NCBI GenBank assembly: GCA_016209895.1
Contig: JACQVH010000217.1
Span: 1 to 52,919, forward strand
Source: Candidatus Hydrogenedentota bacterium
GTDB taxonomy: Bacteria; Hydrogenedentota; Hydrogenedentia; Hydrogenedentales; SLHB01
Length of the DNA stretch: 52,919 bases
Reading direction: 5' to 3'
Part shown: piece after piece, positions 1 to 52,919 of the stretch
How positions within the stretch are numbered: the stretch's first letter is position 1
Layout: every line of letters starts with the position of its first letter
The notes under the pieces: generated by a model
Told to the model about the DNA's origin: nothing
What the model saw: only the letters and a program-made list of their open reading frames with translations
The model's database searches: none
Program-made: the position numbers and the translations under genes

Positions 1-795
1 GCTGTCTCCCATGTTACCGAAGACCATGGCCTGGACGTTCACCGCCGTGCCCCAATTGTCCGGCAGATTCTCGATGCGGCGATACGCCACGGCCCGCTTG
101 CCCATCCAGGATTGGAAAACGGCTTTAATACCGCCCCAGAGCTGCTCTTCGGGATCGTCGGGGAATTCCTTGCCCAACGTCTTCTTAATGATTTGCTTGA
201 ATTCGACGCAGAGTTTCTTCAGGTCGTCAGCGGTCAACTGGGTGTCTTCCGTGACGCCGCGCCCTTTCTTCATGTGGTCCATGGCGTGTTCGAGTTGATG
301 CCGCACGCCCTTATTCTCTTCCGGTTCGATGCCGGCCGCCTTTTCCATGACTACGTCGGCGTACATGGTCATTAGCCGACGGTAGGCGTCGTAAACGAAG
401 CGTTCATCTTTCGTCAGGGCGATGAGACCCGGAATGGTCTTCGACGTCAAGCCGACGTTCAGCACGGTCTCCATCATGCCCGGCATGGACTGCCGCGCGC
501 CGGAGCGCACCGAGACCAACAGCGGGTTGGCCGGATCGCCGAATTTCTTGCCCATGATCTTCTCGACCCGGGCCAGCGCGTTCTTCACGTCTTTCACGAG
601 GGTCTGAGGCAATTTGCCGTTATTGCCGTAGTAACCCGTGCAGACTTCGGTGGTAATCGTGAATCCGGCAGGCACCGGGATGCCGAGGTTGGACATTTCC
701 GCCAGATTTGCCCCTTTGCCGCCGAGCAATTCCTTCATCGTTCCGCGGCCTTCCGCCTTGCCGCCGCCAAAAAAATAGACGCTCTTCTTTGCCAT
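1..795 (-). CDS. ppdK: Pyruvate, phosphate dikinase, N-terminal part (3' end runs off window)
   Basis: Minus-strand translation from ATG at 795 reads MAKKSVYFFGGGKAEGRGTMKELLGGKGANLAEMSNLGIPVPAGFTITTEVC...SVRSGARQSMPGMMETVLNVGL, canonical PPDK N-terminus. Absent from the supplied ORF track, probably because it has no stop inside the window. Confidence 0.93.
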   Translation of the reverse strand, partial: MAKKSVYFFGGGKAEGRGTMKELLGGKGANLAEMSNLGIPVPAGFTITTEVCTGYYGNNGKLPQTLVKDVKNALARVEKIMGKKFGDPANPLLVSVRSGARQSMPGMMETVLNVGLTSKTIPGLIALTKDERFVYDAYRRLMTMYADVVMEKAAGIEPEENKGVRHQLEHAMDHMKKGRGVTEDTQLTADDLKKLCVEFKQIIKKTLGKEFPDDPEEQLWGGIKAVFQSWMGKRAVAYRRIENLPDNWGTAVNVQAMVFGNMGDS

Positions 796-1050
796 CACTG
801 ACACTCCTTTATGATGTGGTGGGGAATCGCTGCGGCGCACCGACCATTTTCCGAATTCCCAGCACGCGGTACGTAGCTCACCTTCCCCCTACGTAATACT
901 CCGCTCCCTCTCATCGGCTCACAGGTGGTCGGAAGCGAAGTCCTTCCATACGGAAAAAACAGAGTAAATATACAAGAGCCGGCGCAAAGGGATCAAATTC
1001 GAGTCTGGAACTCAAGAAATCAGGGATGACGAACTACAACCCTGATACGC

Positions 1051-1078
1051 GAGATTCTTCACTTCGTTCAGAATGACA
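1051..1078. repeat. Dispersed short motif GAGATTCTTCACTTCGTTCAGAATGACA (reverse complement TGTCATTCTGAACGAAGTGAAGAATCTC)
   Basis: Read directly; contains an ATTCT...AGAAT mini-stem. Matches a REP-like intergenic motif known to recur across many bacterial genomes. Confidence 0.6.
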
Positions 1079-1145
1079 AAGGGGCGTGTTCGGACACAGG
1101 GTTTAGACGGCACTCCGCTGTGCTCCGTGCCTTACTACGAACGTG

Positions 1146-1856
1146 TTATCTCACGAGTCGGGGTCCAAAAGGATTGAAGGGTCGCGTCGAACTGGAGGGT
1201 ACGGCCGCAGACGGGTCCACGAACTCGATGCCTTCGGGACGGTAAGGAAAGTTCGGGCCGGCCCAGTGGCGAGCCTTCATGAATTCGACTGAGCCATCGA
1301 GCCAGAGAACATTGCCGCCGCCGGGAATGTGGTTGAATTCCGGCGTTGTATTTGGCATTTCCAAATAGGTTATGTCCCACATGACGGGCACTTTCGGTAT
1401 CCCGTATTCGAGTGGAGGAAGGGTGACGGGCGCGGCGGTGTAAGCGCCAAGATAGTCGTAGCTGGTCCGCAGACTTCCCGACGCTCTGAGTTCGGTGGTC
1501 AACGCTTCGATCTTGACGTCGTCATCATGGCTATCGGGGCCTGACGGACAGAGAAGAACACGACTCTCGCCAACGTACGCTGCAACGAACTCTGTCAAAC
1601 AATCGGCGTTCCCATTTCCACCGCTCCAAGGCAGTTGTCCGTCGTGTTCGTCGGCGTACATGTGGAATGCGATCCCGAGTTGGGACAGGTTGCTGAAACA
1701 CGACGCACGGCGGGCGCCTTCCCGTGCCCGTGCCAGCGCGGGCAACAAGATGGCGGCCAGTATGCCGATGAGCGCAATGACGCCGAGCAGTTCAAGCAAC
1801 GTGAATCCCCCAAGGCGCTGAACAAGTCTCTTCCCGCAGCATGAGTTGCCCATCAT
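1146..1856 (-). CDS. Pseudopilin with prepilin-type N-terminal cleavage/methylation motif (DUF1559-like)
   Basis: [62 protein letters not shown] and C-terminal [20 protein letters not shown]. Confidence 0.88.
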
Positions 1857-2446
1857 TTCTTCACCTCGGTCCAGTGCAACTCCTGCACGCTTGCATCAGC
1901 GGCCAGGCGAAGATACGCCACGATTCGGCTGCGGTGCAGGGGTATATCGTCGTAACGAAGTTCGCCGACTGAGACTAATCGGAACGTGGACGGCTGTTCT
2001 CCTGGTATGACCTCGACGGAGAAGTTCCCGTCGCCCAAAGGCGTAGCCGTCTCGCCTCGATAGCCGGGATTGGCGTGGAGGGCGGCCGCGGCTTTGTCGA
2101 GGCCAGCCTCGGCCAGATTCAAGGAAATGGCCACATGCTCCGCGCGTTTGGACTCGTCGAGGGAGATATTCAGCGCGCGGAGCAGCGCCGCCGCAAACAT
2201 CGTGATGATCGCGAGATAGCCTACGACGACGAGAAGCGCAACGCCCTGATCACGAGCGCTGCTTGTCGGACTGGGGTGAGACCTCCGACCCTGCCCAATT
2301 CGTAATCGAGCCTTGTCCGCCTCCGGTGGACTCGTAATCGGAACTCGTAATCGAGAATCGTAATCGAGTCTCGTAATCAAGTCTCGTGCTCGTGCTCGAT
2401 TGCCCATCGGATTATCGAACCTCCAGTCCGCGCAACGTCCCCACAA
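1853..2446 (-). CDS. PilX/GspK-like pilus assembly protein (true start probably internal)
   Basis: [64 protein letters not shown]; PilX/GspK-like hydrophobic N-terminus and AEAG motif. The ORF N-terminal ~60 aa are repeat-derived. Confidence 0.7.
2301..2398. repeat. 13-bp-period tandem repeat (CGTAATCGNNNNT)
   Basis: CGTAATC at 2333, 2346, 2359, 2372, degenerate unit at 2385, plus an isolated copy at 2301. Confidence 0.85.
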
Positions 2447-2975
2447 ACTTCAAGGGCGTTGCAGACCCCAACTTGGCGTTCTGCGCCTTGGGCGTAATTT
2501 CCATCGAAGCCGTGCGCGCTTCTGAAGAATCGGGCGGTACAAACGAAAACTCGATCGTGTCCAATTCCATCGCATAGGTCGTGCACGATTCCAAGCTTAT
2601 CTGGCCCGCTTCTTCACGGACCATCACCCGGCTCATCCGATTCGGCGCAGCAATAGGACCGAACACCACGAATTTCTTTGTATTCGACGGCGCATCGTCC
2701 GGTCCCAGGGCCAGAATCACGGATTGATCGTTCGTCGTGTACTGGCCGAGCTGCGGCGTGACCGCATAGGCGCGGTGCGCGGCGTCCGCGAAATCCTGGC
2801 CGAGAGTACGCATGACCTGAAGCGTGTCGAGGCGACGCGTGCCGGTTTTCGAGATACGCAGCGTGCTCACGAAAATACCCGCGGCAAGATTGATCAGGAT
2901 GGAAAGCAAGGCGACGTAGGCCAGGACTTCGAGGAGGGACATCCCGGAATCGGGTCTCGGGTCTCGGGTACTCAT
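2412..2975 (-). CDS. GspJ/PulJ-like pseudopilin
   Basis: DSGMSLLEVLAYVALLSILINLAAGIFVSTLRISKTGTRRLDTLQVMRTLGQDFADAAH; prepilin-like leader and single TM helix. Confidence 0.75.
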   Translation of the reverse strand: MSTRDPRPDSGMSLLEVLAYVALLSILINLAAGIFVSTLRISKTGTRRLDTLQVMRTLGQDFADAAHRAYAVTPQLGQYTTNDQSVILALGPDDAPSNTKKFVVFGPIAAPNRMSRVMVREEAGQISLESCTTYAMELDTIEFSFVPPDSSEARTASMEITPKAQNAKLGSATPLKFVGTLRGLEVR

Positions 2976-3013
2976 TGCTCGTTGCTCATTGCTTGTTTCG
3001 GGTTTGGGTCATT
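2951..3013. repeat. Heptanucleotide-period repeat (cgggtct cgggtct cgggtac tcattgc tcgttgc tcattgc ttgtttc gggtttg ggtcatt)
   Basis: Nine consecutive 7-bp units read directly; overlaps the first codons of the GspJ-like ORF. Confidence 0.85.
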
Positions 3014-3022
3014 CATGACTGA

Positions 3023-3506
3023 TCACCTGCGGCCTTTGTCGGCGATTAGGGTGGTGAGCTGCTTTTCGATCATCCGGCCGTCACGGCTGGCCCATTCGAG
3101 GCTCACGATCACTTCTTTCAGACCGGGTGTCCCGTCGGGATAGTCCCGAATGGAGACTCGAGACGTCACGTTGACCAATTCGTCCAGAGCCGGCGTGCGG
3201 CTGACGAAGTATCTTCCATCGGTGTTAACGAGTTCGGCGTACGGCAAGGCACGCAAGCTTTCGATCTCGTTCTGGAGCGTCTGCTGGACAATCGCCAACT
3301 CGCGCAGGAAATCCGTCTTCTGGAGGCTGTAGTGAAACATTTGAAACGCCCCGAAGAGACCGATGGTCACGATTGCCAAAGCGCCAATCAGTTCGATGAG
3401 GGAGAAACCCAATCTGGAAGCGCCAACTTTCGTGCGAAGTGACGCCGTAAGGCGTTTTCGGTAGAACCGACGATTACGATGCGGTGAGCTCGCCACAGTA
3501 TTCACG
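3023..3506 (-). CDS. GspI/PulI-like pseudopilin (ORF track extends to 3832, but the upstream part overlaps gspE)
   Basis: RLGFSLIELIGALAIVTIGLFGAFQMFHYSLQKTDFLRELAIVQQTLQNEIESLRALPYAEL. Start assigned near a GTG at about 3506; not certain. Confidence 0.72.
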
Positions 3507-4797
3507 TTTTGTCTCCGGGGGGCAGTACACGCTGGAGCTCTTCCATAGTGGTAATTCCCTGTCTCACTTTTTCGAGCCCGTCGTTCAGCAGCGTCGCCAT
3601 CCCGCATTTTACTGCGACTTCGTGAAGCGTTCGCGTCCGCGAACGTTGGAGGACGAGGTCGCATAGAGTCTCGTTCGTCAGTAGTAGTTCGCCAATCGCC
3701 GTGCGGCCGCGGTAACCGATTCCCTGACAGGCCTCGCAGCCGGCGCCACGCTGAAAACGAAATTGATCGTCCAGTCCGAATCGAGCTAACAATGCCGGGT
3801 CCGGAGCGTAGGTCTCCAGGCAGTGCGGGCAATTGCGGCGGACCAGCCGCTGCGCCAAGACACCCGATACCGAGGACGCGAGCAAGAACGTTTCGACGCC
3901 CATATCGAGCAGACGCGTGAAAACTCCCGCCGCCGTGCCGCTATGGATCGTACTGATAACCAAGTGACCCGTAAGTCCGGCTTGAATCGCGGTGTGCGCC
4001 GTCTCCGGGTCGCGTATCTCGCCGACCATGATGACTTCGGGGTCCTGCCGCAAAATCGCCCGCAGCGCGTTGGCAAACGTGAACCCCGTATCGGGTCGAA
4101 TCTCGGTCTGGGCGATCCTGCCCAAGCGGTACTCGACCGGGTCCTCGATGGTCACAGTATGCGTCGCGTTCTTGCGGCCCTCGATAAGCTCCTGCAGCAG
4201 CGCGTAGATGGTCGTCGTCTTCCCGCTGGAACTGGGACCGGTCAGCAACACCGTGCCCTGCGGACGCGCAAGCAATTCGCGAAGCTGAGCCACGACCAGC
4301 GGAGCGAAGCCGAGCGCATCCAGACGCAACAATTGATCCTGCAAACCCAGCACGCGTACGACGGCCTTCTCGCCGTAAACGGTCGGAAACGTCGAAACGC
4401 GCATCGCCTGTGCGCCGGAGGTCTCCTTCGGCTCGATGCGACCGTCCTGCGGCACATCTCGTTGATACACTACCAACTTCGCCAGAATCTTCAGGCGCGC
4501 GATGATCCTTGGGTGGTGGTCCTTGGAGATTCTCGCAACGTCGTGCCGCATCCCGTCCACACGGAACCGGATATACAAGGCGTCTTCCAAAGGCTCAAAA
4601 TGCACGTCGCTGGCATGGTGCGAAGCCGCTTCCGTCAGAATAGCATCTACCGCCGAAATGACGCCGCGCTCTCCGGATTCGAGGTGAGCGGACGCGACGC
4701 CTTCAATCAAGCGCAGCGAGGCCGCGGGCGACGACACGCTACTCGTTTGACTATCCTTGGCGATGACTCGAAGGTGTGACATTTGCTCCTTCCTCAC
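3502..4797 (-). CDS. gspE: Type II secretion / type IV pilus assembly ATPase GspE/PilB family
   Basis: Walker A LLTGPSSSGKTTTIYALLQEL; Walker B/Asp box RAILRQDPEVIMVGEIRDPETAHTAIQAGLTGHLVISTIHS; Cys motif CPHC...CEAC. Confidence 0.95.
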   Translation of the reverse strand: MRKEQMSHLRVIAKDSQTSSVSSPAASLRLIEGVASAHLESGERGVISAVDAILTEAASHHASDVHFEPLEDALYIRFRVDGMRHDVARISKDHHPRIIARLKILAKLVVYQRDVPQDGRIEPKETSGAQAMRVSTFPTVYGEKAVVRVLGLQDQLLRLDALGFAPLVVAQLRELLARPQGTVLLTGPSSSGKTTTIYALLQELIEGRKNATHTVTIEDPVEYRLGRIAQTEIRPDTGFTFANALRAILRQDPEVIMVGEIRDPETAHTAIQAGLTGHLVISTIHSGTAAGVFTRLLDMGVETFLLASSVSGVLAQRLVRRNCPHCLETYAPDPALLARFGLDDQFRFQRGAGCEACQGIGYRGRTAIGELLLTNETLCDLVLQRSRTRTLHEVAVKCGMATLLNDGLEKVRQGITTMEELQRVLPPGDKT

Positions 4798-6020
4798 CAG
4801 CCCGCTTGGTTAACGATGTCCGACATGGTCATCACCATGATGAATAGCGTGCAATGAAACCAGAACACCCCGCACGCAAGTATGACGACGCCCAGCGGTG
4901 AAATTATGTCCAAGAGAATGCGACTGGTCTTCGCGGCTTGACGCTGGTAGAGTTGGGCAACGCGCCCCAGCGCCTCAGGAAGCAGGCCGGAACTTTCGCC
5001 CAGTGACACAAATCCCCGGAAGGCGGTCGGCACATTGATCTCCCTTGCCAAGGCGTTCGTCAATGTCGAGCCGCGTAACACCCGTTGGCGCACGCGTTGA
5101 AGCATCGAGGCAAAAATCGGATTGAGGTCCAACGCTGCTGCGTCTTCGAGCGCTTTGTCCAGCGGGACCCGTGCGGCCAGCAATTGCTCGAGGACGAGGG
5201 CCACGTGCCCCAGATTCTGCCGAATGATGATGCCTCGCAGGAAAGGAATGGACAGACCAATCCATCCGGCCGCTCCCGCCACGTTACCTCGGGCCCGAAC
5301 CAACTTCGCCAAATACCAACTTGTAACAATCAGAAATGCCAACCCCATCGCGAACGCGAGTACATCGCCGGAGCCGATGCGAGTCATGAACCCAGACACG
5401 ACCCTCGCAAACCACGGCAGACGGGCGCCGAATTCCGCGTACAAATCGAAGAATACCGGCCAGAGCTTGACGAACGAAAACGCGACAATTGTCACTTCAA
5501 CCGCTAGAATTGCGCCCAAATACAGACAGTAGTATTTGAGCCGGTTTCGGAACGCCCCCGCACGCTGGAGCAGCACTTCCAATTCGGGAAAGACCTCGGC
5601 CACCCTACCGGCCTTTTCGCCCGCCTGGACCAAGTCCACGTAGAAGGGCGGATAGAAGCGTGGACGGCGGCGCATCGCTTCGGTCATCGAGTAGCCGGCC
5701 GCGAGGTCGTCGGCCAACGCGAGTAGGATACTCTCGACCCGGCGGTTGGGGGCGTCCAGCGCAGCCGAACGGAGCGCTTCCACGATGGAAGCATGTTGGC
5801 GCAAGATTCCCTTTAGGTGCCATGTCACGGCGAGCAAGTCTTTCCGGCGCTTCTTCGGGCGCATGTAGAGCGGTCCGGTCCAGTAAGACGCCGGGGCCCT
5901 GGGCACGACCGTTCCACGCCGTCTCCCAATCAGACCCGGCCGGCGCGCGTAAACTCGGGGCGGCCACTCCCCTCGCAAGAGGCTTCCTAAATCGGCGCGC
6001 AGTAAGTCTCGCCAGTTCAT
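4794..6020 (-). CDS. gspF: Type II secretion system F family protein (second copy)
   Basis: GspF/PilC-like sequence (LRQHASIVEALRSAALDAPNRRVESILLALADDLAAGYSMTEAMRRRPRFYPPFYVDLVQAGEKAGRVAEVFPELEVLLQR); GTGA overlap with gspE. Confidence 0.9.
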   Translation of the reverse strand: MNWRDLLRADLGSLLRGEWPPRVYARRPGLIGRRRGTVVPRAPASYWTGPLYMRPKKRRKDLLAVTWHLKGILRQHASIVEALRSAALDAPNRRVESILLALADDLAAGYSMTEAMRRRPRFYPPFYVDLVQAGEKAGRVAEVFPELEVLLQRAGAFRNRLKYYCLYLGAILAVEVTIVAFSFVKLWPVFFDLYAEFGARLPWFARVVSGFMTRIGSGDVLAFAMGLAFLIVTSWYLAKLVRARGNVAGAAGWIGLSIPFLRGIIIRQNLGHVALVLEQLLAARVPLDKALEDAAALDLNPIFASMLQRVRQRVLRGSTLTNALAREINVPTAFRGFVSLGESSGLLPEALGRVAQLYQRQAAKTSRILLDIISPLGVVILACGVFWFHCTLFIMVMTMSDIVNQAGW

Positions 6021-7237
6021 TAGCCGCTGATCACATCGCTAAGAGTAAAGATCGGAAGGTACATCCCGATCACTACCGAACCCACTACTAACGCCACCAG
6101 GATCAGGATGACCGGACCCAGGAGCACCACCATCTGTTGTTCTTTTCCCGCCAATCTCTGTTCATAGGAAATGGCCAGGTCAAACAAGGTATTTTCGACA
6201 TCGCCCCGCGCGTCGCCCGCCGCGAGCATCCAGCAATAGCTGTGGTCGAAGTAGCGGGTCTCCGCCAACGCGTCCGCAAGCCGCGTCCCGCCCTCGATAT
6301 TCTTGGCCGCATTGTTCGCCGCGCTCCGGAGGACCTCGTTGCCGGCCGCGGACCCGGCCAAGTCAAAGCTTTCGGGCACAGGCACCTTGCTCGAAAGGAG
6401 CAGCGCGAGCGAGCGGCTGAACCGGGCCACGGACGCGGCAAAGTGAATCTTGCCGAGGATGGGAATCTTCAGTTTGAGTCGGTCAATATGGTGCCGGCCC
6501 CCCTGGGTGCGACGGAGAAGTTTCCAGCCGATCACAATCGCAGACACTATAACGAGAATGGCAGCGACCACTCCGGGCAGGTTATTCCTCAACACGTTGG
6601 AGACGTCCAGCCAGAAGCGAGTCAACCACGGCAGTTTCGCGCCGAATTCCCCAAATATGTCCGCGAAAACCGGGATCACCTTGGTCATGAGGAAACCCAG
6701 GAGCAAGAGACTGGCAATGAGAATGAGAACGGGATAGGCGACAGCTTCCTGGATGGCATTTTTGACCTCGACCATCCGGGATGAATGCGCGGTCAGCATA
6801 GCCAGCACCCCGGACAGGTTCCCGGTCCGCTCGCCCGCCCGCAGCACGGTTCGGTGGATGGCGGAAAAGCTCTCGGGATGCCGGTTCAGGGATGTTTCCA
6901 ACGTGTTGCCGGCTTCCAGACTGCGCCGGATATCTTCGAGGATGGGCCGTAAGCGGCGGCTGTCAATGTCCTGGGAGAGGATTTCGAGCGCGGGCGCCAT
7001 GGGCAATCCGCTGCGCACGATGGCCAGCAATTGCTCATTGAACAGGTCCACGTCTTCCCAGGTCAGCGCGGGTTTTCGCCGCAGGAACCCGCGGGGCTTC
7101 CCGACTTCTTCGACGAAACTGACTTGGACACCCTGTTGGCGCAGCCCAGCCGCGACCTCGGCAGCCGATTCCGCCTCCTGGGCGCCGTCTATGGGCCGTC
7201 CGTCCGGGTCCACTGCCCGGTACTTGTATAAGGGCAT
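6020..7237 (-). CDS. gspF: Type II secretion system F family protein (first copy)
   Basis: MPLYKYRAVDPDGRPIDGAQEAESAAEVAAGLRQQGV...FNEQLLAIVRSGLPMAPALEILSQD...LRAGERTGNLSGVLAMLTAHS. Start placed at ATG 7237 rather than 7372 because the upstream codons are repeat sequence. Confidence 0.93.
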   Translation of the reverse strand: MPLYKYRAVDPDGRPIDGAQEAESAAEVAAGLRQQGVQVSFVEEVGKPRGFLRRKPALTWEDVDLFNEQLLAIVRSGLPMAPALEILSQDIDSRRLRPILEDIRRSLEAGNTLETSLNRHPESFSAIHRTVLRAGERTGNLSGVLAMLTAHSSRMVEVKNAIQEAVAYPVLILIASLLLLGFLMTKVIPVFADIFGEFGAKLPWLTRFWLDVSNVLRNNLPGVVAAILVIVSAIVIGWKLLRRTQGGRHHIDRLKLKIPILGKIHFAASVARFSRSLALLLSSKVPVPESFDLAGSAAGNEVLRSAANNAAKNIEGGTRLADALAETRYFDHSYCWMLAAGDARGDVENTLFDLAISYEQRLAGKEQQMVVLLGPVILILVALVVGSVVIGMYLPIFTLSDVISG

Positions 7238-7317
7238 TTCACGTCCTTCCTGGCGGGTGGGCGGGTCTCGATAGTCGCCATGAATAAATGGCAGATGACC
7301 GCAAAAGCGATCATTTC

Positions 7318-7387
7318 GATTGCGGATTGTACCGATTGTGGATTGCGGATTGTACCGATTGCGGAGTGCCAATTATGGATTCCGCAG
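7318..7387. repeat. Heptad-like repeat with an exact 21-bp direct repeat (gattgcggattgtaccgattg) at offset 23
   Basis: gattgcggattgtaccgattg at 7318-7338 and 7341-7361; flanking units tgtggat, tgcggag, tgccaat, tatggat, tccgcag. Confidence 0.8.
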
Positions 7388-7442
7388 CGGGCGATGGGCT
7401 TGCCGGAACAGTAACCCAGGAGGACTTACAACTAGCAGCTAA

Positions 7443-7904
7443 TCACGCCAGCATATCCAATAACTGAAACCGGGACGCATACAGTCGCTCGGCGAAAATC
7501 ACGATGCAACGCTTCAGGAAGTCATAGCCAAAATCATGATCTTCGTGGCAGAAGGCGCGTAACTTTTCCGTGTCCAGGGCGACCGCTTCCACCGGGGTCA
7601 AGGCGCGGGCATCGAAGCACCATCTGTAAGGCGGCACCAACCACGACCAGCCCACCACGCTCGGCGCTTCGACGGTTTGCACGGAGACCGGCCCCCGACT
7701 CGCGTCGAAAATCTCGATCGCAACGCGCCCCTTGGAGACCAGGTAGAAGCGGGTCGCCGTCTCGCCGGCGCGGAACAAATACCGGTCCGCCTCGAAGGTG
7801 ACCGGCTCGGCAAATTGGCTTAATCGCTGGATATGTTCCTCCGCCATTCCCGCCACGAACGGATGTGTTGACAGTGCGGTCGAAGAATTCAGTGCGGTCT
7901 CCAT
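7443..7904 (-). CDS. Cyclic nucleotide-binding (Crp effector-like) domain protein without HTH
   Basis: AEEHIQRLSQFAEPVTFEADRYLFRAGETATRFYLVSKGRVAIEIFD...; C-terminus ends shortly after the cNMP fold. Confidence 0.8.
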   Translation of the reverse strand: METALNSSTALSTHPFVAGMAEEHIQRLSQFAEPVTFEADRYLFRAGETATRFYLVSKGRVAIEIFDASRGPVSVQTVEAPSVVGWSWLVPPYRWCFDARALTPVEAVALDTEKLRAFCHEDHDFGYDFLKRCIVIFAERLYASRFQLLDMLA

Positions 7905-8105
7905 GACATGCCCCCCTTGCTATCAAGTTCCCCTTCTCTCTCGAGTGCACGTAATCCCTTCCTCTCGCGGCGTTATTATATCATGAATCCTGGCTTGTGT
8001 ATCCCCCTTTTTGGGGCACCGTATGCGAATTGTTGACATCCTATTTCGAACGCGTTACCGTAAGAGGCGGAAGTACATCTTCACATTGAAAGAGGAGAAT
8101 GTTGC

Positions 8106-8402
8106 GTGTCTTTAGTTAAGGTCGGCTCCCGGCACGAAGTGATCATCCCAAAGGCCATGTGTACTAAATTGCAGGTAAAACCGGGAGATTACATTGAGCT
8201 CCGAATCAGCAAAGGTCAAGCGGTCCTCAGACCGAAAACGAAGATCGATCGCGTCCCGTACACTGACGAACCTATCGGTCCCAAGACGCGCGCGTCAATT
8301 CGGAGAGGGCTGAAGGAAGTTGCCGAAGGGAAGGTAGCAGGCCCTTTCCGAACTGCAAAGGAACTTCAAGCCCATCTCGATTCCCTGAAGAAACGGCGCT
8401 GA
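8106..8402 (+). CDS. AbrB/SpoVT-family DNA-binding protein, probable antitoxin
   Basis: MSLVKVGSRHEVIIPKAMCTKLQVKPGDYIELRISKGQAVLRPK; AbrB swapped-hairpin motif; immediately precedes a toxin-like ORF. Confidence 0.8.
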   Translation: MSLVKVGSRHEVIIPKAMCTKLQVKPGDYIELRISKGQAVLRPKTKIDRVPYTDEPIGPKTRASIRRGLKEVAEGKVAGPFRTAKELQAHLDSLKKRR

Positions 8403-8408
8403 CGTTCC

Positions 8409-8540
8409 GTGTTTAACGTCGTTACCACCACTGGCTACGACCACGAATACAGCCGACTTCCACTCGCCCTGCAGCACAAGGTAGACGATCAGTTGCAGCG
8501 CCTCCGTATCAATCCCCATCATCCTTCCCTGCGCGCGCAA
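8409..8540 (+). pseudogene. RelE/ParE-like toxin remnant (N-terminal ~43 codons only)
   Basis: MFNVVTTTGYDHEYSRLPLALQHKVDDQLQRLRINPHHPSLRAQ then loses family character; tail overlaps the 3' end of the convergent CDS. Confidence 0.65.
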
Positions 8541-11500
8541 TCGCTTGGACGCAATCCATCAACTCATTTCGGAATGCCGCCACCGTCGCATCGTTATTCT
8601 CTAAATCAATCACGTATCTCGCGACGCCGCGGCTCATGTCCCAGAAGCTGCGGTCAATCATTGCCGGTAGACTGACATCCATCAAGTGCGCAATCTTCGC
8701 GCGAATTTCCTCGCTCAGAGGATTTTCCGGTGCCGATAGCCTCGCGCGCAACGCCGTAAGGATGCGGTAGTCCTCGATCCCTTCCCGCACCGCCTCCCAG
8801 CGCCGGCTCGTGACCGGCCGCTCGCGTCCTGGGTAGACCAGCATATACTCGTTCTGCACGCGCGTCCACGTATCCCCGCCGGTGTTGTAGCACCAATAAC
8901 CGATGCCGGTCGCGCCGTAGCGGAACGCGAACAACCCCGCGATTCGGAATTCCGCGACCACGTTGGCGTCCTTGATGTTCGCTCCGATGGGGCGGCTATA
9001 GGGATATCCGCAATTGTAAGACCAGATTATTCTCTTACTGTCGCGCAAGAAGTCCATGACCGGAGTATCTTCGGGCAGCATGTGAAGCGCCGGACACCAC
9101 ACGTCGGTATAGGGCGCCATCGCCTCGAACATGGGCAGTTCTCCCCCGCCATTCACGTACATCATGACGTCGGGATTGATGCTGCGAACCAGTTTCCCGA
9201 ACTCCACCACTTTGTTCACGGCGTTCCAGCCGTAACCTCCCGGTTCATCGAGCGGATATAGCGCAAAGTGACGCGTATCGAGGCCCTTTACGCCAAGGTG
9301 CGCAACTAGATTCTCCAAGTAGGGACGCAGTTCTTCCTGGTATTGTGGCGTCCCCAATTCAGTCTGGAACGTGGGAATTCCCGTCAACAGCAGCACCACG
9401 TCTGCGCCGCGCATGCGTTCCACGACCGCATCGAGTTTCGCGTAGTCATATCCGGTGAGACGCCGCTGCGCATCATACTGCGCTTGGCTCAGCGGTGCGC
9501 AGAAGACGTTGTTGCCATGAGCCAACAGGTCCTCGACCTGAGCGCCCTCCGGCGCGGCCCAAGTGCACATGCGCATCGAACTTGCCGGAGCTATCTCAAA
9601 CGGCAGGACCCGATACGCAACCTCCACATTCGTCTCCGGTGGCGCCACGTCGCGAGGATTCTTCGGACCATCGAGGACGCCCGCGCCATCGAGCGCTTGC
9701 AGGCGTACTTTGACTCGATGTTCACCCGGCGGAACCGCTCCGATATAAGTGTCCAGCCAAAGCTCGCGCGTAGACAAGGCGGGAACGGCCAGCACGCCGC
9801 TCTCATCCAGTTCAGGGAGCGGGTCCCAGGCCCGCCCGCCGTGCGACGTGGGAACCCCAATGGAGCGGTGTAGATTCACGCGCAAATCGTCATGCTCCAT
9901 CTCCATGGTGACGCGCACATGGATTTCACGGTCGGTAATATTCAGCAGTCCGAGGGAGATGGGATCGTGTTCACCGGGTACGACACGAGGACTGAGCTTG
10001 AGCGGCGCCTCGAGGAACGAAGGCATCTGGTCCTCCACGCCGCGACTCTCCCACCGCGTTCCTTCAAAGGCAACCAGACTCGTACCCGGACCGGACGGTG
10101 CCGCCATGGGCATCAACTCGCTCAACCTTAGCGCACGCCGTGACCGCGCGACCAGGGAGACAATCTTGTCACGAACTTCTGCGGGAGTTCCCGCTTCCAC
10201 CGAGGCTCCGTGCTGTTCAAGGTCTACCAATTCGCGCTTCAGAGCCTCCGCTTCCCGGCGTAACGCGTTGGCCGAAAGCGGAAGTACGGGTTCCACCACG
10301 CGCGCGGAACTGTTGAGCGCGTCCAGCGCCTTTCGCGCCAAGCTGCGGTCATTCACGAACGGCTGTAGGAACAGCTTTCGGGAACCGGACGCCAGGAGTC
10401 GGCCCTTAGGATTCTCGAGACTCCACGATATTTCGTAGTTGCCGGAACCCGCCAACTCTAAGGGGAGTTGCAATTCACCCTCGGCTCCGGAGACCACCGT
10501 CGTGCTCGTCTGCCGCGAGCCATCGGGTCGGATGCACACGGCGGTGGCCCGGTGCGGGTCCTTTTCGACGTTGAGTCCCTTGATGCCAAATCGAACCATG
10601 TCCCCGGTATAGATTTCTTCCGGCGTCAGGTTGATAGCCGTCATGAGCGCCGCACCGGCCTGCCGGAGATTCAGCCAAGCGCCTCGGTTTGTCGCATCGT
10701 AGCGATATTGTCTCCATTGGATGGTAGCGTTCGCGGGCATCGGTGTCCCGAAACAGAACACGATCCCGGATTCTCCGCCGGTGAGCACCATCTGCAGAGT
10801 CTTGTCATCCGATTTCAATTTAGCGAGCGCCGGCGTGACATTAATCGTGCGATTCTTGAAGTAGTGCTCGAAGATAAGTTCTCCGCGATCATTTAACACC
10901 TGTAAATGGCCCGATTGCGTACTGCAGATGAATTCCAACCGTCCGTCGCCGTCCAGGTCCGCGATGGCGCCGGGCGCCAGCGTGCGCCCTTGCATGTCAA
11001 TGTCCCACAACACCCGTCCGTCTTCGTCGAAACGATAGATAACGCCCAATTGCGTGATCGCGAAGATATCCGCGCGACCATCCAGGTCGAGATCGCCGAC
11101 CGAGATAGACGAGGCCGCCGCGCCGCGCAAGGGGCGTTCCCAAAGCGTCCGACCCAAGCCATCAAGGACCAGGAAGTTCCCTTCGCTCGAAGCCGCAGCG
11201 ATGCGCGCCTGACCCGTGGACGCAGCGAAAATAACCGGCGCGGAAGTCGCCCAGGAGGGTGACGTGTCGCCGATCTTTCTTTCCCATATCACCGTGCCGG
11301 TTTCGTTAAGCGCCGCAAGAACTCCCGCGCCAGTGGCAACCACGATTTCCATAGCGCCGTCGCCATCAAGATCCCCCACGGAGGGACTCACCGGCGTCCC
11401 CTTCAACGTGGCCTGCCAGACCACGTCCCCGCTCAAGGCATTGAAAGTCCAGACCCGGCCGGTCGTATCCGTTTGGACAACGGCCGGGGCGGCCTGCGAT

Positions 11501-11940
11501 TTCAGGTTGCACACCACGGCTGCGGACCATTCCGACGGCCCCTTCAGTTCGGCGTGCCACACCTCCTTGCCCGTCCCGTCCAGGCAACTGAGCCAGCCCT
11601 GATTGACGGCCACGTAAATCAGAGACGACTGTCTTTCACGCGCCAACACGGCGGGATAGGTCATAAGGCGGCCACGCGTTCGCCAACGCCATTCCTCCTT
11701 GCCATCGCCGTTGTAAACGATCAGCTCTTCGCGTCCGGCCACGATGGCCTCATCGGCGCCGTCCCCGTCAATGTCGGCAACAATAGGCGCGCTCTCAAGA
11801 AACGTCTTCGAATCCGCAGTCCAGAGCAGCGGTAAGTTGAGATCCGCTGCCGCGCACACCGGCGAGGCAGCAGACAACATGGCCGAGACGATCGTCCCCA
11901 CACACCACATCCTCTTCCACCCATTCGTGTTGTTCATCAT
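8509..11940 (-). CDS. Secreted FG-GAP/PQQ-like beta-propeller protein with C-terminal DUF4091-like glycoside hydrolase domain
   Basis: N-terminal signal peptide; repeated DIDGDGADEAIVAG / DLDGDGAMEIVVATG / DLDLDGRADIFAIT / DLDGDGRLEFICST; C-terminal FALYPLDEPGG...WSYNCGYPYSRPIGANIKDANVVAEFRIAGLFAFRYGATGIGYWCYNTGGDTW...RPVTSRRWEAVREGIEDYRIL. Confidence 0.88.
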   Translation of the reverse strand: MMNNTNGWKRMWCVGTIVSAMLSAASPVCAAADLNLPLLWTADSKTFLESAPIVADIDGDGADEAIVAGREELIVYNGDGKEEWRWRTRGRLMTYPAVLARERQSSLIYVAVNQGWLSCLDGTGKEVWHAELKGPSEWSAAVVCNLKSQAAPAVVQTDTTGRVWTFNALSGDVVWQATLKGTPVSPSVGDLDGDGAMEIVVATGAGVLAALNETGTVIWERKIGDTSPSWATSAPVIFAASTGQARIAAASSEGNFLVLDGLGRTLWERPLRGAAASSISVGDLDLDGRADIFAITQLGVIYRFDEDGRVLWDIDMQGRTLAPGAIADLDGDGRLEFICSTQSGHLQVLNDRGELIFEHYFKNRTINVTPALAKLKSDDKTLQMVLTGGESGIVFCFGTPMPANATIQWRQYRYDATNRGAWLNLRQAGAALMTAINLTPEEIYTGDMVRFGIKGLNVEKDPHRATAVCIRPDGSRQTSTTVVSGAEGELQLPLELAGSGNYEISWSLENPKGRLLASGSRKLFLQPFVNDRSLARKALDALNSSARVVEPVLPLSANALRREAEALKRELVDLEQHGASVEAGTPAEVRDKIVSLVARSRRALRLSELMPMAAPSGPGTSLVAFEGTRWESRGVEDQMPSFLEAPLKLSPRVVPGEHDPISLGLLNITDREIHVRVTMEMEHDDLRVNLHRSIGVPTSHGGRAWDPLPELDESGVLAVPALSTRELWLDTYIGAVPPGEHRVKVRLQALDGAGVLDGPKNPRDVAPPETNVEVAYRVLPFEIAPASSMRMCTWAAPEGAQVEDLLAHGNNVFCAPLSQAQYDAQRRLTGYDYAKLDAVVERMRGADVVLLLTGIPTFQTELGTPQYQEELRPYLENLVAHLGVKGLDTRHFALYPLDEPGGYGWNAVNKVVEFGKLVRSINPDVMMYVNGGGELPMFEAMAPYTDVWCPALHMLPEDTPVMDFLRDSKRIIWSYNCGYPYSRPIGANIKDANVVAEFRIAGLFAFRYGATGIGYWCYNTGGDTWTRVQNEYMLVYPGRERPVTSRRWEAVREGIEDYRILTALRARLSAPENPLSEEIRAKIAHLMDVSLPAMIDRSFWDMSRGVARYVIDLENNDATVAAFRNELMDCVQAIARAGKDDGD

Positions 11941-11981
11941 GTCGCCCTTCTGCGGATTTGCCCGCTAACCCGCGCTTATTC

Positions 11982-12100
<119 letters not shown>

Positions 12101-12127
12101 TACTGCTGTTTCTAAGTTTATTCGAGG

Positions 12128-13318
12128 TCAAGGCCTTCCATGATCGCGATAGTATTGCAATCCCTCGATCAGCGTATTCAAGTTTTCCCAACTCACGCCC
12201 GGCGTAATCGAACTGCTGCCGCCAAGGAACAATCCAACGGGCGGTCCTTCGCGCACCAGCCAGTCCAGTTCGCGACGCACGTCGTCAACCGTTCCGAAGG
12301 GCAGCGTGCGAGTAACCGAAACGCCCGCCCAAACCATCAAGGGATTGCCATCGCGCGTAGTCATCCGACAGATGCGCTCATAGTCCATGCCGTCTTCATA
12401 TTGGAAACCCTGAAATCCGCTAATACCCACCTCGATAAGGCGCGGTGTCATTTCCATCAGATTCCCGTCACAATGCCAAATCAGCCGAATGCCCGCTTCC
12501 AGGTGTGGTCGGACGGCGCGCTCGAAATGCGGGAACCAAAGCTTGTCCAGAGACCGGACGTCAACCAACGTACCCCGCGAGTCGGCCATGTCGTGATCGC
12601 TCCGGACTACGCGAGGAAGATTGCCCTCGATGATCGCGCGAACCCCCAAACGATTCTTCAATGCCGCCAATTCGGCCTGGAGTCCAAAGTCCCTTTCCAT
12701 AATTTCTGGATAGATGGCGTACGCGGTGAGGTAGTTTTCGTAGCCATACTGCGTATAGCGCAAGCACGGAAAACGGCAGAAATCATTACCGTAGGGCACT
12801 TTCAGAATGCAATCGCCGAGAAGGCGCTGAAGCTTCCGCTCGCGGGCCAGAATATCCTTGACGGTGGCCGTTGAATCCGAATCGAATTCACGAACCTCCC
12901 GCTCCAAGACCGGAAAGACGAAACGTTCGAGATGTTCAACCACCGCTTCCGGCGAGTCAATGAGTATACCATCGAGGACAGTAGCTTGTGCGCCGGTAGC
13001 CGCGGAACGCGGCGTATCCCCCTCGAATCCGTGTTGCCCCATGGTCAGGCAATTGGACGCCAGATACTGGTCCAACATGCAGGTCCCGACCGCGCGCTGA
13101 AACGCGACGTATACTTCGTCGGGATTGTCCACGAACACCCCGGAAGGATATCCGGTCCTGTGCTCGATAAACGCCACGTCCATCACATGCAACAGCCAGC
13201 TCGGAATGCCGCACGTAGGGTTCATCTCCAACGCTTCGGCCGCCAGATGTGCGTCTTCATGAACATTTGCCGGCGGCGCTGACATGTGTCGTGTCGTCTT
13301 GAATTCTGCCTCTTGCAT
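12128..13318 (-). CDS. Uroporphyrinogen decarboxylase (URO-D) domain protein, methyltransferase-like
   Basis: FVDNPDEVYVAFQRAVGTCMLDQYLAS...; ...IRLIWHCDGNLMEMTPRLIEVGISGFQGFQYEDGMDYERICRM. Start trimmed to ATG 13318. Confidence 0.75.
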   Translation of the reverse strand: MQEAEFKTTRHMSAPPANVHEDAHLAAEALEMNPTCGIPSWLLHVMDVAFIEHRTGYPSGVFVDNPDEVYVAFQRAVGTCMLDQYLASNCLTMGQHGFEGDTPRSAATGAQATVLDGILIDSPEAVVEHLERFVFPVLEREVREFDSDSTATVKDILARERKLQRLLGDCILKVPYGNDFCRFPCLRYTQYGYENYLTAYAIYPEIMERDFGLQAELAALKNRLGVRAIIEGNLPRVVRSDHDMADSRGTLVDVRSLDKLWFPHFERAVRPHLEAGIRLIWHCDGNLMEMTPRLIEVGISGFQGFQYEDGMDYERICRMTTRDGNPLMVWAGVSVTRTLPFGTVDDVRRELDWLVREGPPVGLFLGGSSSITPGVSWENLNTLIEGLQYYRDHGRP

Positions 13319-13486
13319 TGAATATTGGCGAGAGCGTTCTCGAGTTGTCAGCTGTCTACAGCGAAAAACGGATGATAACAAGAACTCGAAAATGAAGTCA
13401 CAAAGCAAAATAACAGGAGCCAGCAAAGCCCAGGCTTTGTTTCTCGCGATAATCGGTGTTAGACTTGGGGTGGGAATTCATGTTCA

Positions 13487-14107
13487 ATGAAGGCAAGCAT
13501 CTTGAGTCTCGGATCTACCTATCAGCAGGAGGGCATCATCCTGCACTTTGGTCCGTATCTCCCGAAACTCACCAACCGGGAGTTTTATGAATTCTGTCAA
13601 TTGAACCCTGAGTTGCGCATCGAACGCACCGCCGAGGGGGACTTAGTTATCATGCCACCAACTGGAGGGAAGACTGGGAAAACGAATTCTGCTCTCACGA
13701 CACTCCTGACGCAGTGGGCGGAAGCCGATGGCACGGGGGTTGTCTTCGATTCCTCCACTGGCTTCACCTTACCCAACGGAGCGATACTGTCGCCCGACGC
13801 CGCATGGGTTCGGCGTGACCGCTGGGACGCCCTGACCGACGAAAAGAAAGAGGAATTCCCCCCAATAGGTCCCGATTTCGTCGCCGAGATTCGTTCCCGC
13901 TCGGATTCTCTTAAAGCCCTCCACGCCAAGATGCGCGAGTACATGGCGAACGGCGCACAATTAGGTTGGTTGATAGACCCCATCGAAAAGAAGATTTCCG
14001 TGTACAGTGCCGGCGCGGATATGGTCTGCCACGAAAACCCTTCGAAACTCGCGGGTGACCCCGTCCTCCCCGGTTTTGTTTTGGAAGCGACGCGCCTTTG
14101 GCAATAA
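13487..14107 (+). CDS. Uma2 family (DUF820) endonuclease-like protein
   Basis: YEFCQLNPELRIERTAEGDLVIMPPTGGKTGKTNSALTTLLTQWAEADGTGVVFDSSTGFTLPNGAILSPDAAWVRRDRW...FVAEIRSRSDSLKALHAKMREYMANGAQLGWLIDP. Confidence 0.93.
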   Translation: MKASILSLGSTYQQEGIILHFGPYLPKLTNREFYEFCQLNPELRIERTAEGDLVIMPPTGGKTGKTNSALTTLLTQWAEADGTGVVFDSSTGFTLPNGAILSPDAAWVRRDRWDALTDEKKEEFPPIGPDFVAEIRSRSDSLKALHAKMREYMANGAQLGWLIDPIEKKISVYSAGADMVCHENPSKLAGDPVLPGFVLEATRLWQ

Positions 14108-14112
14108 GGCAC

Positions 14113-14600
14113 GCCTGTCCATCCCGTCCATCGTGTCCGTTCAGTCCATTCTCTCAATTCCCCACACACCACAGCTCGGCACCCGATGTGTCCTTTGTCC
14201 CCTATTCTCCGTCCATCTGTCTTATAATTTTCGTATTTCTCATATAATTAATATCAAGAGTGCAACGCCGGGGACTATATATATGAGAGGACTCTTGCAA
14301 TGACCATACATCCAGACCCATTGGCATCGTCCACTCGATGCACTGCGTCCACGACGTCCATCTGCTTGTCCCAAGATGCTTCGCGCAATCCGCGCTCGCC
14401 CGCCTCAAGCGGAATCCGCAATCGAACAATTCCTACAAAAATGTATCACGGTTTTTCACGAATCTCGATCACTTTTTCACAAATTTTGCTCGCTTTTTCG
14501 AAAAAAATGTACGCTTTTTCACGGATTCTGCACAGTTTTTCACCAGAATCCCCCCGTTCCTACCCCTCAAGACCGTTGCGTGCCAATGACTTACGTGGAG
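14113..14600 (+). repeat. Composite repeat element, copy 1: 9-bp GTCC units, core TGCAACGCC..CTATATATAT..TTGCAA, 21-bp-period T-tract array
   Basis: GTCC at 14117/14126/14135/14144; core 14257-14300; TTTTT tracts at 14452, 14473, 14494, 14515, 14536 (exact 21-bp spacing). Same architecture as 50041-50740 (-). Confidence 0.82.
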
Positions 14601-14607
14601 AACTGAA

Positions 14608-15918
14608 TTGAAAGCAGGCTTTTCCCGAGTAAAGATTACGCCACCATTGGGGACCACCATGATGGGCTTCGGTGCACGTGACATGGAGCACGGGTGTAGC
14701 GGCGTCCACGACGACATCTACGTGCGTGCCGTGTACGCCGAACAATCCGGCGAGGCCGCCCTCATCATGGGCTTCGACCTCTGTTTCCTGGGCCGCGTTG
14801 AATCGGACCGGTTCAAAGGCGCGATCGGACGCGTGTTGGACCTGGCGCCCAGGCAGATTCTGTTGAACACGACGCACAATCACGTCGGCCCTTCTGTTGG
14901 AATCTGGTACTCAGCAGGGTTTGAGCCTCCGGACCGGCTCTATCTCGAAGAGTTGGAACGCGCTACGGTCCAAGCTGCAGGTTTGGCGCGCGGAAACGCA
15001 CAAGAGGTCACACTCTGGGCCGGACAAACCCGTTCCGCGCTACCGATGAACCGGAGACGCCCTTCCGAAGACGGAAAAATCTATATGCGACCGAATCCAC
15101 CCGGCCTAGTTTATGACAAGATCCCGATGGTTCTCTTCAAGAACCTACGCGGTGACCCGGTCTGTCTGTTATTTTCCGTGTCGGCACATCCCTCGATGAT
15201 GAGTGGCTTCGAAATCTCGGCAGAGTATCCGGGAGCGATCATGACACGCTTGGATCGCAATCTTGGACAAACGGTAAGTCTGTTCCTTCAAGGTGTCGGA
15301 GGCGATGCGAAGCCCAGCGTTATCGGCGGAGACATCGAGTACTGGCGGCCTGGTACCTGGGAACTGATGGACCAGGCTGGCGCGATGGTGGCCGCCGAAA
15401 TCCGCGCGGCGTTGGACAACGGGCTTCAGGAAATTGAACCGCGCCTCCGCTCTGCCACTGTCGAGATGATTTGGCCGTTGCGGCCGGCGCCGTCCCGCGC
15501 CGTATTCGAGCAGACCATTACGGAAACGCCGCCGGACAAGCGTAACCAGGACATTAAGTGCCGCTGGGCCACCCGACAAATCGAATTGTTGGATCGGCGC
15601 GGTTTCTTGCCCGATTCAGCGCCTATCGGGATTCACGGCGTGCAACTCGGAATCGGGCTTCGAATTATTGGCATGGAAGGCGAGGCCGTCGCGGAGTGGG
15701 GCCAGATTATTGACCAATTCTATGACGGCGGGATTACGTTTCCGTTAGGCTACACGGACGGCACCGGCCTATACCTGCCGACCTCAAAGATGCTGGACGA
15801 AGGCGGCTATGAAGTGTACAGCTTCTGGGAGTACGGCTATCCTGCAGAATTGGCTCCCGGGATGGAAGACATAGTGCTCGATGCATTGCGAAACCTCCGG
15901 GATAACGGCATAAGTTAG
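14608..15918 (+). CDS. Neutral/alkaline non-lysosomal ceramidase-like N-terminal domain protein
   Basis: MKAGFSRVKITPPLGTTMMGFGARDMEHGCSGVHDDIYVRAVYAEQSGEAALIMGFDLCFL...LLNTTHNHVGPSVG. Confidence 0.85.
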   Translation: MKAGFSRVKITPPLGTTMMGFGARDMEHGCSGVHDDIYVRAVYAEQSGEAALIMGFDLCFLGRVESDRFKGAIGRVLDLAPRQILLNTTHNHVGPSVGIWYSAGFEPPDRLYLEELERATVQAAGLARGNAQEVTLWAGQTRSALPMNRRRPSEDGKIYMRPNPPGLVYDKIPMVLFKNLRGDPVCLLFSVSAHPSMMSGFEISAEYPGAIMTRLDRNLGQTVSLFLQGVGGDAKPSVIGGDIEYWRPGTWELMDQAGAMVAAEIRAALDNGLQEIEPRLRSATVEMIWPLRPAPSRAVFEQTITETPPDKRNQDIKCRWATRQIELLDRRGFLPDSAPIGIHGVQLGIGLRIIGMEGEAVAEWGQIIDQFYDGGITFPLGYTDGTGLYLPTSKMLDEGGYEVYSFWEYGYPAELAPGMEDIVLDALRNLRDNGIS

Positions 15919-15935
15919 CAAGGGGGACGTACAGC

Positions 15936-18116
15936 ATGTGGTTCTCGCTCATTATTTCGACATCGTTCTCTATGGTGTCGGCATCCGCTCAGGAAGGGAT
16001 CACCTTTGAAAGCGACCCGGTCACACGCTATTTACACATCACCTACGACGTCCCTTCGGATACAGGCGACGACGTTGTGGCGGATTGCGCATGGTCGCCT
16101 CCGGGAAAAAACGACTGGCGGCCGGCCAAAGTCACACCTTACATTTCAGAGACCGCGGCGAATATGGTCCGCGACGCGGAGTGGAACCGATGGGTCGAGA
16201 ACGGCGAAGTGACCGAACGGCGCGCCGGCGGCCTCAGACGTACCGTCGTGTTCAACCCCTACCCCGAAGCGCAGGACGACGGCCGAGTGGACGTGGATTT
16301 CCGGATTCAAGTCCGAGCAACGGACGGAAGCGTCCTCGCGACACACAACGCACATTTGACGGCTGACAATATGGATGTCGTGTACCTCGAAGATTGGTCC
16401 CAAATCCTGCAAAAGGACGTGATCAGCGTGGAAGCGCCACCGACACAACGAAAATGGTCTTGGCATTCCGGACTCGATGGCACCGCGCGTGTCAGTTTCG
16501 GGAATGAACTGTGGGGTGGCCCTGACCCCGTCGTTCCTTTGCCTCAACTGACTTATTTCCTCGACCTGCGGGGTTGGTACGCGCTCTTCGTTTGCACGTC
16601 GCCAACCAAGGGCGGAATCGGCCTGCGTATGACCGGCGACGAACGTACGGACTACATGGGCTCGCGTCACGCCTGGGAGGAAGTGTTTTGGCGTTGGCGG
16701 CGTATGGACCGTCAAAGCTTAGTCCTCAAGCAACGACACATCTACACCGGCTGGGCCGCCGCGCACCTTGACTATGTGAAACTGGTTCCCATCTCAGAGG
16801 CGCAGGCAGCAGAGATGGACTCGCAGTTCGGGACACCGGACAAGACCGTGGTGGGGTATTACGAACCCTACTCGTGGGCCTTCTGGGAAGACGTGCAGCA
16901 CCCATTCCAGCACCGCGAGCCCTTGCTCGCCTTCGCCGAAGCGCGCATGAGCATCGTGGACGTTCAACTGGGCCGGTTCGGGATGAAGTCAGTCTACGAA
17001 ACACGCTTGACCGACCAGTTGCTCTACGCGACCATCGGCGACCCCATCGGCGACGTGGCGCAGCCGCGCACCGATAACGTCGGGCGCATGCAACAGTATA
17101 CCAACACGCTCGAAACGACGCTGCGGCACGCCCGCGACTTGGGTCTGCCCACTCATGCCAACTTCGGCGCGAGCAATTGTTACCTTGGTACCCCGTTGCA
17201 AGGCGATTTCTCCAAGGCGCATCCGGACTGGCTGCGCGGACATCACCTCCGCTTCGAAGTACCCGAGGTGCGGGTATATGCCCTCAGCTTGTATCGTGAA
17301 TCGTTGGAACTCGGCGCACCGGGGCTTTCGCTGGATTACTGTCGTTACCCGGAAACCGTGGACGTGCCGGAAACCGGCAACATTTTTATGCGCGAACTCC
17401 GGAGATTAGCCGATGAATTCAGTGTGAAGCGTGGCACGCCCGTGCCGATCCTCGTGCGATTTCCGGGCAAAGGCGTCAGACGTTGGGAGCTCTTTGACTA
17501 CGCGACGTGGGCGCGCGAAGGTTGGGTGGACTACCTGTGTCCGAGCAATATCCAGGGACGGCATCAGCATATCGAAATTGCGCCCTACCTCGCGGCGGTC
17601 GAGGGCACCAAGTGCAAACTACTGCCATGTGCGGACGGCCTCAGTTGGGGACTGCCCGTGCCGGGGCCGTATCTATGGCGCGTCGCGCGCCTGTACGACG
17701 CCGGTGTGCCGGGCATTTACGTGTATCAGGCCGACGGTCGGGTTCTCGAGTGGCCCGGCGACCGGCGCTGCATGCGAATGCTCGCCAGCAGCGAGGCCGT
17801 GCGCCGGTGGTGGGAAGCTGATGCGCGGCTGCGACCCCAGAGGAGCAAAGGCATCTTCATCTCCCGACCCGAGGACGGCAAGACCTACCATGCCTGGGAG
17901 CGGCTACGGGTCTGGCTCGAGGGAATCCCGATGGGTGAAGTTGAAATGTATCTGGACGGACAGTCGATCAACCGAAGCGAGGGTCCTCCCTATCTGCTCG
18001 GCACCGAAGAGTATGACTCCGACCACGTCATCCCGCCCGGCGAGCATCAACTCAAGGTCCGCGCCAAAGACGGCGACGGTTGGCTCGAACAGAAATTTGT
18101 AATTCTCGGAGCATAA
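15936..18116 (+). CDS. Secreted glycoside hydrolase-like protein (TIM-barrel-like) with C-terminal Ig-like domain
   Basis: Signal peptide MWFSLIISTSFSMVSASAQ; ...PGLSLDYCRYPETVDVPETGNIFMRELRRLADEFSVKRG; C-terminal ISRPEDGKTYHAWERLRVWLEGIPMGEVEMYLDGQSINRSEGPPYLLGTEEYDSDHVIPPGEHQLKVRAKD. Confidence 0.65.
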   Translation: MWFSLIISTSFSMVSASAQEGITFESDPVTRYLHITYDVPSDTGDDVVADCAWSPPGKNDWRPAKVTPYISETAANMVRDAEWNRWVENGEVTERRAGGLRRTVVFNPYPEAQDDGRVDVDFRIQVRATDGSVLATHNAHLTADNMDVVYLEDWSQILQKDVISVEAPPTQRKWSWHSGLDGTARVSFGNELWGGPDPVVPLPQLTYFLDLRGWYALFVCTSPTKGGIGLRMTGDERTDYMGSRHAWEEVFWRWRRMDRQSLVLKQRHIYTGWAAAHLDYVKLVPISEAQAAEMDSQFGTPDKTVVGYYEPYSWAFWEDVQHPFQHREPLLAFAEARMSIVDVQLGRFGMKSVYETRLTDQLLYATIGDPIGDVAQPRTDNVGRMQQYTNTLETTLRHARDLGLPTHANFGASNCYLGTPLQGDFSKAHPDWLRGHHLRFEVPEVRVYALSLYRESLELGAPGLSLDYCRYPETVDVPETGNIFMRELRRLADEFSVKRGTPVPILVRFPGKGVRRWELFDYATWAREGWVDYLCPSNIQGRHQHIEIAPYLAAVEGTKCKLLPCADGLSWGLPVPGPYLWRVARLYDAGVPGIYVYQADGRVLEWPGDRRCMRMLASSEAVRRWWEADARLRPQRSKGIFISRPEDGKTYHAWERLRVWLEGIPMGEVEMYLDGQSINRSEGPPYLLGTEEYDSDHVIPPGEHQLKVRAKDGDGWLEQKFVILGA

Positions 18117-18164
18117 TTCGATTCCGGGTAGACTCACCGCCACTGCGTCAATACAATACGCTCC

Positions 18165-19796
18165 ATGTCTCCGGAAATTTCGACCGAGAACGCTAGTCTG
18201 AGCATCGAAGACGGCCTCCTCGGCGTTTACGTTCGCACGGCGCTGTGGTATTTGCTGGTCGTCGCGATCTGCTGGGCGCTCGGCATCGAGGCCAGTTACG
18301 GTTCGCCGCTGCCATTCTATGCGCTCCTGCGCCCGGCAGTGTCCACGTGGGTAGTCCCCGGCCTGGTAGTCTTTCTGGCCGCGCTCTTGCTATTCGCAGC
18401 CGCTCCACGTTGGCAATACATAAGCGGGGGGAAGCATTCACGCTCGGCGATCGTGTTGGTGGGCATTTGCGGACTCTTGTTGGCCATAGTCGCGTTTCGT
18501 TTCGATCTGGCTGCGCGCAGTGGGACGATCCTTTCCCTGTTTCTCGGCTACTGGAAGGCGCTTCGGTGGCATTTACTGGTGCTGGCGGTAGCGGCGGGTT
18601 TCACGGTGCTCTTCGCACGCGTTCTGCTAACTTTTCACAACGTTGATACTACGCCGACGGGCCGAAGCGTGGCGTGGTCCTTGGCCGGGTTGATACTCTT
18701 CTCATTCATGTTCTCCGGCGCGGTGGCAATGCTTCGGGACGGACCGCACGGCATTTCGCAGGCGTACGAGCGCCAAACCTACGAGTTCATCGGTGATATC
18801 GGGCGCGGCCGAACCATCAAGGGCTTGCTGCATGACTACGTGAGAATCCATCCGTATCTTTCGATGCATGCCAAAGTGCATCCGCCGGGTCCCATTGTAC
18901 TGCTCTGGCTCATGTCTTACGTGGCCGGACGCGAGCCCCTCGGCCTTTCTCTGGCGACCATGCTCTTGGGAAGTACGGGAGTGATTCCACTGTATTTCTG
19001 GGCGAGAGATATGACCAGCAAACGCACCGCGCTGATCGGCTGTCTCCTGTACTCGCTGATGCCCAGCATCGTGCTGTTCACCGCAACCAGTGCGGACATT
19101 CTTTTTCTGCCATTCGTCGCCACGACGCTATTTCTGTTCTGGCGGGCCATGGACCGCAGTTCCATCGCCTATGCCGCGGCCGCCGGTATCAGCTATGGAA
19201 TCTTGTCGTTGCTCTCATTTTCATTGATCGGAATCGGCGCGTTTTTCGGATTGGTCGGACTTTGGCGGCTCGCCCAGAAGGAGTACCGCGCCTCAGTCTT
19301 TCAGATCGCCGCGGTTATGCTGCTTGCGTTCCTTGCAGTACACCTCGCGGTCCGATTCTGGTCCGGGTTCGACGTGATCGCCTGTTTCCGCGCGTGCAAG
19401 AGCCAATTCGAGTCGGATCAAATCCACCTGGAAGCAAAAGACCCGCGGTTTCCAGCCTGGACCTGGAAGTTTCTGAACCCGATGTGCTGGTTCTATTTCG
19501 CAGGCATTCCCGTATCAGTACTATTCCTGTGGCGGCTGTGGCGACCGGAACCCAATTCACGCGCGCTCTTCGTGATTCTCGGGCTGACGCTGATCGCGCT
19601 TGACTTGCTTGACCTCGCGCGCGGCGAAGGCGAACGGTCCGCGATGTACATTCTGCCATTCGTAGTCCTGCCCGCGGCTCACGCCTTGCAGGAGATTATG
19701 GCCCGAACCCGCTCTTGCCGTCCGTTGATAGTTACTCTAGGTTTCCTCGTCGTGCAATGCTGGATCACCGAATCGGTTTTGTATACGTTCTGGTAG
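18165..19796 (+). CDS. Polytopic membrane protein, GT39/ArnT-like glycosyltransferase
   Basis: Many TM segments; HAKVHPPGPIVLLWLMSYVAGREPLGLSLATMLLGSTGVIPLYFWARDMTSKRTALIGCLLYSLMPSIVLFTATSADILFLPFV. Confidence 0.7.
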   Translation: MSPEISTENASLSIEDGLLGVYVRTALWYLLVVAICWALGIEASYGSPLPFYALLRPAVSTWVVPGLVVFLAALLLFAAAPRWQYISGGKHSRSAIVLVGICGLLLAIVAFRFDLAARSGTILSLFLGYWKALRWHLLVLAVAAGFTVLFARVLLTFHNVDTTPTGRSVAWSLAGLILFSFMFSGAVAMLRDGPHGISQAYERQTYEFIGDIGRGRTIKGLLHDYVRIHPYLSMHAKVHPPGPIVLLWLMSYVAGREPLGLSLATMLLGSTGVIPLYFWARDMTSKRTALIGCLLYSLMPSIVLFTATSADILFLPFVATTLFLFWRAMDRSSIAYAAAAGISYGILSLLSFSLIGIGAFFGLVGLWRLAQKEYRASVFQIAAVMLLAFLAVHLAVRFWSGFDVIACFRACKSQFESDQIHLEAKDPRFPAWTWKFLNPMCWFYFAGIPVSVLFLWRLWRPEPNSRALFVILGLTLIALDLLDLARGEGERSAMYILPFVVLPAAHALQEIMARTRSCRPLIVTLGFLVVQCWITESVLYTFW

Positions 19797-19870
19797 ACTG
19801 GTCCATACTCACATGGAACTTGTTACCGTGCGCCATACCAACTCACTCGAAGACAAAGGGACAAGAGCAT

Positions 19871-19912
19871 TTTCAATCGCAAATTGAAAATTGAAAATCC
19901 AAAATCATAAAT
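19871..19912. repeat. Heptanucleotide-period repeat (tttcaat cgcaaat tgaaaat tgaaaat ccaaaat cataaat)
   Basis: Six consecutive 7-bp units running into the ATG (19911) of the downstream glycosyltransferase. Confidence 0.85.
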
Positions 19913-20651
19913 GTGGCACGATAAGAAAATCTCAGTAATCTTTCCAACCTACAACGAGAAGGACTCCATCCGCGCCGCCATCGAAGACTTCTTCAGCACG
20001 GGTTACGTGGATGAAATCCTGGTGGTGAACAACAACGCGGCACCCGGCACCGACGAGGAAGTGGGCGCCACGCGGGCGCGGCTGGTCTATGAGTCTCGCC
20101 AAGGATACGGCTATGCGATCTGGAAAGGCCTGGCCGAGGCCACGGGCGACCTGCTGATCATTTCTGAACCGGACGGCACGTTTTCGGGTCACGACGTGAT
20201 AAAACTTCTCGCCTACTCCGACGATGTCCCGGTCGTATTCGGCACCCGCACACAACGCGAGCTCGTGTGGGAAGGGGCCAATATGGGCTTTTTCCTGAAA
20301 TGGGGAAATTGGGCGGTCGGCAAGATGATGGAGTTTCTGTTCAATACGACGCTGCTGACGGACGTGGGCTGCTCGATGCGCCTGTTGCGCCGGGCCGCGT
20401 ATGAAAAGGTCGCGCCTCAGTTCAAAGTAGGCGGCTCCGCCTTCGGCCCGCACCTGATGCTGCTAATCATTCTCAATCGCATCCCGTTCGTCGAAATCCC
20501 GGTGAATTATAGGAAACGGGTCGGCGAATCCTCCGTCACCGGCAGCAAATGGCGCGCCTTTCTTCTGGGGATCGAAATGATCGCAATGATTCTCCGCTAT
20601 CGTCTGCTCTCCTGGTTCGGGTGGAAGCCGGAAACGACGGGGGAACGGTAG
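19911..20651 (+). CDS. Family 2 glycosyltransferase (DPM1-like)
   Basis: ISVIFPTYNEKDSIRAAIEDFFSTGYVDEILVVNNNAAPGTDEEV...ISEPDGTFSGHDVIKLLAY...TLLTDVGCSMRLLRRAAYEKV. Confidence 0.92.
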   Translation: MWHDKKISVIFPTYNEKDSIRAAIEDFFSTGYVDEILVVNNNAAPGTDEEVGATRARLVYESRQGYGYAIWKGLAEATGDLLIISEPDGTFSGHDVIKLLAYSDDVPVVFGTRTQRELVWEGANMGFFLKWGNWAVGKMMEFLFNTTLLTDVGCSMRLLRRAAYEKVAPQFKVGGSAFGPHLMLLIILNRIPFVEIPVNYRKRVGESSVTGSKWRAFLLGIEMIAMILRYRLLSWFGWKPETTGER

Positions 20652-20655
20652 CTCC

Positions 20656-20820
20656 ATGAAAAAGAAGAAACATTCACAACGCAGACTGGCCGGCAGAAAA
20701 CTCCCAAAGTTTAAGTCACTACGGAGTCTGGTCTCTTTTGTCGAAAGACACGACTTAGCCGACTATTGGGATGAGATGCCCGAAGTCCAGTTCACCATAG
20801 ATCGCAAACCAACGAACCAG
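20656..20820 (+). pseudogene. Truncated CopG/BrnA-like antitoxin
   Basis: LPKFKSLRSLVSFVERHDLADYWDEMPEVQFTIDRKP resembles the N-terminus of CopG-family antitoxins, then the reading frame loses family character before the convergent ORF. Confidence 0.5.
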
Positions 20821-20856
20821 TTGACCGCTGATGGGGTGTTGATAACGAACGCAGCT

Positions 20857-21312
20857 TTACTGACGAACGCGACGCCGAATTTGCAAGTTGATCAACTTCA
20901 GAAGACTTGCAAACGGCACCGCATACAGGACACCCAGAAGGAAGAGATCGATTTCAGTCCTCGAGGCCGAAAGAAGTGCCGATCCCATGACACCACCCAC
21001 GGCGATGCAGGCAAATACGGTGCCTAACACACCGAAAAAGAACGAAAGAAATCGGGTACAATGCAGCTTGTTATGGAGAAATGTCGCGGTGAAGTAACTC
21101 CAAGAAATGGGCGGAATGACTACAAAGAAACACCCCAGCGCCAACCAACGCCCCCGGCACTCATCTACCACCCAAACGCTATGACTTTGGGAACCAAGGG
21201 CTGCCCAAGCCATCAGAAGAGCGATGTACGAGGATAGTCCAATAAAAAGGGTGCCGCGCACCCCTACCACTTCCCCAATCTCCATTCTTGTCCCCTTTCT
21301 CCGCCCCGACAT
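20857..21312 (-). CDS. Small polytopic membrane protein of unknown function
   Basis: About four hydrophobic segments: GTLFIGLSSYIALLMAWAALG, WLALGCFFVVIPPISWSYF, FLSFFFGVLGTVFACIAVGGVM, LFLLGVLYAVPFASLLKLI. Confidence 0.5.
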   Translation of the reverse strand: MSGRRKGTRMEIGEVVGVRGTLFIGLSSYIALLMAWAALGSQSHSVWVVDECRGRWLALGCFFVVIPPISWSYFTATFLHNKLHCTRFLSFFFGVLGTVFACIAVGGVMGSALLSASRTEIDLFLLGVLYAVPFASLLKLINLQIRRRVRQ

Positions 21313-21617
21313 GCGGTTCGCCTCCCAAGTCCGCAGAGGTAAGCGGACTTCCTGATCAAAATCGCAAGACGGTCAAACCCGGGAGTGTCCCCGCACTTTC
21401 CGCCGCCGCGCCGACGGTGTTGATGGTGCCTTGCTTTCCTTTTCTTGAAGTTGAATGTAGTGACGCACCAGCATCTGGGGTCGTGTCGGAAGCGGGCAGA
21501 GATGCGGTGTCTCGCCTGGCGGACACGTGTGATGACTGGATCATCAGTTAACATATTCAATACCCTCCAATAGCTGCAGAGGCGTCACGAGTAAAGGCAC
21601 CCAAAGGTCCGAGCCTG

Positions 21618-22496
21618 TTATGTCTGGCTGACTTCTCGGGTCTCTATCCCGTACCGTTTTGCACGTTCACACATGATTGGATCGATGCGCCGCGCTACCA
21701 ACATGGCGCGCACTTCCGTTGGCTCTCTTCCGAATTGAACCATTATCATGGCCCGATACTTCACTGCCTGAAGCAGGCCTACCACATCCTGCGGTCCTAC
21801 GTCTACCTCGACCTCGACCGCCAAGAATCGAGACCTTGAATCCAGGAAAAGGAGGTCAGCCCGGTCGTGGGTTGGGAATTGGTATTCCTCACGGACAAGG
21901 GCCAAACCCTCCTCGACCAGGCCAGGGTTGTGCGCTAGGGACTCCCTTAATCTCAGATGCTCCTCCCCTTCCTCGCTTGCTCTATATTGTAAGTATGCGC
22001 TTGGTGCTTGGGCATGCGCATGTATCGAGAGTGAATGGAAGTTTTCCGGGTCGAATTCCGAAACTCGTTTCAGCCACGCCACTATTGTGTCGGCTCTTCG
22101 CCCGACCGTAGATCCGGTTAGGCCGCTGTTCTTGGACAGGAATCTACAAATATTCGGCTTGTTGATTTCGGCATCTGTGAAGGCATGCAGTAGCAACCGG
22201 ATAGCTTCCGCATTGCGGACGGCCCTGCGAAGTAATCCCAACTTTTCGGCGGGGCGTCTGATTTTCAAATAAACATGACGATCGTCGGTAATGGACACAG
22301 AACGACCCGTTACGAGCACTAGCCCCAAGATTCGAGCAGCGTGTTTGTAATAATCGACTTGGCGTGGATCTATCCCCATTTGTTTCGCAAGCGAAGCCTT
22401 GTCAGTAATGCCTGCGTCCGTAAGCGCGAGAAAGTCACCAACGAGGGAAAGAGAATTTGCCTGGGGAATATCTCGTGTGCTAATTCGTGGCGGCAT
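21618..22496 (-). CDS. Putative restriction endonuclease: N-terminal wHTH-like region plus C-terminal NucS/DUF91-like nuclease domain
   Basis: C-terminus DRADLLFLDSRSRFLAVEVEVDVGPQDVVGLLQAVKYRAMIMVQFGREPTEVRAMLVARRIDPIMCERAKRYGIETRE resembles NucS-type nuclease (D...EVEV, Q..KY); start codon overlaps the methyltransferase stop (TAATG). Confidence 0.7.
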   Translation of the reverse strand: MPPRISTRDIPQANSLSLVGDFLALTDAGITDKASLAKQMGIDPRQVDYYKHAARILGLVLVTGRSVSITDDRHVYLKIRRPAEKLGLLRRAVRNAEAIRLLLHAFTDAEINKPNICRFLSKNSGLTGSTVGRRADTIVAWLKRVSEFDPENFHSLSIHAHAQAPSAYLQYRASEEGEEHLRLRESLAHNPGLVEEGLALVREEYQFPTHDRADLLFLDSRSRFLAVEVEVDVGPQDVVGLLQAVKYRAMIMVQFGREPTEVRAMLVARRIDPIMCERAKRYGIETREVSQT

Positions 22497-23365
22497 TAAT
22501 TGGTGATTACGAGCTCCTTCACCGGTCCTCTACCGGCTCCGTTAGAGTTTATGGCACGGCGGGCCTCAACAGTATGAATGTGAAAGTCTTTGTACAATCG
22601 GCGGATATAAAAGGTGTCACTGTTGCTAACGACTACGTAGCAACCCCGATTAGCCAAGTCAGTTGCAACTTGAAAGAGGCGTCTGTGCTCATCGGCACCG
22701 AACCTGGGCTCTCCCAATGCAGAGACTGCATACCCGGTGAAACCGGTTGTCTCGGAGTAATAAGGCGGGTCCATGTATATAAAATCGCGCGCCTTAGCGC
22801 GATCGCAAACGTCGCTGAAATCGGCTACTTTCAACTGCGCGCCCTTCAGTGCGTCAGCGACCGCTGCCATACTCCTTTCATCGTAAATGCGCGGATTCTT
22901 GTAGGAGCCGACCGGAACATTGAACTCGCCACGAGCATTGACCCTGTAAAGGCCATTGTAACAGGTCTTATTGAGGTAGATGAGGCGCGCTGCGCGTTCA
23001 ACTGAACTCAGTTTGGTCGGGTCGAGTCGCCGAACGTGGTAATAGTGCTCCAAGCTATGTGAGTCGTGATGCTTCTCTATCGCGGGAATAAGCGATCCCA
23101 ACTCGTTCCTAAGTACTTGGTAGCAGTTAATCAGCTCTGCGTTAGCGTCACCAAGTTCGGCCGGAAACGATCCATATAAGCGGCGAAGAAAGAAGAAGAC
23201 TGCCCCGCTTCCCACAAATGGCTCAAAATACGTGCCGAATTGCTTCGGGAAGAATGCTTGTAATCTCGGAAGCAGTTGGGTTTTGCCGCCAGCCCACTTG
23301 AGCACGGGTTCTGCGGCGAATCTCGATTGAGAATCCTGGTCGAAAGGTAGCGTCTCTGTTATCAT
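22496..23365 (-). CDS. D12-class (Dam/DpnM-like) DNA adenine-N6 methyltransferase
   Basis: PVLKWAGGKTQLLPRLQAFFPKQFGTYFEPFVGSGAVFFFL...LIYLNKTCYNGLYRVNARGEFNVPVGSYKNP...DFIYMDPPYYSETTGFTGY (FxGxG and DPPY motifs). Confidence 0.95.
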   Translation of the reverse strand: MITETLPFDQDSQSRFAAEPVLKWAGGKTQLLPRLQAFFPKQFGTYFEPFVGSGAVFFFLRRLYGSFPAELGDANAELINCYQVLRNELGSLIPAIEKHHDSHSLEHYYHVRRLDPTKLSSVERAARLIYLNKTCYNGLYRVNARGEFNVPVGSYKNPRIYDERSMAAVADALKGAQLKVADFSDVCDRAKARDFIYMDPPYYSETTGFTGYAVSALGEPRFGADEHRRLFQVATDLANRGCYVVVSNSDTFYIRRLYKDFHIHTVEARRAINSNGAGRGPVKELVITN

Positions 23366-23516
23366 CGTGTCTTATTCTACATCTCAGCCTTGAATCAGCA
23401 AGAATTTTTGTGAACTTGGCTCACGGTGGCGGGATTATTGTCTCAAACGGAGCTTTTGTCAACCATGATCTTTATCTAATTCAGAACGAAAAGACCAGAA
23501 CGGATAGGAGAGACAA

Positions 23517-25262
23517 ATGGCGTTGGCACTGACTGTTTACATCGTGGCGCACACGGTGTCCGGCGAAATGCAGGACCCGAATGGGTTTGAGCGGGCCGTC
23601 GAGCGATTGCGCACGGCACAGATTCAACGAGTGGTGCTGGAATCGTACCGCGGCGGGCTATCCGTAGACGAAGCGATAATGGTCAAGGCGCGCGACCAGT
23701 TCAAAACGGCGGGCTTCGAGACCATGGGCGGGCTAATGCCGGTCTGGGGAGAAGGCTTCGGCAAGCGCGGCGAAGGCGTCGAGACTCATCTGCCCTTCTT
23801 CTGTTATTCCTCGGAAGAAACCGTGTCGGCCATCGAAGGCGAGATACGCAAGTTGGCACGGCTGTTCGATGACGTAGTGATTGACGATGCACTGATGACC
23901 TCGTGCCGCTGCGACACCTGCGATCGGGCTCGTGGAGACAAGGAATGGCCCGAATTCCGACAGGAATTGCTATGCGGGGCGACGCGGCGCTGGGTCCGAG
24001 CCGCCCATGAAGAAAACCCGAACGCGAAACTAATTGTGAAATTTCCGCAGACCTACGACCGATACCACGTTTACGGCTACGACACGGCACACTTCCCGGA
24101 GATTTTCGACGGGGTCTGGGTGGGCTCGGAATCCCGCGACCCGGAGACCGTCGCTTTCGGCTATACCGAGCAGTACCAGGGCTATTTCAATATCCGGTGG
24201 ATGCGCGCCTGTGCCGGGCCGAAGTTCGAGGCGGCCTGGTACGACTACCTGGATTGCAACGACACCCTCTTCTATCTCCAAGCCGTAACCACGGCGCTGG
24301 GCCGGCCCGACCGCACGGTCATGTTCTGCTACGGAGACAACTTATTCTCCGACAACCGGGTCCAACGCGTGACCGAAGGCTTGCCCGGTCTCGAACGACT
24401 CTGGCAGGCCGCCGAGCATCCACGCGGGGTCTTCGTGCTGAAGCCGCCGAACAGCGACGGGTCCGGCGATTTGTTCATCTACGACGACTTCGGCATGCTC
24501 GGCATCCCGTGCGTGCCCACTACACAACTCTCGCCCGACATGCGGTCCGTCATCGTGCCGGCACAGGGCTTCGCCGATCGGAAGACCGGCGGAGCTATCA
24601 AAGAAATAATTCGTTCCGGCGGCCAAGTTATCGTGACCCACGCCGCTTTGCAACGGATAACGGACCAGCCGGACCTGCTGGCGCTGTTCGGATACCGTCC
24701 TCAAGGCGTCCACCCTGTGCGAACCCGAATCAGTGGCATCGAGCTGGACGGCAAGGTCAATAAACTAGAGCAACCATTTCATGTGCCCGGCGATCTGGCA
24801 CCCGAGAAAGAGGCCACAATTGCTGCGCGCGCAAAGTACGGTGAATTCATGGGAAGCCGGTACGTCCCCTTGGTCACGGTAATGACGCACCCGAGTGGCG
24901 GGAAAGCCATTGTCTGGAATATCGGCGCCTTCGGTCACGACGCGTACAACATCGAAGAATCGCTCTGCGTGCCGGTACGCAGCGAAATTCCCCAGTTGCC
25001 CGCGCCGGTCGTCAATTTACTGCGGAATATGGCGATTGAACCGTTGGGCTTTTCGCTATCGGCCCCGGCCCGCGTAGCCTGCTTCCTATTCGAGAAAAAG
25101 GCCGTGTTTGTAAACTATCGTGCGGAACCGGCGGATATTGTGACTAATGGTCTCGGACTCGACCTTTCAAGCCTTTACGCGGCCGCCGAAGGTACCGCAG
25201 CGGATTCTGAACGTTCTATTCGCTTGGCCCCGCACAGTTTTGCGATGGTCGGGATGAATTAG
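23517..25262 (+). CDS. Hypothetical protein, putative TIM-barrel glycosidase-like
   Basis: Intact 581-aa ORF; VVIDDALMTSCRCDTCDRARGDKEWPEFRQELL..., resembling uncharacterised sugar-hydrolase-like families. Confidence 0.5.
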   Translation: MALALTVYIVAHTVSGEMQDPNGFERAVERLRTAQIQRVVLESYRGGLSVDEAIMVKARDQFKTAGFETMGGLMPVWGEGFGKRGEGVETHLPFFCYSSEETVSAIEGEIRKLARLFDDVVIDDALMTSCRCDTCDRARGDKEWPEFRQELLCGATRRWVRAAHEENPNAKLIVKFPQTYDRYHVYGYDTAHFPEIFDGVWVGSESRDPETVAFGYTEQYQGYFNIRWMRACAGPKFEAAWYDYLDCNDTLFYLQAVTTALGRPDRTVMFCYGDNLFSDNRVQRVTEGLPGLERLWQAAEHPRGVFVLKPPNSDGSGDLFIYDDFGMLGIPCVPTTQLSPDMRSVIVPAQGFADRKTGGAIKEIIRSGGQVIVTHAALQRITDQPDLLALFGYRPQGVHPVRTRISGIELDGKVNKLEQPFHVPGDLAPEKEATIAARAKYGEFMGSRYVPLVTVMTHPSGGKAIVWNIGAFGHDAYNIEESLCVPVRSEIPQLPAPVVNLLRNMAIEPLGFSLSAPARVACFLFEKKAVFVNYRAEPADIVTNGLGLDLSSLYAAAEGTAADSERSIRLAPHSFAMVGMN

Positions 25263-25355
25263 ACGATTCCCGCGCGGTGTTAAGATCATTAGGCAGGACG
25301 AAATGTCCAGAGTCACCAATGTTCAGTGAAGGAATGGGGGAACTTATTCGTCTAG

Positions 25356-26078
25356 GTGTTTGACATGGAGAACCGATTTCGTCGCAGCTTGGTCTGCGTT
25401 GTAATGGTAGTTTCGCTGGCCAGCACCGTCTTTGCGCAGGAAAGACCTCCGCAGCCTACGGCGCTGGAGTTTGTCGCCAAGGCCGGCGTTGAACTGGTGC
25501 TGTCCATGGTACTGGGCACCCAAACCCGGTTGGACGCGGTCCGACTGAATCCGCAGGAGCAAAGCCTGGAGCTCACTAACCTGCGCATCGCCAATCCTAA
25601 GGGGTTCGAGTCGCCCACGGCGATTTCGGCGAAGTCCATTCGGGTGGAAGCGGACCCGAAGCTACTCTTCGCACGAGACCCCGAAGTGCGCCTCATCGGG
25701 GTGAACGGCGTTACCGTGAACGCGGAAACGAACCTATCCCAGGGTTCCAACCTGCTGAAGCTTCTTAAGAACGTCCAAGATTCGCAGAAAGGCGCCTTCA
25801 AACAATCCGACCACGGGCAAAAAATGTGGCGCGTCCGTAAAGGGGTGCTGGACGGCTGCGAAGTAAACGTGGTTACCGATCTCTTAGGCGCGCAGCGCTC
25901 GCAGAAGCGACTCGGAAAAATCGAGATGGACTTCATGGGTCCGGACGGGCGCGGCATGACCGCCGATCAGGCCATGGGCGAAGTGCTGGGTCGCTTGGTC
26001 AAGGAATTGGATTTACTTGACCAGACTTCGCCCGCGCAACCGGTAATCGATCTATTTGAAACCTTCAAGAGGCGCTGA
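25356..26078 (+). CDS. Exported AsmA-like domain protein
   Basis: Signal peptide (SLVCVVMVVSLASTVFAQ) then LTNLRIANPKGFESPTAISAKSIRVEADPKLLFARDPEVRLIGVNGVTVNAE, AsmA/TamB-like repeat. Confidence 0.55.
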   Translation: MFDMENRFRRSLVCVVMVVSLASTVFAQERPPQPTALEFVAKAGVELVLSMVLGTQTRLDAVRLNPQEQSLELTNLRIANPKGFESPTAISAKSIRVEADPKLLFARDPEVRLIGVNGVTVNAETNLSQGSNLLKLLKNVQDSQKGAFKQSDHGQKMWRVRKGVLDGCEVNVVTDLLGAQRSQKRLGKIEMDFMGPDGRGMTADQAMGEVLGRLVKELDLLDQTSPAQPVIDLFETFKRR

Positions 26079-26080
26079 CT

Positions 26081-26157
26081 ACAATCGGGGCTCGGGTTTC
26101 GGGACTCAGATTTTGGGTTTCGGGATTCCGGTCAATGGTTTTGGGCGTAACCGGTGG
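26081..26157. repeat. Heptanucleotide-period repeat (acaatcg gggctcg ggtttcg ggactca gattttg ggtttcg ggattcc ggtcaat ggttttg ggcgtaa ccggtgg)
   Basis: Eleven units in 7-bp register; intergenic, just upstream of the C45 gene. Confidence 0.8.
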
Positions 26158-27431
26158 TAATCGAAGGGGTTCAGATGATGCGTAGATCAGCGGTCTTTTT
26201 CACGTCGGGGATCGCCTTGTTGTTCCTCTCCTGGCCGGCATTAGCGGCAGGATACCGAACCATGACGGGAAGCGGCTCCGACGAAGTTCCCGTATTGGTG
26301 GTCACGGGCACGCCTTACGAAATGGGGTATGCACTCGGGCAATTGATGAAAGATGAGGTGCGCGGTCTTTTGGGAACGTATCTGCAAATCGCGCAAACCG
26401 GCGACGCGAAACGCTTCTCGAATGAAACGTTGGATGCCGCGTGGGAATCCATCTCACCGCACACCAGCGACCGTTTCAAAGAAGAGTTGCGCGGCGTGGC
26501 GGACGGCACCGGAATGTCGCTGGATGCTGTGCGGCGCGCCCACATGGTCCCAGTTGTGGCCGACTTCGCATGCAGCGGCGTCGCGGTCTGGGGCAAGGCG
26601 AGTGCCAACGGCGATCTGTACCAAATCCGCAACCTGGATTATGAAACGGGGGCAGGACTTCAAGATTACCCGGCGGTCGTGATCTACATTCCCGACAAAG
26701 GGATTCCACACGTCAACGTAACGTTTGCCGGTTCGATCGGTGTCAACACTGGCATGAATGCGGAGGGCGTCGCATTGACAGAAATTGGTGACACGCCCGG
26801 CGGCGACTATCCGTTTGATCTCAATGGCGTGCACTTCACGACGATGTTCCGCGACATACTCTATGATGCGCACAATCTGGACGAAGCGGTGAGCATGATC
26901 AAGCAGGCCCCGCGCATCAAGAAGTATCATTTCATCGTAGGAGACGGAAAGAACAAAAAAGCCGTCAAGATGAAGGCCCACGCGCCGGAATTGCTCATCT
27001 GGAACGACAACGACCCGAAGGACGAAGCGGCGCCCAATGTCTTCGAGAACATCGTGTATCACGCCGAAGGCCGGAATCCCATTGCGTTCGCGCACTTGTC
27101 GAAATACCAAGGGAAATACGATCCGCAACGGATGATTGAACTGTCGAAGAGCGTGCCTATCAAGGGCAGCAATCTGCTGGACGTCGTGTATGATGCCACG
27201 ACCCTCGAGCTCTGGGTGGCTTACGCCGAAAAAGTGGAGAACGCCTATCTGCGGCCTTACGTCCACGTGAAGATGAAGGATTATCTGCCTTACAACCCGA
27301 AGGGTGAACATCTCATTGTTACAAAAGAAACCACCGCCACCGGTCCATCGAAGGTCGCGCGACTGGCAGTACTGGCCGCGCCGTTGCTGCTGTTGACAGG
27401 AGTTGCGACTTGGTGGATCCGCTGGGCGTAA
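26154..27431 (+). CDS. C45 family (acyl-CoA:6-APA acyltransferase-like) Ntn hydrolase, exported, C-terminal TM anchor
   Basis: VTGTPYEMGYALGQLMKDEVRGLL...DFACSGVAVWGKASANGDLYQIRNLDYETGAGLQDYPAVVIYIPDKGIPHVNVTFAGSIGVNTGMNAEGVALTEIG. Confidence 0.85.
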   Translation: MVIEGVQMMRRSAVFFTSGIALLFLSWPALAAGYRTMTGSGSDEVPVLVVTGTPYEMGYALGQLMKDEVRGLLGTYLQIAQTGDAKRFSNETLDAAWESISPHTSDRFKEELRGVADGTGMSLDAVRRAHMVPVVADFACSGVAVWGKASANGDLYQIRNLDYETGAGLQDYPAVVIYIPDKGIPHVNVTFAGSIGVNTGMNAEGVALTEIGDTPGGDYPFDLNGVHFTTMFRDILYDAHNLDEAVSMIKQAPRIKKYHFIVGDGKNKKAVKMKAHAPELLIWNDNDPKDEAAPNVFENIVYHAEGRNPIAFAHLSKYQGKYDPQRMIELSKSVPIKGSNLLDVVYDATTLELWVAYAEKVENAYLRPYVHVKMKDYLPYNPKGEHLIVTKETTATGPSKVARLAVLAAPLLLLTGVATWWIRWA

Positions 27432-27455
27432 GCGAAAAGGAGGACAAGGAATCTC

Positions 27456-28238
27456 ATGGCCTATCAGAACATCATCGTTGAGGAGGCGGAAAATTGGGCG
27501 TGGATTACGTTGAATCGGCCGAAAGCCAATGCCCTTTCGCTCGAGCTGATGTTAGAACTGGGCGCGGCACTCGGGGAATGGCGAGATCACCGCGCGGTTC
27601 GGTGCGTCCTCATTACCGGCGGCGGTGACCGCTTTTTCAGCGCCGGGGCGGACGTACCGACGATTCAGAAGACGTTGGGCAATCCGATAACCGGCGGCAG
27701 TCTGCTGGAAGCCGGAGTGAAAACCGTTAACGCGATTGAAGCATATCCCAAACCCGTCATCGCCGTCGTCAATGGAATGGCCTTCGGCGGCGGTTGCGAG
27801 TTAACTCTGGCGTGCCACCTTCGTATCGCCGCGGACACCGCACAATTCGGGCAGCCCGAAATCAACTTAGGCATCATTCCCGGCTGGGGCGGCACGCACC
27901 GGTTGCCCCGTCTCATTGGAGAATCACGCGCCATGGAATGGCTGTTGACGGGTCGGACATTCTCGGCTCAGGAAGCCCTGCAGGCGGGACTCGTCTGCAA
28001 AGTGGTCCCAAAAGAAGCGCTGAAGTCCGCGGCGTCGGAACTGGCGAAGGTGATCGCCGGTAAACCCGTTGCGGCTACGCACGCAACGCTGGAAGTAATC
28101 CGCGAACGCGCGCTGTATCCGGAGCGGGGTATCGAACTCGAAGCGACTGCCTTCGCCAAAGTCGCCGCTACCAAGGATGCCGCCGAAGGCGTGGCGGCCT
28201 TCCTGGAAAAGCGTCCGGCCAAGTTCACGGGCGAATGA
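27456..28238 (+). CDS. Enoyl-CoA hydratase/isomerase family protein
   Basis: ENWAWITLNRPKANALSLELMLELGAAL...VLITGGGDRFFSAGADV...KPVIAVVNGMAFGGGCELTLACHLRIAADTAQFGQPEINLGIIPGWGGTHRLPRLIG. Confidence 0.96.
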   Translation: MAYQNIIVEEAENWAWITLNRPKANALSLELMLELGAALGEWRDHRAVRCVLITGGGDRFFSAGADVPTIQKTLGNPITGGSLLEAGVKTVNAIEAYPKPVIAVVNGMAFGGGCELTLACHLRIAADTAQFGQPEINLGIIPGWGGTHRLPRLIGESRAMEWLLTGRTFSAQEALQAGLVCKVVPKEALKSAASELAKVIAGKPVAATHATLEVIRERALYPERGIELEATAFAKVAATKDAAEGVAAFLEKRPAKFTGE

Positions 28239-30566
28239 ATGAATCGTGGCATCGCGCTCATTCTTCTTGTCGCGCTCTCGCGCGCGGCCTTCGCCTTTGA
28301 AGCGGGAGCCGGCAAGGCCGAGATCACGCCTCCACTCGGCACGCCGCTAAATGGCTACTTCGACCGCCTGGGACGTGGTGCCACGCGGGTCCACGATCCG
28401 GTCTGGGCGCGTAGCCTGTATCTCGACGACGGCGAGACTAAAGTATTCCTGATCAATACTGACCTTTGCGTCCTCAACCGTGAACTGCGGAACCGGGTCC
28501 TGGAACTCGCGCCGAACGTGGTCCCACGTGAACATATCATCCTCACAGCCACCCACAACCACAGCGCCCAGGGAGCGACAATCAGGCCGCTCCTGTTCCG
28601 TTCCATCTCCGGTCGGTTCATGCCCGAAGTACTGGAACTGACGGCCCGAGGCATTGTGGCCTCCATGCAAGCGGCATATGACGCGCGCAAGAGGGCAGCC
28701 ATCGGCTATACCACAACAACCCAGGAAGGTCTTTCGGCCAATCGCCGCCATGACGGCGGTGTAACCGATCCGCAGATCGGCGTCCTGCGCGTAGACGACG
28801 CCGACGGGAATCCAATTGCCATCGCAGGAAACTTCGCCGCTCATCCCACCACTGTGCCGGATGAGGACGCGCTGGCCGTCTCCGCCGATTATCCCGGATT
28901 CTTTTACCAGGAACTGGAACGGTTGTCGGGTGCAGGATGCGTGGCGTTGTTCTTCAACGGCGCCGAAGGAAATCAACGTTGCGGCAATCCGGAGAACAAG
29001 GATGGCTGGGCGCGTACTGAGTCCGTCGGCCGCTTGCTGGCCACGAGAGTCAAGGAAGCGGCCAACGGGATCAAGTGCGCCGAAGCGAAACTGCAGGTGA
29101 GATACGCTGCGCCGGACTTGCCATTAACCATCGCCGACCGGTTGCTCCCCCATTCCACGATATTGCACACGTTGGAGATCGGCGATCTTCTCATAATCTT
29201 CTTTCCAGGCGAGCCTTGCGTCGAAATCGGCCTCGAACTTCGCAGTCGTGCACTCGCCAGAGGTTACGCGGCACAGTTTACGGTCGGCCTGAGCGACGAC
29301 CACTTGTTGTACTTCGCACCCTATGTTTGTTACAGCCATCTCGAGTATGAAACCGGCATGAGTTTCTATGGCCCGTTCATCGAGGAGTGGTTCTATCGCG
29401 AGTTCGAGAAACTGATGACCCGGGGAAACCCGGAGACGGACCGCGCCGCGCCGGAAGCGAACACGGAGCTGTTAGAGAAACTGCGAATAATTCGATTCTC
29501 CGGCACGTCTTACGAGATTGGATTCCAGCGCGGCCAAGTGTTTCGAGAAGACCTCCGTAAGGCCTACCAAGAGTGGGTGCTCGCGCCGGTCGCATCCCGA
29601 GAATTAGTCCCGAACGCGGGTCTTTGGAGACTGGCGCCGTCGTTCATTGACCTTAGTCCGCTGGCATTGCCGCGCCTGGCGGTCGGCATGCGCCCGATGT
29701 TGGCCGGCCTCTCGGAAGACGTGGTACGCGAGATTGACGGCGTCGCGGTCGGTTCGAGTCTGCCGTTTGATGCAGTGTGGCTGTTGCAGTGCCTCGGCAC
29801 ATCGGCGGCCCCTTACGATCTGGCGGACCTGTATCGCGCCCCGTACTGTACGATGTTCGCGGCCGTGGGCGACCGTGCGGGCGCCGACGATGTTTTGGTG
29901 GGACGCAATTTCGATTGGAAAGGTGACGAGTCCGTGGTAATAATCGAGCATTGTCCCGCGCGCGGCCATCGGTTTATCCAAATCGGCTTTCCGTGGAGCG
30001 TAGGTGTTTTCTCGGGCATGAATAATGCCGGTGTGGTGCTCTGCGCGGAGCGGGTGGAAACTTTGGGCAGACCCGGCGCGGACGGTCCGCCGTTGGAACT
30101 CATTCTGCGTGACGTCCTGCAGTCTGCCGATACCTCACAAGACGCGATCGCGTCGCTGCAAGCACTTTTGCATGTTCAGGGGTATCACGTGCTGGTCGCG
30201 GGCCCGCGCGATACAGAGGCCCGGGTTCTGGAATTCGGACCGACCATAGCGGTCCGCGAACCGATCGAGGGACTGCTCTTGGGTACTGACCCGGAGTCAC
30301 CGTCGGCGGATGAGGCGGCGCAAACGCGGTATGGTCGGCTGCGGCGACTCCTGAAGGAAGAACGGATTATCGCCGCCGCGGAGATTGAGACGTTCCTTCG
30401 GGACCGCGAGGCCGGTCAACAAGGTCAAGCCTGTATTCTGAACGACCAGACCCGTTGTAGCGTCATTTTTGAGCCCAAAAATCGGCGCGTTCGGGTAGCG
30501 TTCCCCGAAGAACCAGGCCGACTAGGATCGTTCGCACAATTGAGCCTCGCTGAGGACAAATCATGA
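28239..30566 (+). CDS. Fusion: ceramidase-like domain (N) + C45 acyltransferase/hydrolase domain (C)
   Basis: N: EAGAGKAEITPPLGTPLNGYFDRLGRGATRVHDPVWARSLYLDDGETKVFLINTDLC...ILTATHNHSAQGA. C: IIRFSGTSYEIGFQRGQVFREDLRKAY...APYCTMFAAVGDRAGADDVLVGRNFDWKGDESVVIIEHCP...GVFSGMNNAGVVLCAE. Confidence 0.88.
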   Translation: MNRGIALILLVALSRAAFAFEAGAGKAEITPPLGTPLNGYFDRLGRGATRVHDPVWARSLYLDDGETKVFLINTDLCVLNRELRNRVLELAPNVVPREHIILTATHNHSAQGATIRPLLFRSISGRFMPEVLELTARGIVASMQAAYDARKRAAIGYTTTTQEGLSANRRHDGGVTDPQIGVLRVDDADGNPIAIAGNFAAHPTTVPDEDALAVSADYPGFFYQELERLSGAGCVALFFNGAEGNQRCGNPENKDGWARTESVGRLLATRVKEAANGIKCAEAKLQVRYAAPDLPLTIADRLLPHSTILHTLEIGDLLIIFFPGEPCVEIGLELRSRALARGYAAQFTVGLSDDHLLYFAPYVCYSHLEYETGMSFYGPFIEEWFYREFEKLMTRGNPETDRAAPEANTELLEKLRIIRFSGTSYEIGFQRGQVFREDLRKAYQEWVLAPVASRELVPNAGLWRLAPSFIDLSPLALPRLAVGMRPMLAGLSEDVVREIDGVAVGSSLPFDAVWLLQCLGTSAAPYDLADLYRAPYCTMFAAVGDRAGADDVLVGRNFDWKGDESVVIIEHCPARGHRFIQIGFPWSVGVFSGMNNAGVVLCAERVETLGRPGADGPPLELILRDVLQSADTSQDAIASLQALLHVQGYHVLVAGPRDTEARVLEFGPTIAVREPIEGLLLGTDPESPSADEAAQTRYGRLRRLLKEERIIAAAEIETFLRDREAGQQGQACILNDQTRCSVIFEPKNRRVRVAFPEEPGRLGSFAQLSLAEDKS

Positions 30567-32203
30567 GCGAGACCGTGCGCAATTATACTGGAGCGACCGG
30601 GCCGTTACGTAGGCGCGGTCCGGTGCGACCCAGGCGGGCCGTGGTCCGAGCCCTGCTATTGTTGCTAACGGCCGTGCTGACCGCCTATGCATTCTGGTCC
30701 ACACGCGACCATGTGCCGGAAGGGCGGTTCATACCGAAAGAACAAGGGTACATCGTGTGTCTTCGAGATATCCTCGCGCGCCGCGCTGAGATCGGGGCCT
30801 CGAATCTCTGGACGGCTTTGCCCGAATCACCGGTGGTAAACGAAGTCGCCCGCGCGTTTAGGAGCGATCTTGGCCTGCCCGAATGGCTGCTGAACAACCT
30901 GATTGGACAAACCTCGTACCTGACGGGCAACCGCATCGCGTATGCTGGAGACGTACTATTTATCACCAAGATGACGCGACTGGGTACCCTATTGTCGCGA
31001 TTTGATCAGTGGACACCTTGGGTGCAGCGGGACGAGGCCGGGGGACTGGGACTACGAAAACTGCCGCAGCGCTCGCTTTACTATGCCGTTCGCGGGCGTG
31101 TGCTAATCGTGAGTAGTTCGCGGGACAGTTTGATTCGTTCGCTCACCCTTCTGGAAGCAGACGCCGCCGGCGAGGCCACGCTGCAAACCATGTTCGCCGA
31201 GGCGGGCACGCAAGACGTGAGTGGAAGTCTCTATTTTGACCTCGAGGACCCGGCCGGCAACGTATTGGATTCGGCGCAGTTCGCGGTCCAGATCGATCCG
31301 GAAATCATCCGCGTTCACTGCCGCGGCGCCTTGCGTCCCGGTTCGTCAGAACACTTCGGCCCCCTGTTGTCCGGTGCAAGCCCGCAGCCACTGATGGTGC
31401 CGCCACCGGGCATGGTGGAAATTTCGGCCAACTTAGGAAAACCCGTTAGGGACGTGTTTGCCGGTCTCGGCAAGGCCGTACCGTGGCCCTGGCTATCCGA
31501 GGCGCAATGGCAAAAGTGGGAACAATCGTCCGACGGCCCGGTTTCCGGTCTGGGCCAAATGCTGACCGTGTTGCTGGGACCCACCGGGCCCGGTCTGCGC
31601 CTGAGTTGGACCGGGGTAGACATCCATGAGATGTTTCCCATGCCGGAACTGGTGGCAACGGCCGACCTTCGCAATACGACGGCCGAGGCGCTGTTTGGTC
31701 GTCTTCCGACCGCGCCATCAGGGTTACCCGAATGGGCCGCTTTTCCCCATTATGATGCCCAGACCCAGCGCGTCTATTTGCCGATGATCGGCGGCCCCAC
31801 CCTCGAGCCCACTGCGGCGGTCTACGGGAAGACCTTGCTGCTCAGCAGCAGTCGAAGAGTGGCCGAGTCGTTGCTGGCGCAACCGCCCGAAACCCATCTT
31901 CTGCCGCAACTCGGAAACCTATTTGTACGGATTCGACCTCCGGAAATCGTCAAGAGCCTCGTCGAGGTAGCGCGATTATTGGTAGACATGGGAATGTTGC
32001 CGGGATATACACCGGAAAGCTTCGAAGCCGCGGCCTCGGATTGGCAGCAGCGGGCTCAGCACCTCGATAACATCACCATGGTCGCCGCCGTTCAGGAAGG
32101 GATTGTATCCGCGCAACTGGACTTGAGCCTGGTAGCATCCCCGCCGGGGGCGCCTCCGGCATCAGTACCGAAATCACTTGTTTCCGGTACCCCTTCACAG
32201 TAG
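30563..32203 (+). CDS. Membrane-anchored hypothetical protein (DUF3352-like)
   Basis: Single N-terminal TM (VVRALLLLLTAVLTAYAFW), large periplasmic-type region; ATGA overlap with the upstream gene. Confidence 0.5.
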   Translation: MSETVRNYTGATGPLRRRGPVRPRRAVVRALLLLLTAVLTAYAFWSTRDHVPEGRFIPKEQGYIVCLRDILARRAEIGASNLWTALPESPVVNEVARAFRSDLGLPEWLLNNLIGQTSYLTGNRIAYAGDVLFITKMTRLGTLLSRFDQWTPWVQRDEAGGLGLRKLPQRSLYYAVRGRVLIVSSSRDSLIRSLTLLEADAAGEATLQTMFAEAGTQDVSGSLYFDLEDPAGNVLDSAQFAVQIDPEIIRVHCRGALRPGSSEHFGPLLSGASPQPLMVPPPGMVEISANLGKPVRDVFAGLGKAVPWPWLSEAQWQKWEQSSDGPVSGLGQMLTVLLGPTGPGLRLSWTGVDIHEMFPMPELVATADLRNTTAEALFGRLPTAPSGLPEWAAFPHYDAQTQRVYLPMIGGPTLEPTAAVYGKTLLLSSSRRVAESLLAQPPETHLLPQLGNLFVRIRPPEIVKSLVEVARLLVDMGMLPGYTPESFEAAASDWQQRAQHLDNITMVAAVQEGIVSAQLDLSLVASPPGAPPASVPKSLVSGTPSQ

Positions 32204-32216
32204 CATTGGGACACCC

Positions 32217-33038
32217 ATGACCGATCAAAGTGATGCCAAAGTCGGACACGAGGCGGCCAAAGAGAGCGTTGCGGGCAGCTTCATCGTGGACCAGGCAACG
32301 GACGAAGTCCTCCGTTTGCACCTCGACAAGTTCGAAGGTCCTTTCGAGGTACTCCTGTATCTCATTCGGTCTCAAGAGATTGACATCTTCGACATTCCCA
32401 TCCTGAGGATTACTGAACAATACCTGCGCTTTCTGGAGTTGATGCGGGAGGAGAATCTCGATGTCGCGGGCGAGTTCCTGGTCATGGCCGCCACCCTCAT
32501 CCAGATCAAAGCAAAGATGCTGGTGCCAGCGGAACTGGATCAGAATGAGGAAGAGGAAATCGAGGAAGGCGATCCGCGATTGGAACTGGTCGAGAAACTG
32601 CTCGAATACCGGCGATATCGGGACGTGGCGGCGCGTCTGCAATTCCTGGAAGGGGAGCGACAAGGCTGGTTCGCCCGCCACGTGAAGCCGGAACCGACGG
32701 GCCCCGCGGAGGAAGAGGAATATTTGGAAGTGGCCTTGTACGACCTGATTGATGCGTTCAAAGGGGTGTTACGTTACGTCTCTGACGACCTCTTCCACAC
32801 GGTCCAGGCGGAACAACATTCGGTGGATGAGAAGATCGCCCGCATCGAGGAATTACTTTTCCAGCGCGGGAGTCTTTCCTGGATGGACTTGTTCCGGGAA
32901 TGCAAAAGTCGGATCGAGTTGATCTGCTGTTTTCTCGCCATCCTGGAACTTTGCCGGATCGGCCGCATACGCGCGCACCAGCACCGGGTGTTTGACGAAA
33001 TCCGCCTAGTACCCGCTCAGGAAGGCGCGAAGCATTGA
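32217..33038 (+). CDS. scpA: Segregation and condensation protein A
   Basis: LHLDKFEGPFEVLLYLIRSQEIDIFDIPILRITEQYLRFLELMREENLDVAGEFLVMAATLIQIKAKMLVP; start at ATG 32217. Confidence 0.95.
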   Translation: MTDQSDAKVGHEAAKESVAGSFIVDQATDEVLRLHLDKFEGPFEVLLYLIRSQEIDIFDIPILRITEQYLRFLELMREENLDVAGEFLVMAATLIQIKAKMLVPAELDQNEEEEIEEGDPRLELVEKLLEYRRYRDVAARLQFLEGERQGWFARHVKPEPTGPAEEEEYLEVALYDLIDAFKGVLRYVSDDLFHTVQAEQHSVDEKIARIEELLFQRGSLSWMDLFRECKSRIELICCFLAILELCRIGRIRAHQHRVFDEIRLVPAQEGAKH

Positions 33039-33412
33039 GGTGGCCATGGCAACCCCCTTTGCCGCTCGGCCGCCGGGGAGAAGACCTCGCGGCGGCATAC
33101 TTGCGCCGCGCCGGATACCGGATACTCAAACGGAATGTGCGCCTCGGCCGCTACGAAGTGGACATCATCGCCCAGGAAAAGGATACGGTGGCCTTTGTCG
33201 AGGTGAAGACACGGCGCAGCGATTCCATAGCCGCGCCGGAAGAAAACGTGAGCGCGACCAAGAAACTTCACCTCCGAAAGGCGGCGCATCACTACCTGAC
33301 ACGTAACAATGATGGGCGGTTGTACTATCGTTTTGATGTGGTGGCAGTCCTGCTGCCGGACGGTGGAAAACCGACGGTAACACTGTATCGCGACGCCTTC
33401 CGGGACGAATAA
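33035..33412 (+). CDS. yraN: YraN/UPF0102 family nuclease-like protein
   Basis: LGRRGEDLAAAYLRRAGYRILKRNVRLGRYEVDIIAQEKDTVAFVEVKTRRSDSIAAPEENVSATKKLHLRKAAHHYL. Confidence 0.95.
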   Translation: MRWPWQPPLPLGRRGEDLAAAYLRRAGYRILKRNVRLGRYEVDIIAQEKDTVAFVEVKTRRSDSIAAPEENVSATKKLHLRKAAHHYLTRNNDGRLYYRFDVVAVLLPDGGKPTVTLYRDAFRDE

Positions 33413-33597
33413 TCGCGGGCATCGGAAAGGCATTGACAATTCCTGGCGCACATGCCAAAATGCTTTGGGCTCCAATAGATCGCCTTCGTCGGGATTTCAA
33501 TGCGTCATCGTATATCGGGGCCTTTATTTTCTTGATCCGCACTAAGGGCCAGTGGTGCGGGATAACTGCTTGTCTCCTGCCAGAAAGGGTCCTCTGA

Positions 33598-34152
33598 ATG
33601 GATGACGTCGCAAGTTTAAGAGCCGCCATTGAAGACCTCGAACAACGAATCCACGAGGTAAGCCGGGAGCGGGTGGAGTTGGAGCGTCGTTGTCACATCC
33701 TCGAAAAGCTGGCCCACCGCGACCCAACCACGGGCCTACGCACCGAACACTACCTTCGAGGCCGAATCGGAGAGGAAATCGGGCGGTCGTTGCGCTACTC
33801 CTCCCCCGCCGCGCTGATTACCCTCTGTCCTCCCGGAGAATCCCTCGAAGTCATCCCCAGGCTGGGAGAACGCTTAGTAGACGAACTCCGCGCCACGGAC
33901 CATATCTTTGGTCTCAGCGGTGGGAGCCTGGCGATTCTCCTTCTCGAAACACCCTCGGAAGGCGCCGAGAAAGTCATCGAAAGAATCCGGCTCATGTTGG
34001 AGCAATTCATCCGCGGATTCGGACACACCGTAACCTGCTTCCCCTTGGATTCACAGGTGGCCGAGGAGTTCCTATCTGTGGCCATGCAACGGCACAACCA
34101 AGTCGCTCAACGGCTCCATCCCGAGGCGCCGACTTCCGCGCCAGCGCACTAG
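33598..34152 (+). CDS. Coiled-coil protein with degenerate GGDEF domain
   Basis: HRDPTTGLRTEHYLRGRIGEEIGRSLRYSSPAALITLC...LRATDHIFGLSGGSLAILLLETPSEGAEKVIERIRLML; signature motif position reads SGGSL. Confidence 0.65.
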   Translation: MDDVASLRAAIEDLEQRIHEVSRERVELERRCHILEKLAHRDPTTGLRTEHYLRGRIGEEIGRSLRYSSPAALITLCPPGESLEVIPRLGERLVDELRATDHIFGLSGGSLAILLLETPSEGAEKVIERIRLMLEQFIRGFGHTVTCFPLDSQVAEEFLSVAMQRHNQVAQRLHPEAPTSAPAH

Positions 34153-34211
34153 ATTTCAATCGGGAAACGATGCCTCGCCCGGCGGCCCGGGGCTACGCCT
34201 CCGGCGTGGTA

Positions 34212-34277
34212 GCGCCCGCCCTCTGCGGCGGACGGATCGGGACTGGTAATTCAACGCCCGCCGCAGAGGGCGGGCGC
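34212..34277. repeat. Perfect 20-bp inverted repeat with 26-nt loop (GCGCCCGCCCTCTGCGGCGG ... CCGCCGCAGAGGGCGGGCGC)
   Basis: Arms 34212-34231 and 34258-34277 read directly as exact reverse complements. Confidence 0.97.
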
Positions 34278-34398
34278 GACACTTTCCGAAAACTGGGCTT
34301 TGGGCACGGGCAGCAATGATCCCTTGCTTACGCCACACCTCCTAAGTACCATCCTCTTCATTGTTCAGAGTCCGATATTGTCACAAGCTGGGGAGGGT

Positions 34399-37398
34399 AT
34401 GCACGTGAAGTTAGGCATGGGCTTTCTGTGGCTGTTTCAAGGGTCGGTTTGTATGCTCGGTGGCACGTATGCATCGGCAGCGGAGGGGGAATCAGCAATG
34501 GATGATAGAGTCCCGGAGAATGTGTTTCAGGGCGAACTGGCGGCGTATCCTGGGCCCTGGAGCTTTATGCTCGGAAAGTCGCACATCATTCTGGTAACCG
34601 ATCAGGAACTTGAGGACCTCTCCGATCCTGACAAGAAGCTCAACCTGGGGCTTACGCGCGAACCGAATGAGCAGAGCCTTCGTGACGTGTGTGAAGCCGC
34701 CAAAACGCGCGGCGCGCGGACGTTGATCGTCGCGTTCGATCACTTCTTCAGCCAATACCGACCCGGTCAGGAAGGCAAACCGCGCCGTCTTACGCCGGAC
34801 ATGGACGAATACGTGGAGCGGATCGCCAAGATCAGCGCATTCGCACAGCAATACGGCCTGGGATTGGAACTGAGTCTATTGAGTCCACTCGAAGTCGGCC
34901 CCGCCTATTCCGCCCAGACCGGTGAATCAGGTATTTGGATGCAGTACCGGAAAGGGCTGCGCGACGCGAAGAGCGGCGCGTTCAGCGTGCAGTTGTGGCG
35001 GCAACAACGGTGGGCGAATAACAAGGGACCGATCTCGATTGAGGACGGCGGCGTCCGGGTGTTCGCGTTTCGCGAGACTCCCATTCGCGGCACACCCTAT
35101 CGTGTTGTGAACCCGGAAGAGATGGTGGAAATCTCGGAAGCGGCCCAAGTTGAGCGATTCGAGAATGTAATCGCTAAGGCAGGAGATTTCCGTGCTGAGC
35201 GAGTCCGCGTGTTCGGAATTGCCAAGACGGAACGGGAAGACCTGGACCGCGTGTTGGTCGTGCAGACGTATCGCGTGCCCGAAATGGATTATTTCAGCGC
35301 TCGAGCGCTGCCATTTCTGCAACAGCTCGTTGACAAGTACGTGAACGCCGGGGTCAAGCTGAACGCGCTGTATTCCGACGAAATGCACATCCAGCAAGAC
35401 TGGGCGTATTTCTCGCATCACGACCACGGCGAGTTCGCGCTGCGGTACGTAAGCAACGGCTTCGCAGAGCAGTTCGCCGCACGGTACGGCGCAGAGTACA
35501 AGGACTTCGCGAAGTATCTCATCTATTTCGTACACGGACAGGAGGACTTCACGAGCGATCTCAGCGCGAAAGCGGACGTGATGCACGTCTTCAGTTCGAA
35601 CCCGGAAGATATCCGTCGGACCGCGCTGTTCCGCGCGCGGTACTACCGGTTTCTGCAGGATGGCGTCGTAGACCTCTTTACGCAGGCAAAGCACTACGCG
35701 GAGAGACGCATCGGGTATCGTCTCGAAGCGCGCGCCCACGCTACTTGGGCCGAAAGCCCGACCATTGATCATTGGGACAGCGGCCAACAGAATCACGCTC
35801 AACATCAGTACGAATACACCTCGAATTTCGTGTGGTCGGATACCGTTCATCAGGCGGCCTCGGCTTGCTATGACTATTTTAAGTGGGGCGATTTCCTGAC
35901 CGGGAACGGCAACGATCATTGCGAGGGCGGCTGGCTGGACCGGAACTATCTCGGCTTGGCGCTGGCGTGCTCGACCGGCATCTTGAATGAAGTCCCCTAT
36001 TCATATGGCGCGCACTGGGGTATGCCGCACGAACTCAGCCGACGGCGGTCATCGTTGATGAACACCTACGGCGCTGCCGGCTCACCCTTGTTTGGAATCG
36101 TGCAAGGCATGCAGCACCGCGACGTGGACGTGTTGATGCTTTATCCGCTGGACCTGGTCGCAGTGGACGAACGCTTCGGAAGTTGGATGACCCAATATGG
36201 GTATGCGAACCTGATTACGGAAGCAAAACTGCTCGAACGCGGTACGATTGAAAATGGCCGGATTCAGGTCGCGGGACGGACCTTCACGACGCTGGCCGCC
36301 ACGTTTCATCCTTTTCCGTCAGCCAAATTGCTGGAACTCATGCGAGGATTTACGGAGACCGGCGGTCGAGTAATCTGGTCCGGCCCACCACCGGTCCTTA
36401 CGTGGGAAAGCGAAAACGCGCTCGGTGCCTGGCAGGATCTCTTCGGCGTGGATTACGCGCCGGGGCAGAACGAAGGCCTGTTGGCGCCGGGTAAAGAGGT
36501 CCGCTTCGAAGGAATACTGTCCGGGATAGCTCCCCAAGTAATTCCGACGCACTTTCTGGTGGACCGAATCTATCCCGTCAAGCCGCGCGAAAACCTCGCG
36601 CCCGTAGCTCGTGTTAAGGACATGATTGTCGGCGTTCATCGGAATTTCCCCAGCGGCGGAACGGCCACGTTCCTGGGCTACCGTCCGCGCGACGACCAGT
36701 CTCGCAGCCTCGGTTACGAGAGCCGGAACTGGTTCGAGATGCTGGCGACGTTGGGCGCATACCCGCCTAGTGGAAAGTTCGCTGGTGTGAACGATAATAC
36801 CGAATATCTTTCGCGCACCACTGATTTCCTCACGTGCCGGTTCCCGAACGGGGCCGTCGCAATCGCGCGCCACTTCCGCGAAACGGAGGAAGATTGGCCC
36901 GGCGGTTTCGCGCGCAACGAAGCGGAGGATCGGGCCTATCTCGAGCGCGTGCCGCCACCGTCGGACAAGCTTGAACTGCGCGAGTTCAAGGTCAACGGCC
37001 ACACAGTCACCTATAACGGGGAGCAGGCCATGGCGTTCCGGGTCAATGAGGCGGGCGATCTTGTCGCTTTCGCCGGCAGCGGCTCGAAGGAGGTTTCCAT
37101 AAACGGGAAAACATTCGTCTTCGCCGATCAGGAATTACCGCAGATCGCGTGGGCGCCGGTACCAGCGGAGCGCAGGGTTGACGGCGGAGCGATCCTGCAA
37201 CTCATGGTTCATGGGAGCGGAACAATTCGAATTCCCGACGCCGGGATGCCCCAGAGTCTGGCCCTGGTCGTGGAAGGCCCAGTGCCGGGCAGCCGCGACA
37301 AGACCATTCCACACCGGCGGGAGAATGGCTCCCTCACCGCCGATCTCATGCCGCATACCTCGGGACGTTGGATTTATGCGGTCCTCTCGGGCAATTGA
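34399..37398 (+). CDS. Large secreted glycoside hydrolase-like protein
   Basis: MHVKLGMGFLWLFQGSVCMLGGTYASAAEG signal-peptide-like start inside the 1032-aa ORF; NGNDHCEGGWLDRNYLGLALACSTGILNEVPYSYGAHWGMPHELSRRRSSLMNTYGAAG...DVDVLMLYPLDLVAVDERFGSW. Confidence 0.65.
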   Translation: MHVKLGMGFLWLFQGSVCMLGGTYASAAEGESAMDDRVPENVFQGELAAYPGPWSFMLGKSHIILVTDQELEDLSDPDKKLNLGLTREPNEQSLRDVCEAAKTRGARTLIVAFDHFFSQYRPGQEGKPRRLTPDMDEYVERIAKISAFAQQYGLGLELSLLSPLEVGPAYSAQTGESGIWMQYRKGLRDAKSGAFSVQLWRQQRWANNKGPISIEDGGVRVFAFRETPIRGTPYRVVNPEEMVEISEAAQVERFENVIAKAGDFRAERVRVFGIAKTEREDLDRVLVVQTYRVPEMDYFSARALPFLQQLVDKYVNAGVKLNALYSDEMHIQQDWAYFSHHDHGEFALRYVSNGFAEQFAARYGAEYKDFAKYLIYFVHGQEDFTSDLSAKADVMHVFSSNPEDIRRTALFRARYYRFLQDGVVDLFTQAKHYAERRIGYRLEARAHATWAESPTIDHWDSGQQNHAQHQYEYTSNFVWSDTVHQAASACYDYFKWGDFLTGNGNDHCEGGWLDRNYLGLALACSTGILNEVPYSYGAHWGMPHELSRRRSSLMNTYGAAGSPLFGIVQGMQHRDVDVLMLYPLDLVAVDERFGSWMTQYGYANLITEAKLLERGTIENGRIQVAGRTFTTLAATFHPFPSAKLLELMRGFTETGGRVIWSGPPPVLTWESENALGAWQDLFGVDYAPGQNEGLLAPGKEVRFEGILSGIAPQVIPTHFLVDRIYPVKPRENLAPVARVKDMIVGVHRNFPSGGTATFLGYRPRDDQSRSLGYESRNWFEMLATLGAYPPSGKFAGVNDNTEYLSRTTDFLTCRFPNGAVAIARHFRETEEDWPGGFARNEAEDRAYLERVPPPSDKLELREFKVNGHTVTYNGEQAMAFRVNEAGDLVAFAGSGSKEVSINGKTFVFADQELPQIAWAPVPAERRVDGGAILQLMVHGSGTIRIPDAGMPQSLALVVEGPVPGSRDKTIPHRRENGSLTADLMPHTSGRWIYAVLSGN

Positions 37399-37414
37399 TG
37401 GATTCTTATTCGAG

Positions 37415-38128
37415 TCACCACAACGCCGCCAACGTCTCGCTCGCCTTCCCGCGAAGCGAGTATGTGTAGAGGTGCGAGACAATGGTCAACTCCGGGTTAA
37501 TTTCGATGCTCGGGACGCCGCGCGCGAACGCGTAATGTGGCAGGTCCGCAGCGGGATATACCACGGCCGATGTGCCTATCGTGACCAGCAGATCGCACTC
37601 GCTGAGAGCCTTCATTGCGGCCTCGAGAAACCCCGAATCCAGCATATCTCCAAACCACACAATGTCCGGCCGCCAATAGGCTCCGCAGGAACAGCGCCGC
37701 GGCCGAAACGGAACACTGAAATCCTCTCGCACGATTCCTTCCCGACTACACCGAACCCTCCACAACGAGCCGTGCAACTCGACAACACTTCGACAACCGG
37801 CCCGCTGCAGCAGCCCATCTATGTTCTGCGTGATGACCGCGGTCCGAGGGTTGCCTTGCTGCGCTTCCGCGATGACGCGGTGGGCAAGGTTCGGCTCGCA
37901 GGCGGCGACTCGGGCGCGACGTACGTCGTGAAAGTCCCACACCTTCTCGGGATCGCGGTCAAAAGCCATCTGGCAAGCAAACTCCTCGTAATTGTATTGA
38001 TGCCAGACTCCGCCCCGCCCCCGGTAGGTCGGGATACCGCTCTCGGCAGAAAGACCGGCGCCGGTGAAGAAAACGATTCGATTGAAATCTCTCAGTCGAA
38101 TGTTGCACCCATTAACGTCCATCGGCAT
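37415..38128 (-). CDS. cobB: Sir2 family NAD-dependent protein deacylase
   Basis: RIVFFTGAGLSAESGIPTYRGRGGVWHQYNYEEFACQMAF...AVITQNIDGLLQRAGCRSVVELHGSLWRVRC...CGAYWRPDIVWFGD. Confidence 0.95.
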   Translation of the reverse strand: MPMDVNGCNIRLRDFNRIVFFTGAGLSAESGIPTYRGRGGVWHQYNYEEFACQMAFDRDPEKVWDFHDVRRARVAACEPNLAHRVIAEAQQGNPRTAVITQNIDGLLQRAGCRSVVELHGSLWRVRCSREGIVREDFSVPFRPRRCSCGAYWRPDIVWFGDMLDSGFLEAAMKALSECDLLVTIGTSAVVYPAADLPHYAFARGVPSIEINPELTIVSHLYTYSLRGKASETLAALW

Positions 38129-38301
38129 GGCTCACGATTGTGCCGGCATGATACCATGGAGACGGGACGTGGCAAGATTCGCCTTCTTCGAAGGCCGCGT
38201 CAGCTTTTGCCGGCGCGATCGCGAAGGCCAATATTGACATTGCACTACCTGTTTGGAGTTGTTAGCATGAGCGCCGAATTGGTGAGAGATGACTACGGGC
38301 T

Positions 38302-39267
38302 ATGACGGACCTCAAAAACATCAAGAGCCTGAACGATTGGCGCAAGTTTCGCGATGAAATCCAGTCGGTGGTGCTGGACGTGTTGCAGGAATGGCCTCCG
38401 GAACACGCGGAATTACAGGTCAAGGTCCTCGATGAAGTCCAGTTTGCCGGATACGTCCGCCGGCGCGTGAACTACTTCGTGGACGAGTGGGAACGCGTAA
38501 CGGCGTGGATGTTCGTGCCCGAAGACCGCGACGAAATGCCGGCTATCCTCTGCTGTCATCAGACCGTCCCGCAGGGAAAGGACGAGCCGGCCGGCCTCGA
38601 AGGCGACCCCAATCTGGCTTTTGCTCAGCACTACGCCGAATTGGGTTACGTGACCCTGGCCCCGGACTGCATTACCGCCGGAGAACGCGTCTCGGTCGGC
38701 TTGCAGCCGTTCGACACGGCGAATTTCTATAAAGACTACCCTCGGATGTCCGCCATGGGAAAAATGCTTTGGGATCACATGCACGCCCTCGACGTGCTCT
38801 GCGACACGCGGCGAGTGGACAGCGCGCGGATTGGCGTGGTGGGCCACAGTTTAGGCGGATATAACGCGTTGCTGTTATCGGCCTTTGACGAGCGGGTGCA
38901 GGCCTGCGTCGCCAGTTGCGCTTTCACGCGGTTCGCCGACGATCCGGAGCCGGAACGGTGGGCTCGAGAGAACTGGTTCGTGCATTTACCGAAACTGAGA
39001 CCCGCGATTAAGAAGCGACGCTTCCCCTTCGATTGGGAGCATATCCTGGCGCTGGCGGCGCCCATCCCCCTCCTGTTACTTACCGCATCGAACGACGACG
39101 TCTTTCCCCATGCCGAGAGCTGCCAGAAGGCTTCGCAAACAGCGCGCACCGTCTATAGACTTCTGGGCGCGACCGAGGCGCTCGAATGTCACACCCATGA
39201 CTATGGCCACCAGATGACGCCCGAAACGCTGGCACGATCGGACGACTGGTTTGAACGATGGCTCTAG
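38302..39267 (+). CDS. Alpha/beta hydrolase (dienelactone hydrolase / acetyl-xylan-esterase-like)
   Basis: PAILCCHQTVPQGKDEPAGLEGDPNLAFAQHYAELGYVTLAPDCITAGER...RIGVVGHSLGGYNALLLSAFDERVQACVASC (GHSLGG). Confidence 0.88.
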   Translation: MTDLKNIKSLNDWRKFRDEIQSVVLDVLQEWPPEHAELQVKVLDEVQFAGYVRRRVNYFVDEWERVTAWMFVPEDRDEMPAILCCHQTVPQGKDEPAGLEGDPNLAFAQHYAELGYVTLAPDCITAGERVSVGLQPFDTANFYKDYPRMSAMGKMLWDHMHALDVLCDTRRVDSARIGVVGHSLGGYNALLLSAFDERVQACVASCAFTRFADDPEPERWARENWFVHLPKLRPAIKKRRFPFDWEHILALAAPIPLLLLTASNDDVFPHAESCQKASQTARTVYRLLGATEALECHTHDYGHQMTPETLARSDDWFERWL

Positions 39268-39343
39268 TCCGTTTGGGGTCGAACGCAACACCCTTCAACG
39301 ATTGTTCGGATTCTTGAGCGGTTAGGAGAGAGGAAATCCAGGG

Positions 39344-40834
39344 ATGAGTCATTTTTCGTGGGTGGATGGGAGTATCGTCGGCATTTATTTATTGGTCACT
39401 ATGGTCGCGGGGATCATGGTGCGCAAATACGTTGTACGAGTAGACCATTTCCTGCTCGCCGGCCGCGAGATGAATCTTTACCTGGGAATTGCGTCGCTGG
39501 CCGCCACGGAGTTCGGCGTCGTGACCTGCATGTACACGGCGCAGAACGGCTATGACAAAGGATTCGCAGGAGCAACTCCCGGCATCATAGCCGCCCTCGC
39601 GATGCTGCTGGTGGGACTCACTGGCTTCTGCGTCAAACCCCTGCGTGACTCGGGTGTCATGACCATCCCGGAACTGTTTGAGAAACGGTACGGTCCGCGT
39701 ATTCGCTGGTTAAGCGGGGTGGTAATCGTGTTGGGCGGGCTGTTGAACATGGGCGTCTTTCTGCGGACCGGGGGGGAATTCCTGGTCTCCGCGTGCGGCA
39801 TGGACAAGGGGCATCTCGAAATCACCATGACGGCCCTGCTCGCCGCCGTAGCCATTTACACGATTCTCGGAGGGATGCTCTCCGTCCTAGTTGCCGACTT
39901 CCTGCAATTCATCGTGATGAGCGCGGGTCTGATGGCGGTTACCGTCCTGATCCTCAAAAACGTGGGATGGAGCGCGATGACCGCTGCGGTCGAGAAACAT
40001 TATGGAGCCGGCGGTTTCAATCCCTTTGTTCATCCGAAGATGGGATGGGACTACATAGTCTTCAACGTTTTGGGAAATACGGCGGCGGTTCTTACCTGGC
40101 AAACCACCATCCAACGCCTGCTCGCCGCCAAGGATACTGCCACGGGTCAACGGGTCTATTCCCGTACCAGCTTTTTCTTTGTCTGCCGCTTTCTGATTCC
40201 CGGGATTTGGGGCATAGCGGCCTTGGCGACGCTAACGCCCGAGCAGGTTGGCGGCAACACCCTACACGCGATGCCTCTCTTTCTGAGCCAGTTCGTACCA
40301 ATGGGCTTGATGGGATTGCTGATTGCGGCCATGCTGGCGGCCGACATGTCCACGGACTCGTCCTACATGCTCACGTGGGGCAGCGTGATTTACAACGACA
40401 TCCTGGCCCCCTTCCGCAAAGGCAAATGGTCCGAAAAGCGCGGCATACTCTGGAATCGCATGATCGTTGCGCTAATCGGGGTGTTCCTGTTAGTGTACGG
40501 TTTGTGGTACGAAATCAAGGGTGACCTATGGAGTTACCTCTTGGAAACCGGCACCATCTATCTTGCCAGCATGTCCACACTCCTCATTGCCTGCTGCTAT
40601 TGGAAGCGGGCCAATAGTTGGGGCGCCGCCGGGGCCATCATCTGCGGCGCATTCATCCCTTTGACCCGCCTGACGCTGGAGCAATTCCCATACACGGCGG
40701 ACTTCGCGGCGCGGGTAGGCCCCGAGAAGGGCGGCATTACTACCTTCGCCTGTGCCGCCGCGGCCATGGTGATCGGATCGTTGCTCAAACCTCAAAACAC
40801 TGCCAACAACGGAGGAGTCCAGACCGATGGCTGA
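39344..40834 (+). CDS. Sodium:solute symporter (SSS) family transporter
   Basis: DGSIVGIYLLVTMVAGIMVRKYVVRVDHFLLAGREMNLYLGIASLAATEFGVVTCMYTAQNGYDKGFAGATPGIIAAL; many TM segments. Confidence 0.93.
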   Translation: MSHFSWVDGSIVGIYLLVTMVAGIMVRKYVVRVDHFLLAGREMNLYLGIASLAATEFGVVTCMYTAQNGYDKGFAGATPGIIAALAMLLVGLTGFCVKPLRDSGVMTIPELFEKRYGPRIRWLSGVVIVLGGLLNMGVFLRTGGEFLVSACGMDKGHLEITMTALLAAVAIYTILGGMLSVLVADFLQFIVMSAGLMAVTVLILKNVGWSAMTAAVEKHYGAGGFNPFVHPKMGWDYIVFNVLGNTAAVLTWQTTIQRLLAAKDTATGQRVYSRTSFFFVCRFLIPGIWGIAALATLTPEQVGGNTLHAMPLFLSQFVPMGLMGLLIAAMLAADMSTDSSYMLTWGSVIYNDILAPFRKGKWSEKRGILWNRMIVALIGVFLLVYGLWYEIKGDLWSYLLETGTIYLASMSTLLIACCYWKRANSWGAAGAIICGAFIPLTRLTLEQFPYTADFAARVGPEKGGITTFACAAAAMVIGSLLKPQNTANNGGVQTDG

Positions 40835-40985
40835 CCACTGGTTTTGGTGGCTGCTGACGGCCGCCTGTGTCTTCTGGTATTCCGTGATCACCGTGTACGT
40901 GGCCGTTCGGGGATTCTCCGACATCAAAACCATGCTGGCCCACCTTTCACAAAGGCCCAGCGACCCTGATCAATCCGTACCGTGA
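40827..40985 (+). CDS. 52-aa single-TM small protein, putative symporter accessory subunit
   Basis: MADHWFWWLLTAACVFWYSVITVYVAVRGFSDIKTMLAHLSQRPSDPDQSVP; start ATG overlaps the symporter stop (ATGGCTGA). Below the size cutoff of the ORF track. Confidence 0.75.
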   Translation: MADHWFWWLLTAACVFWYSVITVYVAVRGFSDIKTMLAHLSQRPSDPDQSVP

Positions 40986-41126
40986 CGACGCCGCGCAGGG
41001 AACACAGCGTCAGTCTCCAAGTGTTATCTGTTTGACTCGCCATAAGCTAACTAGCAGGCAGGTCTAAATTCAGTGGCCTGGAAACCAGGCGGGAACCTGG
41101 GAACAGAGTTCAAAAAGAGGGTACGC

Positions 41127-42095
41127 ATGAGTAAAGTGCAACAGATCGCAGAACCGGAAGTTACGGAGAAGGTCGGGCGCCTCGTTGAGAACATCGAACA
41201 GGTCATTTTCGGCAAACGGGAGGTGGTTAAGCTCTGTGTCGTGGGTCTTCTGGCGCGTGGGCACATACTCATCGAAGATATCCCCGGTATCGGAAAGACC
41301 ACCCTGGCCCAAGGCTTGGCGCGTTCCATTGACTGCGCGTTCAGCCGGATTCAGTTCACGAGCGACATGCTACCCTCGGATATCTTGGGAGTCAGCGTTC
41401 TAAACCCCAAAACGCAGGATTTCGAGTTCCGTTCGGGACCGATCTTCTCGCATATCATCCTGGCGGACGAAGTCAATCGCACCCCACCCAAAACGCAGAG
41501 CGCCCTCCTGGAGGCCATGAGCGAGTACCAGGTTTCGGTGGACGGCATCACACACGCCTTACCGCAGCCTTTTATGGTACTCGCCACGCAGAATCCCATC
41601 GAGTACGAAGGGACTTACACCCTTCCGGAGTCGCAACTCGACCGGTTCATGCTGCGCATCGAGGTAGGCTATCCCGGCCCGGACGACGAACTACTTATTA
41701 TGCGCCGTCGGGATCCGAAAGTGGCCTTGGACCGTTTGCGGCCGGTGTTGTCGGCGCCGGAGGTCTTGGAGTTGCAGGAACGGGTTGGTCAAGTCTATGT
41801 GGAAGAGAGCGTAGCGCAGTATATGCTCGAGATCGTTCAGGGCACGCGCGAGGATGAGCATGTCCAACTGGGCGCGAGCCCGCGAGCTTCGGTATCCTTC
41901 TACGAGATATGCCAAGCACGGGCTTTAGTAGAAGGTCGCGACTATGTGACGCCGGATGACGTGAAGCAAATGGCGGTACCAGTGCTGTCGCATCGTATCC
42001 TGGTCAAGTCGCGAGGCGGAAATCCGGCTACATCGGCCCGCGAACGGGCTCGGGCCGTCTTCGATGTGGTGAAACGAGTCGCGGTACCCGTGTGA
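41127..42095 (+). CDS. MoxR family AAA+ ATPase
   Basis: VIFGKREVVKLCVVGLLARGHILIEDIPGIGKTTLAQGLARSIDCAFSRIQFTSDMLPSDILGV...ILADEVNRTPPKTQSALLEAMSEYQVSVDG. Confidence 0.95.
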   Translation: MSKVQQIAEPEVTEKVGRLVENIEQVIFGKREVVKLCVVGLLARGHILIEDIPGIGKTTLAQGLARSIDCAFSRIQFTSDMLPSDILGVSVLNPKTQDFEFRSGPIFSHIILADEVNRTPPKTQSALLEAMSEYQVSVDGITHALPQPFMVLATQNPIEYEGTYTLPESQLDRFMLRIEVGYPGPDDELLIMRRRDPKVALDRLRPVLSAPEVLELQERVGQVYVEESVAQYMLEIVQGTREDEHVQLGASPRASVSFYEICQARALVEGRDYVTPDDVKQMAVPVLSHRILVKSRGGNPATSARERARAVFDVVKRVAVPV

Positions 42096-42099
42096 TGGA

Positions 42100-43185
42100 A
42101 TGATACGCAACCCGATGAGACCCCGGCGGCGACTGAGCCGCACGGGGAAGCACTTCACCATTATTTTCGTGCTGGTGCTCCTCGCCGCATGGAACACGGG
42201 CATTAACCTTCTCTACGTCGTCGTCTCGGGACTGGCGAGTTTCCTGATTCTGTCGGTCCTTGTCCCCGGTTTTACGTTGCGCCGGTTGACGGTTACCCGC
42301 GAAGCCCCCCCGGCGGTACAGCGGATGGAACGATTTCCAGTTACGGTCGCGGTCCAAAATCGGAAGCGTTTTTTTCCCGTGGTCTCCGTTCGGATCGAAA
42401 GCTCCGTTCGCTCCGGCCAGAGCTTAAGCTATATCGCGAAAGCACACGCGCAAACCGCGGCCGTGTTTCGGGTTTCCGAACGATTTGAGCGGCGCGGCGT
42501 CTATCCGCTTCCTCCGTTGAAACTGATCACCACATTCCCCTTCGGGCTTCTCGAAACCAGCGTGGTCGTCGGTGATCCGGTAGAGGTCGTAGTGTATCCC
42601 CGCGTGCTGGCGTTGCGCACGGCATTGTTCGATCAATTGCCGGCTACCGGTGCCTTGCCCAAAGTGGCGGGCGGCGGTGGCACCGAGTTCTTCTGTTTGC
42701 GGCAGTACCTTCCGGGCGACGAACTCCGAAAGATCGCTTGGCGGCCCAGCGCCCGCGCCGGGACACTGATTGTGCGGGAGTTGGAACAAGAGACCGTTCG
42801 GCACGCCGTGTTCATGTTCGACACGGGTCGGGTCGAAGGTCTGGACGATTCGGATTTTGAGAATCGCTTCGAGGACGCCGTGGAACTGGTGGCCTCGCTG
42901 GCCGTTACGCTGCTTCAGCGGGAATACAGTGTTTCGCTGGTCACGCCCACGGCACAGGTGGAGGACGGCGAGGGCAAGATGCAAATCAAGCGGATTCTAG
43001 AATTCCTGGCGCGCGTCCAGCCGACCCACGAGGTAGCAGGCGATGCGTTCTTCCGAAGTATCATCGCGCGAGAAGCGCGCGGGGCGGCCTATTTTGCGGT
43101 GACCGCCGACGCCGAGCGTTGGGGACGCAAGCTGGGCGTCGGAAGCCTCCACGTGTTGGACCCGCAGGAGGTGCTGCGTGCGTAA
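42100..43185 (+). CDS. DUF58 domain protein
   Basis: Two N-terminal TM segments; GGGGTEFFCLRQYLPGDELRKIAWRPSARAGTLIVRELEQE (DUF58 signature). Confidence 0.92.
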   Translation: MIRNPMRPRRRLSRTGKHFTIIFVLVLLAAWNTGINLLYVVVSGLASFLILSVLVPGFTLRRLTVTREAPPAVQRMERFPVTVAVQNRKRFFPVVSVRIESSVRSGQSLSYIAKAHAQTAAVFRVSERFERRGVYPLPPLKLITTFPFGLLETSVVVGDPVEVVVYPRVLALRTALFDQLPATGALPKVAGGGGTEFFCLRQYLPGDELRKIAWRPSARAGTLIVRELEQETVRHAVFMFDTGRVEGLDDSDFENRFEDAVELVASLAVTLLQREYSVSLVTPTAQVEDGEGKMQIKRILEFLARVQPTHEVAGDAFFRSIIAREARGAAYFAVTADAERWGRKLGVGSLHVLDPQEVLRA

Positions 43186-45403
43186 GCGCGTCGAAAGATC
43201 GTTGCGCCTCAGCACGGCGTTAATTGTGTTAGCGGGCTACTTGGCACTCGCGGTTACGCCGGAATACGGCGCGGCATTGCTGATCGTTCCCGCCATCCTG
43301 CTGGTATTGGCGCCGTTTGGGGAGTGGCTTGATCAGCGATATCCCGGTTATCAGCGCGCTACAACCGCGATTACTATCGTGTACACGTTGATAATGCCGG
43401 TCTCGATAATCGGATTTGGCCTGCTGGACGGCGTCATCAGCCTGATCATTTACATCCTGGCCTTCAAACTGCTGCACCGGAAAGTCGAGCGCGACTACTA
43501 TCACATATTCCTCATGTCATTCTTCCTGTTGGTTGCGGCGTGTGTGCAGACGCCAAGCGCTTCGATCAGCCTGGTCTTCGTCCTATTCCTGTTCAGCGCC
43601 GCCTGGTCGTTCCTGCTTCTCCAAGTACACGTGGAATCGCTGGCGGCAGACCACACCAAGTTGCCGGACCTCGTCGCTCTGAGGCAAACACGCTGGGTGC
43701 CGGAGGTGGAGGTCGCATCGCGCCACGGGCCGAGTTTCAGCATCATCATGGGATTGATTTCCGTCGCGAGTCTGCTGATGACGATCGTACTGTTCGTGAT
43801 GTTCCCACGTATGGAGGCGGGTATTCTCGGACGCGACAGCTTCGCTCTCTCTTCGCGGACGGGACTTTCGGCGTCGGTAGACTTGGCAACCAGCACACGC
43901 ATCGAGCGGGATACCACCCCCGTTATGCGGGTTGAGTTCCCGCTCGAACGTTACCAGCAGTACGACGGACCAATGTTTTGGCGCAGCACTACACTGGACT
44001 CGTATTCACGAGGCAGATGGGAGCGGTCGCCAACGGTAGTAGACGTCGAAGACGCACTTCAGAGTCCAATTCTTGCCCGAATCCTGCCGTACACGGCTAC
44101 GTACATCTACTTCTCCAACAATACGGACTACCTGAAGCGCCGAATTACCGGTCGGGGGCCTCGGGTCGTCCATCAAGTAGTTTTTCTGGATGTCGTTTCG
44201 GGACAGGGCATCCCAACATTGAATGCGGTGGAAACGTTCGAGTACCGCGGCGGCCGGCTGGAATGGGATCGGAAACTGGACGGTTCAATCATTCCGATCG
44301 GAATATCGCCCGGGGGTCTGCAATATAAGGCGGACTCCCTCGTCGAAGACCCGCCGGCCGAGGTCTTGCGAGAGGCGCCCGACAATTACGAGGAGCGACT
44401 CTCTCCGGACGTGTATCAGTTATTGACTTATCACGATCTCGAAGCGCGGACGATTGCGTTGGCGCGAGATATCACCGAGAGCGCCGAGACGGTTTACGAC
44501 AAGGCCGTAGCGATCGAACGATGGCTGCAAACGGGCGACTTATACTATTCCCTTGACCTGGAGACTCGCTTGCAGCCCACGGAACATCCGGTAGACATAT
44601 TCCTCCACAACACGAAGATCGGGCACTGCGAATTATTCGCGAGCGCCATGGCGCTGATGTTGCGCAGTTTGGGAATTCCGACGCGCGTGGTCAATGGGTT
44701 TCGCGGAGCCGAATGGAATGGGAACGACCAATCCTATCTGGTGCGGAATGAAATGGCCCACCTTTGGGTGGAGGTGTATTTTTTGGGTCGCGGGTGGGTG
44801 ACATTTGATCCTTCCCCTCCGAGCGAAGGAATCGCGAATAACGCGCTGGATTCGCTCTCCCGCTGGTTTTCAGGTCGTGTATTGAAGGCTAAGATACTCT
44901 GGTACAGCCGCGTGATCGGTTTCACCCAAGAGCGCCGGTGGCAGACGTTTCGGGATCTTGCGCTTGGAATCATCGGATTCGGGACAGACTTATCCTTCCA
45001 GCCCGGCGAGACGCGGCACGGCGGTGAGAGCAGTCTCAACCTTTTCCGTGTCATCTCAACCGGCGTTCTCGGTATTACAGTGTTGGTAGGCATCGTCATC
45101 GCCGTACCACGCCTTCGCGTCCGCCGCAATCACCGGCGCGTACTCACCCGAGATCAGAGCCGTGCCATTCGTCTTTTCGGGTCGCTCGTAAAGCGATTAC
45201 AGCGCTACGGCGCGGAGTGCCGCGGCCGGACGACCGCCGAAATCCTCGACGAATTGTACCAAACCCCCCAACTGAATCCGGCGCCCGTCGAGCGCGTATT
45301 CTCCGCATACAACCAGGTACGTTTTGGCGGACGCGCGCTCGATTGGCACGAGTACCGGCAACTTCGCAGATTGGTTCAGTCCGTGCGGCCACAGACCGTT
45401 TAG
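43178..45403 (+). CDS. TgpA-type membrane transglutaminase-like protein
   Basis: N-terminal multi-TM (DUF3488-like); YDKAVAIERWLQTGDLYYSLDLETRLQPTEHPVDIFLHNTKIGHCELFASAMALMLRSLGIPTRVVNGFRGAEWN...AHLWVEVYFLGRGWVTFDPSPP; C-terminal DUF4129-like. Confidence 0.93.
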   Translation: MRKRVERSLRLSTALIVLAGYLALAVTPEYGAALLIVPAILLVLAPFGEWLDQRYPGYQRATTAITIVYTLIMPVSIIGFGLLDGVISLIIYILAFKLLHRKVERDYYHIFLMSFFLLVAACVQTPSASISLVFVLFLFSAAWSFLLLQVHVESLAADHTKLPDLVALRQTRWVPEVEVASRHGPSFSIIMGLISVASLLMTIVLFVMFPRMEAGILGRDSFALSSRTGLSASVDLATSTRIERDTTPVMRVEFPLERYQQYDGPMFWRSTTLDSYSRGRWERSPTVVDVEDALQSPILARILPYTATYIYFSNNTDYLKRRITGRGPRVVHQVVFLDVVSGQGIPTLNAVETFEYRGGRLEWDRKLDGSIIPIGISPGGLQYKADSLVEDPPAEVLREAPDNYEERLSPDVYQLLTYHDLEARTIALARDITESAETVYDKAVAIERWLQTGDLYYSLDLETRLQPTEHPVDIFLHNTKIGHCELFASAMALMLRSLGIPTRVVNGFRGAEWNGNDQSYLVRNEMAHLWVEVYFLGRGWVTFDPSPPSEGIANNALDSLSRWFSGRVLKAKILWYSRVIGFTQERRWQTFRDLALGIIGFGTDLSFQPGETRHGGESSLNLFRVISTGVLGITVLVGIVIAVPRLRVRRNHRRVLTRDQSRAIRLFGSLVKRLQRYGAECRGRTTAEILDELYQTPQLNPAPVERVFSAYNQVRFGGRALDWHEYRQLRRLVQSVRPQTV

Positions 45404-46041
45404 GTAGCTCCTAGCGCAGAGTTGATGATCCACTGCAAATCCAGCGCATCGGTCACGCCCGCAAGGTTGACGTCGGAAGGCACGGGAGGAGTCATACCAA
45501 GGACGGCACTAATGGCCAATTGGACGTCGATAGCGTCTACGTAACCGTCACAATTGAGATCGCCGGGAGATTGCGAAACCGGATAGGAACTCGGAGACCG
45601 AGGATTTGTGCTCTGCGCATACTCAAAACTGTCCCAATATCCGTCCCCATCGGAATCTCGACTGTAGGGGTCCGTTCCAAGCAGATATTCGTCGAGGCTG
45701 GAGAGTGTGTCTCCGTCGACGTCGAGAGCAACGTCATGGCGATCCCCCGGATCAAGCCCATTCCAAAGTTCCCATCCATCGGACATGCCATCGCCATCGC
45801 TATCCCAGAGCAAGAAGTGGCTGCCCACGAACGCCTCCATATCGTCAAAGATGCCATCCGCGTCCACGTCTGTTCCGGAGACCGCTATCACACAGACCCA
45901 TGCGTATCCTCTGGTCACTCGCGGCGGCGCCTCCGCCGCCTCGCCGGTCATGGTACACGAATGTAACACAATCAGCGCGACGGAAAGACGCAGTCCTCCG
46001 CTCGCCGGCCGATACGCGGCCGGTCGCACGCATCCCAACAA
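45400..46041 (-). CDS. Secreted protein with calcium-binding thrombospondin-3-like repeats and C-terminal type I dockerin-like domain
   Basis: DVDADGIFDDMEAF, DSDGDGMSDGWELWNGLDP, DVDGDTLSSLDEYLLGTDP, DSDGDGYWDSFEYAQSTNP, then GDLNCDGYVDAIDVQLAISAVLG ... SDVNLAGVTDALDLQWIINSALG. Confidence 0.85.
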   Translation of the reverse strand: MLGCVRPAAYRPASGGLRLSVALIVLHSCTMTGEAAEAPPRVTRGYAWVCVIAVSGTDVDADGIFDDMEAFVGSHFLLWDSDGDGMSDGWELWNGLDPGDRHDVALDVDGDTLSSLDEYLLGTDPYSRDSDGDGYWDSFEYAQSTNPRSPSSYPVSQSPGDLNCDGYVDAIDVQLAISAVLGMTPPVPSDVNLAGVTDALDLQWIINSALGAT

Positions 46042-46302
46042 CTTATCTCCTTCCGCTGCTTCGGTCGAGGAAACTCAAGTGCAACGGATGTGCCAGATAG
46101 GTTTTGGCGCGCGCCTCTCAAGATCGGCATTCTCCAAGAAGCGTGAGTGCGTAATGTCTAGACAAGAAAAATCGTCAATGTTTACCGCGCTTCCTGCAGT
46201 TCGTGATGCGAAATCCGTTGTACGCGGCGGTGGGAACCAGCAAAGTTTCGCGGCCCGGTTCACGATAAGCAGTGGCTCACAGCAAGTTTTCGGTGTACAA
46301 TT

Positions 46303-47193
46303 TTGCGCGACGGGTGCTTGGAGCGTACAGAAGTGAACGTACTCTTCGCGGGCGGCAGGACGCATGACCGCACATCTTGGGATTGGGCACGCGGATGCGC
46401 GTGCAGATGCGTCGAGATCACGTTACTGGTGCTGGCACGGGGCATTTCCGCTGCGGCCGACGTGTTAACCGTTACCGGTTTCAACGTCGAGTCCGGCGAT
46501 GCCAGTCCGCAGGTGATCGCAACGTACATTCAGGGTGCAGGACCTACTGATCTGTGGGGTCTTTGCGAAGTGGAAGATGCATCGTGGCTCGCCCCGATTG
46601 AAAACGCTGCAGAAGCCGTACGCGGCACGGATTACCGGTCTATCTTAGGAACCACGGGCGGCGCAGACCGGCTGGCGATCCTGTATGACGACGAGATCGT
46701 ACAGGAAGTACGCCATCAGGAATTGCACAATGTCAATGTGGACGGCCGGGTACGCGCGCCGCTGTTCGCGGAGTTCCGTGTGCGCACGACGGGAACCGTG
46801 TTTATATTCATGGTAAATCATTTGTACCGGCGCGACGACCAGGGACGGCGTCTGCAGGCCGCACGACTAAACGCATGGGCAACGACGCAGTCCCTGCCAA
46901 TTGTCGCCGTCGGTGATTACAATTTCGATTGGAACGTGCACACGGGAAGACACGATCCGGGTTTCGACCAACTGACCCGCAATGACGTGTTTGTCTGGCT
47001 CAAGCCGTCACGGATTATCAAGACACAATGTTCATCGCGGTACAACTCAATACTGGATTTCATCTTCGTATCGGGTCCGGCAAAGGCGTGGAAGGCCTCG
47101 TCCGTAATCCTCTATCCGGAACCCGACTATTGTCCGGATGACTCGCGAAAGAGCGATCATCGGCCCGTGCAGGCAACGTTAGAAATCCCTTGA
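46303..47193 (+). CDS. Endonuclease/exonuclease/phosphatase family protein
   Basis: TGFNVESGDASPQVIATYIQG...DLWGLCEVEDASWLAPIENA...FIFMVNHLYR...PIVAVGDYNFDW...KSDHRPVQATLEIP (catalytic SDHRPV). Confidence 0.88.
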   Translation: MRDGCLERTEVNVLFAGGRTHDRTSWDWARGCACRCVEITLLVLARGISAAADVLTVTGFNVESGDASPQVIATYIQGAGPTDLWGLCEVEDASWLAPIENAAEAVRGTDYRSILGTTGGADRLAILYDDEIVQEVRHQELHNVNVDGRVRAPLFAEFRVRTTGTVFIFMVNHLYRRDDQGRRLQAARLNAWATTQSLPIVAVGDYNFDWNVHTGRHDPGFDQLTRNDVFVWLKPSRIIKTQCSSRYNSILDFIFVSGPAKAWKASSVILYPEPDYCPDDSRKSDHRPVQATLEIP

Positions 47194-47209
47194 GGAAAGG
47201 AGACAGTTC

Positions 47210-47899
47210 ATGGCGGCAACTTCACGAATCGTATTCAACGTAGGAGGTCCGGGATTCCACCCCGTGCGGGAGCAGGCATTGCGAATCCAGCAGTGGCTGG
47301 GCGATAAGTTCACGTACGAGGTGCGCGACGGTCTGGATGCGTTCGAGGCGCTCGAGGGATGCGACCTGCTGGTCTTAATGGGGCTCCATTGGACCGGCTG
47401 GAAAGAGGAGAAGACCGAACGTAGCTTGTATCACCCCATGGAAGACCGGCACAAAAAGGCGTTTGAAGCTTACGTCGCTTCGGGGAGACCGCTCATCGCG
47501 CACCATGGAACGATCGCGAGTTACGACGATTGGCCGCGCTATGGAGAGCTAATCGGCTTCACGTGGGTCTGGGGGAAGACGAGTCATTCGCCGGTTAGTG
47601 ACCATCTCGTCCGCATTCATCGCTCGACCCATCCCCTCGTGAAAGACCTCGATGATTACACGATTCATGACGAATTGTATTACGACATCCAGACCACACC
47701 GGGACTTTCGACACTCATCCACGCCGAAGCAGAATGGCAGGGCCGCGCCCTGCCTATGATCATGTCGGCCGAAGGCGGTCGCGTCGAAGGTGCGGGTAAG
47801 GTCGTGTACCTGGCCAACGGACACGATATGAAGGCATTCGAGTGCGCGGCCATGCAGCGAATCTGGGCGAACGCCGTTAATTGGGCACTGGGTTTGTAG
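47210..47899 (+). CDS. ThuA-like (trehalose utilization) domain protein
   Basis: SGRPLIAHHGTIASYDDWPRYGELIGFTWVWGKTSHSPVSDHLVRIHRSTHPLVKDLDDYTIHDELYYDIQTTPGLSTLIHAE...GAGKVVYLANGHDMKAFE. Confidence 0.88.
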   Translation: MAATSRIVFNVGGPGFHPVREQALRIQQWLGDKFTYEVRDGLDAFEALEGCDLLVLMGLHWTGWKEEKTERSLYHPMEDRHKKAFEAYVASGRPLIAHHGTIASYDDWPRYGELIGFTWVWGKTSHSPVSDHLVRIHRSTHPLVKDLDDYTIHDELYYDIQTTPGLSTLIHAEAEWQGRALPMIMSAEGGRVEGAGKVVYLANGHDMKAFECAAMQRIWANAVNWALGL

Positions 47900-47960
47900 G
47901 GTACAGGGTATAGGGTTCAGATTTACAGGTTCGGGTACATCTTTTGGGCAACTAGGGAAG
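47891..47960. repeat. Heptanucleotide-period repeat (ggtttgt agggtac agggtat agggttc agattta caggttc gggtaca tcttttg ggcaact agggaag)
   Basis: Ten units in 7-bp register between the thuA-like stop and the next ATG (47967). Confidence 0.78.
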
Positions 47961-47966
47961 GCTCAT

Positions 47967-49052
47967 ATGGCACGTTCCAAGAACCGATCTGTGCAAACGT
48001 ACTCCGCCGCCGTGATCGGAGTGGGCAGGGCCGGAACAGGCTCGTCGGCCAAGGGCGGCGGGCATCGCATTGGTTACACGCATGCGGTGATGTTTCAGCG
48101 GAACCCGCGGACCAAACTCGACGCGGCTGCGGATGTCAACTCCGAGAATCTGGAGGCCTTCCAGGCGAAGTTCGATGTGCCTTCCGGCTTTCGCAACTAC
48201 AAACACATGTTGAGAGAAGTCCGTCCGGATATCGTGACCATCGGCACCTACGTGGGTCTGCATTGCGAAATGATCGAGGCCGCCGCGCGCGCGGGCGTGA
48301 AAGGCATACTGTGCGAGAAGCCGTTCCTCGCCTCGCCCAAGGAATGTGATCGGGTCCGCGGGATCGCGCAGAAGACCGGCGTCAAGATCGCGGTCCCTCA
48401 TATCCGGCGCTACTTTCCCGCGTTTGCGCGGGCGAAGAAGCTCTATCTCGACGGGACCGTCGGCGAACCGGTGATGTGCATCGCCGGGATCGAGGGCTGG
48501 GACCTCAGCGAATGGGGCTCGCACTGGCTCGATATGTTCCGGTTCTTCCACGACGACCGGGCCATCAAGTGGGTATTCGGTCAAGTCAAGACGGGAAACT
48601 TCCACGGCTACGGCCACGCCATGGAAGAACATGCCATCGCCTACTTCGAGTTCGAAGGCGGCGGCAAAGGTTTCCTCGACGGCGGCCGCGGAATGAACGG
48701 TAGCAATACCATGACCCTGGTCGGCAGCGACGGCACCATCCGCATACTTCGGGAAGATACCCTAATTATAGACAACGCTGCAGGCCGCCGCACGGAGTCG
48801 TTCGCGGGCGAAACTCGGAGCGAATTCATTTACACGTGGGATTGCCTCCTCAATGACCTAATCGCTTGGATTGAAGGCGGCCCGGAACCGATGCTCGGCC
48901 TCACCAACATGCTGAAGACTTCCGAGCTGAACCTGGCGGCCTACCTCTCCGCTATACGCGGCGACCGCGTGGACCTGCCCCTCAAAGATAAACTCGACGA
49001 ATGGCCGGTCGAAGTGCTCGTTCGACTGCGAAAGAAACGAGCTTCAACTTAA
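47967..49052 (+). CDS. Gfo/Idh/MocA family oxidoreductase
   Basis: YSAAVIGVGRAGTGSS...RTKLDAAADVNSENLEAFQAKFDVPSGFRNYKHMLREVRPDIVTIGTYVGLHCEMIEAAARAGVKGILCEKPFLAS. Confidence 0.95.
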   Translation: MARSKNRSVQTYSAAVIGVGRAGTGSSAKGGGHRIGYTHAVMFQRNPRTKLDAAADVNSENLEAFQAKFDVPSGFRNYKHMLREVRPDIVTIGTYVGLHCEMIEAAARAGVKGILCEKPFLASPKECDRVRGIAQKTGVKIAVPHIRRYFPAFARAKKLYLDGTVGEPVMCIAGIEGWDLSEWGSHWLDMFRFFHDDRAIKWVFGQVKTGNFHGYGHAMEEHAIAYFEFEGGGKGFLDGGRGMNGSNTMTLVGSDGTIRILREDTLIIDNAAGRRTESFAGETRSEFIYTWDCLLNDLIAWIEGGPEPMLGLTNMLKTSELNLAAYLSAIRGDRVDLPLKDKLDEWPVEVLVRLRKKRAST

Positions 49053-49967
49053 TTGGAATCCATAGAGTTCGGCGTTCTTTATTTCAAAACGCAGCCGCAT
49101 GGGCCGTCCCCGCAGCTTTTCGGGTAGCCGAGAATGCGGTCCCCAGCGAACTCTCTGCGCGATGCGGTCGCCGTGCACTGGTCGGCAGTTTCGGAGCGAC
49201 AGTCCACGAATGACTCTCCCTTCGGCGTCCTGCACTTCTACGCGGATACGGCCTTTCTGCGCTGCCGCGTTAAGTTGCAGCGTGTCGCCCGCAACGTCCA
49301 TCGGTTTGGTAAGTACCTCCCCCACCGTGTGCTGTGGACATAAACTCACGTAACCATCCCAGCGCAGTACCGCCCGCGCGGTTCGCCCGATGCGCGCGCG
49401 GTCTTTGTAATACGTAGTGCCGTCGCGGTTCCAGTTCAGATGGTCTCCGTCCCAACATGAGTAATATAGCCACAGTTCATCGTGCACGCGGACCGGAGAA
49501 CCTGTCAGCACGAGCCGATCAAAACCATCCTCGGCCTCATGAAACGGGACCCAGATCTGTTTGTCGCCCACGCACTGCCAGCTCTTACCCGCGTCACGGC
49601 TCATGATCAAACGCAATTCGGTCGTACCCTTGCGCCAGACGCCTTTCTGCGTGGGCATCTCCGCCTGCGGCGTGCTGCGGTCGCCATGAAAAATAACCAA
49701 TTGGCCGAGCCACAGGCCCGCGGCGCGAAACACGCGGATATCCATGTACTCGACCCAGTCCTGCGGCGTGCGGGACTCGTCTTCGGCGATAGTCAGTACC
49801 AGTTCCTCTTTCGACCATTCCTTCAAATCCCGCGTCGTCCAGCGACCAATGTCGCGACCGCCGCGCTTAACGAAGTCTCCAAAAGAAGATTGGGCACATT
49901 CAAACCACAGTTGCTCGCGATCATCGAAACCGGGGACGCGCACCGCCGGACCGCGTGCGCCGTGCTA
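49044..49967 (-). pseudogene. N-terminally truncated five-bladed-propeller glycosidase/sialidase-like gene
   Basis: Begins mid-family (GARGPAVRVPGFDDREQLWFECAQSSFGDFVKRGGRDIGRWTTRDLKEW), with an in-frame TAG just upstream. C-terminus (TLQLNAAAQKGRIRVEVQDAEGRVIRGLSLRNCRPVHGD..VRW...RGRPMRLRFEIKNAELYGFQLS) is intact. Confidence 0.65.
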
Positions 49968-50040
49968 GGCGGTGTTTCGTGCCGTCTGCCCATGAAGACA
50001 TCTTAGCTCACCCTCCCTCTTGATCCAGCGTGGCCGGAAC

Positions 50041-50740
50041 TGGCGTTAGTGTGTAAGTGCTTGGCGTGCAAGGGGAGAGGGCGGGGCAGGACCGGTATTT
50101 GGTGTGAAAAAGCGGACAAAATCGGTGAAAAACGGGACATTTTTGGTAAAAATTGGTAAGAATTGGTAAAAAAGCGAACCAAATCGGTACAAAAACGGGA
50201 TACATTTTTGTAGGAATTGCTCGATTGTGGACCCTCCTTCGCCGAGGCTTCGGAGGGCGGGGTGCGGAGTGAAGGATCGGCTTGGGCCGGGCACCCGCGG
50301 GGGCGGGCACACGACGTAAGTGTCTGGGGCGCAGGGGCACGATGTGGCGCGAGGCCGCGATTTCGTATTAAAAAGTGTGCACAAAATGTGCACAAAGTGT
50401 ACCGTTTTTTGCAACTTTTGTGCATTTGCGTGCACAAAGTGTGTAAGAAGTGTGCATAAAACGTGCACTTTTTTGGGGCCGCAGCGAGTGAGTGGTGAAC
50501 GGTGAAGAGCGTCCGGTATGGCTGTCCGGAGCGTACCGGCACATGGTTGCCGGGGGTTGGCGCATGATGGGTGAGCACGGAATCCTCCTTTCGCGGGCGG
50601 TCCGCCCCGAGGCGGGTAAGCCCGAGTTGCAAATATCCCTCTATATATATAGCCCCGGGCGTTGCACTCTCCATGTTAGAAATGATAAAAAAGCGAAATA
50701 AGAAAAGGGACCCAAGGGACGTAAACGACGAAAGGGACTT
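50041..50740 (-). repeat. Composite repeat element, copy 2 (inverted relative to copy 1)
   Basis: On the minus strand: four 9-bp GTCC/GTCG units (plus-strand ggac/cgac at 50708, 50717, 50726, 50735), core AGAGTGCAACGCCCGGGGCTATATATATAGAGGGATATTTGCAA (50627-50671), GTGCAC array (50375-50470), hairpin 50232-50257, 20-21-bp T-tract array (50101-50220). Confidence 0.82.
50232..50257. repeat. GC-rich near-palindrome CCCTCCTTCGCCGAGGCTTCGGAGGG
   Basis: Outer arms CCCTCC/GGAGGG and inner GCC/GGC pair around a symmetric TTC/TTC internal loop; read directly. Confidence 0.85.
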
Positions 50741-50852
50741 ATTCCTATGGGTGAAAAGGATCGCGGGCAGGATGCCGGCGATTCATCAGCAAGATGCCGA
50801 TGGCGCTCATGGTTAATTGTTGCTTCTCGTGTATTGACTCACCGTTGAATGG

Positions 50853-51152
50853 TCAGGTTCGAAGAGGGACGGCATGCAGTTCGATCCCGAGCGCCTGGAC
50901 CACTTTGAGGATGGTATCGAACCCCGGCGTACGTTCGCCCGACAGAGCCTTGTAGAGACTCTCCCGTGATAGGCCCGCATCCCGTGCCACTTGCGTCATG
51001 CCTTTGGCTCGGGCAATATCACCGAGTGCTTTGGCGATGAATGCCGCATCACCGTTCGACTCTTCAAAACAGGCCTCCAGATAGGCGTCCATTTCTTCGG
51101 GCGTCCGGAGATGTTCAGCCACGTCGTAGCGAGTGATGCTCGTCTTGCTCAT
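50853..51152 (-). CDS. HigA-like HTH antitoxin (addiction module antidote family), orphan
   Basis: SITRYDVAEHLRTPEEMDAYLEACFEESNGDAAFIAKALGDIARAKGMTQVARDAGLSRESLYKALSGERTPGFDTILKVVQALGIELHAVP. Confidence 0.93.
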   Translation of the reverse strand: MSKTSITRYDVAEHLRTPEEMDAYLEACFEESNGDAAFIAKALGDIARAKGMTQVARDAGLSRESLYKALSGERTPGFDTILKVVQALGIELHAVPLRT

Positions 51153-51160
51153 CGTTCATA

Positions 51161-51180
51161 CTGTAGCCTTGAGGCTACAG
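51161..51180. promoter_or_regulatory. Perfect palindrome CTGTAGCCT-TG-AGGCTACAG, candidate antitoxin operator
   Basis: 9-bp arms, 2-bp spacer, 8 bp upstream of the HigA-like start codon. Confidence 0.75.
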
Positions 51181-51296
51181 ATCGTCACGTCGTGAGTTTA
51201 GCGGTCATCTCGCAGTGGCCAACGGCTGCGGCTCAGCGGTGGCGCGGTGCGCCGTCCGCTGGAGTTGTCTTCTCGCTACCTGCCATGGTGCTTTGA

Positions 51297-51662
51297 TCAG
51301 CCAAAGATCTCCTTTGGAGAGACGGACTGCCAGCACGTCCCATTGAGCTTGAATAGTTCAAGTTTCCTGGCGCGCTGCCACTCGGCCAGGATGACAGCCT
51401 TCGCCCTGTGATGTTTGGCAACCCTTGACAGGCGAGCGACATCATCGGACGTGGGTCGAGGGGCAGACCCGCCTTTGGTCTGAATCAGAATGATTTCGAA
51501 AAAGTCCCCGCGCTTGAACCCAGGACCATCATGACGGTGATCCTTTCGGATAGCGATCAGATCAACAATACCCCGAGCTTCGCTCTTGGTTCTTCCCCCA
51601 AATTCCACCAAGTTCCATTTAGCGCCCGTACGGCGACTGTACGTAACGAGCCATTTGGTCAT
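51297..51662 (-). CDS. Small PD-(D/E)XK nuclease-like protein
   Basis: GGRTKSEARGIVDLIAIRKDHRHDGPGFKRGDFFEIILIQTKGGSAPRPTSDDVARL; D...(x)QTKGG pattern. Start at MTKWLV assumed. Confidence 0.55.
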   Translation of the reverse strand: MTKWLVTYSRRTGAKWNLVEFGGRTKSEARGIVDLIAIRKDHRHDGPGFKRGDFFEIILIQTKGGSAPRPTSDDVARLSRVAKHHRAKAVILAEWQRARKLELFKLNGTCWQSVSPKEIFG

Positions 51663-51921
51663 CGTTCGCGCCCATTTTGCAGTGTAGTGGGCTTTCCTGC
51701 CCGGGCTTGCCTTTTCAGGAGTCCGTATCATGATCTTTGCAGCTACCGGCTGCAAGCTAAACTGCCCGGCAAAGCTCTTGTCGACCCCAAACTACGTCCA
51801 GGCCGCGTCCAGTGCAGCAAGTTGTCAGCCCGATTCCCCTTTTTGCCAACTGATAGCCAATGCCTCCACTATTAGCCACGCCTTCCTCGGGGCCCGGTCG
51901 ACGACATGATTAAGTATACTC

Positions 51922-52656
51922 TTAGCCCAAGAAGTAATGATAAATCAGCATCTTACTCCGCTGCCGCTCCATTATGGAAACTTGATCGATTAGAAATACC
52001 ATGAACTCCATGGCCGCGTTCTCTGTGGTCGTTCTAAATGAAGGCACTGGCCTATCCCTGTTTTCGATTTTCACGCACCGGGTAAACGAGGTATTGGCCA
52101 CACAAACGCCGCTCAGGGGAACGTAAATCGCGTTGTTGACTTCTTGATTCACTTCCGACACGACCTCTTCAAGACGGATCAACTCTTTGTCAGGCTTGGT
52201 GTCAGACGAAAATGAGAAGACACAGCAGACCGGACTCGATTTCTGCGGGGTCTCGGGCATGACCTCCGCGAAATGTGCATCAAGGGTTTTTACGGAATGA
52301 GCATTTTGGATCGACTTCTTTACTTCATCTCTTGTCAAAGTGCTCTTTACCTCGACGGTTGCCAGCACCGACTCGATTGGGACAATTCCTTCCTCGCCCG
52401 TAAACATCAATGACGGAATCAGCGTCTTGTCATAAATTATGATATCAATCTGGCGGCTGCTTCCACCGCGTGAATCAACGACAATACCAGTACAGACTCC
52501 AATATTCGGGCTTAAGAAGGGAGTCAACAGATCTCTTGCGAATATCTCACGAGCGCGGCCCCTTAGACCTGGATGCGCTAACTCAGAGGCAGATTCGGAT
52601 CGCGATAGCGCAAAATGGATGATTGACTCGGCGAGCTTCGTGTAGTGTGCATTCAT
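51922..52656 (-). CDS. DUF6602-like nuclease-fold protein
   Basis: SELAHPGLRGRAREIFARDLLTPFLSPNIGVCTGIVVDSRGGSSRQIDIIIYDKTLIPSLMFTGEEGIVPIESVLATVEVKSTLTRDEVKKSI. Confidence 0.75.
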   Translation of the reverse strand: MNAHYTKLAESIIHFALSRSESASELAHPGLRGRAREIFARDLLTPFLSPNIGVCTGIVVDSRGGSSRQIDIIIYDKTLIPSLMFTGEEGIVPIESVLATVEVKSTLTRDEVKKSIQNAHSVKTLDAHFAEVMPETPQKSSPVCCVFSFSSDTKPDKELIRLEEVVSEVNQEVNNAIYVPLSGVCVANTSFTRCVKIENRDRPVPSFRTTTENAAMEFMVFLIDQVSIMERQRSKMLIYHYFLG

Positions 52657-52742
52657 CGCACCAGTACTTCCTGCGCAACAATACTGAAACTGGTTCGCCT
52701 AACTTCCCAGAACCACTCTCGCAACCCGCATAACTTGCTCCC

Positions 52743-52919
52743 TCACAGTCCGTGCACCGGGCTGTGGACACCGGCTAGTCGGCGGTTCAGAATGTGCGCG
52801 TTGATCATCGTGGTTTTGACGTGGGAGTGGCCCAGTAGCTCCTGAACCGTCCGGATGCAGACCGTGCGTCGTGCGTGGCGGATGTGTTTGTTCCACACCA
52901 TTAGGGATTAGTGTAGCAC
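52743..52919 (-). pseudogene. Degenerate tyrosine recombinase / integron-integrase-like C-terminus
   Basis: Minus-strand frame reads [49 protein letters not shown]; matches [26 protein letters not shown]...SP but is shortened upstream and lacks the catalytic Tyr. Confidence 0.75.

Follow-up and report, generated by a model that had tools for sequence, protein, structure and literature searches.

A helically phased T/A-tract module of 164 bp, located just upstream of a weakly ceramidase-like gene in the 52,919-bp window (the whole stretch of Candidatus Hydrogenedentota DNA that was analysed), is best regarded, with slightly better than even confidence, as the predicted curved architectural cis-element of a mobile-promoter-like dispersed intergenic unit. 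The unit consists of a leader motif, a variable, stop-poor spacer, the tract array and ACTTAC, and the array module is its right part. The window contains the following features:

14223–14258, plus strand: left border of the duplicated unit, rich in T; matching between recent copies starts up to ~35 bp before the leader
14259–14286, plus strand: leader motif AGTGCAACGCCGGGGACTATATATATGA, which precedes the array by 172 bp, found by copy comparison and putatively promoter-like
14300–14611, plus strand: open frame with an ATG behind GAGAGGA, passing through the array, its TGA overlapping the TTG start at 14608; no Pfam family
14431–14594, plus strand: array module, copy 1, which opens with TCCTACAAAAATGTATCAC and contains nine T/A tracts phased at 10.5 bp, followed by a C-rich stretch and the TTGCGTGCCAATGACTTAC end
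14452–14540, no strand assigned: phased tract core, with T runs at 14452, 14473, 14484, 14494, 14515 and 14536 and an A run at 14501–14507
14608–15918, plus strand: downstream gene, weakly ceramidase-like (PF04734, E=0.12, below the cut-off, aligned from residue 4)
50052–50215, minus strand: array module, copy 2 (profile R1, E=4.3e-34)
50315–50475, minus strand: variant array of subfamily 2, made up of TTTATGCACAC units and placed in tandem with copy 2, upstream of it (profile R1, E=2.9e-9)
50641–50668, minus strand: leader of copy 2, exact consensus

The original prediction had reported five TTTTT tracts starting at 14452, 14473, 14494, 14515 and 14536, exactly 21 bp apart, which was confirmed by reading the sequence, and the AAAAA at 14437, TTTT at 14484 and AAAAAAA at 14501 also lie where it had placed them. 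The 21-bp spacing represents two steps of a 10.5-bp series that includes TTTT 14484 and the A7 run at 14501, and the five TTTTT tracts belong to a series of nine T/A tracts, ~10.5 bp apart, spanning 14452–14540. This spacing is not due to chance (TT signal at 10.25–10.75 bp of 2.97 versus a dinucleotide-shuffle mean of 0.42, 95% 1.06; p<=0.0005 in 2,000 dinucleotide shuffles). In an alignment of copies, the tract centres fall at 23.5, 34.5, 44.5, 55.5, 66.5, 74.5 (the A run), 86.5, 97.5 and 108. No 10.5-bp phasing was detected in the T-rich edge 5' of the leader.

A BLASTN search of the own genome (5.34 Mb in 312 contigs) with 14400–14560 as the query recovered 39 places, one of them at 50104–50231 on the minus strand of the window, and a sequence-only profile built from 25 copies (R1) detected 55 copies at E<1e-5, copy 1, which is 164 bp long, being matched at 14431–14595 (E=3.5e-30). 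The copies have in common a TCCTACAAAAATGTATCMC start, the tract array, the C-rich stretch and a TTGCACGCCAANNACTTAC end, and the conserved part of copy 1 extends to ACTTAC, the last base of which is 14594. The distance from start to end was 162–165 bp in all 29 copies in which both ends were recognised and exactly 164 bp in 23 of them, whereas the column entropy was 0.26 bits in the tracts versus 0.75 between them. A base gained in one interval tends to be offset in the alignment by a loss in another, so that the phase is preserved. Tract phase and module length are conserved across the copies more than sequence, and the fixed phase may partly come from common ancestry and not from selection. 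Subfamily 2 has the same layout and end as the main family. Many copies lie near contig ends (L044, L045, L046, L060, L061, L026, L029 and others), so that assembly was probably interrupted at the repeat and more copies may exist than were counted. No obvious replication polarity was found, as copies on one contig face both ways (C82, C177).

The leader is a 28-bp motif (consensus AGTGCAACGCCCGGGGCTATATATATAG, with TATATATA as a sequence within it) that lies 122–561 bp 5' of most copies; 40 copies of it were found genome-wide with no more than three mismatches, and the window copy at 14259 has four. Close copy pairs match from the leader, or from up to ~35 bp before it, to just past ACTTAC, with 97% identity over at least 521 bp in L035/L045 and 95% over 376 bp in L019/L024, and the right boundary in these two pairs falls at +163 to +168. 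Since the matches stop there and the DNA on either side is unrelated, the whole stretch has been copied as a unit to many genome sites. Terminal inverted repeats were absent from the three copies examined, target-site duplications were not evident at the copy edges, and neither a transposase nor empty sites were found, the relatives searched having included no second genome of the genus.

None of the 48 array sites is contained in a called gene, and the gene next to the array tail is co-oriented at 34 sites and convergent at 14 (p=0.006), with genes called by a simple codon model instead of a standard gene finder and the 48 sites including the two tandem arrays of one window site. The adjoining genes are of many kinds. 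The array had previously been proposed as an upstream bend of the ceramidase-like gene, which proved too narrow: 34 sites precede a co-oriented gene, but 14 face a convergent 3' end. The distance of about 50 bp between array and start codon needs correction: the last T-tract ends 67 bp before the TTG at 14608, and the module ends at 14594, 13 bp before it. Just 5' of copy 1, a gene at 13487–14107 encodes a putative endonuclease of the Uma2 family (Pfam E=2.3e-42).

From its location, we infer that the leader is promoter-like, and a scan of 14100–14700 returned no sigma-70-type promoter. Leaders without an array were also observed before phage-type genes, at L056 (C308:8329–8356), L058 (C242), L040 (C101) and, in the relative G008, L071. 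Such leaders lie ~80 nt before a phage gene run that includes a Mu-type portal gene (Pfam E=1.2e-9), separated by a single ORF from a terminase-like gene further downstream, and ~60 bp before a gene that was labelled fibre-like by reading and has no family match; in a same-family relative, a leader precedes a short ORF and an endolysin-like gene (labelled by sequence reading).

The array is predicted to be strongly curved DNA. A curvature calculation, which the original prediction had proposed as a check, found no 105-bp stretch of the 52.9-kb window to be more compact than those in the two arrays, 50076–50180 (copy 2) ranking first and 14466–14570 (copy 1) second, under a dinucleotide wedge model with quoted parameters, in which control A-tracts behaved as expected (phased, compact; unphased, straight). 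Relative to 10,922 background windows, drawn from 384 kb of the own genome, all 40 copies scored lie in the 1% tail of wedge-model curvature and 35 in the 0.1% tail, although each copy was allowed its best placement within 130 bp and a background window only a single one, which somewhat favours the copies. A score of tract phase that is independent of the wedge parameters also put 40/40 copies above the 99.9th percentile. Together with the 10.5-bp phasing, which is present in 38/38 copies tested, these values give computational support to the earlier suggestion of phased bent DNA. The arrays of subfamily 2 are phased, yet not unusually curved by the wedge model, so that something besides curvature may be conserved.

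The repeat family appears, on the basis of sequence searches, to be largely confined to the host genus. BLASTN against 59 relatives, which included no second genome of that genus, did not find the module, nor did distant BLASTN against phages and plasmids, and viral contigs contained no match to the core and leader patterns. In the open-access literature, no repeat family of such kind was found. The exact core pattern had nine matches in a genome collection, all in unrelated organisms, and the two that were inspected (L062 and L067) have no array. In addition, profile R1 gave two weak matches (E=8e-4 and 1.7e-3) in G012, a same-family genome of a second genus, which contains at least four dispersed arrays built from CTTTTTGATCG units around GGAAAACGTCGCC; their TT period is ~10.75 bp. 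Three aligned G012 copies differ by indels of 10–11 bp, or one helical turn. A reverse search of the own genome with a model built from G012 (R2) returned nothing, and homology of the G012 and host families is therefore unproven. The G012 arrays (L124–L127) are flanked by the DnaA-box-like TGTGGATAACTT, and a TGGCGCTAGCGCCA palindrome is also present.

In the favoured interpretation, the array would function at the DNA level, its intrinsic curvature offering one face to which a protein that bends or wraps DNA can bind, a candidate being a host nucleoid protein or a protein that moves the element. The leader would be the promoter, and the unit a mobile promoter cassette in which the curved segment separates the promoter from the adjacent gene. 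For the gene at 14608 in the window, the unit would provide expression through a ~300-nt leader.

Among the alternatives, coding and RNA-level explanations were considered. The same register had been noted to read as seven-codon units, and open frames do exist in the window copy; however, upstream start codons, including those with a ribosome-binding sequence, lead into the array in each of the three frames, the frame entered differs among copies, lengths vary by 1–2 bp and not by multiples of three, and the possible array peptides matched no family. RNAalifold found no conserved pairs in 25 copies, Rfam gave nothing credible for the window and 20 loci, and the array folded no better as RNA than its shuffles. 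With neither an RNA structure nor a shared reading frame conserved, a functional heptad peptide is unlikely, and that the array exists to encode a seven-residue repeat seems extremely improbable. Position-in-codon variability was tried as a coding test and is uninformative because the 21-bp spacing ties tract positions to frame. Another possibility is that leader, spacer and array form a transcribed and translated 5' leader under selection for an RNA poor in G and free of stops, which might, for instance, link translation to that of the following gene or control Rho-dependent termination. Sense-strand stops are indeed depleted, with 36 observed versus 177 expected in the array (0.20) and 54 versus 120 in the spacer (0.45; below expectation in 24 of 25 spacers), in comparison with ratios of 0.97 for the antisense spacer and 0.83–0.96 for ordinary intergenic DNA, although the shuffles ignore the kinship of copies and tandem repeats and the effect size is uncertain. 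This depletion is compatible with translation through the unit, and in the window the leader frame terminates within a TTGA that overlaps the following start codon. In the spacer, the non-stop control TGG stands at 0.82 of expectation. On the other hand, the depletion of TAA, TAG and TGA extends to every sense-strand frame in both spacer and array, and TGG is likewise depleted in the array, so that the repeat unit accounts for part of the effect. Starts with a ribosome-binding sequence are not open through the array significantly more often than other starts (p=0.17), a convergent gene occurs at 14 sites, and TGA is present in the G012 units; the translated leader is regarded as an unlikely explanation. 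A few overlaps with the next gene were seen, but no excess for general translational coupling was established. The sense strand of spacer and array (14259–14594 and copies L009–L061) was also observed to be G-poor, unlike ordinary intergenic DNA.

Two further explanations concern the array as DNA. It could be a row of phased binding sites (T-run plus YAC) for a sequence-specific DNA-wrapping protein, with curvature as a by-product, for which plasmid centromeres with 11-bp direct repeats and multi-site transposase ends offer models. T-run plus YAC units recur at 10.5–11 bp in both subfamilies, including the phased and hardly curved subfamily 2, and whole units have been gained or lost among the G012 copies; but the bases between tracts vary in subfamily 1, some 55 intergenic copies are unlike a centromere, and no cognate protein was identified, and we consider this possible but rather doubtful, if less so than the other alternatives. 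A neutral repeat, in which a 21-bp unit arose by tandem slippage, was spread by recombination and is phased by origin only, would fit the abundance of short tandem repeats in these intergenic regions. It is about as unlikely as the translated leader, since module length is constant to within 2 bp, tracts are kept in diverged copies, and a phased family with no BLASTN connection to that of the host occurs in the other genus.

Several known systems resemble the unit in part. With dozens of short non-coding intergenic copies, unrelated flanks and mosaic subfamilies, it resembles MITE and REP/BIME elements; however, no terminal inverted repeats or palindromes were found in it, and its conserved part is a phased tract array. 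It is thus a dispersed intergenic repeat family, as its many copies, non-coding sites and unrelated flanks indicate, and is not a MITE by definition because terminal inverted repeats were not found in the three copies examined. Mobile promoters are repeated units that drive transcription of their neighbours, and putative examples share with this family a promoter-like motif repeated upstream of unrelated genes, whereas promoter activity here is inferred and ~30% of copies lie beside convergent genes. The parC-type centromeres, which contain 11-bp direct repeats, are likewise helically phased at about one turn, and the present arrays differ in being multicopy and dispersed. Phased A-tract curved DNA has the same A/T tracts at helical period and predicted intrinsic bend, but it has been described as genome-wide periodicity and not as a discrete 164-bp module with fixed ends and ~55 copies (PMC3431218, PMC3940949). 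In these studies, A-tract periodicity was statistically linked with nucleoid proteins and prophage content, and the role of curvature in prokaryotes was described as not clear (PMC3431218, PMC3940949). Arguments about what intrinsic curvature does in bacterial chromosomes usually rest on genome-wide statistics. In this family, one predicted bend is naturally replicated ~55 times with its geometry fixed, its sequence varying and the orientation of the neighbouring genes known, which makes the effect of a bend directly testable. A more general and quite tentative proposal is that such units represent mobile intergenic elements recognised by DNA shape, in which a fixed-length nine-tract bend with its own promoter and stop-free leader would be kept by phase and not by sequence, and of which a second genus may have an independent or very diverged version.

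Some other repeats were observed in and around the unit. A seven-base tandem repeat, CTGTCTC, is present in 17 copies at 11981–12101 of the window, and heptamer-like repeats also occupy many spacers of the dispersed unit. TCTCTTTACA or a near match recurs ~50–60 bp past the array end in L023, L030, L020, L057, L060 and L040, where it resembles an outward -35 box or may mark the true right end of the unit.
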